Positions 1-64,000 of a stretch of 64,000 nt of DNA are shown piece after piece. Within the stretch, counting starts at the first letter, position 1. Each line of letters starts with the position of its first letter. The stretch lies in NCBI RefSeq assembly GCF_963675165.1, contig NC_087386.1, forward strand, positions 152,001 to 216,000. The letters run 5' to 3'. The stretch is from Halichondria panicea (Eukaryota > Porifera > Demospongiae > Suberitida > Halichondriidae). Under the pieces are notes generated by a model. That model searched no databases. It was not told where the DNA came from and was given only the letters and a program-made list of their open reading frames with translations. The position numbers and the translations under genes are program-made.

Positions 1-50
1 GTGGGCGTTCCTGATAGCCTTGTTTAATATTATTGCTTGTACATATACAG

Positions 51-417
51 GAGGGGGAGGCTACAAAGGGCAAAAAGAAAGCTGTCGGCAAGCAAGTGGT
101 GACGTATGACATCCCCACAGCACTTGGGGACAAGAAAGGTTTGACCCCTCCTTGTATATATCACCCGATTAGATGTGCCCCCTGGTACAGATGTCTCACG
201 GTGTATGCCTGCTGGCTACAGTCCGGTGTATGTAGAGGCTGCGTGGTATCAATGGTGGGAGAAACAAGGATTCTTCAAACCAGAATATGGTGTAAGTGTG
301 TGTGTGTGAGTGAGTGAGTGGTGATGCAATAGCAAGTCAGGATTGCATGGCGGAGGAGGTGTTGTTGCATCACTGTATATGTTTAGAGTCTAGGAGCGTA
401 TGCATGTTTAGAGTGGG

Positions 418-453
<36 letters not shown>

Positions 454-2844
454 GCGCTCGAGTGCTAATGAGGTAAACCCTAAGGGAACGTTCATGATCT
501 GTCTACCTCCTCCCAATGTCACTGGCAGCCTCCATCTTGGTCATGCCCTCACCTGTGCTATACAAGACTCCATTGTCAGATGGTACAGTATTTGCAACAG
601 AGAATTGCCAACAGCAAAACCACAATTAGATAATAATGTCTTAGCCTAAAGTCCTGCACCTGGTATGAGGTATACCTTACTATTATAGACGGGTAGATTA
701 TAGTTATTTCAGATTGTGCTAGAATTATATTTTGTAGAATCAAAAGTGGCCAAAATAGCTACACTAAATAATTTCCTCGACCCTGATAATGATATGAATG
801 TCTGAATTGTGGTGTTGCTGACCTAACATACCACCTCTTCTTACAGGCAGCGTATGCGTGGGTTGACTACACTCTGGAACCCAGGTACTGATCATGCTGG
901 TATAGCCACTCAAGTAGTGGTGGAGAAGAAGCTCAAGAGAGAGAAGGGATTGTCCCGTCATGATGTGGGGAGGGAAGGGTTCGTTGACGAAGTCTGGAAG
1001 TGGAAGCATGAGTGAGTGGGTGTGTGTGGGTGTGTGCTGTGTGTGAGGCCTGACGTATGCAGGAAGGGAGATCGCATCTACCATCAGTTGAGGAAGTCAG
1101 GTTGTTCTCTAGACTGGGACAGAGCTGTCTTCACTATGGACGAGGTAACCACACCCACATACCCGCCCACTCACTCTCATTACTGACTAATACAGAAATT
1201 GTCACGAGCTGTTAAAGAAAGCTTTGTGATGCTTCACGATGAGGGGATCATATACCGAAGCAACCGTCTGGTCAACTGGTCCACCCGCCTCAAGTCAGCC
1301 ATCTCTGATATTGAGGTAACTAACTAATAGCCCCGTCTGTGTGTGGTGTGTGTTTAGTGGACCCCCGCCCACACAGGTGGACAAGATGGAACTGAGTGGG
1401 CGTACATTATTAGCTGTTCCTGGATATGATCAGAAGATTGAATTTGGTGTCCTCGTCTCATTTGCTTATCCTGTCATCGGATTGGATGCTGAGATTGTCG
1501 TGGCAACCACTCGTATTGAGACCATGCTTGGAGACACTGCCGTTGCTGTACATCCCCATGACGATCGTTACAAGCATCTGGTTGGTCGGAAGCTAGCGCA
1601 TCCATTCTGTGATCGAGAGTTGGTGGTTGTGGCTGATGAGATGGTGGAGATTGGGTTTGGTACTGGAGCAGTTAAGATCACCCCAGCACATGATCACAAT
1701 GATTACGAGTGTGGCAAGAGGCACAGTCTACCCTTCGTGCAGATGATCGATGATGATGGCAACATCACTGACGTCTGTGAGCAGTTCAAGGTGAGCACAA
1801 CTATCACTGTATATAGCAGGAATGTTCTTTGTGTAAGCGTGTGTTTCACTAACTGTCCATCATTGTCGTCCAGGGCATGAAGAGATTCCTGGGACGTACT
1901 GCCATCCTAGAAGCTGTGAAGGAGAAGGGCTTGTACAGAGGTACACAAGAACATGCTATGGTGGTCCCTGTGTGCAGTAGGAGCAAGGACATTGTGGAGC
2001 CACTCATTAAGCCTCAGTGGTATGTCAACTGTGACGAGATGGCAGCCAGCGCTGTACAGGTAAGCACTGTCCTAGGCTAGAGTGGCTACATGTGCAGTTA
2101 TGGTCCAAATTCAACGATTAATTTTTAAGATTTTCTGAAAGCTTAGAAGTTTAAATGGTATACTCAAATCCCAAATTTGGAATAGGCCATAATTTCCTAT
2201 TTTCGGGAAAAGACCACATGCATGAAAATAGGCTTCTCTCTAAGCTTTCAGGAAGTGGTATACCTGGTGTCTTATTCACTACAGGCTGTGCGCAGTGGTG
2301 AACTGAAGCTCATTCCAAAGATGCATGATCGGACATGGTACTCATGGCTGGAGAACTCTCGTGATTGGTGCATATCACGACAGCTCTGGTGGGGTCATCG
2401 TATCCCAGCGTACTTTGTCACCTTTACTGACCCCTCTCTGCCCACTGGAGATGTGAGTACTTAGCTCTCCCTGTGTATGTGTGTTATGATTCTCCCCACC
2501 TCCTGCAGCCTAATGAAGGCTCTCACTGGATAAGGTAAGGCAGTCTCCCCCCCCCCCACACACACACACACTCAGATTTTATCATTTTCTGAAAGAGGCC
2601 AAATAATGGCCCCAACGAAATTTAGAATCGTTTGAAAGATACCATAACTAGCCATTGACCCCACTGACCCCTCTGTACAGTGGTCGCACTGAAGAGGAGG
2701 CTCTGAGCAAAGCTGCTATCAAGTTCAATGTACACAAGGACAAGATTATCCTTCAGCAAGGTACCATCCAGCCACACACGCCCACACACACACACATCAC
2801 TGTACTCCCCCTTGTGTCTTCTGTAATTGCTGGTCTCACACATG

Positions 2845-2890
<46 letters not shown>

Positions 2891-3946
2891 TGAGGATGTG
2901 CTGGATACCTGGTATTCATCTGGTCTATTCCCATTCTCCATATTTGGATGGCCTGATCAAACTCCAGACCTCAAGACATTTTATCCCAACCAGCTCCTCG
3001 AGACAGGACATGATATCTTGTTCTTCTGGGTGGCTAGAATGGTGTTCTTTGGTCAGAAGCTGATGGGAGAGCTGCCCTTTTCTGAGGTGTACCTCCATGC
3101 CATGGTGAGGGATGCTCATGGTCGCAAGATGAGCAAGAGTCTCGGTAATGTCATCGACCCTCTAGATGTCGTGCAAGGAATATCATTGGAGGTACTATAT
3201 TAATATGACTGTGTTTTTCTTCCCCAAGTTTATCCAGCTTGTAGGGCCTGCACCAACGGCTAGCTGAGAGCAATCTTGATCCCAAGGAGATTGACCGCGC
3301 CAAACAAGGACAGGTAGTTCACTGTGACACAGAGTATAGCATCTCTGTCTGTCTCTCCCTCTAGAAAGCAGACTACCCTGATGGCATACCGGAGTGTGGT
3401 ACTGATGCCATGAGGTTTGCCCTGTGTGCCTACACTGCTCAGGGGAGGGACATCAACCTGGATGTCAACAGAGTCGTGGGATACAGGCACTTCTGTAACA
3501 AGCTCTGGAATGCTGTCAAGTTCTCCATTGAGAATGCACTGGGATCAGACTACCAACCAAAACCATCCTCTCAGGTATATGTCAGTCTGTACTCTATTTT
3601 CTCGTACTGGTGACAATCCAATTTGCCCCAGATTAGGTAGATTAGGTTTTGTATTCATTTTAAATTATCAGAAGTGGCCAAAATATTCAACTACACTAAA
3701 TAAAACCCTCCAGCTCAGTGGAGATGAGTCTCCTATGGACAAGTGGATTCTGAGCAGACTGGCTATGGCTGTACAAGAGTGCAACACTGGCTTCAAGGAC
3801 TACAACTTCCCACAATCCACCACTGCCCTGTTCAACTTCTGGCTGTATGAGTTGTGTGATGTGTACTTGGAGGTTATCAAGCCTGTCGTGTATGGCAGTC
3901 AAGAGGGACCCAAGGCTGCAGCCAGAGCTACTCTGTATCCCACCCA

Positions 3947-3994
<48 letters not shown>

Positions 3995-5438
3995 CCCCTC
4001 CCCATGTGCCCCCCTTGACCACGCCCCCTCAGATACACGTGTCTGGAAACAGCTTTGAGACTCATTAGTCCAATCATGCCATTCCTCTCAGAGGAGCTCT
4101 GGCAGAGGTTGCCACGACGACCCGGAGACACCACACCCTCTGTAACTGTAGCAGAATACCCTGAACAAGTGAGTCCTGCTCTATTAGTCGCCATGGTGAT
4201 GACACGCCCCCTTTACAGGCTCCCACTGGCCGAGAGGAGAGTCTAGATGCTCGTGTTGGGCTCATGCAAGAGGTGGTTAGGGTCATAAGGTCACTCAAAC
4301 AAGACTACCTACCACCCAAGGCTAGGCCAGAAGGTGAGCACACTCCATGCATCCAGGTATATTACTAAACCTCCTTGTTTCTATAATTATTGTGTTCAGA
4401 TTGGTCAATTTCAAGCTAATTGTATATACAGTGGATTGCAGTTAGTGGATTGCAGTTTGTGGCTTAGTAGTTAGGGTGGTGGCTTCGTAGATCATATGAT
4501 AGATAAGGCGTGGGTTCAATTCCCTCTTGGGGGACTTTTCTTCATTTCTTTACAAATCAATAAGTAATTTCCCTAACTTTTGAATACATCATACTCCTGT
4601 AAAGTACATAATCAAGTTGGGGCGTCGCCGGTTTCTGTGAAACGAAGTTTCACGGAAACTGGGCGATGACCCAACTTTCCCTTTTTGGTTCTGTCCTTTT
4701 TCTTCTCAGATCTGTGCTAGACTTGTGGCCGAAATAACTATGCTAAATATAATTTCCCCTTTCAGTTTTGGCCCTGGTTAATGATAATATTATTCATATC
4801 TAACAATCTAAATTGTAGTTTTGCTGTTTGGCAATTCTCTGTTGCAAGTGCACTACAATCCACTAAGCTCTCAGAGTTACCTTTCCAATGGTGTGCGTAC
4901 ATGTACTGATGGGTACAACACTAACGTTCCTCTGCAGTGTATCTTGTGTGCAAGAACGCAGAGACAAAGGAAACATTGGGAGAATTTGTTGATTTTATTC
5001 AAACGCTGAGTCATGTGGGTATGGTCCACTTGACCTTTGACCCTGCTCCTAACGGCTGCACCATGGCAACAGTGGGTAGTAGCTGTGAGGCCCACCTCCT
5101 CCTCAAGGGAATGGTGGACGTGGGGAAGGAGGTAGCAAAGATCGAGGGGAAGATTGGGAAACTGGACAGTCAATTGGAGAAACTCATGAAAGCCATGAGC
5201 ATTGCCAACTATCAGGAGAAGGTCAGTCAGTATATATGTGTGTACTGTATATGTGTGTAATGTGCATTCAATAGCTCTCAGAATTACCTCTCCATGCTAG
5301 GCTGATATATACCTCTGTTGAACCTAGGTACCTATTGAGGTTAAGGATGCGAACAAAGACAGGATGGCCTCCTTGGAACAAGAGAAGTCACTTCTGGAGA
5401 GTGCATTGACACAGTTGGGAAATATTGAACAGAACTAA
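51..5438 (+). CDS. VARS1: Valyl-tRNA synthetase, cytosolic type (5' end missing)
   Basis: Charges tRNA-Val in the cytosol. I read 19 exons: 51-138, 191-292, 455-582, 847-1011, 1063-1144, 1196-1315, 1377-1790, 1874-2059, 2285-2452, 2511-2534, 2681-2760, 2890-3191, 3245-3313, 3365-3573, 3714-3934, 4033-4168, 4219-4333, 4938-5221 and 5329-5438. The class I HIGH signature is HLGH in [16 protein letters not shown] (exon 3). The second signature is KMSKS in [14 protein letters not shown] (exon 12). The editing (CP1) domain spans exons 7-11, and the tRNA-binding [12 protein letters not shown] block is in exon 9. The anticodon-binding region and a C-terminal coiled coil ([15 protein letters not shown]) close the protein. 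The first exon, rich in GKKK, matches the linker before the catalytic core of animal VARS1. The N-terminal GST-like extension, if present, lies outside the window. ABCF1 begins 242 bp downstream on the same strand. Confidence 0.96.
587..830. mobile_element. Short inverted-repeat element (MITE-2 family) in VARS intron 3
   Basis: The left part reads TTGCAACAGAGAATTGCCAA followed by CAGCAAAACCACAATTAGAT, and the right part ends near GAATTGTGGTGTTGCTG. These arms are reverse complements of each other and match the ends of the fuller copy at 29752-30025. There is no coding capacity. I interpret it as a non-autonomous DNA element, and its autonomous partner is not visible. Confidence 0.6.
2099..2262. 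mobile_element. MITE-1 family fragment in a VARS intron
   Basis: Carries the family landmarks: GATTTTCTGAAAGCTTAGAA near one end, AAATGGTATACTCAAATCCC, a block like GGCCATAATTTCCTATTTTC, and TCTCTAAGCTTTCAGGAAG at the other end. The two AAGCTT blocks are inverted relative to each other. The same family recurs in introns throughout the window (see 37958-38288 for the fullest copy). A further short fragment lies at about 2574-2652. Confidence 0.6.
4405..4868. mobile_element. Composite element: MITE-2 arms around a tRNA-like insertion, VARS intron 17
   Basis: The right arm, ending in TTGCAAGTGCACTACAATCC, matches MITE-2. Inside, positions about 4460-4535 read like a tRNA-derived head: TAGTTAGGGTGGTGGCTTC resembles an A box region, and GGGTTCAATTCCC resembles a B box. 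An unrelated palindrome follows at about 4620-4672 (GTTTCTGTGAAACGAAGTTT and its inverse). The segment AACTTTCCCTTTTTGGTTCT is shared with the copy at 29752-30025. I read this as a SINE-like insertion within or beside a MITE, not as a working tRNA gene. Confidence 0.5.
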
Positions 5439-5679
5439 AGAGTCTAGTAGAATTGGAACAGATGATGTATTACAGTACAGTAGTACCTGTGCATGAGTTG
5501 CATGGGCTCATATTTTTGATCATTAGTTAGTTATTGCACCATGGGTTAGTTATAAAGACGACCTTTCCAATAGATTGCTCTATCAAGGACCTTTACCAGG
5601 ATTTCAACACATTGCATGTGTACAGTACAGTATACAGTACAGAGCAACGGTAGCTAGCTACTATACTCAAGACGAAGCA

Positions 5680-8332
5680 ATGGGAGGCAAGAAGAAGCGA
5701 GGAGCTAAAGCGAAGGCGCCACCTAAAGACTACAGTGATATGTTAAACCCTCCAGAGAGCAAGGAGGATTATGTGGAGGAACTAGAAGATTTAGAGTTGT
5801 CTGATGACAAGACTGACCAGGCTCTAGTGACACACCAACCGCCTGCACAAGAAGAGGAGATAGCCACTCCAGTAGCAGCATCACTTCAAGTAAGTGCCAT
5901 CACTCACTATAAGCACTGCTGCTATATAAGCACAGGCACTATAATTATAAGCACCCATCACAACTCCTAGGAGCCGGCAGACGAGGATGCAGGAGCAATA
6001 GGGTCGGTGGGTGCGACTGGTCCACTAGATGATGGTGATGAGGTACCAAAAGAAAAGAAAATGACAAGAAAAGAACTGAAGAAGCTCAAGAAGAAAGTAT
6101 GTGTGTATAATGGTGATACCTTGATGCTACCATCCCACCATAGGAGGAGTTTGATCGTAGAATGGCAGCAGAGGAGGCCACCTCTCAGTTCTCAGTGTCC
6201 CAGCGTGAGGCGAGGCAGAGAGACGCTCTCCTGGTCAGCACAACAGATATTAAGGTCGAGAAGTTCTCTATATCAGCTGCTGGCAAGACACTGTTCAGTA
6301 ACGCTGACCTACTCATCACTGCTGGCAGGAGATATGGACTAGTAGGGCCAAATGGGTTAGTGATGGTACATCTAGTTGTATTTTGTGTGTTCAGATTCTG
6401 TCTACATTCAATAGCTCTCAGAATTACCTTACCAATGGTGTGCTTGGATAGCTATGGTTGTGTGTGTGTGTGTGCAGGATGGGCAAGACAACACTGCTCA
6501 ACCACATCGCTGAGCGTAAACTGACCATCCCCCCCAACATAGACGTGCTTCTGTGTGAGCAGGAAGTGGTGGCCAATGACACTCCAGCATTCAATGCTGT
6601 CCTCAATGCTGACAAGAAGCGACTTGCTCTCCTACAGGAGGAGAAAGATCTAATGGCAGCAGGAGAGGCCGGGGATGATTCAGGCTCAGATAGACTGCAG
6701 CAGGTTTGTATCATTATTAGACTGTTGTTCCTAATCCAATCCCACACAGGTTCATGTAGAGCTGGATGCTATTGGAGCGTACTCTGCTGAGGCACGTGCT
6801 CGACGTATACTAGCTGGCCTTGGGTTCACTGTGGAGATGCAAGCACGAGCCACACGCAAGTTCTCAGGAGGTTGGAGAATGAGGGTCTCTTTAGCAAGGT
6901 AGGGTGTGTGTGTCACTTGTACATGTATTTACCGCTGGGTCCCCTCCATGTTTAGCTAGAGTCAGCTCTGTAACTATAGTTCTGATGGTCCAAATTCAAC
7001 TGATTTTCTGAAAGTTTAGTTGGAGCTCTTTCAGATGGTATACTCAAATCACAAATTTGGAACGGGTCATAGTTAATTTTGGAAAAGACATCTATGGTAT
7101 TTGATCAAAAATAGACCTTTAATTTTAACACATCATCTGAATCTCTCTAAGCTTTCAGAAAATCATGTATCTTGGACCAACGGAACTAAAGTTATGGCCG
7201 TTCATGCTGTGTGTATCTACAGGGCTTTGTTCATGGAGCCCACTCTGCTCATGTTGGATGAGCCGACTAACCATCTAGACCTCAATGCAGTCATCTGGTT
7301 GGACAGGTAGAGCCTCGCCACACATATTAGCCACACCCACTAACCACACCCACTATAGCTATCTGCAGAGCTGGAAGAAGACATTGTTAGTGGTCTCTCA
7401 TGACCAGAACTTCCTCAATGATGTGTGTACTGATGTCATGCATCTTGGTATGTGTGTGTGGTTGTGTGGTGCACTCTGGTATTGATATTCCCTTCCTGTG
7501 CAGACAATCAGAAGCTATCCTACTATCGTGGCAACTACAGTGAGTGTGTGTGTGTGTGTGTGGGCGTGCATGTGTGGTGGGTGTGTGATCTATGGTTTGT
7601 GTAGATGCCTTCAAGAAGATGTATGGGCAGAAGTTCAAGGAAATGGAGAAAGCGTATGACAAACAAGAGAAGATGTTGAAGAGCCTCAAAGCTCATGGAA
7701 AGTCTAAGATATCTGCTGTGAGTGAACACTCTAGTGTAGCCAGGTTCCAATGCTCTGTCTCACTGTGTACAGGAAGCTACCACTAAAGATGTCCAAACCA
7801 AGAAGAAGAAAGTGACTGGAAAGGTGAGAGACAGTTGTTGCTTTGTACAGCATATTATTATTACTGTCATGACAGAGGGCAGTTGTTGAGGAAGAAGATG
7901 ATGGTCCAGTAGAGCTGCTCAGTAAACCCAGGGAGTATCAGGTCAAGTTCTCCTTCCCCAACCCCCCTCCCCTCAACCCCCCCATACTAGGGGCCTATGG
8001 TGGGCACACACTCACACACACACACACTCACACACTCACACACACACACACACACTCACACACACACACTCACACACTCACACACACACTGTGACATTAT
8101 ATTTACATGCAGATGTCAAGTTTGGCTACCCTACTCAACCAACTTTGTTCACTTCCCTCAACTTTGGAATCAGCATGGACACAAGAGGTGAGCCCCACCC
8201 CCTCACTGTGTGTGTGTGTGTACTGCCCCCTCACTCTGTGTGTGTATAGTGGCTGTGGTGGGACCAAATGGTGTGGGCAAGTCAACATTTCTCAACCTCC
8301 TCATTGGACGACTAGATCCAGTGAGTACCACA

Positions 8333-8367
<35 letters not shown>

Positions 8368-9233
8368 ACACACACACACACCCACACACTAGCACTAGTC
8401 ATGTGATTATCGTGCCATCTCTTGCAGTTGGATGGAGAGGTGAGAAGAAACCACAGACTGCGTATTGGAGTGTATAACCAGCATGCTGCAGATCAGCTGG
8501 AGCTAGCAGAGTCACCCTCCGAGTACCTCATGGTCAGTATCATATGTAGGGTTGTAGTACCTCATGGTCAGTATCGTATGTAGGGTTGTAGTACCTCGTG
8601 GTCAGTGTACCTCGTGGTCAGTGTACCTCGTGGTCAGTGTACCTCATGGTCAGTGTACCTCGTGGTCAGTGTACCTCGTGGTCAGTGTACATGTTGCAGC
8701 CCGTACTTTTTGTTTAGGATTGATAGCTCTCAGAATCACCTTGCCAACGGTGTGCTTAGATACAAGTTCTGTAATTAGTAAATCCACCAAAAGCAAAGAC
8801 TGGGGTTTATTAGTGATTGTGTTTCTGTAGCGGAAGTTCAATGTGCCCTACCAGCTCTCCCGGAAGACTCTTGGTCGCTATGGGTTACCAGGACACGCCC
8901 ATACCATCAAGATACGAGATCTGTCAGGAGGTCAGAAAGCTCGAGTTGTGTTTGCTGAGCTGGCACTGATGGAACCTGACATCCTTATCCTAGTCAGTTG
9001 TACCTAATCATACTACATGTGCCGTATATATAATGGGAAGATTTGGTGAGTGTTTTAATTTGGCAATTTGCCGAAGATTACTAAAACCATCAAATTAAAG
9101 TATTCTAGTGGACGTTACGTTGTTATTATTGCAGGATGAGCCTACAAACAATTTGGACATTGAATCCATTGATGCTCTAGCAGAAGCCATCAATGAATTC
9201 ACTGGAGGTAATCCACCACCCACACACACACTC

Positions 9234-9264
<31 letters not shown>

Positions 9265-9433
9265 CACCCACACACACACAGGTGTTATCTTGGTGAGTCA
9301 CGATGCTCGGCTGATCCAGGAGACGTCATGTCAGCTGTGGGTAATTGAGGAGGCAACAATCAACGAAATAGATGGTGACTTTGATGACTACAAGAAGGAG
9401 GTCCTCCAATCACTGGGAGAGCTGGTGGAATGA
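5680..9433 (+). CDS. ABCF1: ABC-F protein ABCF1 (ABC50), translation factor
   Basis: A ribosome-associated ABC ATPase without membrane segments, which in animals works with eIF2 in initiation. Seventeen exons: 5680-5889, 5971-6096, 6144-6355, 6478-6703, 6750-6898, 7223-7306, 7359-7447, 7504-7539, 7605-7717, 7773-7823, 7876-7999, 8113-8187, 8250-8320, 8428-8532, 8831-8992, 9135-9207 and 9281-9433. The N-terminus is Lys/acid rich ([16 protein letters not shown]), as in ABCF1. NBD1 has Walker A GPNGMGKTT (split across exons 3/4), signature [13 protein letters not shown], Walker [14 protein letters not shown] and SHDQ. NBD2 has [34 protein letters not shown] and SHDAR. The C-terminus ([16 protein letters not shown]) matches ABCF1 rather than ABCF2 or ABCF3. 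The start is the first ATG of the open first exon. The donor of exon 14 is amplified (see 8521-8700). Confidence 0.96.
6983..7203. mobile_element. MITE-1 family copy in an ABCF1 intron
   Basis: Begins TTCTGATGGTCCAAATTCAA and ends GACCAACGGAACTAAAGTTA TGGCCGTT, which is the inverted form of the usual family start. The inner AAGTTTAG/CTAAGCTTTCAGAAAATC arms are also inverted. It fills most of the intron between exons 6898 and 7223. Confidence 0.65.
8521..8700 (+). repeat. Tandem array of the ABCF1 exon-14 donor (TACCTCATG|GTCAGT)
   Basis: The exon at 8428-8532 ends TACCTCATG and its donor is GTCAGT. That junction is repeated about eight more times downstream. One further long unit contains CATATGTAGGGTTGTAG. 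Units of about 17 bp then follow, reading TACCTCGTGGTCAGTG or close variants. Every copy therefore holds exon-end sequence plus a possible 5' splice site. Confidence 0.8.
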
Positions 9434-9827
9434 ACACTCAATCAACACACACACTCTCTCATTATTATGGACAATGGACAATCAATTTATTAATTATGGA
9501 CAATTTACTTTCTTAAGTTATTATCGTGACGTGTCTGCTTGTGCATAACGTGTTGCCATTAATTAACTTGTTACAAGTCTTTAAAGATGTCAAAAAACTT
9601 TGCTTAAATGTACACAGTGCATAATACAACATCTTCTGCATAAACCAGTAGTTATATATAACAGAATATTTATGCTATCTCTTCTGGGTCTTGTCATTGA
9701 CAGTTTCATTAGTTCTTTGCTGTCTAATTCTCTGCAGCTCCTCTGGACTGACACTGAAGAAGTTGTTCCATCTCTTGTCTCTCCAATCACGTATCTGTAT
9801 AATATAGGAGAATATTCATCACAGCAA

Positions 9828-10480
9828 TACAAGGGGGTCACACAGTACACACACCGCCCACACCACACACAGCAATACAAGGGGGTCTCACAGTACACAC
9901 CGCCCACACCACACACAGCAATACAAGGGGGTCTCACAGTACACACACCGCCCACACCACACACAGCAATACAAGGGGGTCTCACAGTACACACCGCCCA
10001 CACCACACACAGCAATACAAGGGGGTCTCACAGTACACACCGCCCACACCACACACATGCAGCAATACAAGGGGGTCACACAGTACACACACCGCCCACA
10101 CCACACACATGCAGCAATACAAGGGGGTCACACAGTACACACACCGCCCACACCACACACATGCAGCAATACAAGGGGGTCACACAGTACACACACCGCC
10201 CACACCACACACATGCAGCAATACAAGGGGGTCACACAGTACACACACTGCCCACACCACACACATGCAGCAATACAAGGGGGTCTCACAGTACACACTG
10301 CCCACACCACACCACACCACACACAGCAATACAAGGGGGTCACACAGTACACACACACACCTCCCACACCACACCACACACAGCAATACAAGGGGGGACA
10401 CACACACCTCCCACACCACACCACACACAGCAATACAAGGGGGGGCACACACACCGCCCACATCACACCACACACGGCGT
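9828..10480. repeat. Minisatellite of about 50 bp units, about 14 copies
   Basis: Units read approximately AGCAATACAAGGGGGTCACA followed by CAGTACACACACCGCCCACA CCACACACATGC. They vary in length because ATGC or CAC blocks are gained or lost. The array lies between the 3' end of ABCF1 and the 3' end of the minus-strand ORF at 10514. Open frames run through it in several directions only because units lack stops. I do not treat them as genes. Between 9434 and 9828 I see no gene. Confidence 0.85.
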
Positions 10481-10513
10481 ACCTTTGTGAAACAGTGCGG
10501 CTTCTCCCCAAAG

Positions 10514-10876
10514 TTATGACGAAAGACCATATAATAGACAATACCTACAATGGACACAATCAACCAAGCATACAGCTAGTACAATGAGCACACCTAAACC
10601 AACTGCCCAACTGAACAATCTGAAGTGTTTCTGATGGTCTCCAAATATCAATGGCTTCATGAGCTCTGTCACCTCTCCACTGGTCAGCTTAGAGACAGGC
10701 TTCATAGAGAAGCTTTCTTTAGTAGCCTTCTTAGGCATCCAGTCCTGTGTCCTGTGTAATAGCTCAGGGATAAATAGCTCAAGAGGAGATGTCAATGCTA
10801 AATAAACTCTGGCTAATAAATACACTGTGATGTGGTAAGGGTCGTCATGTTTATATCTGCAATATGGTAAAGCCAT
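10514..10876 (-). CDS. Unrecognised 120-residue protein with one membrane segment
   Basis: A single open exon starting at an ATG (MALPYCRYKHDDPYHITVYL) and ending in LYGLSS. The middle is charged (DWMPKKATKESFSMKPVSKL). Near residues 87-106 there is a clear hydrophobic stretch (FSWAVGLGVLIVLAVCLVDC), probably a single transmembrane helix close to the C-terminus as in tail-anchored proteins. I do not recognise the family. It lies only 58 bp from the divergent gene at 10935, which suggests a shared promoter, and its 3' end abuts the minisatellite. It could instead be one exon of a larger gene. Confidence 0.5.
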   Translation of the reverse strand: MALPYCRYKHDDPYHITVYLLARVYLALTSPLELFIPELLHRTQDWMPKKATKESFSMKPVSKLTSGEVTELMKPLIFGDHQKHFRLFSWAVGLGVLIVLAVCLVDCVHCRYCLLYGLSS

Positions 10877-10934
10877 GCGTAGTAAACTCTATGTTTTGAT
10901 GTTTTTACTTTGCTAGTGTGTTACTGAAGACAGT

Positions 10935-12100
10935 ATGTCCGTCCAGTACATGAGAGAGGCTCTCCTGACTAGAGACAAACATGCTGCACTGGTCAAACAA
11001 GCGCTCCGTTGTCTACCACCAGCTCAAGCACTCACCATCACACGCCCACGCCCCTCCACCCCTGGCCCTGCTCTCACAGCCATGAGCAGGAGGCCACCAT
11101 CATCAGACACACACCTTCCACTATTACTGGACAGCTATCAGACATGGTGGTACCTGGATGAGAGCTTGGAGGCTCCTCCTGCCAGAGAGACTCCACCATC
11201 TCCTCAGGATGGACCCAGTCCAGCCCAACTAGCCTATGTACTGCTTAAGCTCAGAGAAGAGGTATGTACACGCATACACATAAGACTACATGTCCTCTCA
11301 TGTTCTGTACCAGACCACCACCCCACTACCACATGCAATATCCTCATGTTCTGTACCAGACCACCACCCCACTACCACATGCAATATCCTCGTGTTATGT
11401 ACCAGACCACCACCCCACTACCACATGCAATATCTCTGTAATCATGTCCTCTCACTCTGCACAGATACCAGCATTCTTTGCTGGTCACCATAGTTACGAC
11501 CTGTACGACCCCCACATGAGATACGAGAACCAGTTATGGCGATACCCCTGGAAGGGGTGTGGTCTCCTCAGCTACCGACTCTTCCTACAAGGATTTCGGC
11601 TAGCGCTAGGGGGTGTGGCCTCGGGACTGTGTACTGATCTATTGCGCATTACCAAAGACGCAGAGGAGGGGAAGATCGAGGCACGTTGGAGGGTCAAAGG
11701 TCAATATCACTGCTCAAGAAGGCAAAGGTACTCATACCGACTCAGATAACGAACATTATACAGAGGTGGCCTTTGTTGAGAGGTTGTTTTGTACTCAAAC
11801 TGGCCTTTATATTGTATGCAGTTGGCCTTTCTGCAGGGGCGGCCATTAAGAGTGGTTTCATTGTATTGTTGATATTCCTTTAATTAGATTCTGTATGGCT
11901 AATCATGTCCCCCCGCTTGTACCCTCCATTGCTGCAGGGTGTTGCTGGATGGGATGTCTACCTTCTGTATCAACTCTGATGGCCTCATCTATCTGCATAG
12001 ATTGAGCAGATTGGAACCACCACGCAAATACCCTCTCACACACACACTGATGACTTGGTTAGCTCTACGCAGGAAATTGCCACAACCAGCAGAACTTTGA
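10935..12100 (+). CDS. C6orf136-like protein (DUF2358 family)
   Basis: The start MSVQYMREALLTRDKHAALV is followed by a Pro-rich stretch. The conserved part begins at AQLAYVLLKLREE and continues after an intron with IPAFFAGHHSYDLYDPHMRY, then LSYRLFLQGFRLAL and KIEARWRVKG. It ends in GMSTFCINSDGLIYLHRL. This order matches human C6orf136 (ERLRQELPKLF, HDYSLY, ARWRL, STFYLNSSGLI), a protein of the DUF2358 family of unknown function. Exon 1 is about 10935-11262, exon 2 about 11466-11698, and the last about 11940-12100. A short piece expected between RWRVKG and VLLDGMSTF is not resolved in 11699-11938, so the model there is provisional. The intron at 11263-11465 holds three 44-bp repeats. Confidence 0.72.
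11288..11430. repeat. Three 44-bp tandem repeats in the C6orf136-like intron
   Basis: Units near TGTTCTGTACCAGACCACCA followed by CCCCACTACCACATGCAATA TCCTC are repeated three times with few changes. They lie wholly inside the intron. Confidence 0.8.
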
Positions 12101-12146
12101 TCAAAATAACAACGTTAATTATTTATGTTATGTTCAAATATTATTG

Positions 12147-15100
12147 TCAGTATAAGCGAAGTTTTGTGTATCTTGCACTCTTCCATAACTTGTGTTTGAC
12201 TGGGTTGAAGTACATGTTGATCATGGCCCTCCCTGCAGTGAGAGGAGGGGGCGGGGCACAGTGAGAGAAGGGGGGGCATAGTGAGAGGAGGGGGCGGGGC
12301 ATACGACACTAGTAACTGACATTGATAATCACTACCTTTAGCAGCCATTTCCAATGGACAGGAGAATTGCACTTGATGGGCATACAGTACAGACTCTAGG
12401 TCCATCAGCAGCTGCATGCATCATGTGTACATGTAGAGAGCATCTTACTCTATCTAGTCCAATAACGTTAGAGGCCTTTCAGATGTTGTGATTATATCAA
12501 AAGTATGTTGTTGTCCAAAGAATGGACTATTATAGCCCACGGTTATTTGTCCGAAAATGGGAAATTATGGCCCGTTTCAAATTTGGGATTAATTTTGAGC
12601 ACACCATCTGAACAGGTTCCTTCTAAGTTTTGAATTTAGACCATCAGAACTCGGGTATAGAGTAGACAGTACATCATAATTATGTTGGGGGGTGGCGGTA
12701 CCTTCTCTCCTTGTTTATTGCCTCCCATGTTAGACTCCATGAAGTGAATGGTTGACTGGCCCGGGAAAAGTTTGCTCATTTGTCCACCTAGGCCACGCCA
12801 GAATCTATGGGGGGTGTATATGTGTGGGTGGAGTGGGTGTACAGTGAGGGTGTGTGTGGACTTACTTCAGCATGGCTTGATTTCTCTTCAGCTTTGCAGG
12901 GGTGAGTGGTGTTTTCCTGACAAGATAAACATATCCTGGACCCCCCTGTATATATATAGCGATATGATAGCACACACACACTTGCATGCACACACACTTG
13001 CATGCACACACACTTGCATGCACACACACACTTGCATGCACACACACACTTGCATGCACACACACACTTGCATGCAGACACACACTTGCACGCAGACACT
13101 GGTACCTTGGTGACAATGGCAATGTGTTTGGCCTTTGCTCCAGCTGTCACTCCCTCCAATAGCTCCCTCACTGCTTCCAACACTTGACCAAGATCACTAG
13201 AGAAGTCCTGTAGACAACACACCATGACATAGTCTAGAGGGTGGGTAGCTCACATACATAGACAGTGGCCAGCACATCATCTCTTACAGCTTTCCTGAGC
13301 CTCTGAGCCTTGGGAATATTGGAGGAGATGAGCTGCACACACACACACACAGAGGTACAATACTCTAATATAACCAACACACACACACACACAGGTACAA
13401 TACTCTAATATAACCAACTATTCTACTCCAAAGCTTCCTTACGACAATTCTCTGTGGCTGGTAGTTGGGCAGGCCAGCCTCCACTTGCTGTGCAGTATAA
13501 AACCGAGCACGATCAATGTCATCCATCAGTTGGTAATAGTCGAGACGAATGGAGGATGTCAAATGCTTCAACTTGTGAACAACATCATCTGAGGAAAGCG
13601 CTTTAATTAGCTAACAAGATAGCACAAGAAGAAAATATCGTGCTACTATATACGCCCACTCCACTCACATCTGGCCTGACTATACGCCCACTCCACTCAC
13701 CCCTGAACTGTGCAGCTCTGAGCAGAGTCTCCACATGAAATGGTTGGAATAGGAATTCCCCGGGAGGGCCGTGTACTCCTCCCATGCCTCCATTGGCTGT
13801 TAGTTGCCTCTTGACAACAGAGTGGACAGTGTGGACCAACTCACGAGTTACTCGCAGTCTCACACGGTTATCTTGTTGGACTGGTATCTGATCCAATGGT
13901 TTGTTCATTCCCTGACTCAACAGCTCTAGCATGGAATCAACATTCTGTATGGGACACACACTGTCCACAACCTCCACATTATCCACAATGCTACAAACTT
14001 GCGACTCCTTCGTGGTGAACTTGAGTATCGGTTCCTCTACGTGGGGGGTCTCCACTAGCACTGCAGGGGGTCCAGCAATCTCTCCACTGATCTTCTTGGA
14101 ATAACTATTCTTCCCAGACACTAGTACCTTTTCAGAGTTAGTATTCTTGATGGTTGGTTGTTGTTGGTTGTATCTCTTTCCTTCGTGTGATGGTTTGATC
14201 CATCTCTTGTTGGCATCTTGCAGCTTCATGCTTGTTATTCCATTGTTACACAACATATCATCATTCTTAACAACACCTCCCCATCGCTGCTGCTGGGAGT
14301 TGAGCATAGGCCCAGGGGCTAATGCTGGGTACATGTAGTCCTGTCTCCCTGTGGCAGTCCTCATATCAGAGAGGTGGTGGTTGCCTAGTCCTGTACTCTG
14401 TCTCCCTCTGAATGCTTGAGTAGGGCGAGGGGAGGGTCTACTGTAACCTGTACGAACTAGCGGAGTGGTTAGTGCGTGGGGGAACTGCATGTGGAGACTC
14501 AAGCCGCCATTCATATGGTGTTGTACATTGTCTGTAGTGGAGCTGTCAATACTCTGGCCGTGTTGAGCACTTTCCTTACTTCCATCGATTTCTGTTTGAT
14601 TATCACTTGAGCTACTCTTGTTAACAGGAGTTTTATTCTCGCTCCTCATGGTTTCCGTTGGAAGGTGGTAACTATTCTGTTGATTCCATGCTCCTTCTGT
14701 CCAAACAAACTCAAACTCTTCTTTGTTCTCTCCTATCCCAGTTGACCCTTGACCTTCGTCAGTGAACGCTATCTGTTGGGGCACACAAGTATCGGCTGAG
14801 TAGACACGCCCACTCGATGAGGCCACACGCCGCCCACTAGATGGGGCCACACTAGACGTGGAGAGGACTGGTAGGGAACTAGCTGACAACACTATACCAC
14901 TCTTCCATCGACGAAATACCCTGTCACAAATATAAACCAAATATGCATTTAATATTGAGTACCTTTGTATCTTCCTAGCACTCTGCTGTCGTGTGTGTAG
15001 CTCTCTCCGCACTTGATGACCCCTCACTAGCCTGAATAATAGAACTACATAATATAATGTATTCAATGTGTGTGTTCACTTTTGTATGAGTATTGCTGAT

Positions 15101-15467
15101 GTGTGTAGATCTCTCTTGGTGACAGTGAGATGGTCCATCCAACCATGAGTGGCCTCGGAGGTGGCCTCTCTCCCTACTATCTCTCCATCTTTATCCAGAT
15201 ACCATGGTGATATACCAGCAGGGTACCAGTCAGGGCCACCATTGCCAGCACCATAAGCCTCTGAGTGAGACAACCTCCTCACCAGATGGGGATGCAGGGA
15301 CAATGCTGCTTGCCTGCACACACAACACAGCACATGATAGAGCCACATACACACATGTCCTGTATATAGTGATACCTGAGTTTAGCCTGCAGTGCTATAG
15401 CCTGGGAAGGATACACCTCATGCAGATCTAGACTGCTGTCTTTGTGTACACTCACAATAGAGCCCAT
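12147..15467 (-). CDS. IQ-motif protein with an unrecognised conserved C-terminal region
   Basis: Exons from the start: 15376-15467, 15080-15313, 14963-15031, 13701-14920, 13443-13588, 13258-13332, 13106-13207, about 12846-12945, 12702-12804, 12336-12411 and 12147-12232. The N-terminus MGSIVSVHK fits the N-myristoylation pattern MGxxxS. Two IQ motifs, probably calmodulin binding, are read across exons 2-4: [16 protein letters not shown] and [16 protein letters not shown] long low-complexity Ser/Thr/Asn-rich region fills the large exon to about residue 450. The C-terminal third looks folded and keeps its frame across seven small exons: [91 protein letters not shown] cannot name the family. The 3' end lies 46 bp from the convergent C6orf136-like gene. 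Confidence 0.7.
12455..12662. mobile_element. MITE-1 family copy in an intron of the IQ-motif gene
   Basis: Shows AATAACGTTAGAGGCCTTTC, the central block CCGAAAATGGGAAATTATGG CCCGTTTCAAATTTGGGATT, and TCTAAGTTTTGAATTTAGAC at the far end. It lies in the intron between exons 12336-12411 and 12702-12804. Confidence 0.65.
12970..13095. repeat. CA-rich 18-bp tandem repeat (ACACACACTTGCATGC)
   Basis: Eight or so units of about 16-18 bp lie in an intron of the minus-strand IQ-motif gene. Long open frames over it are artefacts of the repeat. Confidence 0.85.
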
Positions 15468-15643
15468 AGCTCTAGCTAGCTAACTGCATGCACTAGTACA
15501 TAGGGCAACATCATAATTATAGGTGAGAGGAGGTCTCATCAACACATTCAACATGACACATTCAACATGACAACAGGGAGGGTTATAATTATAAAACAAT
15601 GAACATTATACAATTAACAATTTAAGTGCCATTATACTAATTG

Positions 15644-18051
15644 TTAGTCAGTGCTCTCCTCTTCTTTGACAGAGCTTAGTCCGAGCTTTTCTCCAAACCA
15701 TTTTAAGAAAGATTTCTTGGCTGGTATCTTCTTGGCTGGTATCCGTGACGATCGTCGTCTCTTGTTGACCACCATTTCCCCATCATCTTCGTGGCTTCTC
15801 TTGCGACTTGTCTCCTCCCCCACTGGACTAGAGGGAACGTCAGGAACACGAGTGGTCATCACTGGGCTAGGAGGTGAGTGATAGCTAGCATGGTTAGTCT
15901 CTTGTGACTTCAATGGAGTAACTGCAACATTTACAGATGGAATGTTCTCTTCATCACCTTGGACTTGGCTACGGCTTAGCACAGGGGAGCTATTTTGTAT
16001 CATCAGCATAACTTCACTGACTGGAACAGTAGATGACCTCTCCTCACAAACTACTGCACTCGCACGACTGTTCTGAACATTAGAAGCCTTGTTCCCCACA
16101 GCCACCTCGATCATACCGCCACTGCGTTGTCTGTCCTCAGCTGGATCAAAATTCGATTCATGTCGATAACTTTTGACTGTACTTCCAGAACTAATGTTCA
16201 CATGCTCTATTTCATTAGAAGTCTTGCTCCCCACAACCATCTCGATCATACCGCCACTGCGTACTCTATTCTTATCTGGATCCCAATTCGATTCGTGTTC
16301 ATAACTTTCGAGTGTACTTCCAGAGCCAGTGTTCACATGCCCTATTGCAACAACCACCTCGTTTAGATCACCAGTGCGTAGTCTGTCCTCAGCTGAATGA
16401 AAATTCGATTCGTGTTCATAACTTTCGTCTGTACTTCCAGGAGTGTGATTAGAGCTCTCTGGCTGGAGGTTGTTTAGTGCTGGTGCGTTGTTTAGTGCTG
16501 GTGCGTTGTTTAGTGCTGGTGCGTTGTTTAGTGCTGGTGCGTTGTTTAGTGCTGGTGCGTTGTTTAGTGCTGGTGCGTTGTTTGGTGCTGGTGTGGCAGT
16601 TTGGAACTGATTAGTGCGTTCCCTGGATGACAGTGGATACTTGTTGAGCTCTTTGTTGGGGAACTTGCTGGCCCCGAGAGTGCCTTTAGCAGCTCCTGAC
16701 ATTAGCTGTGGTTCATTCGATACTCGTACAGGGGCTTCAAACATTTCTCTTGATTTAGCAGCTGTGTAAGAGCTGAGAGAGGACGAGGTGGATTCGTGTA
16801 TGTGTGGGATGAGTGGAGCTGTTGGTGGTCCTTTGTTAACTGGGAGTTGTGGTTCATTCGATACTCGTACAGGGACTTCAAACAATTCTCTTGAGTTAGC
16901 AGCTGTGTAAGAGCTGAGAGAAGATTGGTGTACGTGTACATGTTGTATGGGTGGAGCTGAAGGTGGTGCCTCACTGACTGGGGGAGGGTAGAGGCTCTTG
17001 CATGATCCTCGCACACTTCTCAAGGATCCTCCGGCTCCATTGTGAGGTCGTGGGTATACTGGGTCCATAGTGTAGTGGGCATGAAAGGGCCTCTGATCAC
17101 CATTGGTAGGAGTGGGGGTCTTCTGTAGTGAGTTGACAGGTCGACCAGTTCGCGTTGTGGTAGTGCCTTGTGTGAGAGGTGTTTGCACGAGGGGGGAGGA
17201 CTCTTGGTGGGGGGTACTGAAGCTATGTGGGGGGTGGGGGCCACGTGGGGGGCGTGACATCCTGGGCTCCACCTACAGAAAACACTCATAATTAATACAA
17301 TGCTATGACAACCAGGTACTACCTGAGCCGGCTGTGATGGTATGTGTAGGCGTGGCAAATCTCCACTGCCAAATGACATCTGACGTTCCAATGCTCCAGC
17401 AGATGATGGTGCCAGTGGATAAGCCTGTTAGAGCAATAATTTAATAAATATTAATACGTATGTTACACGTACCGTCCTGTACTCTTCCAGTAGAGCTGCT
17501 GGCTTGGCCAACTGTAGCACTCGAAACAAGTCCTCCAACAGATCAGTATTGTCCTCAGTGATACAGCCATGGCATTGCAGCTCATCAAATAGTTTAACTC
17601 CACTGATGAGTGCATCTTTGCGTCCCTCTGGGGTGGGGCAGAGTGCTACTAGGATCTCAAGATGATCATCCTTCAGTTCGTTACTTATTCTGACAAGGAC
17701 GCGACTGAAAGCCCCCTTCTGCTTATCAGAGGCTACGCAACGTGTCACAATCACCTCAGGCTCTTGTTCCAGCACTTCTAGACGAGGGTAAACACGACGA
17801 AATCGCTCCAATAGTTCTAGCAAATCATGGGAGTCATCTAATGTCTCCAAACATTCCTTGAGTGTGGCTAGGAACTGCTGAATGGATGGCGATATCTTCT
17901 TGAGCCCCTTGAGGTACTTGATGTTCGAGTGGCGAATGTTGCTCTTGACTGAGGGTGAGAGCCGTGAACACGACAACAGCTTCTCCAACTGGGAGGGTCG
18001 GATCTTGAGACACAGTCTCGCCAGAAGCTTGTCCAGGCCGTTCAAAAGCAT
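15644..18051 (-). CDS. Death-effector-domain protein with long disordered tail
   Basis: Three exons: 17473-18051, 17333-17424 and 15644-17272. Residues about 115-190 (ISNELKDDHLEILVALC, GVKLFDELQCHGCITEDNT, LLEDLFRVLQ) follow the death effector domain pattern of six helices, with the LFDEL and LLEDL positions typical of DEDs. Residues about 5-90 (LLARLCLKIRPSQLEKLL to LLELLERFRRVYPRL) look like a second, more diverged death-fold domain. No caspase or protease domain follows. Instead there are about 570 residues rich in Ser, Pro and Asn. They contain six tandem LNNAPA hexapeptides (DNA about 16475-16580), three 45-residue repeats around SYEHESNF and RSGGMIE (16100-16440), two repeats of SLSSYTAANSRE, and a basic end (KKIPAKKSFLKWFGEK). 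The likely role is as an adaptor in cell-death or immune signalling, which is inference. Confidence 0.75.
16472..16582 (-). repeat. Coding minisatellite, 18-bp unit, about six copies (LNNAPA)
   Basis: The unit TTGTTTAGTGCTGGTGCG is nearly perfectly repeated. On the minus strand it encodes LNNAPA and keeps the frame of the death-effector-domain protein. Confidence 0.9.
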
Positions 18052-18154
18052 AGCGGAGAGAAAGCTTTGTGTTCTTGTATAATTATTGTTTACAAGGGAT
18101 TCCCCTAATGCAAGGTGGCAGTTGGGAACGCCCCTACAATTTCGGTACCTTATT

Positions 18155-18166
18155 TGCGCATGCGCA
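18155..18166. promoter_or_regulatory. NRF1-like palindrome TGCGCATGCGCA in a divergent promoter
   Basis: Lies in the 281 bp between the death-effector gene (-, starts 18051) and CDC73 (+, starts 18333). TGCGCATGCGCA is the textbook NRF1/EWG core, common in animal bidirectional promoters of housekeeping genes. The 25 bases around it (TTGCGCATGCGCATCGAGG then CATAAT) match the dispersed repeat at 36013-36040 in inverse orientation. The site may therefore have come from a repeat insertion. Confidence 0.6.
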
Positions 18167-18332
18167 TCGAGGCATAATAATAGAAAACAGATGAGCGACC
18201 TTTACCACACAAGAAAAGCGTTATTCTAGCTGGTGTTTATCTCACACACAAGCCGGCCCCGCACAGCACCCCCTTGGCCGAGGTATGTATGAAGCTACAC
18301 TATAGACCTCACTATATACCTGGGTGTGCAGC

Positions 18333-20224
18333 ATGGCGGACTGCCTCACAATGCTGCGTCGCTACAACACTCAGAAGAAGGAGATTGTGGAGAGGGAGAA
18401 GCTCATCATATTTGATCAGATGGCGTGGCCTCGTAATGCCAAGACCAACTACCTTATATACAGGTGTGTGTACTGTGTCCCCTAGCCACACCCCCTCACC
18501 CCCCCCCCCTATAGGACGGGACAGGGCGTAGGTCCCAGGGAGTACTATACTCTAGAGTCACTCCTCTTCCTGCTCAAGAATGTCAACCTCTCTCATCCTA
18601 TGTACGTGCAGAGAGCAGGGGTGAGTGTGTGTGTGTGTGTGCGTGCGTGCGTGCGTGTACTGTGTGTGTGTGAACCCACTCTCCCTGTATATAGGCTCAG
18701 AACATTCCTGTCATCAAATTCCCAGATCGTAGGGTAAGTGGTGTCATGTGTGTCACATGTACACGTGTGTGTGTGTGTGTGTGCAGGGGCTGTTGTCATA
18801 CCTCAATGGAGAGACTGAGACATCTGCCAGTATTGACAAGAGTATCCACCTTGAGATGGGTGCCCCAGCCCCAGGTACCTCACTATAGTATCCTCATACT
18901 CCTCACTCACTCACTCGTGCTGCAGTCTCCAAGAGACCTAATGAAGAAAGCCATTCTGAAGGTGTCAAGAAGCCCAGGCTGGTGAGTAGTGTGTGTAGTG
19001 TGTGCCTAATCATATCTCCCCTCCCCCCTAGGCTGAGGATGTGCTAGCTGACAAGGTAACCATTAGTACTATAGCTCTTACTATGTGCTGTTTGTTATGT
19101 ACCAATGTAGCAAAGGCTCAAGGAGAAGTTGGAGGGGAGAGGCCGCGGTGGTGCTCTGACCGACCAGCTCAGATCACTGAGTGAGGCTATGTCCATTGAG
19201 CAGATAGCTGCCATTAAAGCAAAGAGACTGGCTAAGAAGAGAGCAACCATTAAGACGGATGATGACATGACAGGAGGAGACAGGACATTCTTAGATGACA
19301 CCACTCGACAGATAATGAGTAAAGAGCGTTCTCATAGGTCAAGAGTGACTGCATTACAGAGCTCAGGCAAGGTGAGGTGTCTGTCTGTCAGTGGTGGGCT
19401 GTCTCTTATCCTTCTCTGTAGATATTCACCAATATCTTCAGTATCCTGCAAACAGTCAAGGCTAGAGACGAGGGAAAGGGGGAAGCCCCTGTCATTCAGC
19501 AGGAGAGTCAGTTGACCCGCAAACCAGCTCCACCCACTCACGGCTACAACAGATATGGACAAGAGAGGTTCACTAATGAAGGTACATACTTATTAATACT
19601 GTGTGGCTGTCCGTAATGAAGGTTAACTATGTATACGGTATTATTGTCTGCAGATACTGGAGACTTCAAGATTGACACCTCGGGGACCTACCATGGCATG
19701 ACACTCAAGTCCATGACCGTGAGTCAGTATACCAGGACCATCAGAACTCTAGTTACACAGACAACTCTAGTACTAAAAACCCAGCGTTAAATTGAGCATC
19801 TTTGAAAGTTCCGTTGGTCCAATAACGTTAATTTTATGATTTTATGAAAGGTTAGAGAGAGGCCTCTCGGATAATGTGTTAAAATCCAAAGTCTATTTTT
19901 GGCCTGTTTTTGACAAAATACCATGGGCTATATATAGCCCATGGTGTTTTCCGAAAAAAGGAAATTATGGCCTGTTTCAAATTTGGAATTTGAGCATACC
20001 ATCTGAACGGGCTCCTTCTAAGCTTTCAGAAAATTGAATTTGGAGTCTACTATTCAGTTATTTTATGCCCCCCCCCCTCTTGCAGGAGAGTGTCACCAAA
20101 TCAGCTCCCACTAATCACAAAGCTCTCACTGACAAGACACAGCAAATCCCCCCCAAGCCCAGTAGAAAAGGTACGACCCTCACACCCACACACACTCTTC
20201 ACACACACACACCCACACACACTC

Positions 20225-20255
<31 letters not shown>

Positions 20256-21204
20256 TTCACACACACACCACACACACACTACACACAGACCACCGCTCCC
20301 GTACTCCCATCCTAGTAGTACCAGCCATTAGCACAACCATTATCAACATGATCAATACAAAAGACTTTCTTGAGAGCTTCAGGTAATGCACACACAACAG
20401 CATGAATGTTATAATAATGTCTTTAACCCCTCGTAGGTATGTGTCACTGGAAGACAAGAAGTTATCGGGAACCAAGAAGGTTAACGACATGATCATCCAC
20501 CGTAAGAAACCTCATCCTTCCATACCAGGGCAAACAGTGTCTATCCCATACCGTGTGACCGACCAGCCTCTCAAGCTGTCCCCTGATGAATGGTTGGTAT
20601 GACACATCAGTAATGGCTGCTATAATATAGTGACTGCAGGAAACAAGTGGTGGGTGTGTTTGTGGCTGGTCCGATGTGGCAGTTCAAAGGTTGGCCAGGA
20701 TTGACCGGAGACGGGTCCCCTGTCGAGATATTCACAAGAAGTGAGCAGCTGTGCTCTAATATCAGACTTCCTCATCAATTGCTGTTATTCACTTCCACTT
20801 TAATTGATACTTCCTGTCCTTTATTGTCTGGGGTTACGTTTTCCCTTGGGAACTTTATGGTTGACACGTACACACACACACACACACACACACACCACGC
20901 TCAGTTAAGGCTTTTCATGTGAAGTTTGACGAGCTGAAAATGGACAAGAATATTCAGAAATGGGACATCCATATTCTACCAGTATGTCCCCCTACCCTCA
21001 CAAAGCCACACCCACTAACCCCACCCACCACACACACACACAGATTAGCAACAGTAAGAGACATCTGGACAAAGCATCTGTCCTTAAGTTCTGGGAGACA
21101 TTGGACAGGCAAGTATTCTGATATTATTATACCTACAATTCTAATTACCCACCCACCCTATGTGCAGGTTTATTGTCAAGCACAATCCAGAGTTGAGATA
21201 CTGA
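18333..21204 (+). CDS. CDC73: CDC73/parafibromin, PAF1 complex subunit
   Basis: A subunit of the nuclear PAF1 complex, which couples RNA polymerase II elongation to histone modification. Sixteen exons: 18333-18463, 18515-18620, 18695-18733, 18787-18873, 18925-18981, 19032-19055, 19111-19371, 19422-19581, 19654-19718, 20085-20170, 20289-20382, 20437-20592, 20640-20740, 20905-20981, 21044-21108 and 21168-21204. The N-terminal domain [20 protein letters not shown] and the central [19 protein letters not shown] are diagnostic. The C-terminal Ras-like domain is complete: [67 protein letters not shown]. About 515 residues, close to the usual 531. The last intron starts with GC (CAG|GCAAGT at 21109) instead of GT. 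The frame across it is required by the conserved ETLDRF sequence. Confidence 0.96.
19785..20050. mobile_element. MITE-1 family copy in a CDC73 intron
   Basis: Starts near GCGTTAAATTGAGCATCTTT and contains GTTCCGTTGGTCCAATAACG, GATTTTATGAAAGGTTAGAG, the centre GGGCTATATATAGCCCATGG (a perfect short palindrome) and CTTCTAAGCTTTCAGAAAAT. Confidence 0.7.
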
Positions 21205-21445
21205 GAGAATGAACACTATAAACACTTATAGACTAGTTCATAATTATGTTGGTTGTCTCCGCACACACACACACACACACACACACGTGCACTGCATGTT
21301 TTTGTAAGACGGCTCTTTCTGGTTATATTCAAATATAAATTATTTATCATTGTACAAACTAACAACTGCAAAACACAATCAATTGATTACATGAGAACAC
21401 AAAATGATATTATAAGTATAACATGAGAGTATACAGTACATTAGT

Positions 21446-23886
21446 CTACACCATATGAGCTAGTCTAGGTCTTTCCTTAAGATGGTGGATGAACACAGTG
21501 CTGGAGCTGCTCTCAACTTGACTTCCACCGCTGTAGCCATAGCGACTGTTCCCTTGGTAACTAGGGGTGTGGTCCATGCTGGAATTGCTTCGTACAGGTG
21601 GTGGATGGTGCTTTGCTTGTAGCGTGGAAGATCGTCCTAATCGTGGACTCTTGGACACAGTCTCTGTGAGTGAGGCGTTGCTACGAGGCGGTACAGGAGG
21701 TACGCTCCTGGGGGTGTGGTCAATAGAGGTGCGGGGGAGGTGGCCATTGGGTCTTGTACGATTAGGGGGGGGAGTGAAGGTATTGGCTCCAACATACAGT
21801 GATTTACTGCTAGTGAGGGGGCGATGTCTGGGGGGCGGTTGAGGGGGCGGCATGGTGTCTTCACTCTTGAGTTGAATATGGTCGTATGGGTTTCGTTTCT
21901 TCTTAGTAGGAGACTCATCTCCTTTGGTTTTGCTTCGCACCTCAAGTGTTTGCAGACAGCTAGAGAGAAGATCCAACTCGGGCCCAAGCACTGGGTTGCT
22001 GCTCCCTTTATCCTCCATTAACTGGAGGTATGCCCTATCAGGCCCAAGCACTGGGTTGCTGCTCTCTTTATCCTCCATCAATTGGAGGTACTCCCTCGAA
22101 TGAGTAGTGGTCAAAAATTGCTCAGAGTCTTGGCTGCAACAGTGGCGATGGCGGATATCATTCTCCAGATTCGGCATTGACTTGCGGCTCTCCTCTTTGG
22201 CTGGCATGCGAGTACTTCGTTGCTCCAGAGATACTGTCTTGCTCACTGAGGACTTGGACTTCTTCAAAGAGTAGCATTTGGGACACCTCTGATGATTAGA
22301 GCTAGCACTGTGTGAGGAGGAGGAGCTGGATTTCCTTGAGAGGAACTCTTTAGTAGGGCTTCTTGGCGGCAGTGGTGGAGCAGGGAGACTGTAGTCCTTC
22401 ATGCCAGCATCTCTGTCCTCATTGACACCATAGCTCCGTCCCACACGAGGGGGCAATGAAGGAGGGTTACCACCAACAAACACAGGGGAGCAGTCATTGG
22501 AGGATGGGTCAGAGAGGTCACGACAGTCTGACGAGACTGATACTGTTTGGGAGCGTTTAGAGGGCACAGGGACCAGATAGTCAGCAGGGTCAGCTGGTAG
22601 GAACGATGGAGTCGTGTGGATACGCTGCAATGTTTGTGCTTTCATCCTCTTCTTGGCTTTGTTCTCGCGTTGTATGCTTTTACGAAGTTCATTTAATTGA
22701 TCGTCCAGTTCATCGCTAGGTGTTCTCTTGACATTAGCCGCCCCCTCACCTGTGGGACCTTTGACCTCTGTCTCATCAATATACGCATAATCAGGGTCAT
22801 CCTCATCAGAGCTCTCCACTGGGCGAGCTGGGAGAGGTGGCGGGGAACTGACACCAGGACCAAAACGTCCAAAATATGAATCTTGACTGTCAGGGAAATC
22901 AGTCCAAGAGGTACGTTGCCCTGGTAACGGTTGTGACAGTGCTGTAGAGCCGAGCCCTGTGCCATAGGTACTGAATCGTGCAAACGAACTTGTCCTCTTA
23001 ACGACATCATCAGGTTGTTGTGGCTCAATGCGCCTCTCCCTAGACTTGAATGACTTTGTTTTGCGGCTAGATCGTTTTGTTTTGCCTCCCCCTGCTGTGA
23101 CGGAACTGGTCAGAGAAATCTCGTTAAGTTTCTGAGGGTCTCCAGGGATAGACTCGAGAAGACGAACATTCCACACTTTGAGAATTTGAACTGCTTTTTC
23201 CTTGTCTGTGATAAATTCAAACTCCATAGGAGGTCCAGAACCACTCACTCTGTGTGTGTGTGTGTGGGTGTGTGTGGAGGTGTGTGTGGGTGTGGAGGGG
23301 GTGAATCATGTATATAGTTAATAGAAAACTGTAGACACAGCGTTAAATTGAGCATCTTTGAACGGCCATAACCGTAGTTCCGTTGGTCTAATAACGTTGA
23401 TTTTCTGATTTTCTAAAAGCTTAGAGAGAAGCCTTTCAGATGACGTGTTAAGATCAACGTCTATTTTTGGCCTGTTTTTGACAAAATACAGGCCAAAATT
23501 TATTTTTCCGAAATTATGGCCCATTCCAAATTTTGGATTTGAGCCTACCATCTGAACGGACTCTTTCTAAGCTTTCAAATTGACCACCAAAACTCTAGTT
23601 AAAATTATATAGAGCTAATTCTGAAAATGAAGGTGATCCATGCAGCGTTAAATAGAGCATCTTTGACTGACCTTTTAACAATGAGCAGTAAGTGTCCCTC
23701 CTTGCCACGGTGGTAGAGCTTGGAGATGTTCTTGGTAGGCCAGTGATGAGCAATGGCCCCCGTCTTCCAGTGGAGCACCATGGCAGAGGAGGTGATTGAG
23801 AGCAAGTACTGACCAGAGTGGCCAATCTCCAGGGCACTGCGATTCTTGAGCAGATTCACAGGAAAGTATTCTGTATGTGTGTGAGT

Positions 23887-23923
<37 letters not shown>

Positions 23924-25792
23924 CGTGTGTGTGTGTGTGTAGACAGCTAGTGAACATTCCATGCATACCCATCTTTACTTGAGGAATCACCACCAACTAA
24001 TCTCTTTGCATTTACTGGGAAAGCATGTGTTTGTTGTGATTCAATTACCATTCCCAACAGTCTGTAGTCATTCCTAGTCAACTAAGCATGAGTTGTTACA
24101 GCTATCCAAACAGCCACTTAGCTAGTCGTGCACATTACCCCCTGACCACGCGTGCACACTACCCCCTGACCAATACCTGTGAGGGGAGACGATGTGCTGA
24201 GTGTCTCTACACTGGGCAATGCTAGGAGGTTGAGTACTCGGAATGCTTCAGTCCATTCCTCTCTCTCTACCATAGTGGCACAGCTGAATGTAATGACAGG
24301 GTCCTCCCCCAGAACAAGCTGTGTGGGGGTACAACATAAAGGTAATGTAATGACAGGGTCCTCCCCCAGAACAAGCTGTGTGGGGGGTACAACATGACAG
24401 GGTCCTCCCCCAGAACAAGCTGTGTGGGGGGTACAACATGGATCGAGGGGGGGTTTACACAGTCACACACTATTGTGACCTAAGCCAGTGTTTGATGTCC
24501 CCCACCACTTGCCTTATTAGGAGCAGCCATACCAATGCTAACAAACCTGGCTAAGTGTAAGTCAAGTGGCTACATGTGACAGCTAATCATATCCTCTTTG
24601 TTTGTACATATCACTAACTTGGCTAACACAAATGGAATCTCAATAATCCATGCAGCAAATGGGCCAGAAAGAGCTCATCAAAAGACTGACCATTTCTCAC
24701 ATTTCTCCCCTCCATACCAGTGCTAACGAGCATGTAGTCACACCTGTGCCAGTGTACATACTCAACCCAGCTAATAACTATATTCATGACTTGGTAATCA
24801 CCCCCAGTTACTCACAAACACCTGGTGTACGCTAACACCACATGACTTACCTCGAAGGCATATTTTGTTCTAGAGGGTTTGTCCTGCACACTCCATACGT
24901 CAGTCAGTCGAATAACCTCGAGGCTGCTTTTAGAGCCATCAGAATCAAGCAGCTCCACAGCCTTGCACTTGTGATGGAGGCTATTGCTGAGCAGCACGTA
25001 TTTTGGTTTATACCCCTGCAGGAAGAGTGTACATAGACTGTCACAACCATTAAAGATAAGAGTACCGTGTATAGTTATACAGCCAGTACAAGCAGTATGC
25101 AGGAGTAGGTCAACTACACTGTGGGAAATGAAATACAATACATGTGCATACGGAAACAGCCACCAGTGGACCGGTAATGACTGGAAATAGCAGCAATAGA
25201 ATAAAGGCCACCATCTGGATACTAGTAATGTGATTATACAGTACATACACTTAACATTCCTAGCATGTCATGGCAGCCTCCAGGGTCTCAAGCTAGAGGG
25301 CCATGTACTATACCCAAGCATGTCATGGCAGCCTCCAGGGTCTCAAGCTAGAGGGCCATGTACTTACTATACCCAAGCATGTCATGGCAGCCTCCAGGGT
25401 CTCAAGCTAGAGGGCCATGTACTATACCCAAGCATGTCATGGCAGCCTCCAGGGTCTCAAGCTAGAGGGCCATGTACTATACCCAAGCATGTCATGGCAG
25501 CCTCCAGGGTCTCAAGCTAGAGGGCCATGTACTATACCCAAGCATGTCATGGCAGCCTCCAGGGTCTCAAGCTAGAGGGCCATGTACTATACCCAAGCAT
25601 GTCATGGCAGCCTCCAGGGTCTCAAGCTAGAGGGCCATGTACTATACCCAAGCATGTCATGGCAGCCTATAAATTTATTATACAGGGCAATACTTATACT
25701 GTTAGGTCACATCCTGTGGTGAACTGCAAACAATAGCCTAAACAGCTACCATTGATATTGCCCCCCCCCCACATACACACACTAGTCTCCCT

Positions 25793-25834
<42 letters not shown>

Positions 25835-26756
25835 CTCCCTCCACACACCCACACACTAGTCTCCCTCCACACCCACACTAGGTAACCCAGTGCCTATTAG
25901 GATCAGTAACAATTGGAGTAGCCTATAGTCAATGAAATTAGCACCTATTGTAGAGCCTGTTGTATAAGATGTGTAGCCCAATAAGTGACTTAATTGGTGA
26001 GAATTACACTCATGAATTCTTCTCACACCAGCAGGGAGAACATGACAACCTTGTTAGACTTCATGATGCTAATAAGATACTCGCACTCCCCTCAGACACT
26101 AGTACTAGTGTGTGTCTAGCTATAGATATAGTCACGCAGGCAAGTTGCACACCAGCTCAGTGTGTAGTCACGCAGGCAGGCTACACACTAGCTCTGTGTG
26201 TAGTCACGCAGGCAGGCTACACACCAGCTCAGTGTGTAGTCACGCAGGCAGGCTACACACCAGCTCAGTGTGTAGTCACGCAGGCAGGCTACACACCAGC
26301 TCTGTGTGTAGTCACGCAGGCAGGCTACACACCAGCTCAGTGTGTAGTCACGCAGGCAGGCTACACACCAGCTCAGTGTGTAGTCACGCAGGCAGGCTAC
26401 ACACTAGCTCTGTGTGTAGTCACGCAGGCAGGCTACACACCAGCTCAGTGTGTAGTCACGCAGGCAGGCTACACACTAGCTCTGTGTGTAGTCATGCAGG
26501 CAGGCTACACACTAGCTCAGTGTAAACATTAGCTCTGTGTGTGCAGGTATATGGACAGAACAAAGACTAGTGGGTTAGACGCTATAATAATCCCAGGTGA
26601 CAAACACACACACAAACACACACAATGACCACTCTATTAAATGGTTACTATTATTCTACACACGTGTGTGTACAAGTTTCTGTATGGTGTGAGGCTTACC
26701 CCAAACAGACCCCTTTTCTTGACCTCAAGCAATCCCTTCTTGATAACGTCTGACAT
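21446..26756 (-). CDS. DOK-like adaptor: PH and IRS-type PTB domains, tyrosine-rich tail
   Basis: A cytoplasmic docking protein for tyrosine kinase signalling. Five exons: 26700-26756, 24851-25015, 24177-24318, 23672-23870 and 21446-23249. They total 789 codons in one unbroken frame. The PH domain begins MSDVIKKGLLEVKKRGLFG and continues YKPKYVLLSNSLHHKCKAVE, with the closing helix EREEWTEAFRVLN. The PTB domain follows in exon 4: EYFPVNLLKNRSALEIG, YLLSITSSAMVLHW, WPTKNISKLYHRGK. It ends in exon 5 with GPPMEFEFITDKEKAVQILK. The tail is about 590 residues of Pro/Ser-rich sequence with candidate SH2 and SH3 sites: DPDYAYIDE, two copies of YLQLMEDK, NPYDHIQL, PPPLPARPV, PPLPPRSP. PH-PTB-tail is the layout of the DOK family, but the tail is longer than in vertebrate DOK1-3. 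Intron 1 (1.7 kb) carries two minisatellites. The exon 3 acceptor is triplicated. Confidence 0.87.
23335..23605. mobile_element. MITE-1 family copy in the last DOK-like intron
   Basis: Contains GCATCTTTGAACGGCCATAA, CCGTTGGTCTAATAACGTTG, CTAAAAGCTTAGAGAGAAGC, AAATTATGGCCCATTCCAAA and TTTCTAAGCTTTCAAATTGA in the standard order. Confidence 0.7.
24290..24439 (-). repeat. Three tandem copies of the DOK-like exon 3 acceptor region
   Basis: The segment GACAGGGTCCTCCCCCAGAA followed by CAAGCTGTGTGGGGG occurs three times, 45-58 bp apart. On the minus strand each copy is polypyrimidine, then CACACAG and CTTGTTCTGGGGGAGGAC, i.e. a 3' splice site plus the first ~25 nt of exon 3. Only the copy nearest the exon body (acceptor at 24319) keeps the PH-domain frame. 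Confidence 0.8.
25256..25672. repeat. Minisatellite, about 53-bp unit, eight copies
   Basis: Near-identical units AGCATGTCATGGCAGCCTCC, then AGGGTCTCAAGCTAGAGGGC, then CATGTACTATACCCA. They lie in intron 1 of the DOK-like gene. Homogeneity is very high, so recent expansion or ongoing homogenisation is likely. Confidence 0.9.
26128..26525. repeat. Minisatellite, 36-bp unit, about eleven copies
   Basis: Units of GTAGTCACGCAGGCAGGCTA followed by CACACCAGCTCAGTGT, alternating CCAGCTCA with CTAGCTCT. The unit is a multiple of three, which leaves long false open frames. It lies in intron 1 of the DOK-like gene. Confidence 0.9.
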
Positions 26757-27339
26757 TCTGTATCCTACCTGCACACATGGGGTCAGGTCATCAGTGCATG
26801 CAGGACAGTGTATGATGTGCCCACTGCAACTCTAGTCAACTATGCATGCACCTTGTTTATTATCACTCAGGCTGGGAATGTTATGAAAACTACAGCCTCT
26901 AGTTTAGTATCAACTCACCAGAGCCAGATGATTTGATGATGATGGCTGGCACAGATGAGTGGTGTGTGTGGAGTGTCGTTACAGTAGCTACACAAGAAGA
27001 TCTCTCTGACCACAGGTACGGAGCTAGCTAGCTGCTGCTAGGGCTTGTAAATGGCTTGTAACGCATCACATTTGTACATACTTGGAGGTGTGTTTGTCAT
27101 GAATATCATAATTATTAATGAACCTATTTTGCGCATGTGTGACAGATTATGTTATCTAGATTACTAAGTCTAAGAAAAAAGCGTGTGGGACCGAGACTTA
27201 CCTAACCTTGAAATAAAGCCGCTACTGAGATCGAGGTCATGGCATGCAGCAGCCACTCCCACTATTTTGAGCTAGCTAGCCGTCTTTAAACCAGACAGAG
27301 AGCCACGGCCGGGCACACAGTGCTGCTAGAGGTTGAGCA
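26757..27339. promoter_or_regulatory. Divergent promoter interval, DOK-like (-) and C2-PDZ-DH-PH gene (+)
   Basis: 583 bp with no open reading frame of note. It should hold both transcription starts and the 5' UTRs. TTTTGCGCATGTGTGACAG at about 27127 resembles a weakened version of the NRF1-like palindrome seen at 18155. No clear TATA box was seen. Confidence 0.45.
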
Positions 27340-30300
27340 ATGTCCATCTACAGCTCTAAACGCAAGAGCAGGAGAGCCTCCAGGTCTCAGCTAGGTGAGG
27401 TGTCCTTGTGTACTGTACAGCTAGAGCTATTAGCCAGCCTCCTGACCACCTGCCACCATGCATTGTGCCCATTGTTCAGTGGCATGGATGAATGTGTGTG
27501 TCCTGTGTTTAGTGTAGCGTATAATTATGGCATATGTAGCGTCTGTCCCAGCTAGCCGGCCTATAGCTAGTCTTGTTCTAGTATCAGTATGTATGTATGC
27601 TGTGATTGTGGAGGTACCACACTGTGTTGTTGTGCAGGTCATCTGAAGCTGTCTGTGTACGAGGACTCTAGTGCACTCATAGTACATGGTAAGCACACCC
27701 CCGGCCCATGCACACACTAGTCCACTCACAGTGCATGGTAAGCACACCCCCGGCCCATGCACACACTAGTCCACTCACAGTGCATGGTAAGCACACCCCC
27801 GGCCCATGCACACACTAGTCCACTCACAGTGCATGGTAAGCACACCCCCGGCCCATGCACACACTAGTCCACTCACAGTGCATGGTAAGCACACCCCCGG
27901 CCCATGCACACACTAGTCCACTCACAGTACATGGTAAGCACACCCCCGGCCCATGCACACACTCACAGTGCATGGTAAGCACACCCCCGGCCCATACACA
28001 CACTCACAGTGCATGGTAAGCACACCCCCGGCCCATACACACACTCACAGTGCATGGTAAGCACACCCCCGGCCCATACACACACTCACAGTGCATGGTA
28101 AGCACACCCCCGGCCCATGCACACACTAGTCCACTCACAGTGCATGGTAAGCACACCCCCGGCCCATGCACACACTAGTCCACTCACAGTACATGGTAAG
28201 CACACCCCCGGCCCATACACACACTAGTCCACTCACAGTGCATGGTAAGCACACCCCCGGCCCATACACACACTCACAGTGCATGGTAAGCACACCCCCG
28301 GCCCATACACACACTCACAGTGCATGGTAAGCACACCCCCGGCCCATACACACACTCACAGTGCATGGTAAGCACACCCCCGGCCCATGCACACACTAGT
28401 CCACTCACAGTGCATGGTAAGCACACCCCCGGCCCATGCACACACTAGTCCACTCACAGTGCATGGTAAGCACACCCCCGGCCCATGCACACACTAGTCC
28501 ACTCACAGTACATGGTAAGCACACCCCCGGCCCATGCACACACTAGTCCACTCACAGTGCATGGTAAGCACACCCCCGGCCCATGCACACACTAGTCCAC
28601 TCACAGTGCATGGTAAGCACACCCCCGGCCCATGCACACACTAGTCCACTCACAGTGCATGGTAAGCACACCCCCGGCCCATACACACACTCACAGTGCA
28701 TGGTAAGCACACCCCCGGCCCATACACACACTCACAGTACATGGTAAGCACACCCCCGGCCCATACACACACTATTCATGGCTACCCCCAGCAAAGGAGC
28801 TGTGATGAATTCCATTGCCTCTATTAATTTGTATAGTATATGAAGCACGAGGACTTCAGAGGAGAGAGACTTCTCCATTGGATACATATGTCAAGGTAAC
28901 CTCACACTGTCACACAATCCACACACACACACACACACCCACACACACCACACAGCTGTACTTGCTACCTGACCCATCCAAGCTGACTAAAGAGAAGACT
29001 AGAATAGTCAAACAAAAGGATCCAGTGTTCAATGAAAAGTTCTCCTTGTAAGTTAGTATCATATAGCCACTTTTGCTCTTGATGCTCTCACCTCTGTCAG
29101 CATTCTCACTGGGAATGAAGACATTGACAAGAAGCTCTTGATATCAGTATGGAGTCATCACACTGCATCAAGGTAGGTACCGTCGCCATGGGCTACCTGC
29201 CTGTGTGTGTGTGTGTGTGTGTGCGTGTGAGTTATCTAGTATATTGCTTACAGGAACGAGATGATTGGATGTATGACATTCAAGGTTGCTGAAATCCTTG
29301 GCCCAGATAAGGTAATAATATAATACGCCCATGCTCTGTCTAATAATGTCTCCCCTGTGTATAGAGTCTGAATGGATGGTACCAGCTCCTGGACGAGGTC
29401 AAAGGTCAAGAGTCGTACCATCAGGTGCCCCTCACCATATCCCGGTCCGAGGGAACAAGAGGTGACCCTTGCAAGAGGACCTTTGCAGTCACGCTGGTCC
29501 GCAGTGAGAGAGGGTATGGCTTCAGTGTGGATGGTCACAGTCCTGTGTTCATATCACAGGTTCTCAAAGGTAAGTGTGTGTGGTCTAGATATAGGGTCAA
29601 AAGTTACTACAGGTTACCCGGCTGCCCTGGCGGACATAAAAGTGGGGGACACACTAATAGAGGCGGAGGGTACGGACGTGACCAAGGCCAGTGCTAACCT
29701 GGTAGTCACCATATTCAAGTGAGTCCTGTAATGATATACTTGACTGGTACAGTGGATTGCAGTGCACTTGCAACAGAGAATTGCCTAACAGCAAAACCAC
29801 AATAATATTTTATTACATGTAGATAATATTAGCCTAAAACCCTAAACCTGTATCTATCAGAAACCGGGCGACGCCCAACTTACCCTTTTTGGTAGATTAT
29901 GTTCTGTCTTTTTTACTCTTCTCAGATACGAGATTTTTAGTTTTGGCCCTGATACTGATAGTCATGTCTTACAATCTAAATTGTGGTTTTGCTGTCTCTG
30001 TTGCAAGTGCACTGCAATCCACTGTACATATATAATCATTGTAGCCCGTTATTTTGATTCTTATTGTCTAAATTTTTGCATTTTCATATTAGCGCGTTTT
30101 TATTAAAACGGCACACTATAGTATTGGTTCAACGTCACCATTTTGTACGAATGTACGAATAATTATATATTTAGAAACTTGTTACGTAGTTCATACATGA
30201 TTGTATGAAAATGTGCACCAACAACAATTACCCGGCCCGCTATGTATAGAGTATTTATTCCACTCGTTATTTGCTGCCTCCCTACACAGGAAATGTCCCC

Positions 30301-33300
30301 AGGTCATCCACCTCATACTACAGCGAGGACAGTATATATCAGCCTCACTACGCCGTCCTCCTAAGAAGAAGACCTCTCTAACGACACCATACTCTCAATC
30401 TCAGCTGTCCCTGAGACCACGCCCCTCTAGGACTAGTCTATCAGGCCTGTCCCCTGAGCATCATCAGCATCACAGTACATCACGCAGAGCCTCCACTCCA
30501 TTGTATGAGAGCTCCTTGACACAGCCTGACTCTGTTATAGCTGAGAATGGAGATCACACGATCAATCGATGGTCCTTGAGTCGTAGCCGCGAGCAGTTGT
30601 TTGCCAGTCAAGGTCAACTGAGGTCAGCAGAGAGTGTTGGACAAGGTCAACTGAGGTCAGCAGAGAGTGTTGGACACTGTAAGTCTATTAAATTGTAACT
30701 ACTATATTCCTATTCTCTGTTTTCTGTAGTTACTCGACAGTCGATTGCTAGCATCCAGGAGAGTGAGGGCACACCCCCTCACACCCTCACACAGCCGTCC
30801 AACGAGCCTCACACCCTCACACAACCCACACCCCCTCACACCCTCACACAGCCATCCAACGAGCCTCACACCCTCACACAACCCACACCCCCTCACCCCC
30901 TTACACAGCCGTCCAACGAGCCTCACACCCTCACACAACCCACACCCCCTCACACTCTCACACAGTTTGAATCTCTCGCAAAACCGAATGATCTTGGAGC
31001 TCTTGTTAAGACTGCATCACCTCGTAGCAAACTAGTGGGTGTGGTCAGAGGAAATCTTGACTCCGCCTACTCCTCTGGTATTGATTCAACTGATGCTCAG
31101 CCGGTCGACTGGGAGGTAATAATTATATTGACATCGAAATATGTTGTGCAGTGTTAATAGATGCATCTTTAAACGGCCATAACTTTAGTTCACTTGGTCC
31201 AAATTAAGCTTAAATTAAGCTCAAGCTTAGAGAGAGAGGGCCTTTCAGATGATGTGTTCATCAATAGTCCATTTTTGACCTGTTTTTGACACCCATGGTT
31301 TTTCCAAAATTATGAAATTATGGGCCGTTCCAAAGTTGAGATTAATTTTGAGCATACCGTCTGAAAGAGCTCCTTTTAATCAACTTCCCCCTATCTATAT
31401 AGAGTCTTGGTCAGATGGGTCAGCAAAGACAGAGAGCAGTCAACAACCTCCTCACTACACAGCTCACACTCACGGAGGAACTAAAGATGGGCGTGGAGAC
31501 GTACATTGAACCCTTGACCTCTATACTCCCACCTGACGTACATCAGAGAATGTTCATGGGGCTACATCAGGTACCGTTGCCATAGCTACCAGCTGCGGAG
31601 CACTACAAATATATTTTGTATACCTATCATCTTGTACGTACATTAAGCAAATGTTTTCTGTTAGTTGTGTGCTGTTTCCGTGTCGATAACGAGTCAACTG
31701 AAGCCACGGCGGTTGCCTTACACTTCCCCTGAGGCTGCCCCCTTCAACACTTACATTGAGAGTCTGGCTGACATCTACTGGTTCAATGTAAGCGCTAACT
31801 TTTACTAATATTTGATTGAAGCTTATCTAAAGGATACAGATATAGAAGCGCTTTAACTTATGTACGTTGTGGTGACCCTGTTCCTCCTACAGTTCTCCGA
31901 GCTACTAGATTGTCTGACTGTAACACTGGGTAACTCTGGAGTAGCCAGGCAGGAGATTGCTACCTCCTTTGCCATGTTTGAAGCTTTCTCTCGATTGGTG
32001 GAGGACAGTGTTGTCAAGGAGCACAAACACAGTATCTACTCATTTGTGGAGGCTGTCAATGAATACGTGCCTAAACTAGCACGCAGCATGTTCGCCCTTG
32101 TGTACTTTACACCCCTGACTCACGAGGATCAACGTCACCTGGCTAGCATCACGCAGGGTAAGCCCCTACCATTACTGAGCTGTAACCACATGCATGCAGG
32201 GTAAGCCCCTAGCTACCATTACTGAGCTCTATTAAACAGAGCATCTTTGAACGGCCATAACTTCAGTTGCGTTTGTCCAATAACATTATGTTCTGAAAGC
32301 TTAGAAAAAAACCTTTCAAATGGTGTATTAAAATCCAAAATTTCGTCGGGGCCATAATGTGTCATTTTTCGGCCTTGGACCATGGGCTATTATTCATGGT
32401 ATCGCCAAATTGGCAAATATTTTTATCTCTCAAATATGATTTTTGAGACACCATTTGATTTCTTTTTTTCTGAGCTTTCAGAAAATCATAAAAATATTGG
32501 CATTGGATCCACAGAATTTAAGTTATGACAGCGGAAACAATCGTCGAACCATTGATTTAGACAAAGACCTTTCAAATGATGTGGTGTTAAAAAAAATCCA
32601 CGTTCCGTTGTGCACTCACCTGTCCACAGATCTGATGAAGTTGTGTAGAGACAAGGACCTGATCAGCCGCTGGGAGAGACAGACCGAGTCCATGAGGAGG
32701 CTGGGGTTGTGTGTGGCGTTTGGTAGTAAGGTGAAGCAGGTGAGACTGAACACACCAGGACGCCTGCTCATCCAGGAGGGGGAGATGGTCCTAGTGGAGA
32801 GGAGGAGGAAGAGAAAGGTCATTACTAGCTCTACTAGCTAACATTGAGTGGAAGTTCTGTGGTAATCCATGGCTTTATGTGCATGGTTAACTTGGGTGCT
32901 TCTAGATGGTTGGAGTTCTCTAAAGCATTTATACGCTTTTTAACTAGGAATCCAATAATGGTATATGAACATTTAAAGTTAAGAAGGCCATTCGCAACGC
33001 ACATTACTCGTGTGTGTGTGTGTGTGTGGGTGTGTGTGGGTGTGGGTGTACTGTGTCATACTCATGTGTGTGTACATAGGTGTGGGTGCTACTACTATCA
33101 GACCTCCTACTAGTCACTAAGAAGCATGGCAGGATACTCACTGTCACAGAGGACCCACTGCCATTGGAGCAAGTCATGGTGCAAGACTTCCACTGCTCTG
33201 ACTGTAAGATCATGTGCATGTCCTACATACTGTGATGATCATGTACTCTCCTGTACAGCTAATGAGATTCAAGTTTCAACAACTAACGGAGTAAGTTATA

Positions 33301-33310
33301 ACCATCTACT

Positions 33311-33366
<56 letters not shown>

Positions 33367-33752
33367 CCACACAGAGCTGGAGTCGACTGTTTCGTGCTGC
33401 CAGTGAGGGGGAGAAGGAAGTGTGGATGGCCAAGATCAAAGAGAGAGCGTCCGGGTCGCTTAGCAACCGTAGAAAGCAGGGAGATAAGGTAATAGCTATA
33501 ATGGGTTATATCTACTGCATGTTATAGTGATCTCTCTGAAATGGTAACTTTGAACGCTCATATATGTAATTGGAGTTAGGATTGTGTGAGCATTAATTGT
33601 GTGGCCGGTCTGTCTAATGATGTGTTTAGTGATTGTCTTCAGAGGCTGCCCACGTAATTACCCAGACAGCCTAAACATAGTCTACCTCAGGGATTGGTAT
33701 CATTCCTTATTTATAATTATATGTACATGTACTTACCTGATCTGACCACACA

Positions 33753-33798
<46 letters not shown>

Positions 33799-33941
33799 CG
33801 CGGAGCTACCTTCAGCCACATATTGCCGATGCTCTAAGGAAGCAATCACACCAGATACAGGCCTCTGCTGTTACCATGGAGACAACAGATAAAGGAGAGG
33901 ATTCACTGACCAGAGGATCGTCCAAGAGACGCAGTCTGTGA
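27340..33941 (+). CDS. C2-PDZ-DH-PH protein (Rho guanine-nucleotide exchange factor)
   Basis: Exons: 27340-27394, 27638-27688, 28837-28895, 28956-29047, 29101-29172, 29254-29311, 29365-29569, 29613-29718, 30290-30678, 30730-31115, 31403-31570, 31665-31788, 31893-32157, 32630-32817, 33080-33203, 33259-33290, 33375-33488 and 33798-33941. The C2 domain is VYEARGLQRR, SPLDTYVKLYLLPD, DPVFNEKFSF, LLISVWSHH. The PDZ domain is SERGYGFSVDG, VFISQVLKG, YPAALADIKVGDTLIEAEG. A linker of about 260 residues includes a coding VNTR. The DH domain is QRAVNNLLTTQLTLTEELKM, YIEPLTSILPPDVHQRMF, LPYTSPEAAPFNTYIESLAD, ISRWERQTESMRRL. The PH domain is GRLLIQEGEMVLVERRRKRK, VWVLLLSDLLLVTKKHGRIL, then SRLFRAASEGEKEVWMAKIK. 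The last exon reads into a TGA (SSKRRSL then stop), although its donor CT|GTGAGT could also splice onward. Vertebrate RGS3 has C2 and PDZ followed by RGS. Here a DH-PH pair follows PDZ, and an RGS gene lies just downstream. Confidence 0.8.
27672..28772 (+). repeat. Array of about 24 tandem units containing exon end plus 5' splice site
   Basis: The exon at 27638-27688 ends AGTGCACTCATAGTACATG with donor GTAAGCACACCC. The following 1.1 kb repeats this junction as 37- or 47-bp units. They read CACTCACAGTGCATG, then GTAAGCACACCCCCGGCCCA, then T(G/A)CACACACTAGTC. I count about 24 occurrences of CATGGTAAG including the native one. Each unit also offers CACTCACAG six bases upstream of the donor, so each resembles a six-base exon (TGCATG) between an acceptor and a donor. 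The array fills nearly all of the intron up to the next exon at 28837. Confidence 0.92.
29752..30025. mobile_element. MITE-2, fullest copy, with long terminal inverted repeats
   Basis: The left end CAGTGGATTGCAGTGCACTT GCAACAGAGAATTGCC and the right end TCTGTTGCAAGTGCACTGCA ATCCACTG are inverted over about 45 bp, continuing as AGCAAAACCACAAT versus ATTGTGGTTTTGCT. It is about 274 bp long with no ORF. It lies in the intron after the PDZ domain. GTAC precedes the left end and TACA follows the right end, but a target duplication is not certain. Confidence 0.75.
30755..30975 (+). repeat. Coding VNTR in the PDZ-DH linker
   Basis: About three repeats of a 57-66 bp unit encode TPPHTLTQPSNEPHTLTQP-like sequence in frame inside the exon 30730-31115. 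Just upstream, the last 66 bp of the preceding exon are two tandem 33-bp copies encoding GQLRSAESVGQ and GQLRSAESVGH. The second copy ends at the splice donor. Confidence 0.85.
31150..31385. mobile_element. MITE-1 family copy in the intron before the DH domain
   Basis: Begins GCATCTTTAAACGGCCATAA CTTTAGTTCACTTGGTCC and contains CTCAAGCTTAGAGAGAGAGG, CAAAATTATGAAATTATGGG and a truncated far end (GAAAGAGCTCCTTTTAATC). Confidence 0.65.
32238..32530. mobile_element. MITE-1 family copy in the DH-domain intron
   Basis: Starts AGAGCATCTTTGAACGGCCA and ends near TTCTGAGCTTTCAGAAAATC ATAAAAATATTGGCATTGGA TCCACAGAATTTAAGTTATG, i.e. the inverse of the start. A long open frame across the junction with the following exon is not coding until 32630. 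Confidence 0.65.
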
Positions 33942-34133
33942 GTGCAACAATCCTCAGCACTTAACACTTCCTGTATACAATATAACATGACAATGTCGTA
34001 GTGCTCGAGGTATGCTGTCATCTTGCCACCTCCTCTTAGCCTATAAAAGCATTAAGCAAGAATGCATGCACAGTTGAGTATTCTATTGCCATTCTAGTCA
34101 ATTCTACTGTTATTCTACTGCTACTGTGTTAAG
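33942..34133 (+). promoter_or_regulatory. Candidate promoter of the RGS gene (TATAAAAG near 34042)
   Basis: Between the stop of the DH-PH exon and the ATG at 34134 lie 192 bp. They contain CCTATAAAAGCATTAAGC, a good TATA box about 90 bp upstream of the ATG. I found no acceptor that joins the previous donor in frame with the RGS exon: each candidate meets a stop, including the acceptor-like GTGTTAAG directly before the ATG. This favours a separate start for the RGS protein, at least for one transcript. Confidence 0.5.
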
Positions 34134-35220
34134 ATGCCAGTGATGGGCCTGCTCAAGAGAAAGGCACCACCTCCTCAGGGGACAAGGAAGACTAGTTTAG
34201 AGTCTCTGTTGCCTCACTCCAGGTTCAGTATGGGCTCCAAGAGAGACAAGATATCACCCTCAGAGAGAAACACTAAACTAAAGAGGAGCTTCAGAGGGAA
34301 GCCAGCTGCACCCAAGAAGCTCACACTGACAGAGTAAGTGACTACATGTATGTGTGTGTGTGATGTGTTACTACCACCTCCCCTCATACAGTGTCGCTGT
34401 GGAGACACTCAAGAAGTGGAAGATCTCCTTTGACACAATGATTCACAGCCAAGGTGAGTCCCCTGACTGTACATTCATGCAGTGATAGCTACCATTACAA
34501 TCCCTCTCTTGTTGTGCTAGCTATACTCCTCCCTCTTGTGCCCCCCCCCCCCATGCATGGTTGTGATCCCTCTCTTATTGTGCTAGCTATACCCCCCCTC
34601 CCTCTTGTGCCCCCCCCCATGCATGGTTGTGATCCCTCTCTTGTTGTGCTAGCTATACCCCCCCTCCCTCTTGTGCCCCCCCCCCCATGCATGGTTGTGA
34701 TCCCTCTCTTGTTGTGCTAGCTATACTCCTCCCCCCTCCCTCTTGTGCCCCCCCCCCCCCATGCATGGTTGTGATCCCCTCTCTTGTTGTACAGATGGAT
34801 TGGTTTTGTTTGAGGATTTCCTCAAGTCTGAGTTCAGTGAAGAGAATATTCAGTTCTGGAAGGCGTGTCAACGCTTCAAGACCGTTCCCATGGAAACACT
34901 ATCTGACGAAGCTAAAGCCATCCACGATGAATACATTTTACAACGAGCTCCTAAATGGGTAAGCCCCTAGCTTTTATTGAGCCTTTACCTTTTTTATTTA
35001 GTGACTATTAAAGACAATTTGAACACAATCATATACTTCATATAATTATACACAGGTGAACTTGGACCACCCCACTACCACGGAGATAGCGGACAGACTG
35101 GCCAGTCCTGATCAGAGCATGTTCCTCAAGGCTCAGCACCAGATATACATACTCATGCAAAGAGACAGCTTCAAGCGATTCATTGACTCTCAACATTTTC
35201 AATCTGCACTAAAAAGATAA
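34134..35220 (+). CDS. RGS-domain protein (regulator of G-protein signalling)
   Basis: A GTPase accelerator for heterotrimeric G alpha subunits. Exons 34134-34333, 34392-34453, 34795-34958 and 35056-35220. A short basic leader (MPVMGLLKRKAPPPQGTRK, KLKRSFRGKPAAPKKLTLTD) precedes a complete RGS box: VAVETLKKWKISFDTMIHSQ, GLVLFEDFLKSEFSEENIQF, WKACQRFKTVPMETLSDEAK, IHDEYILQRAPKWVNLDHPT, MFLKAQHQIYILMQRDSFKR, FIDSQHFQSALK. The G-alpha contact residues of the FSEENIQFWKACQ helix are present. About 196 residues in all, the size of a small R4-type RGS. Its position right behind a C2-PDZ-DH-PH gene raises the possibility of a joint transcript like RGS3 long isoforms. Confidence 0.88.
34500..34790. 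repeat. Tandem repeat of about 60 bp, five units, in an RGS intron
   Basis: Units of CATGCATGGTTGTGATCCCT, then CTCTTGTTGTGCTAGCTATA, then a C-run with CCTCCCTCTTGTGCCCC. They sit between the exons ending at 34453 and starting at 34795. The real acceptor (TTGTTGTACAG at 34794) lies in a unit whose TGCTAG has changed to TACAG. Confidence 0.8.
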
Positions 35221-35484
35221 CTTTTATCCCCACCATAATATTATTGTTACGTTTGTCTGTCAACATAAGTCTCTTAATTATTTATTTATTACTCAAATAC
35301 AAATTATTTTGTCTGAATAATAATTATACACAAATTGGAAAGTGTAAAACAGAGAGAAATGCTATTACATAAAGCATAAATTGATGACAACCAATCTTTC
35401 ACACCAGCACACAGTGAGTAGGTAATTAAAATGCTATGACATTGGAGATAAAAAAGTGATAATTTTTGACAGTGTGTTTTCAAT

Positions 35485-38400
35485 TTACTCGAGAGTTTTG
35501 GTGAATTCTACTGCAGTGCTAAACTGTGCCCACCAGTAAGCGCTCTCCCCACTGAGACTGGCTTCACTGAAGTTCTTGACATATTGTACAGTGGACAGTA
35601 GACCTGGAGGGTTGGCCTTGAGCAGCACATACACAATGACAGGGAACATGTCATCAGCGCCAGGAGGGTCTCCACACTTGGCCAGCTGGAGTAGGCTGAT
35701 GAGCACCTTGCAACATGTGACCACACACTCAACCTTCCCACGGGGACTCTGCAACAGTGGACATGACATGAAATGACACACACACACACGGGAATAACAC
35801 GAGAATAGTGCATGAGTTTAACAGGAAATTGTTGGCAAGGAATGCTCCAGTACCTTAGTTAGTTAGCCTCCCGCTGATGGGACAGGAAACATGACACATG
35901 GTGACATGAAATGACATGCTAATTATAATTAACCTTTGTACTCACGACATGACATAATTAAAGGAGAATGACACATATTGTCATGTCAGGCATTAGGGCT
36001 CTCTTATTATGCCTCGGTGCGCATGCGCAAGCGAGGTATACGGTAGTGTGTTTGTGCGTCTGTGTGTCTGTGTGTGTGTGTGTCTGTGTGTGTAGACTGT
36101 TTCAGCTGCTCAATAAAGTGCAAGTAAGAGTTTCTATAGGCTTCTAGTCATGCTTTCTTGGCTTGGTATTTGTGGATTTGCAAAATAAAGCTTCGTTCTC
36201 GAGTTATGCCTAGTTTTGCTTACTTGGAATGCCATTGCAGCCTTTTCAGAAGAGTCCGTAGCAAAACTTGTTCACCGAGTGTTGCTACTCTACTTAGTAG
36301 TTAGCTCTGCACTAGAACGCTAGCTATTGATAGCTGCAAGAGTGAGAAGAGAGCTGCAAGGCTCTGCTGACTTGATTGCAGCCATTAGACTTGAATTTTT
36401 GGCGTCGATCGTTATTAACAACAATCATCGTCGATCATTACCCACTCTTTGAGTTTCCCTGTGATTCTGGATTCTGCATGCAGCAAAATTCATCATGATA
36501 ATTATATAATCAATGTGTGTATAAAAGCTAGCTAGTTATGTAGCTTTGGCACCTCCACCGAGGCATCAGCACCCGCGGTGCTTTCATTATAATATTGTCA
36601 GGCATTAGGGCTCTCTTATTGTCAGGCATTAGGGCTCTCTTATTATAACGTAGGTACATGAGTGAATGAACTCTTTCTACCTAAAAACAACAACAACATT
36701 CAACTTTCCCTGAGGACTCTGCAACATAGCATGAGCAACATAGCATGACATGTGCCACCAGAGGACTGTAGCATGACATGTGCCACCAGAGGACTGTAGC
36801 ATGACATGTGCCACCAGAGGACTGTAGCATGACATGTGCCACCAGAGGACTGTACTATACACATGATAACACACTATAGTTATAGTGCTACCAGTGGTGG
36901 CAGTGCACTTCAATGGAGTTTAGCAATTATCACATAGTCACCAGCCTCACGCTGATGGCAGGAATATGACATAACAAGCCTCACGCTGATGGCAGGAATA
37001 TGACATAACAAGCCTCACGCTGATGGCAGGAATATGACATAACAAGCCTCACGCTGATGGCAGGAATATGACATAACAAGCCTCACGCTGATGGCAGGAA
37101 TATGACATAACAAGCCTCACGCTGATGGCAGGAATATGACATAACAAGCCTCACGCTGATGGCAGGAATATGACATAACAAGCCTCACGCTGATGGCAGG
37201 AATATGACATAACAAGCCTCACGCTGATGGCAGGAATATGACATAACAAGCCTCACGCTGATGGCAGGAATATGACATAACAAGCCTCACGCTGATGGCA
37301 GGAATATGACATAACCAGCCTCACGCTGATGGCAGGAATATGACATAACAAGCCTCACGCTGATGGCAGGAATATGACATAACAAGCCTCACGCTGATGG
37401 CAGGAATATGACTAACACTAATGGCATGGAATAACATGACATGACATGAGACAAAACATGTGTAGGAATTAGGTATCAAACAATGTTGGGAATAAATACG
37501 TAGGCATGCACTTGAAGAATAGTTATAATCAAAATCCTTATGTAATGAGAACATGTATTGCAACGAAATTGTCAATTAAATGTCTGGATAAGATGGTAGT
37601 TGATAATAAATAGGCAAGTTAATTCTGTTTTTAATAGGTGGACACTTGAATAAATGAACAGTCTTATTTGGTACGGCACTAATCAGGTGACCTCATACTG
37701 ACCTTGTATGTACTCATGACCTTTAGGTGCGTCTGAGCGGAATTCCATGGACAGCTGCTATGATAGACCTGTGTTGCTATGGTAATACACAAACGAGTTA
37801 CATAGCAACAGGACGTACCATTGGTATTTGCAGACTCTTGTGAGTGATTGAGATTGCCTCCGATAATCTGGTCAAGTGCTGAGAGAAGATCCTGTGAGGT
37901 CATAAATTATAACATCACATAATTTCCGCAAATTAAATTATTAATCTGAATAGTACAATCTTTCAATGGTTCTTCAGCTGCCATAACTTGAATTCCGTTG
38001 ATCCAATTTCACCGATTTTATGATTTTCTGAAAGCTTAGAAAGAGACCTTTCAAATGGTATCATCAAAGTTCGTATTTGAGCGATACAATTATTTGTCAA
38101 TTTGGCCACACCATGAATTATAATAGCCCATGGTCCAAGGCCGAAAAATGACAAATTATGGCCCTAACGAAATTTTGGATTTTTAACACATCATTTGAAA
38201 GGTCTCTGTCTAAGCTTTCAGAAAAAATCATATTTTTTTTTACATTGGATCAACGGTACTCAAGTTATGGCTGTTGAAAGATGTTCAAGTTCAAGTAGTG
38301 CGACTTACTGGTCTCTCATTGTGTCCGAGTCTCCGTTTGGATGGAACACATGCTCATAGAGGTGAGAAAATAAGTGATCGTCCAATCGGTTCATCACGTC

Positions 38401-41400
38401 ATCCATATCGTTCCAACAGAGCCACGTCGAGTCGTTGTTTATAGCCTCCGCTAGTGACCTTTGACCCGCGTCCATGAGGGAGACCTTGTCATCGGCTGGT
38501 AGTCCCGAGGTCATCTCCTCCACCAACCCCCTGATCTGGGGGTCACGAGACGTCAGGAACTGACCCACTGCATGTCCCACAAATACCTCACAACTGACCG
38601 CTCTCCACCTACACAGGGAGGGGGGAACGTGTGGGAGTGTGTGTGTGTATGTGTGGGTGGGTGTGCCTACCTGTCCACAGCGGACTGTAGAGAGGCCACT
38701 TGAAGAAGAGCATCTTGGAACCTTTGATGAGTCTTAACGAGGTAGGCAATGTAAGAGGAGCGCTTCTGATAGTCAGCCATGAGGCCCTCGACACACACAC
38801 TCACACTGTCAGTGTGTGGGTGGGTAGAGTGGGCGTGTGTGAGTGGGTGGGGTACACTGAGTGTGCGTGGGGTGGGCGGATATTACATACAGTGTATACA
38901 CAACACATATACAGTACACAGTGGGTAAAGGTCACTATAACACAAGTACAGTACATACACACTGGTGAGCTCACAGCTGATTGGGGAGTGGTTGTATCAT
39001 TGTCAGTAGCTCAGTTAATAGAGAGAGTTCCATGTTATCCCGTTGCCATCGACAATGCTGTAATGATTGCTGAATCAGCAGAAGGAGCTGTTGCTTTGTA
39101 TCACACTCACTGTTGAGTGACGCTGGTGTGGGGATGTTCTGTAGTGCACAGCGGAGCTTGAACTTGAGCTGCTCACAATATAGAGACCTCCCAAACATCT
39201 CCAGGCTCATAGATGATGGTGTTTCATGATCATATCGCTCCACTTTCTTTGGTAGCAGTGTGTGTGCTCTAGTCTCTGCTGCCACTCTCTGTCGGGCATG
39301 TAGGGCAGCATACTTGGCTGTGATGTGACCAGTTAACAACGTGTACGAGCGCCTATTCCTCATCACTGGCTCATCCAACGCAAGGCCTTCGCTGTGGGCA
39401 CGGAACTTTGGGGGTGTGGTCTCCATAACCATGCTAGCAGCCTCACTCTGACTGCGTGCTTTTCTTTTATCCGCTTTGTGCTTACGAAATGGCCAAAACT
39501 TTTTGCGTTTCTTGAACTTAATTTTAGGTTCATTCACTTGACTCGTTGCTTCGTTTTTTGGTGCCTCCATATCGCTGATAGTTGACTCTATGGGTGTAGA
39601 CAATGTGGGCGTGTCCCGGCTGTGAAATGAGGGGGTGGTTGGTGAGGGTGTGGAGGGTGTGATAGGTGAGGTAGCCATCGATGAATCAGAACTGGCCACA
39701 TAAACTTCTTTGGCTTCTAGTTTGTCGTACGGTGACTCCTCCTCTAGCCCGGCCATTAGCCACGCCCCCTTTACAGGGGACCAACTAGCCCCGCCTCCAT
39801 CATTAGTGACGTGCCCGGGGCTCTTGGGGGGAGGTAGAGTATTGGAGCGGTGTCTAGTAGCGTCATGAAGAAGCAGTGTGGGTGCGGGACTAAGCTGTAG
39901 GGGAGGGGCAATCGGTGGTGGGGGGGAATCTTGCTCTACAATCTCATTGGTCGGAGAAGATGGTGTCATAAACTGTAAGAGTGGTAAGAACATGTTTGTG
40001 TGTGAAATGCCCTAATCATGGCTGGTATGCCGGTGTGCCATAGCTTCTGTTATGTACATGTATGGCTACAGCACATAGATAGAAGCTAACAAGGCAACGT
40101 TATAATAGTACCTCTCCCTCTGCTAGCAAGTGGAAGTCCCAGGATGGACTGCCTCCACCATCAAGGAATGGTAGAATGAGCACCTCTGTAGGGAGCATAA
40201 ACCCTGACCCCTCCACAGGGGGGGTGGTCCCTACACTGCGAGAGCGTGGTGGTGGAACAACATCTACAGAAATGTGAGCAGATCGTGCCATGCTGCCACG
40301 TTTCTTAGTCCGAGGCTTCTTGGTTGTGTGTGGGTGTGAGGGTGTGAGGGATGTGAGGGTGTAGGGAGTGGTGTGGGCGGAATCAATGAGTATGTGTGGT
40401 AGTGAAGAGAGGAGCGAGGACATCTGAGAATGGAACACCCCCCTACCATCACGGTTGGCAAGGAGACTCGCTGCAAGACCAACCTAGCACACACACGATG
40501 TTGTTATTTTATGCATTTCTTAGCAATTGTCAACATGGTAAGATCATAGTGATGGTGTGGGAGGGGACTACCTATAGTGATGGTGTGGGAGGGGACTACC
40601 TAATAGTGATGGTGTGGGAGGGGACTACCTAATAGTGATGGTGTGGGAGGGGACTACCTATAGTGATGGTGTGGGAGGGGACTACCTAATAGTGATGGTG
40701 TGGGGGGGGACTACCTAATAAAGACTAAAGCTCTTATTTGCACACAATGTTGTGAGTGCATACAAGTGGAGGCCTCAAACCAAAACAATGACTAAGTGAA
40801 CGAATTAACATGAGAGAAGAGGCTACTCACAACATTACCACGAACTGTGTATATTTGTTAAGCTGCTTATAAAAACATGATCATACACACTATTAGGTAG
40901 ACTAACCATATTGTTGAGTTGAGTTTGTGATGCCAGGAATGATGACCTCTTGAGCCCCGGTAGATACAGAGGCAGCTCTGGTAGGCTGTCAGACATTCCA
41001 GCATCTTCCAAACCATCCAATACTGACCAGTACATCTCCTGCACAAGGCAGTCCACGTGTACACACATACACCACAAGAGTACACCACTCACCATGTCCA
41101 TATCCTTGACTACTTTAGCCACTGAGTCTTTGTCTAGACTCCAGGCACTTCTCTGTAGGACAGCTGTCACTTGTGTGAGGTTGTACCGTGCTACACTCCC
41201 CACCACCAGGCCTGGGTCGATGACAGCGTGAGTGTCAGGATTGACTAGAGCAGAGCTGATGATGCCTCCATACACAATATCTGCTGTTAGTCTCCGTTCT
41301 TGATCCAGGGTCAAATCCCACTTGTGTTTGGCGGCTCTCTTGAGACAACACACTAACCACTTGATACTGGCAGGGAACTGGGAGCTCATGTCTCCAAGCT

Positions 41401-42175
41401 TCATCACAATGTCCATCGATAAAGCCACTAAGTGACCACACGAAACATCCAAATCTTCACTGAACAAAAACGTAGCTGTCTCCACAAGTCCTGAGCTCTT
41501 GTCCGCGTTGCTATGGAAACGTCTACCGGCTTTGCCCACATCAAACTCGAGATAATCATCGAATGCCAACACTTTCATGACCGTGTTGCTTAGCAACTCG
41601 CTAAGGAAAGCCTTCAATTCTGTTAGTTGTGAGGAATATACAGTCAGTGCTTTACTGAAGGGAGAATCAGATCCACTGAACAAATCCTGAGGAGTGGAGC
41701 AATGATTGACGTGTTGTCGTAGCAACTCTTGAAGGAGGCGTAGATAGTGTGCGTGGTCGTTCTGGAAGAGGCAGTGTCCAAACACAACGGCCATGAGATC
41801 ATTGAGTAGCCATTGGGAGTCAAGACCATCAGAGTCAGCAATGATCAGTACATCTGCTAACAGCCTCGTGTCAGTGAGAAGAGAGGACAGGAAAGTGGAG
41901 TACGAGTGTGTGTGTCTCTGTAGGACCTTAGCTGCATCAATGAACTGGACACCTTGATCCAAGGCTAGGCTCCACTCATAGCCTGCCACTGTGCCAGAGA
42001 GCACACGTTCGAGTGCAAAGGTGAGCGTGTGTGTTATCCAAAGGGAATGGAAGACATTGTTACAGCTTTTGTTGAGCTCTTGTACACCAGCTCGGAGGTG
42101 AACTTTGTAGAATGTTACAAATTGTTGCTCTTGTCGTAACTTCTCCAGCAGAGAGATGACATCTTCACAGCTCAT
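35485..42175 (-). CDS. GAPVD1: GAPVD1 (RasGAP and VPS9 domain protein, RAB5-family GEF)
   Basis: Acts on early endosomes, with an N-terminal RasGAP-like domain and a C-terminal VPS9 exchange domain for RAB5-type GTPases. Exons from the start: 41093-42175, 40907-41038, 40112-40483, 38975-39972, 38671-38805, 38309-38608, 37819-37891, 37703-37768 and 35485-35748. They give 1141 codons in one frame. The first 360 residues align with the human start (LEKLRQEQQFVTFYKVHLRA) and contain the RasGAP-like helices (VVFGHCLFQNDHAHYLRLLQ, SALVNPDTHAVIDP). The middle is Ser/Pro rich with a basic patch (KFKKRKKFWPFRKHKADKRK). The VPS9 part is clear: FHPNGDSDTMRDQIFSQHL, SLQIPMVYHSSCPWNSAQT, YKSPRGKVECVVTCCKVL, PGADDMFPVIVYVLLKANPP and the end YWWAQFSTAVEFTKTLE. 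Several introns are loaded with repeats. Confidence 0.95.
36007..36594. mobile_element. Unclassified element of about 590 bp in a GAPVD1 intron, ends flanked by 25-bp direct repeats
   Basis: Starts ATGCCTCGGTGCGCATGCGC AAGCGAGGTATACGG, a near-palindrome around TGCGCATGCGCA. It ends CACCGAGGCATCAGCACCCG CGGTGCTTTCATTATAATA. It is flanked on the left by one copy and on the right by two copies of GTCAGGCATTAGGGCTCTCT TATT. I see no reading frame in it. It looks like a non-autonomous insertion into, or together with, a short tandem repeat. The 5' palindrome recurs at 18155. Confidence 0.5.
36690..36860 (-). repeat. Partial copy of the last GAPVD1 exon's acceptor, followed by four 28-bp repeats
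   Basis: CAACTTTCCCTGAGGACTCT GCAAC at 36700-36724 is a diverged copy of CAACCTTCCCACGGGGACTC TGCAAC at the real exon edge (35732-35757). On the minus strand it is GTTGCAG then SPQGKLNVVVV, against SPRGKVECVVT in the gene. Four units of AGCATGACATGTGCCACCAG AGGACTGT follow, which repeat an acceptor-like CTACAG|TCCTC. Confidence 0.65.
36946..37412. repeat. Minisatellite, 36-bp unit, thirteen copies
   Basis: Almost perfect repeats of AGCCTCACGCTGATGGCAGG AATATGACATAACA in a GAPVD1 intron. A single degenerate copy of the unit (CCTCCCGCTGATGGGACAGG AAACATGACA) sits at about 35868, which may be the seed. Confidence 0.92.
37958..38288. mobile_element. MITE-1, fullest copy (about 330 bp, palindromic)
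   Basis: Left end CTTTCAATGGTTCTTCAGCT GCCATAACTTGAATTCCGTT GATCCAATTT. Right end ACATTGGATCAACGGTACTC AAGTTATGGCTGTTGAAAGA TG, which is the inverse. Inner arms GATTTTCTGAAAGCTTAGAA AGAGACCTTTCAAATGG and the matching inverse CATTTGAAAGGTCTCTGTCT AAGCTTTCAG show that the whole element folds on itself. No ORF. About eleven related copies occur in introns of this window. Confidence 0.8.
40540..40720. repeat. Minisatellite, about 30-bp unit, six copies, in a GAPVD1 intron
   Basis: Units of ATAGTGATGGTGTGGGAGGG GACTACCTA with small changes. Confidence 0.88.
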
Positions 42176-42546
42176 CTGAAGGGAGGGGATGCATGCATTA
42201 GGATCTAACTGTAGTTACTGTGTGTGTGTGTGGATGGATGGTGTTCCCTCTCAATGGTTCAGGGCTATACTTTGCTGATAGCTATACTCAATGTATAATA
42301 CATAGTGTAGTACAAGCCAACTCACCTTGGCTACAAGCGAACACCCACACGAACACTAACTGTGAAACACTACAGCCGACAGCATCTCTGTGGATCAAGG
42401 GTAGGGCTAGGAAAGGGATCGTCAAATGAATAACTCAAACATAGGTAGCATAAAAATTAGGCCTAACCGCGGCTACTTAACGATACCAATTGATGCTTAT
42501 TGTTTCTAATTAGCGCACACTGTAGCCATTCTTGAGATCTATATCT
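42176..42546. promoter_or_regulatory. Divergent promoter interval, GAPVD1 (-) and URM1 (+)
   Basis: 371 bp between the two start codons. No TATA box or strong known site was recognised. I see no gene in it. Confidence 0.4.
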
Positions 42547-42849
42547 ATGGTGGTGAATGTGGTGATAGAGTTCGCTGGAGGAGCGGAGCTACTATTCGAC
42601 AAGATCAAGACACATCGAGTGGCTCTGCCGGATCGCCCCAATGGACAGTGGACATTGAGAGATGTCATTGCTTACATCAGGGACCATTTGCTGAGGGAGC
42701 GCCCTGAGCTGTTTGTACAGGGCCCGACTGTTCGGCCTGGAATACTAGTGCTGGTCAACAACACTGACTGGGAGTTGTTGGGAGAGCTAGAGTATGCAGT
42801 ACAAGAGGGGGACAATATTGTCTTTATATCAACACTACATGGAGGATAG
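42547..42849 (+). CDS. URM1: URM1, ubiquitin-related modifier
   Basis: A small sulfur carrier and protein modifier that supplies sulfur for 2-thiolation of the tRNA wobble uridine. Intronless, 100 residues. The start ATG (MVVNVVIEFAGGAELLFDKI) gives the standard URM1 N-terminus. The frame is open slightly further upstream, but without an ATG. Family blocks are HRVALPD, LLRERPELFVQG, VRPGILVLVNNTDWELLGEL and the essential C-terminal HGG, whose last glycine is the thiocarboxylate carrier. It is divergent from GAPVD1. Confidence 0.97.
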   Translation: MVVNVVIEFAGGAELLFDKIKTHRVALPDRPNGQWTLRDVIAYIRDHLLRERPELFVQGPTVRPGILVLVNNTDWELLGELEYAVQEGDNIVFISTLHGG

Positions 42850-43069
42850 ACAGTTGCATACAGAACATCAGTCATTGTAGCTATTAATGGAGCTCTTGGT
42901 GTTATCAACATACCCTACAATGTGATCTGTAATAATTATAATTATCTGCAAGATTCATATAAAAAGTATTTTGACATTATGATTGTTTGATGTGCTAGAG
43001 TAATCATTTTGAAGTTTCCATGGCAACAAGGCAATTAATAATAAACTTTATAAAGATGTTCCAGCCTTT

Positions 43070-43469
43070 ATGTTGAGAAGGAGAAGACAGGTAAGAGGAC
43101 TACTTGTATTACCTAGCTTTAGTAGTATAGAGTATTAACTCCTGTGTTCGCTTGATGTAGGTCCACCCAGCTGAGTCAGGAGATGATGCTTATGTGAGGA
43201 GGCGCTACACTGATCTGAGTGTGAGCATCCATGTGGAGCAGTGTAGAGGTCAGGGTCTGGTTAATCATCACTGCCATTGGCTGGAGGCTCACTTGAAGCA
43301 ACTCTCTGAGGGGAGAAGACGGGAGGACTCACTACTAGACACACCTCGACCAGTCGGCTACCAGCCCCGGGGAAACCACTGGGCACACAACGATCATCCT
43401 ATAGACAATACGTGTGAACAAACTCAATGTGGAGCTGCACACACTTCTAAACTCTGTATTATTCTGTAA
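43070..43469 (+). CDS. Small unrecognised protein, two exons
   Basis: Exon 1 43070-43090 (MLRRRRQ) and exon 2 43161-43469 read in one frame. They give about 110 residues: VHPAESGDDAYVRRRYTDLS, VSIHVEQCRGQGLVNHHCHW, LEAHLKQLSEGRRREDSLL, then a Pro- and His-rich end. The exon 2 frame is open and bounded by a good acceptor (TTGATGTAG). I do not recognise a family. It follows URM1 by 220 bp on the same strand and converges on the Ig receptor at 43526. The start codon choice is a guess, since the frame is open for some 45 bp upstream of it. Confidence 0.45.
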
Positions 43470-43525
43470 ACATTCTGTCACAATCATAATTAATAAAAAT
43501 CCACACGGAACACAAAAGAGAGTAA

Positions 43526-45491
43526 TTACAAGTCTCTATAATAAGAGAACACTTCACTTTGTTCGTACGATGCATGATCAGTTTTGTGTTTGTAGACTGG
43601 GTTCTCCATAGCTACTACTTTGTCAGGGGGGAGTGGGTCATGTGGATGACGATGGAGCGCTTTGGGAGAGTCATGTGACATCTGATGGTTCTGCAGGAAT
43701 ACCCTCTTCTCTCGACTGTACTTCATCTTCTGTACTCCGTATACTATCAGTGCAGGCGAGGCCATGAGAACACATAGCAGTGCTAGACCGCCCACTACCC
43801 CGACTGCAGCAATGACTGGTACAGTGGAGACCATGGTGGTGGTGGTGCTGGGAGGAGGAGTAGTGACAGTAGTGACTGCCATAGTGTTGTCTCCAGGACT
43901 ACTGGCAATGGTGGATGTACCTAGCAGTATTGATGGGATGATAAATTAAAATGAGTTTATTGTATGATAAAGTTAATGGGCAATCAAAAGTAGCTACCAA
44001 AACAGATCATAATTGGGTTATATGACTAACTCTCAGTAGTGGGCGGCTGTGTGGAGGGTGGTTGTGTGGTAGGAGGCTGTGTAGTGGGCGGCTGTGTGGT
44101 GGGTGGAGGCAACACAGTCAGCTGAGTCACACTCTGTTCTCTGAGCCCACGACACGTGTAGTTCCCCTCATCTGCTGTTGATAGATTGTGTATTGTCAGG
44201 GTCACCATCAGGCTGGGTAGAATGGTTCCATTCTCCAGGACAATCTCCCTGTTCCCTTGACTGACATCAAGTGTGTGTTTAAGAGACTGTATGAGTTGAC
44301 CTCCACTAGTGTTGAACCAAACAGGAGGGGAGGGGGAGGTCTGGTAGCCATGGAGATGACACACAAGCATTACCACATCTTGTCCACTGATGATAGCAGG
44401 ACTCGTCACGACCTCTGTGTACATGTAGGTTTGTACGAGTATAATACTAAACTCAACTCACCTGGAAATTGTATTTCCTGAACTAAAGTGTTGGAAACCT
44501 GTGTACCCATGGTGTTAGTTGTCATAGCGATACACGAGTAGAGGCCAGCATTGTTAAAGTTCAGATTAGATATAGTTAGTCGAGTAGTTCTGCTCCCATC
44601 TCCAATAGTGATAACACCATCAATGCCAGTGGAACTGTCTCTCTCCCACTGCCATGTGTACGAACCTTGACTAGACACTGTACACACTAACTCTATTGAT
44701 CCACTGCTCAGGTCCTCAGCACTTGGCTGGATGATAGTGGTAGATGATGAGTCGAAGGTTATGTTGGGTTCAAACAACGGTAGTGGGTCTGTGCAGAATG
44801 TTACCTCACTTAGAAAAAACCAATCAAAATCGTGGAATTCTGTGAATTGAATTTCAATCCTGAGATGACTTGCAGATAGTGTTGCTGCGCTGAGTGGCTG
44901 TATGGACACTGTTCTCACTTGGTTATCAAGTGGAGAGAGGTGTTGGTTGTGGAGTAGCCAACTTGTTATGGGTGTCAGTGTGTCTGTCTCAAGTGACCCT
45001 CCATACTGTACTACAGTGGATAGCTGTATATTGGGTAGACTTATCCTGTTGATGGGACTGTTCAAGAAGCTGAGTTGAAGGGCTGTCACATCAGTAGTGA
45101 CTTGAGTGAGGTCAAAGTCAACATACGCCACGGTTAGTCCTTTATTCCAGGCCAGAAAGTATCTCACGTAGGCAGAGTTGCTTAGATTAGGTACAGAGGG
45201 GATGGTCTCCCCATCTCCCAGCACTCTGCTATAGCCACATTGGAAGTAGGTGTTTCGAAAAAGAGTACAGTCTGGTAAACCAGGGTGTAGTACTAGGACA
45301 TTGTTGTAGGGTGTTGGGAAGGCAGTGTACGTCGCAGGGGACACTGCAGGCAATGACATATCAACTCAAGAATGGATATTAGTATACATACCTGGTAGGC
45401 TGCAATCCAAGGCACTACTAGTAGTAGCAGTGAGGCCTCCACACAACAAGAGCAGCAGTAGAGCCATCATCAGTCTTATCTTGTAACTCAT
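43526..45491 (-). CDS. Ig-domain single-pass receptor with a novel N-terminal domain
   Basis: Exons 45392-45491, 44462-45343, 44031-44414 and 43526-43920. A signal peptide (MSYKIRLMMALLLLLLCGGL) is followed by about 200 residues of unassigned, Cys-poor, beta-rich sequence (YFQCGYSRVLGDGETIPSV, YVDFDLTQVTTDVTALQLSF, WFFLSEVTFC), possibly a galactose-binding-like fold. Ig domain 1 spans SIELVCTVSSQGSYTWQWER to GLYSCIAMT. Ig domain 2 spans DVVMLVCHLHGY to ADEGNYTCRGL. A mucin-like stalk repeats TQPPT. The transmembrane helix is VIAAVGVVGGLALLCVLMAS. The tail of about 75 residues has several tyrosines (NPVYKHKT, SYEQSEVFSYY). Ligand unknown. The YTC and YSC motifs before the G strand support the Ig calls. 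Confidence 0.82.
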
Positions 45492-45622
45492 GCAATATCA
45501 GTAATTTCATGTCCAATTCCATAAAAGTTATTAGCATTGTCACACACACTACACAGGACAATAGCACACACACACACTACACAGGACAATAGCACAGAGA
45601 GCTCTAAGCTATTAAGGATACA

Positions 45623-47016
45623 CTAGGCTGAGTCAAAGCTATCGTCAGAGTTAGTGTCATCACTATCTGATTGAGAGTTGTCACTGTCGTCACTGTCATC
45701 ACCACCTCCACCACCAGTTGCCACAGCAACATCGTCAGCCGGAAGCTCCGCCTCCTCATCTCTGTGGGGGGTCTAGTGTGATGGGATAATGGACATGAAA
45801 TGTACTCACTCTATCATGTCTGGATTGAGACCATGTCGCTTCATCTCCATGGCGATTTGCAGCGGATTAACACCCTGTATATAGGACACCCTGTATCACA
45901 ACATGCGCACACTCAAACAGGACAACTGACCAATCTCTTCATCTTAAAGAACTTCTGATAGCGAGGGTCGTCCTTGACCTTCCTTCCTGCATCAAGGAGA
46001 TTATAATGTAAGAACACAGACAGCTACACTGACCACCATTGTACAGACCCCCCTACCTAGTACACAGACAGCTACACTGACCACCATTGTAGAGACCCCC
46101 CACCTACATGTACACAGACAGCTACACTTACCACCATTGTAGAGACCCCCCACCTACATGTACACAGACAGCTACACTTACCACCATTGTAGAGACCCCC
46201 CACCTACATGTACACATAATTATCATAATTTTCGTCAGTGTAAATTTTCATATGAACTGCCCAATCAAATATTTTTCAATAATTCGTGCAGCTCAGGATA
46301 TAGTGATGCATACTGATGAATGCTGTTGCTCTACAATACGGAAATTAATATCCTCCATATGAAATAACTCGCTATATACGGTACACAGTAACTCACCTTT
46401 GCTGGCCTCAGCAGCTTCTGCAGAGGAAGCAACCATTAATGATACACCATGGAGTGATGTGTGTCTCACCTGGCAGTGGTTGTGGTGGAGGGGGCGGCTC
46501 GTCCGCTGCTCCAGGAGGAGGGGGCGGCTGTGAGGAGGGAGGGGGCGGACCTGTGGAGGGGGGTGGGGCATCTTTAGCTGCCGTGGTAGCACCCGCTGTT
46601 GCTATGGCATCCGGAGGCTGATATTGAGCTGTGGCCTGCACTGAGTCAAGGTACGGGATGGAGGATAACTTGGCCTCTAAAATATTGAGGGATATGTCGA
46701 GTCTCTGAATACGAGTGGAGAGCTCCGTCAGCCTCTGTAAGAAAGGGAGGCAGTGTTAGCACATGGCACACACACACACCCACCCACCCACCCACCCACA
46801 CACCCACACACCTGCTCACAGACGGTGGAGAATCTGTTGAGGAACTGAGTGGATTGTATGATGAAACGGTTGAGGAAGATCAACGTCTTCTTGTGCTCCA
46901 GAGCAGGAACCTAGTGCAAGTGAGATCAAGAGGATGACACACAGAGAGAGACAGCTACTACAGACCTTGGTGTAATCCACTCCTGCTCCAACTATAGGCA
47001 GCCCATGCTCGTCCAT
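45623..47016 (-). CDS. WASHC3: WASH complex subunit 3 (CCDC53)
   Basis: A component of the endosomal WASH complex that activates ARP2/3. Exons from the start: 46966-47016, 46812-46910, 46470-46734, 46397-46417, 45931-45986, 45810-45874 and 45623-45761. The N-terminus MDEHGLPIVGAGVDYTK is nearly the vertebrate sequence. It continues with FLNRFIIQSTQFLNRFSTVC, LTELSTRIQRLDISLNILEA and KLSSIPYLD, a coiled-coil segment. The middle is a polyproline run (PPPPSSQPPPPPGAADEPPP). The conserved KDDPRYQKFFKMKRLGVNPL QIAMEMKRHGLNPDMIE block follows, and the end is acidic (DDSDDSDNSQSDSDDTNS). It is divergent from MRPL47, with 202 bp between starts. The intron at about 46015-46210 carries four 50-bp repeats. 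Confidence 0.95.
46015..46212. repeat. Four 50-bp tandem repeats in a WASHC3 intron
   Basis: Units CACAGACAGCTACACTTACC ACCATTGTAGAGACCCCCCA CCTACATGTA. On the minus strand each contains ATGGTG|GTAAGTG or GTCAGTG, a donor-like string, but no exon of the gene is anchored here. Confidence 0.8.
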
Positions 47017-47111
47017 GACACACAGCAGCAGCTAGCTCAGTACACTCGCAGCTTGATCACTGACACAACAGAAGGTAAAGGAGGCTGTCTTGTGACCTCC
47101 CAGGCCTAGCA

Positions 47112-47167
47112 GGGAATTCCCTGTCGTAACGCCCCCTTATTATATAAACAGCCTCAGGGGAATTCCC
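47112..47167. promoter_or_regulatory. Two NF-kappaB-like palindromes in the WASHC3/MRPL47 promoter
   Basis: GGGAATTCCC occurs at 47112-47121 and again at 47158-47167, inside a direct repeat of about 28 bp (GGGAATTCCCTGTCGTAACG and GGGAATTCCCTTATCGTCAC). Both lie in the 202-bp divergent promoter, with TATATAAA between them. An E-box CACGTG is at 47194. GGGAATTCCC is a good Rel-family site, but it also arises by chance as a palindrome. Confidence 0.45.
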
Positions 47168-47218
47168 TTATCGTCACGCCCCCCCTATTCAACCACGTGG
47201 ACCTGCTAACTACAAAAG

Positions 47219-48507
47219 ATGTTTCGTGTTCTCTCTTCTCTCCTCAGACACCCTCCGCTCACCAGTCACCTGTCACTAGCTCACAGAGGGTGGGCTGATG
47301 TCCCACACACATGGAGGGGGGTAGTGCGGGGACTAAATACCTCGGCTACTATTAGAGGCCTTGATGATTTCTTTCCCCAGACAGATAATCCAGTGGAGGA
47401 AGGGGAGAGGTCAGGTAAAGGGTTCTGTCTATACTGTACACTGTACACTGTATTACGCCATGCCCCCCCCCCCACACGCACACACAGGCCGGCCGTGGCT
47501 GGCCAGAGAACTGAGGCACAAGAGCAGTGACAACCTACACAAGCTATGGTGAGTGAGACTGTGTGTGTGTGTCCATTACCCCACCCCCTCCCACCTGTGT
47601 GTGTGTGTGTGTGTCCATTGCCTCACCCCTCCCACCTGTGTGTGTGTGTGTGTGTGTCTATTACCTCACCCCCTCCCATCTGTGTGTGTGTCCATTACCC
47701 CACCCCCTCCCACCTGTGTGTGTGTGTGTGTCCATTACCCCACCCCCTCCCACCTGTGTGTGTCCATTACCCCACCCCCTCCCACCTGTGTGTGTGTCCA
47801 TTACCTCACCCCCTCCCACCTGTGTGTGTCCATTACCCCACCCCCTCCCACCTGTGTGTGTTCCATTACCCCACCCCCTCCCACCTGTGTGTGTGTGTGT
47901 GTGTCTATTACCCCACCCCCTCCCACCTGTGTGTGTGTGTCCATTACCCCACCCCCTCCCACCTGTGTGTGTGTGTGTGTCTATTACCCCACCCCCTCCC
48001 ACCTGTGTGTGTGGGTAGGTATGTGTTGTTGAAGGAGCGCAACATGTTACTCACTATCAAACAAGAAGCCAACAGAGCGCTGTTTATAATGCCTGGACCA
48101 GAGCGTCTCCGGAAGGTATGGCTAGAATATAAGGAAGTATGTATTACTCATCTTACATGTGCTACAGGTTAGGCGGTCAATGGCACGGATCAAAGTGGTT
48201 CTCTTTGAAAGAGTAAGTTAATAATGTTGTTAGTAATAACACTTAATTATTTCTGCTGACTCAGGAGAATGCATTGAGGGAAGCAAAGCGACAACTTGAA
48301 GGAACAGAATCTGCTGAGTCAGCAGTCAAGAAGCCGAGTCGCCTGGCACCCTACAAGATACGTAAGATGCTGTCCAAGAGACAACGCAGAGTGAGGGCAT
48401 TGGGAGACCGGCAGCCATCACAGCAGGACAGGGTTATCAAGAAGAGAAGGAATGTCAGAAACTACAAACACATTGCAGCAGTTAGAGAACTAGAACAGAA
48501 ATCATAG
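47219..48507 (+). CDS. MRPL47: Mitochondrial ribosomal protein L47 (uL29m)
   Basis: A large-subunit protein of the mitochondrial ribosome. Exons 47219-47414, 47488-47548, 48019-48115, 48168-48212 and 48265-48507. The N-terminus (MFRVLSSLLRHPPLTSHLS) is a typical mitochondrial presequence. The family core reads GLDDFFP, GRPWLARELRHKSSDNLHKL, WYVLLKERNMLLTIKQEANR, PGPERLRKVRRSMARIKVVL FERENALREAK. The end is basic (KIRKMLSKRQRRVRALGD). Intron 2 is filled by a pyrimidine/TG repeat. The last exon is duplicated at 51391. Confidence 0.95.
47560..48016. repeat. Tandem repeat (TG)n plus TCCATTACCCCACCCCCTCC CACC, about twelve units, in MRPL47 intron 2
   Basis: Units of 30-48 bp vary only in the number of TG dinucleotides. 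Open frames in all registers are repeat artefacts. The real acceptor GGGTAG at 48018 ends the last unit. Confidence 0.9.
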
Positions 48508-48614
48508 CACAGTATAATTATATTAATTTTTGTCTTTGTGAATTCAGAATTAAAAAAATTGAACAACATTGCACACAAACTAATGCGGATAAATTTTTAT
48601 AAAGAGTCCGTCAG

Positions 48615-50448
48615 TCAGTTAGGTCCTAGCCCTTCATTGACATAATACTCAGTCAGGTCATCAGGCGGACAAGCCACCTCGTATAGTTGTTGATTATGAA
48701 TAGATTCATACAGTGGATCCTCCAGGACTGTCACTGAGGGGGGGTGGGCTCCATAGGACACGTTGGGGCTTGTGGAGATATCTTTATCCAGGACTGTCAC
48801 TGAGGGGGGGTGGGCTCCATAGGACACGTTGGGGCTTGTGGAGATATCTTTATCGGCTTGAGTGATCTTGAAACGCCGTCGTACCAGGAGTATGATTGTG
48901 CAAGTTATGAGCAGCGAGAGTAGTAGGACCACTGCCAACACTGGGAGCAGAATGAGTAAGATATCTGGTGATGCGGTGGTAGGGTTGATGTTGTCTGGTG
49001 AAGTTGTAGGATCGCTGTCTGGTGAATCTGTGTGGGTGGATAGTAGATCACACAGTGTCGTGTATATACACATAATTATACACCCTCATAAGATTACCAA
49101 GCACCCTCTATGAAAATACACCCTCATAAGATTACCAAGCACCTATGAAAATGCACCCTCATAAGATCACCTTTTATGAAAATATACGTACCGTACAACT
49201 GGACAATTTGGTGGGGTGTTTTAATTTGGCGATTTACCAAAGATAAAACAAGAGCCTTCATTCGTGGGTAAAATATTCGTGGTCTGAGTTCCAACCACAA
49301 AAATGTTGTCCCCCGGAAAAAAACCAGCTATACGGTAATAATTATAATATACCTGCCAAAATTTCCAGTTATATGGTATCTGTGTCACATGTGTACAGGA
49401 TACACCACCCAATACCTGTGTTGATGGAGTTGGAGTTGATGGAGATCTGTTGTGATGTGATAGAGCTCCCAGAGAGTCTACAAGTGTACAGTCCATTATC
49501 CTGGGCTGTCAGTGGCTCTATCCTCAACACAGATACTCGAGAGGTGGTCCCTGAGAAACCTGATTGGAAGCTGATGTCTACTCTATCACTGCTCAATACC
49601 TGGGTGTCAGCTTTGTACCAACCTAACTGTTCCTCGGGTCGAAGGTAGCCACTCATCCCACAAGTCATCTCAGCAAAACCATTACTCACTTCAAACCCAG
49701 TTTCCAAGCCAGTACTAAGAGAGGCTGTGGAGAGAAACAGTTCATTGTTTAAAAAGCGGAGGCCTTTCAGATGATAATCATGTAAATCAATGGAGCCCAT
49801 GGTATTTTCCCGAAAATGAGTTATGGCCTGTACCAAATTTGAGATTTGAGCATTCTACTATCTGAACAGGCTGCTTCTAAGTGAATTTGGACTATACTAG
49901 TGAACCTACTCAACAGCTCCAGTTGGGCTTCTTCCTGCAGTGTCGTGCTGAGTGCCTGCTCCACAATACAGTCATAGCGTCCCTCATCTAGATAAGACAG
50001 TCCAGTTATTTTAAGGGTCAGTTGAGTGACATTGTTAGTTATTCTGCTCTGAATGGTGTAGAGTCTGTTGGTGTCAGTGGGAGAGGTCACTATCAGGCCA
50101 GAGGGAGTACGCCACTCTACTGTAAAGTTATGAGAGGTCACCAGTGTACACTCTAAGATAGCCCATGATGGTGGAGGTAGGAAGGTACGGGAAGGGAGAG
50201 TCACTGAGGAACACGAGAGCTCAGAACCAACTGTGGAGTGGGAGTAAAGTTGCAGTATAATGGAAAGTCCTCATTTATATAAACTATAATTACACCAGCT
50301 CTACCTAATTACACATTTACAGAAGTCTTAACTCACAGCAAGTATGTCCTATGAGTAAGAAAGTAAGGAGAGCAACTGTTGACTGGGTCTTTGCACACAT
50401 AGCTGCATGGAGTAGCTTCAAGTTGACTATATGAACTGCAGGGGCCAT
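48615..50448 (-). CDS. Two-Ig-domain receptor A
   Basis: Exons from the start: 50337-50448, 49906-50230, 49416-49724 and 48615-49027. A signal segment (TVALLTFLLIGHTCC) leads to Ig domain 1 (WAILECTLVTSHNFTVEWRT to DEGRYDCIVEQ) and Ig domain 2 (FAEMTCGMSGYLRPEEQLGW to NGLYTCRLSGSS). A short stalk and the membrane helix (LLILLPVLAVVLLLSLLITC) follow. The cytoplasmic tail has two tandem 22-residue repeats, each with DISTSPNVSYGAHPPSVTVL. It ends with tyrosine motifs PLYESI, QLYEV and EYYVNEG. The tail tyrosines suggest SH2 binding. Ligand and partners are unknown. This is the sister of receptor B at 51778-54257. Confidence 0.78.
49745..49900. mobile_element. MITE-1 fragment between the Ig exons of receptor A
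   Basis: Shows GGAGGCCTTTCAGATGATAA, CCCATGGTATTTTCCCGAAA ATGAGTTATGGCC and ATCTGAACAGGCTGCTTCTA A. At the same place in receptor B lie a longer MITE-1 copy and a second fragment. Confidence 0.6.
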
Positions 50449-50639
50449 ACTAGTGCTGGCACTGGAACAATGGTTATGAGAGGGAATATAGTAAACAGGA
50501 TATACCAAACAAGACTAAACTTTACCATATTATATGAATCACCAGCACATTAACGACAGAGGGGCTTCTGTTTGAGCAAATAGGCACAACAACACACAGC
50601 ATCACACAGCATCACAACTAAATGTCCTTGTAAATGTAC

Positions 50640-50755
50640 AACACATAACGACTTAGCTAGCTTGCTGTGAAGGTGTCAAAGTAGTTCTTGTGCCAGGCCA
50701 CCGTCTCCTTCTTCTCCTCAGCAGTGTAGTGATGGTTCTTGGGTCTCACAGGGAT
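50640..50755 (-). pseudogene. Broken copy of the MRPS31 last exon (fragment 1)
   Basis: On the minus strand it resembles AEEKKETVAWHKNYFDTFTA, against AEEKREMVAWYKNYFDSFTA in the true gene at 56122. The upstream part of the exon, including HFMELVVTGLSKNP, is deleted. It shares with fragment 2 (55495-55640) the same abnormal junction to GGATGCACAGCCTCGAAAAT AACCCGCT, so the truncation predates the segmental duplication. Confidence 0.75.
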
Positions 50756-50805
50756 GCACAGCCTCGAAAATAACCCGCTCGTGCTACACGGTAGCATACC
50801 TTAAT

Positions 50806-51369
50806 GTTACTATTATAAACGGGTAGTAATTTTAGCGTTTTCAGATTTTTCTCTTTTTAGGGTATAATTATACTAATTTTGGCGGATTTGTCATTAGCAC
50901 AATAATAATTATTTGTCAAAAGATGATAATTATGTACAAGTACATTATGTTGAATGGAAAGTTTGGAGTCAGATACAAGGACTAGCTTACTCTCAAAAGT
51001 ACATGCAAAAGTATAAAGAAAAAAGAAAAAAGTTTTTTTTGTATATTATTATAATGAACTCTTGTTAGCGCGTACGGTAATTTACAAATTCGCTAAAATT
51101 CACTAAATTAGTACCCGTATAGCTCGAAATTTTCGAAGGGCTTAATTTTCGCAGATTTCGTGGGTTAGCAATCTTACACAAAAATTAAGTCCACGAAATT
51201 TTTTCTTTAATTTGCTTTAACGTGCAAAGATTTAAAGACGTGGCTTCCGGTAAGCAGTCATTCCGCAAACATTGTGCAACGAAATGCTTTTAGAGGCCAT
51301 GCAATATAAGTGCCTCGAAAATTCGTGCTATATACACGGTAGTAACAATGATACAGTAAGTAAAAATTA
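50806..51369. other. Intergenic: remnants of AT-rich dispersed elements
   Basis: Contains ACTATTATAAACGGGTAGTA ATTTTAGCGTTTTCAGATTT, which recurs almost exactly at 63375 in an ABCC10 intron. It also has a stretch rich in TTCGAAG and TTCGCAGATTTCGTGGG, similar to 59360-59480 and 62125-62270. No gene recognised. Confidence 0.5.
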
Positions 51370-51390
51370 ATGTTGTCAGTACTGACTCAG

Positions 51391-51660
51391 GAGAATGCAT
51401 TGAGGGAAGCAAAGCGACAACTTGAAGGAACAGAATCTGCTGAGTCAGCAGTCAAGAAGCCAAGTCGCCTGGCACCCTACAAGATACGTAAGATGCTGTC
51501 CAAGAGACAACGCAGAGTGAGGGCATTGGGAGACTGGCAGCCATCACAGCAGGACAAGGTTATCAAGAAGAGAAGGATTGTCAGAAACTACAAACACATC
51601 ACAGCAGTTAGAGAACTAGAACAGAAATCAGAGCATTGTATAATTATACTGTCATTATAA
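51391..51660 (+). pseudogene. Duplicate of the MRPL47 last exon, detached from the gene
   Basis: Almost identical to 48265-48507, including the acceptor CTGACTCAG. The original stop TAG has become GAG, so the frame runs on to HCIIILSL. The upstream exons (presequence and core) are absent, so no functional MRPL47 can be made from it. Confidence 0.88.
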
Positions 51661-51777
51661 TTATTACTTTTCTTGTCTTTGAATTAAAAAAGAAATATTG
51701 TACTTGTGAAATTGTACACAAATTAATGGCGGAGAATAATTATAAAGAGTCAGTCAGTTAGTTAGTTAGTTAGTTAG

Positions 51778-54257
51778 TTAGTTAGGTCCTAGCCCTTCAT
51801 TGACATAATACCCATAAGGCAGGTCATCAGGCGGACAGCCACCTCGTATATATAGATGCCTGCTTGAGATAGACTCATACAGTTGATTCTCCAGGACTGT
51901 CACTGATGGGGGGTGGGCTCCATAGGACACGTTGGGGCTTGTGGAGATATCTTTATCCAGGACTGTCACTGAGGGGGGGTGGGCTCCATAGGACACGTTG
52001 GGGCTTGTGGAGATATCTTTATCCAGGACTGTCACTGAGGGGGGGTGGGCTCCATAGGACACGTTGGGGCTTGTGGAGATATCTTTATCCAGGATTGTCA
52101 CTGATGGGGGGTGGGCTCCATAGGACACGTTGGGGACATCATTATCGGCTTGAGTGATCTTGAAACGCCGTCGTACCAGGAGTATGATTGTGCAAGTTAT
52201 GAGCAGCGAGAGTAGTAGGACCACTGCCAACACTGGGAGCAGAATGATGTTGTCTGGTGAAGTTGTAGGACAGATATCTGGTGAATCTGTGTGGGTAGAT
52301 AGTAGATCACACAGTGTCGTGTATATACACATGTATACCGACAATTTGGTGGGGTGTTTTAATTTGGCGATTTACCAAATTTAAAACAAACTGCCAAATT
52401 AAGTTAGTTTCCTGTGGACAACGTCATTGCCATATATATATATATATAGTAAGACGTCAAATTAAGTCAGTTCAAATGTCTCATTCGCTAATACCGTATA
52501 TAGCCAGTAATTTCGGGGACAAAACATTCGTGGTTGAGCCTTCACTCGTGAGTAAAATATTCGTGGTCTGAGCTCCAACCATGAACATTTTGTCCCCCGG
52601 AAAAAACCAGCTATATACTACCCCAACCAGCTACTACCTGCCAAGATGTCCGGTTACATGTATACAGTATCTGTGTCACATGTGTACAGGATACACCACA
52701 CACATACCTCCTGTGTTGGAGTTGATGGTGTTGATAGAGTTGGAGTTGATGGTGTTGATGGAGTTGGAGTTGGAGTTGATGGTGTTGATGGAGTTGGAGT
52801 TGATAGAGTTGGAGTTGATGGAGTTGGAGTTGATACAGTTGGAATTGATGGTGTTGATGGAGTTGGAGTTGATAGAGTTGGAGTTGACGGTGTTGATGGA
52901 GTTGGAGTTGGTGGAGATCTGTTGTGATGTCTTGGTGTTGATAGAGTTCGTGTTGATGGAGATCTGTTGTGATGTGATAGAGCTCCCAGAGAGTCTACAA
53001 GTGTACAGTCCAATATCCTGGGCTGTCAGTGGCTCTATCCTCAACACAGATACTGGAGAGGTGGTCCCTGAGAAACCTGATTGGAAGCTGATGTCTACTC
53101 TATCACTGCTCAATACCTGGGTGTCAGCTTTGTACCAGCCTAACTGTTCCTCAGGTCGAAGGTAGCCACTCATCCCACAAGTCATCTCAGCAAAACGATT
53201 ACTCACTTCCAACCCAGTTTCCAAGCCAGTACTAAGAGAGGCTGTGGAGAGAAACAGTTCATTGTAATAGAAGCATTTTTGAACGGCCTTTAGTTTCCAA
53301 TAAGATTAATTTTATGATTTTCTGAAAGCTTAGAGAGAGCTAGGCCTTTCAGATTATGTGTTAAAATCAAAGGTCTATTCTAGGCCTGTTTTTCAAAATA
53401 CCATGGGCCCACCCATGGGCCCACGGTTATATTTTTGAAAATGGGAAATTACGACCCATTCCAAATTTGAGATTTGAGCATAAATATACCATCTGCTTCT
53501 ATAAGCTTTCAGAAAATCAGAAAATCCTACCATCAGAACTCTATTATAGTTACAGAGCCAACTCTAGTACTAATAATGAATTAAGTATAGAGCATCTTTT
53601 TACGGCCTTAACCTTAGTTCTGTTGGTCATGTCCCGTTCTAAATCTGAGATTTGAGCATTCTACCATCTAAACAGGCTCCTTCTAGAAAAAGTTAAATAT
53701 GGACTACCAGAACCTACTCAACAGCTCCAGTTGGGCTTCTCCCTGCAGTGTCGTGCTGAGTGCCTGCTCCACAATACAGTCATAGCGTCCCTCATCTAGA
53801 TAAGACAGTCCAGTTATTTTGAGGGTCAGTTGAGTGACATTGTTAGTTATTCTGCTCTGAATGGTGTAGAGTCTGTTGGTATCAGTGGGAGAGGTCACTA
53901 TCAGGCCAGAGGGAGTACGCCACTCTACTGTAAAGTTATGAGAGGTCACCAGTGTACACTCTAAGATAGCCCATGATGGTGGAGGTAGGAAGGTACGGGA
54001 AGGGAGAGTCACTGAGGAACACGAGAGCTCTGAACCAACTGTGGAGTGGGAGTAAAGTTGCAGCATAATGGAAAGTCCGAACTTGTACCAGCTTTACCTA
54101 TAATTACACATTACGGAATTCTTAACTCACAGCAAGCATGTCCTATGAGTAGGAGCAAGAGAGCAACTGTTGACTGGGTCTTTGCACACATAGCTGCATG
54201 GAGTAGTAGCTTTGAGAGATCAAGAGAATGCTTGACTATATGAACTGCAGAGGCCAT
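51778..54257 (-). CDS. Two-Ig-domain receptor B (paralogue of A)
   Basis: Exons from the start: 54131-54257, 53714-54038, 52708-53241 and 51778-52286. The signal segment STVALLLLLIGHACC, the two Ig domains (DEGRYDCIVEQ and IGLYTCRLSGSS) and the helix LLPVLAVVLLLSLLITCTII are nearly identical to receptor A. Differences are concentrated in repeats. The stalk after Ig 2 is expanded to about 70 residues of (SNSINTIN)-type repeats. The cytoplasmic tail has four SPNVSYGAHPPSVT units (the outermost slightly shortened) instead of two. The tail ends QLYESISSRHLY and GYYVNEGLGPN. Frames are open throughout, so it looks functional. Confidence 0.78.
51893..52135 (-). repeat. Coding repeat of 66 bp, four copies, in receptor B tail
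   Basis: Each unit encodes a variant of DKDISTSPNVSYGAHPPSVT VL. Receptor A has two copies at 48715-48855. DNA identity between units is very high. Confidence 0.92.
52715..52960 (-). repeat. Coding repeat (GAGTTGGAGTTGATGGTGTTGATG-type), receptor B stalk
   Basis: 6-bp and 12-bp registers of GTTGGA, GTTGAT and GGTGTT repeat for about 200 bp and encode an Asn/Ser/Ile/Thr stalk. The corresponding piece in receptor A is only about 8 residues (INSNSINT). Confidence 0.88.
53258..53712. mobile_element. Two MITE-1 copies in the intron between Ig exons of receptor B
   Basis: A nearly full copy at 53258-53560 (ATTTTCTGAAAGCTTAGAGA to AGCTTTCAGAAAATCAGAAA) is followed by a truncated one at 53588-53712 (GAGCATCTTTTTACGGCCTT to CAGGCTCCTTCTAG). 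Confidence 0.65.
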
Positions 54258-54754
54258 ACTAATGCTGGTACTGAAACAATGTGACGTGGTTATGGGGGGA
54301 ATATCATCATGATATAGGAACAGGTACCAAATCAAGATCAAACAATGTGGTTATGAGGGGGAATATCATATATATATCATGATATAGTAAACAGGATATA
54401 CCAAATCAAGATCAAATTTTTAACACATGCACCAGTAAATGCGTTGAGCGTTATGCGCTCCTTATATGGAATAATTATGCTTGTGTACACAATGTGGTCT
54501 CTTTTACTAGGACTTTACTTTTTTAGGAGAATTTTCCATATAAGGAAGCATAACTTTCAACAGTTTTATTCACGTGTTGCAAAGATTCTGCGAACTCCAG
54601 TACGTTACCATATATACACGTAATGAATCACCAGCACAATAATGACATGAGGGGCTTCTGTTTGAGCAAATACACACAGCATCACACAGCATCACACAGC
54701 ATCACAATGCTGAATGCATCACACTGCACTAATAAATGTGGAATGAACATAAAA

Positions 54755-54846
54755 CCATTAACTCATTAACTCATTATACCTCATTAACTCATTAACTCAT
54801 TAACTCATTAACTCATTAACTCATTAACTCATTAACTCATTAACTC
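54755..54846. repeat. Octamer tandem repeat (ACTCATTA)n
   Basis: About ten copies of ACTCATTA. No gene nearby on either side for several hundred bases. Confidence 0.9.
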
Positions 54847-54918
54847 CACTCTACCTGTAATTATCTTGCGTACATGTATCAAGTTATAAGTTTGTTTTGA
54901 CCTTGCCATGTCTTGAAC

Positions 54919-55214
54919 TAGTTGGGCGGAGCCCGACTGTCCCTGACGGGAGGTCGGGTTTCAAGCCTATGTCAGGGTTTTTCTTGCAATTATGTAACAC
55001 GCTGATAAGCAGCTATGAATAATCATTTTATTCTATGAATATTATTATTCTGAAGTGGGTGTTAACCAATTTTACCTTGCTTGAGGTTGCGCAACCGGAC
55101 GTGACACAGAAATGCTGCAATCTGATTGGGCTGCTATAGTTGCAGCAAAGACAAATCCTGACATAGGCTTGAAACCCTACCTCCCGTCCGGGACGGTCGG
55201 GCTCCGCCCAACTA
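54919..55214. mobile_element. MULE-like MITE, 296 bp, with long inverted ends and 9-bp target duplication
   Basis: The left end TAGTTGGGCGGAGCCCGACT GTCCCTGACGGGAGGTCGGG TTTCAAGCCTATGTCAGG and the right end, the near-perfect inverse (CCTGACATAGGCTTGAAACC to GGGCTCCGCCCAACTA), form inverted repeats of about 57 bp. The flanks are GTCTTGAAC on both sides (54910-54918 and 55215-55223). A 9-bp duplication with long terminal inverted repeats is typical of Mutator-like elements. There is no ORF, so it is non-autonomous. High arm similarity and an intact duplication suggest a fairly recent insertion. Confidence 0.82.
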
Positions 55215-55227
55215 GTCTTGAACCAGG

Positions 55228-55330
55228 ATAGCCTCGGTCCCAGGCCGATTTTTCTTTAATAGAACGAAGTTGAAAATACTAGGTAGGCGACCTAGCGTTC
55301 AATTGGAGACGGATCGGCCTGGGGTCGAGG
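55228..55330. repeat. Inverted repeat hairpin, 21-bp arms
   Basis: TAGCCTCGGTCCCAGGCCGAT is answered by ATCGGCCTGGGGTCGAGGCTA about 60 bp later. A second hairpin with related ends (AGCCTCGAATCTAGGCC and GGCCTGGTCTCGAGGCT) lies at 55729-55773. They are probably short non-autonomous elements of one family. Confidence 0.65.
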
Positions 55331-55460
55331 CTAGAACCAGGAGTGCACTCCTCTTGAACATACTTTGCAAAACCATTTTGATATGGTTTTGTATGTTTTA
55401 AGCGCATGAGTCCTAAGTACATTTATTTAGCATATTTTTGTAACATGATTATCAATGAAA

Positions 55461-55488
55461 GATATTCCCCCCCCCCCCCCCCCCCCCT
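55461..55488. repeat. Poly-C tract of more than 20 bases
   Basis: An uninterrupted C run adjacent to the MRPS31 exon fragment. Its length may be unreliable in the assembly. Confidence 0.8.
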
Positions 55489-55494
55489 ACACAA

Positions 55495-55645
55495 ACGACT
55501 CAGCTAGCTTGCAGCTGTGAAGCTGTGAAGCTGTGAAGCTGTAAAAGTAGTTCTTGTACCAGGCCACCATCTCCCTCTTCTCCTCAGCAGTACAGTACAG
55601 TGCAGTACAGTGTAGTGAGGGTTGTGGTCCAGTGATGCAGGATGC
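55495..55645 (-). pseudogene. Broken copy of the MRPS31 last exon (fragment 2)
   Basis: On the minus strand it carries AEEKREMVAWYKNYFYSFTA, close to the gene at 56122, but the upstream part of the exon is lost and a short AGTACAGTAC-type repeat interrupts it. The junction to GGATGCACAGCCTCGAAAAT is shared with fragment 1. Confidence 0.78.
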
Positions 55646-55649
55646 ACAG

Positions 55650-56080
55650 CCTCGAAAATAACCCGCTTGCGCTATACGGTAGGCACCTGGGCACCGCCCA
55701 CTTCTCCAGTTTGTCACAATAGCCCGAAGCCTCGAATCTAGGCCGTATTTTAATAGGCCTGGTCTCGAGGCTAGAGTGTGGGTGGTATATAGCTGCAGTG
55801 CTGGCTAAGCCAAACGTCAAATTTTATTGCAACCCAAAAAGTCCAGCTGGCTTTTAATAGCAAAGAGTCATGCAATTAATGCCTTAATTCTGTTTTCCAA
55901 TGTGCAAGCAAAAATTGTGGGGTTGCGTAAAAAAATCAGTCATGTAAGACATTATATAGACTATGACCAACTATACGCAACTAACTAAGCACTCTATTAG
56001 CCATGTAACTAGTTTGTGCTATATATACTAATTATGCTGGTTCTCATGAGTAATCACAATAATGACTGAGTAGACACAAC
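55650..56080. other. Intergenic spacer downstream of MRPS31
   Basis: Holds the second short hairpin (55729-55773) and AT-rich sequence. No gene seen. The 40 bp before 56122 (ACACAGCATCACAACTAAAT GTCC) also occur at 50600-50640, showing that the 3' UTR of MRPS31 was part of the duplicated fragment. Confidence 0.5.
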
Positions 56081-56121
56081 ACACAGCATCACAACTAAAT
56101 GTCCCTACAACACATAACGAC

Positions 56122-57232
56122 TCAAATAGCTTGCAGCTGCTCTGCTGTGAAGCTGTCAAAGTAGTTCTTGTACCAGGCCACCATCTCCCTCTTCTCCTCA
56201 GCAGTGTAGTGAGGGTTCTTGGAGAGTCCAGTCACCACTAACTCCATGAAGTGTCTCACAGGACCTGCAGGAATAGAAGGTTGTGAGGGTTAGTCTCTTT
56301 ACACTCCCCTCACCTTTCTTAGGGAGCTCTGTCAGAAGGTGGTCCAACAGAACATGATCCTCAAACCCTACTCCGACCTCATCACCTCTGTAGCCACGTA
56401 ACCAGTGGTAACACACACTAATGTTGTGAGGTACTTACTGATCGTAGTTTTCATTGTCAATGGGGAATTGCCGTGGGAAGGGAATTCCCCTGTTCTCAAG
56501 CACGTCGTTATAGTGACTCCACGGTCGCAGCATTAGAAGGTCTTTGATCTTCTCTCGTTCCTCTATCTACAGCAGAAACAGATTGATCAATGAAGCATAG
56601 AATATTCATCCTAACCTCAGCGTACGTTGGCTTTCCTGGAGGCTTGATGGGCACTCCTGCCTTTGGTTTGTAGAATAATTCAAGCCTTGGCCCAGCGGTG
56701 GGGTCTAGGAACTGACAGCTGGTCACAGCGGAGGACTCTATGGGCCGGGGGAGGATATAGTGATGGGGAGGGTCAGGTTGCTACACTACCTGTTCTCCTT
56801 CTCTGACTTTCCCCTCCAGTACTGACCACTTTTATTCCAGAGAGGATGTTCCTGCAATCAGCAATAAATTAGTATACCTACAAGGTACGTGTATACGTAC
56901 ATTAGATCAGGAGTCTCCTTGCCCCCAGCCTCCTGTTCTGATGTCCCCTCCATGTGCTGCATACTCATAAGCAGTGAGTCCAGACCACCACCGCCTTCTC
57001 CACCCTCCTCAGGGAGAGCCTTGGCTTTTTTAGCCACCTTCCTACGGTAGTTCTTGCCAGGTCCCTTATCTCCAGCTTTGCGTGGCGTGTTGGGGTCTTT
57101 GCTTACAGGGAAGCTAGCAGACAGGCTCCTGAGTCCATACACCAGCCTCAGAGGAGTAGAGAGCTTGCATGGTGCCCTCAAAAGGCCAGATAAATGGCGA
57201 GAATATAGCATAGGCTTTAGGGTAGCTGCCAT
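56122..57232 (-). CDS. MRPS31: Mitochondrial ribosomal protein S31 (mS31)
   Basis: A small-subunit protein of the animal mitochondrial ribosome. Exons from the start: about 56897-57232, 56790-56851, about 56617-56742, about 56450-56566, about 56314-56390 and 56122-56264. The N-terminus (MAATLKPMLYSRHLSGLLRA) is a mitochondrial presequence. A basic and Gly-rich segment follows. The conserved C-terminal half includes HPLWNKSGQYWRGKSEKEN, LELFYKPKAGVPIKPPGKPT, NRGIPFPRQFPIDNENYD, FEDHVLLDHLLTELPKKGP, HFMELVVTGLSKNP and EEKREMVAWYKNYFDSFTAE. These align with human MRPS31 ([37 protein letters not shown]). The acceptor of exon 3 is uncertain by a few bases. It is divergent from GTF3C5 with 155 bp between starts. 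Two broken copies of the last exon lie downstream. Confidence 0.88.
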
Positions 57233-57387
57233 GCTGGTTCCGTATACTACTCTGTGTTTAATTAAGGAATTATCCGTAAACTCTTTTTGGCCACCTTTGA
57301 ACTCTTGATTCCAAAGAAGCTGAAAGTTCAAAGGTTGTAATAATTGGGTGTGGCCTATCCCTCTATGTACACGCCCACTAAATAGCC

Positions 57388-59659
57388 ATGCAAGAAGAAG
57401 CTAGAGATGACCGAGTGTTTGCATCCATTGTGGAGCAGAGAAAGCTGTTCTGTGTAGAGTTACCTGGTGAGCAGCAGCAGTTTATGCATGCAGTTGCAAA
57501 ATTACCATCTTAAAGTACGTATGATCATCACTTTGCGCGCATGCAGCTATAGTTGAGAATGAAGATCGTGCTATTTCTTGTCTGGGGGGAATCAATGCAA
57601 TCTCCAAGGTGTTGTGTCATTTTCCAAACGCATAATTCAATGTACACATTAATCCCTCCCTCTCCAGGCCCACAGTGAGAGTGGAGCTGCTCTGGAGATG
57701 CGCTTCAGACCGGAGGATCGCTACTGCAAACCAGCACTAGCACGAGAGGATAAGGTCACGAACCTTGTACTCAGAGTGCGTCGTCGGCGGAGACAAGGGG
57801 AGAGTAATGGCAGAGGTGATTATGAGTACTCCACTGAGCTTATGGGAATTGCTAACAAGAGCTTCCATTTCCCAGGTAGCCACTAGTAACACCGTAGCCC
57901 TCCCCTCACCATGTGTGTGTGTGTGTGTCCAGGTATGGCTGACTACCAGGTCCTGTCCCCTGGTCTCAATGGCTCTGTTCCTCACACACACCCAGCTGAC
58001 TTCCAACTAGCAAGTATACTAATTAAACAACATTATGTCAAATCTAGCTATCATTACTCCCTCACAGATCCTCTGGAAGATGGCTTCACTGATCGCCAAC
58101 TTCCTACCTTCTTCCCTCCTGCGTCATTCAGCAAGTTTGACAAACCGTTCAACTACCTGTGAGTGTGTAGTACATGTATGTGCTGCTATGACCCCTCACC
58201 CCACCCCCTGTGCTTATGACCCCTCACCCCACCCCCTGTGCTGCTATGACCCCTCACCCCTCACCCTGTGCTTATGACCCCTCACCCCACCCCCTGTGCT
58301 GCTATGACCCCTCACCCCTCACCCTGTGCTGCTATGACCCCTCACCCCTGTGTTTGCAGGACTCCCAAGACAGCAGTGTTGGTTGGAGTGGAGGAAGGGT
58401 CTGCCACTGAACCAGCACCACTCAAACAAAGACCCAAGAGAGTACACAACATCTATGGATACATGTGCAACTACAAGGGCAGTATCCTCTCTCAATAGTG
58501 ATGTCATATGATGTCATGCTAGCACTAGTGTTGTGTCCTTGACCCCCCACAGTGATTCCCAGGGAACCACACCCACAAGCTTACGGCCTTCCCTTTGCTG
58601 ACCATCCCAAGATACAAGAGCTCAAAGATGTATATAATATGTAACAGAGCGATACCTCCTGACACCTTTGACCCCTTACAGTTGTTGGAGGAGCGGCCAC
58701 TGTGGACTAGGACAGCTCTACAGCACAGGGTGAAGCTAAAGGAAACTTTCCTGAGATGTCTTCTCTCTGTGTTGTGTTACAAGTTTCTGAGTATGCCCTT
58801 CAAGAACTTGTGGGTGAGGTTAGGCTATGATCCCCGCAGTGACCCCTCCAGCAAGCAGTACCAGGCCATTGACTATCGTGTCCCTCAAGACCTCATGGGG
58901 ATGGTGCCAGAGAGCAGCAGGAAAGGAGGATACAGGGGACTAGACAGTGGTATGTCCTTGGATTATTAACTATATGTATGTATCACTCATACACATCCGA
59001 CAGGCTCACAGAGGGTTGGCGGGGAGGACAGTGGGAGAGGCCCAGAGGGCGGGTTGGAGGAGACAGCATTCACTTTCCTACCAAACAAGTTCCCTACCCA
59101 GAGGCAACTCATCTATCAGCTGTGTGATATCAAGGACCCTGAAGTGCAGCAGCTAGTCCACTGTAATGATGAACAAGAGCCACACTTTGAGGTGAGCTCT
59201 CACTCCACCTTACCCTGACATTACTAGACCCTCCAGGAGCCCAATGGATGGTGTGAGACTGATACTTACGATAAGATAAGGAGGCTACTAAATACACGAC
59301 TGAGAGCTATCAGCAACACGCCAGCTAAAGGTGAGCTTACCGTATACATGTAGCGGGTATATTTCGAGGGTATAAACTTTCGCAGAAAGACCGTTTAATT
59401 TTTGCAGCATGCATGTTAATGTTAATTTTAATTCGTGTTAATTTAATTCGTGGGTATAAATTGTTTGCAGTATTACATGCGTAATCAGCGAACACCTTAA
59501 TCCCACCTCGTTATGGTATCCTAGTTGAGAGTTAGGTTCATTTTACATGCACCATTTGCTAATTGATTATCAAATTGTTCACTTTTTATTTCAGAGGCGG
59601 CTCCAGTGGCAGTCAAGTGTGACAGCAAACGCAAGAAAACCAGATCAAAGCAAAAATGA
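57388..59659 (+). CDS. GTF3C5: TFIIIC subunit GTF3C5 (TFIIIC63)
   Basis: A subunit of the RNA polymerase III factor TFIIIC, which binds tRNA-gene promoters. Exons 57388-57466, 57547-57608, 57668-57874, 57933-58013, 58068-58158, 58360 to about 58480, an exon from about 58555-58575 to 58949, 59004-59191, 59228-59330 and 59595-59659. Family blocks are FCVELPAIVE, GAALEMRFRPEDRYCKPALA, FHFPGMADYQVLSP, RQLPTFFPPASFSKFDKPFN, RPLWTRTALQHRV, KNLWVRLGYDPRSDPSSKQY, KFPTQRQLIYQLCDIKDPEV, NGWCETDTYDKIRRLLNTRL. The end is basic, without the acidic tail of vertebrates. Around 58480-58640 the frames on either side of ICNRAIPP do not join by a standard GT-AG splice. A GC donor (58479) with an internal acceptor would join them, so this part of the model is unsettled. 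Confidence 0.88.
58178..58350. repeat. Tandem repeat in a GTF3C5 intron, about six units
   Basis: Units CTGCTATGACCCCTCACCCC ACCCCCTGTG and the variant CTTATGACCCCTCACCCC. They occupy nearly all of the intron 58159-58359. Confidence 0.85.
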
Positions 59660-59812
59660 ACTTGAACAATCTTTTTCACAATAATTATACCAACCACATC
59701 ATAACACGTTAAGTTGATAAAAATCAGTTGCCGAGGATTATCTGCATACGTTACCAAAACAATTTTTTTTTTACATGACAGGCCGCAATAAGGTCAATAG
59801 TTGCGGTAGGCA

Positions 59813-59820
59813 TGACGTCA
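59813..59820. promoter_or_regulatory. CRE/ATF palindrome TGACGTCA upstream of the ABCC10-like gene
   Basis: A perfect TGACGTCA 78 bp before the start codon at 59898 and 154 bp after the end of GTF3C5. It is a consensus site for CREB/ATF bZIP factors in a plausible core-promoter position. Confidence 0.5.
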
Positions 59821-59897
59821 CACAGTATAAGCTTCAAAATGCTATAATTAAACTCGAGGCCAAGCCGCGGTCAAAATAAAATAAAGACATGTAAGAG

Positions 59898-64000
<4,103 letters not shown>

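Follow-up and report, generated by a model that had tools for sequence, protein, structure and literature searches.

Introns normally present the spliceosome with one 5′ splice site at the end of the exon. What, then, is an intron that repeats this site about two dozen times, and which of the copies is used? The question arises in a 64,000-nucleotide window of the Halichondria panicea assembly (C10:152001-216000), which lies 152-216 kb from the end of a contig of 6,998,024 bases. Here we describe the array, the gene that carries it, the consequences of using each donor and similar arrays elsewhere in the genome. Positions are those of the window unless a contig is named, and a slash within a motif marks a splice junction.

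The intron repeats its own exon-intron boundary

The features of the locus are as follows.
27638-27688, forward strand: upstream exon, encoding HLKLSVYEDSSALIVH and ending one base into the following codon; flanked by acceptor TTGTGCAG and donor G/GTAAGC; yields a C2 domain when joined downstream
27668-27688, forward strand: exon copy of the repeated boundary, CTAGTGCACTCATAGTACATG, read from the sequence
27668-28774, forward strand: array as delimited by TRF (period 49, 24.1 copies, score 1647)
27689-28836, forward strand: intron, most of it array, with the first donor at its start and TAG/TATATG at its end, placed by a gapless C2-domain alignment over the junction and by a frame check
27689-28743, forward strand: tandem run of 23 complete units, 14 of them 49 bp and nine 41 bp long; a donor opens every unit, and CTCACAG plus TGCATG or TACATG closes it
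27718-27720, forward strand: in-frame TAG in unit 1, from the frame check
28744-28774, forward strand: partial last unit with the 24th donor (28744), diverging afterwards (TATTCATGGCTACCCCC)
28837-28897, forward strand: downstream exon (VYEARGLQRRETSPLDTYVK, first codon split), from the frame check and C2-domain homology
28898-28955, forward strand: next intron of the gene, 58 nt

The score of the array was the highest in the TRF table for the 64-kb window. An earlier note had described an intron built from about 24 tandem copies of its own 5′ splice site, and this count held: GGTAAGCACACCC was present in 24 exact copies, starting with that at the exon end (27688) and finishing with that at 28743, and 24 identical donors GTAAGCACACCCCCGG lay between 27689 and 28744 (24/24 the same). 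The unit lengths given there, 37 and 47 bp, were wrong. Measured between the donors, 14 of the 23 intervals were 49 bp and nine were 41 bp. The units had also been said to carry the last ~18 bases of the exon. The exon end is indeed copied, but the copied part extends over ~21 bases, 18 of which are identical (three mismatches between CTAGTGCACTCATAGTACATG and the common 49-bp unit, CTAGTCCACTCACAGTGCATG). At the other side of the unit, CTCACAG directly preceded the final hexamer in 23/23 units and provides 23 AG sites, in agreement with the proposal of an acceptor-like AG in each unit. The hexamer itself was TGCATG in 19/23 units and TACATG in 4/23, so that a 6-nt TGCATG pseudo-exon is found in most units and not, as had been claimed, in every one.

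Variation among the complete units was confined to three sites: G or A in CCCAT[G/A]CAC, an 8-bp indel, and GT[G/A]CATG (19 G, 4 A). Their combinations give six unit variants. The inner units were thus near-uniform, while both edges of the array, the exon copy and the last unit, had diverged, as judged by sequence comparison. A search with 133 bases of the array against its own 131.5-Mb assembly, by a method that ignores very common words, returned the target as the single matching place.

Tandem arrays are hard to assemble, the assembly represents one haplotype, and one amphioxus globin mirage is reported to have been misassembled in a draft (PMC3087553, PMC3902484). The unit number, or the whole array, could on these grounds be an assembly artefact. 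However, the six unit variants are arranged in a regular order that is not random, and other genes carry independent arrays of this type (see below). We therefore give an artefact next to no chance.

The first donor would restore a C2 domain

Exons 27638-27688 and 28837-28897, joined to each other and to further exons, encode a C2 domain (Pfam PF00168, E = 3.9e-19). The joined exons also matched the C2 domain of RGS3 (E = 1.7e-18), with no gap at the 27688/28837 junction; PDZ and PH signals further downstream in this gene were under the Pfam cut-off. Because joining the first donor to 28837 yields a gapless RGS3-like C2 domain, the exon-intron boundary at 27688 is real. The reading frame, for its part, points to the first donor as the one probably used.

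A different use of the repeats is suggested by the hexamers, which have AG before and GTAAG after them in 23/23 units. Inclusion of TGCATG, and likewise of TACATG, would keep the frame and add Val-His, and the array could accordingly be read as a chain of 6-nt in-frame micro-exons that writes Val-His repeats into the C2 domain. Such splicing would require intra-unit introns of 43 or 35 nt, whereas the intron that follows in this gene measures 58 nt, and the array acceptors lack the T-rich tract that is present before 28837. In addition, the RGS3 alignment requires no insertion at the junction. These three points make micro-exons unlikely, and the match in frame is not independent evidence for them, since Val-His is a by-product of copying the exon end. 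We regard micro-exons as extremely unlikely.

All distal donors in the target gene meet the same stop codon

The earlier note had proposed that use of distal donors would add repeat sequence containing TAG in the longer units. The frame check bore this out in a stronger form: the products of all 23 distal donors, as well as full intron retention, run into the same TAG at 27718-27720.

This shared premature stop is what one would expect of a regulated switch, in which a reserve of donors competes for U1 and distal use, by leading to TAG, lowers or tunes expression. A human precedent points in the same direction: in ABCA7 the second donor is reported to be used, and splicing to depend on how long the array is (PMC5954066). 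By contrast, distal donors leave the frame open in 6/13 and 9/9 cases in two other arrays (see below), which argues that the stop is not a shared design, and predicted accessibility does not single out the first donor. The probability of being unpaired over positions -3 to +6 was 0.0015 for the first donor and ranged from 0.0005 to 0.0195 for the others. We consider a switch unlikely. The specific roles put forward earlier (U1 buffering, tuning of the splicing rate and non-productive transcripts) find no support beyond the motif itself, and neutral capture explains the array.

With regard to RNA structure, a candidate hairpin between GTGCATGG and CCATGCAC within the unit, which could have hidden the decoy donors (the exon copy has one mismatch), was rejected, the first donor being no more accessible than the rest. 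No unusual RNA structure was predicted over 961 nt of the array (z = +0.99; 17 of 20 shuffles were at least as stable).

The hexamer is common in this genome

UGCAUG is an RBFOX site; to our knowledge, TACATG is not known as one. The 19 UGCAUG copies could conceivably form an RBFOX-binding intronic enhancer that fixes the use of the first donor. Their density is high (19 in a 1.15-kb intron; the sampled sequence has 0.875 per kb and strand) and the genome contains an RBFOX-like gene (best exon E = 5.3e-14, with 76% identity in the adjacent exon). However, with the target array masked, TGCATG ranked 9 and TACATG ranked 12 of 4096 hexamers in 294 kb, TGCATG also occurred in the units of three other arrays (32 arrays sampled), and the copies in the intron stem from the copying of one unit. 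An enhancer of this kind is very unlikely. Across the same 294 kb (the G000 sample), TGCATG and TACATG were found at 3.6 and 3.5 times the uniform rate.

Minisatellites are dense in the window

To place the array among other repeats, we used a sample of 264 kb, consisting of the window and 20 stretches of 10 kb, and recorded arrays with a period of at least 20 and at least 2.8 copies. There were 32: 20 in the 64-kb window, three in the 10 kb at C10:300 kb and nine in the remaining 190 kb. The window is thus very rich in minisatellites, with 20 arrays per 64 kb versus 12 in the other 200 kb sampled. When the 32 units were scanned for GGTAAG, AGGTGAG and GTAAGT on either strand, these words were present in the target unit only.

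Other repeats of the window deserve mention. A 34-bp unit is repeated 14 times at 36943-37417 with 99% matches, and this array is probably very young. On the reverse strand, 48618-49085 and 51781-52371 hold related open frames with a membrane-span-like stretch followed by 66-bp tandem repeats (2.0 and 3.7 copies, respectively, by TRF) that code for DKDISTSPNVSYGAHPPSVTVL-like segments.

A repeated 3′ boundary was found in the neighbouring gene.
24287-24440, reverse strand: acceptor CACACAG plus the first ~30 exon bases, three in tandem, after which the exon runs into a PH-like domain
The joined exons of this gene matched Pfam PH with E = 9.3e-6 (26.6 bits versus a cut-off of 25.1). Both kinds of boundary, 5′ and 3′, are thus affected in the window, as stated for amphioxus.

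Genome-wide counts were made of three words spaced 20-50 bases apart; they refer to overlapping triples, not to arrays. GGTAAG gave 285 triples versus 268 for its backwards control, AGGTGAG 235 versus 137 for its backwards control, and GGATAG 354 versus 89 for the control. By these counts, arrays of GGTAAG do not clearly differ in frequency from those of control words, and AGGTGAG is above its control. The GGTAAG matches listed (to C7) comprise 28 loci, and 18 of these lie within 1 Mb of a contig end versus 21% expected. Among the control matches listed, 7/16 loci do so versus 19% expected. Since the control loci are likewise enriched near contig ends, clustering there is not special to donors.

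Donor arrays start at exon ends in other genes

We examined the 5′ flanks of 10 of the 28 listed GGTAAG loci, a non-random choice that favoured clear units (for two loci, similarity to the target was part of the reason), and the 3′ flanks of six. The 10 further donor arrays divided into four clear cases, in which the array starts at an exon end and is followed by a homologous next exon, two probable cases, and four without evidence. The clear and probable cases are:
C2:112478, PPT2-like, clear: 10 donors, one every 33 bp; the upstream exons match PPT2 (E = 3.3e-19), and Pfam gives E = 2.5e-26 once the exon downstream of the array is joined to them
C5:30418, CD36/LIMP2-like, clear: 14 donors; joined exons match Pfam (E = 1.4e-23)
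C2:6789783, purple-acid-phosphatase-like (PAP), clear: 13 donors; joined exons have a gap-free PDB match (E = 2.8e-19)
C7:173417, reverse strand, NEDD4/WWP1-like HECT, clear: 8 donors; joined exons have a gap-free PDB match (E = 6.6e-24)
C6:865854, reverse strand, probable: units repeat 20 of the last 21 exon bases; frame open over the junction
C3:8458007, GMP-synthase-like, probable: flanks homologous by eye on both sides and by Pfam upstream; exon limits imprecise

The units of the PAP-like array, like those of the target, repeat the last bases of the exon; the joined PAP-like exons had no match in Pfam, and the family was recognised in PDB. For the gene at C6:865854 there was no family match in Pfam, and its first exon had none in PDB. 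At the four loci without evidence (L039, L040, L046, L047) no exon was recognised ahead of the array donors; at L046 the script took an isolated upstream donor, and the array itself was judged by eye. In the CD36-like gene (L050 with L045 and L052; C5:29860-31700) the real acceptor, TCCTGCAG, closes the final unit, with CAG in the place of the GGGG of the inner copies, indicating that the repeat unit is close to a whole short intron.

The effect of distal donors on the frame varied from gene to gene. The frame remained open for 0/23 distal donors in the C2-domain target gene, 0/12 in the PAP-like, 0/7 in the HECT and 0/5 in the C6 gene, as against 6/13 in the CD36-like and 9/9 in the PPT2-like gene. 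These differing outcomes argue against a shared selected role. In the PPT2-like gene (L042, L051, L048; C2:111980-113300) the 33-bp unit is in frame and stop-free, and each unit would add 11 residues at any of the nine distal donors.

We also attempted to estimate the share of GGTAAG words that are true donors. The 60 nt immediately upstream were coding-like in 17% of 109 cases versus 7% downstream, and control words gave 14-19% upstream, so that this estimate was discarded as unreliable. The short-exon coding score is too weak to decide, since the true C2-domain exon is equalled or outscored by 32% of random windows.

Extrapolating from four clear and two probable cases in 10 examined, the genome might hold dozens of introns with a minisatellite-multiplied 5′ splice site of their own. 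The spliceosome would then reliably pick the first of up to 24 donors, or some genes, such as the PPT2-like one, would use several for protein length variants. We put this forward tentatively, as a rather doubtful proposition. If true, the capture of splice sites by minisatellites would continually supply this animal with variation in splicing.

Probable capture of the boundary by a minisatellite

We propose, with a probability of about 0.8, that the target intron is a mirage of the type described in amphioxus: a minisatellite that captured an exon-intron boundary, in which the first donor is useful and the remaining ones are decoys that the gene tolerates. Direct observations are the array itself, the real boundary, the consequences for the frame and the recurrence in other genes. 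The units span the boundary (~21 exon bases plus the donor), the splice signals lie within the repeats (24 donors, 23 AG sites), and homogenised inner units are flanked by diverged edge units. From the authentic boundary and the repeat anatomy, the array would be classed as a mirage.

Its origin may be pictured as follows. A segment of ~49 bp, with ~21 bases from the end of the exon and ~28 from the start of the intron, would have been duplicated head to tail and then expanded, most likely via slippage or unequal exchange, in a part of the contig that is close to its end and rich in minisatellites. Because the copies lie downstream of the original boundary, the first donor would still link the intact exon with the acceptor at 28836/28837, while the remaining 23 stay within the intron as decoys. 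An arrangement with the copies inside the intron and the first donor joined to an intact exon implies that boundary arrays can be tolerated. Nearly all transcripts would use the first donor, and the array is probably close to neutral, at most leaking some TAG-ended transcripts. Such leakage to distal donors is plausible, since it is reported for ABCA7.

Neutral capture of the boundary by a minisatellite is sufficient to explain the target array, and all cases can be accounted for by a single process, in which minisatellites arise often, with a higher density near contig ends, and an exon-intron boundary falls within some of them. Against this reading, AGGTGAG triples exceed their backwards control, so that donor-bearing arrays may be somewhat in excess, and the ABCA7 case shows that splicing can change with an array of this sort.

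The 24 identical donors, which differ solely in position, amount to a natural experiment on how the spliceosome chooses a 5′ splice site. With independent arrays that differ in unit length and frame outcome, the roles of position, exon definition and the flanking exon become testable.

Comparison with known systems

This kind of repeat is already known but rarely described, and the target adds a further case. Our literature search, which covered a minority of subscription journals, found no report of such arrays in sponges. By its title, one paper reportedly deals with repeated donors that are supplied by a minisatellite, as in the target, and that are used there. Boundary minisatellites, which we found described mainly from amphioxus and human, are here extended to several genes of another animal genome.

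In human segmental duplications, internal tandem repeats with ~30-bp units and a mean of four copies are reported at exon-intron boundaries of recent paralogs, where they were examined for their part in creating new introns and alternative splicing (PMC2812944). As in the target, a minisatellite expands at an exon-intron boundary and changes gene structure.

The intron 18 VNTR of human ABCA7 has 23.7 copies of a 25-bp unit in the reference, is polymorphic and is linked to disease; splicing at its second donor shifts the reading frame, and splicing was measured to vary with the length of the array (PMC5954066). In both genes the first GT of the array is the donor of the exon and the donor is repeated in each unit (24/24 in the target). 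The ABCA7 unit begins at the donor, and the exon end is not described as belonging to it, whereas the target unit includes the exon end.

The target also resembles the amphioxus mirages of Adh3, the globins, troponin C and PGBD5. Two reports describe minisatellite-like tandem duplications of exon-intron boundaries that are spliced regularly and are unstable in length, that affect 5′ and 3′ boundaries, and whose edge units escape homogenisation (PMC3087553, PMC3902484). They come from another animal, and the globin mirages described there have at most six units of ~150 bp, whereas the target has 24 donors. In both animals, however, the splice signals lie within the repeats, and the Adh3 units, at 10-72 bp, span the 41 and 49 bp of the target.
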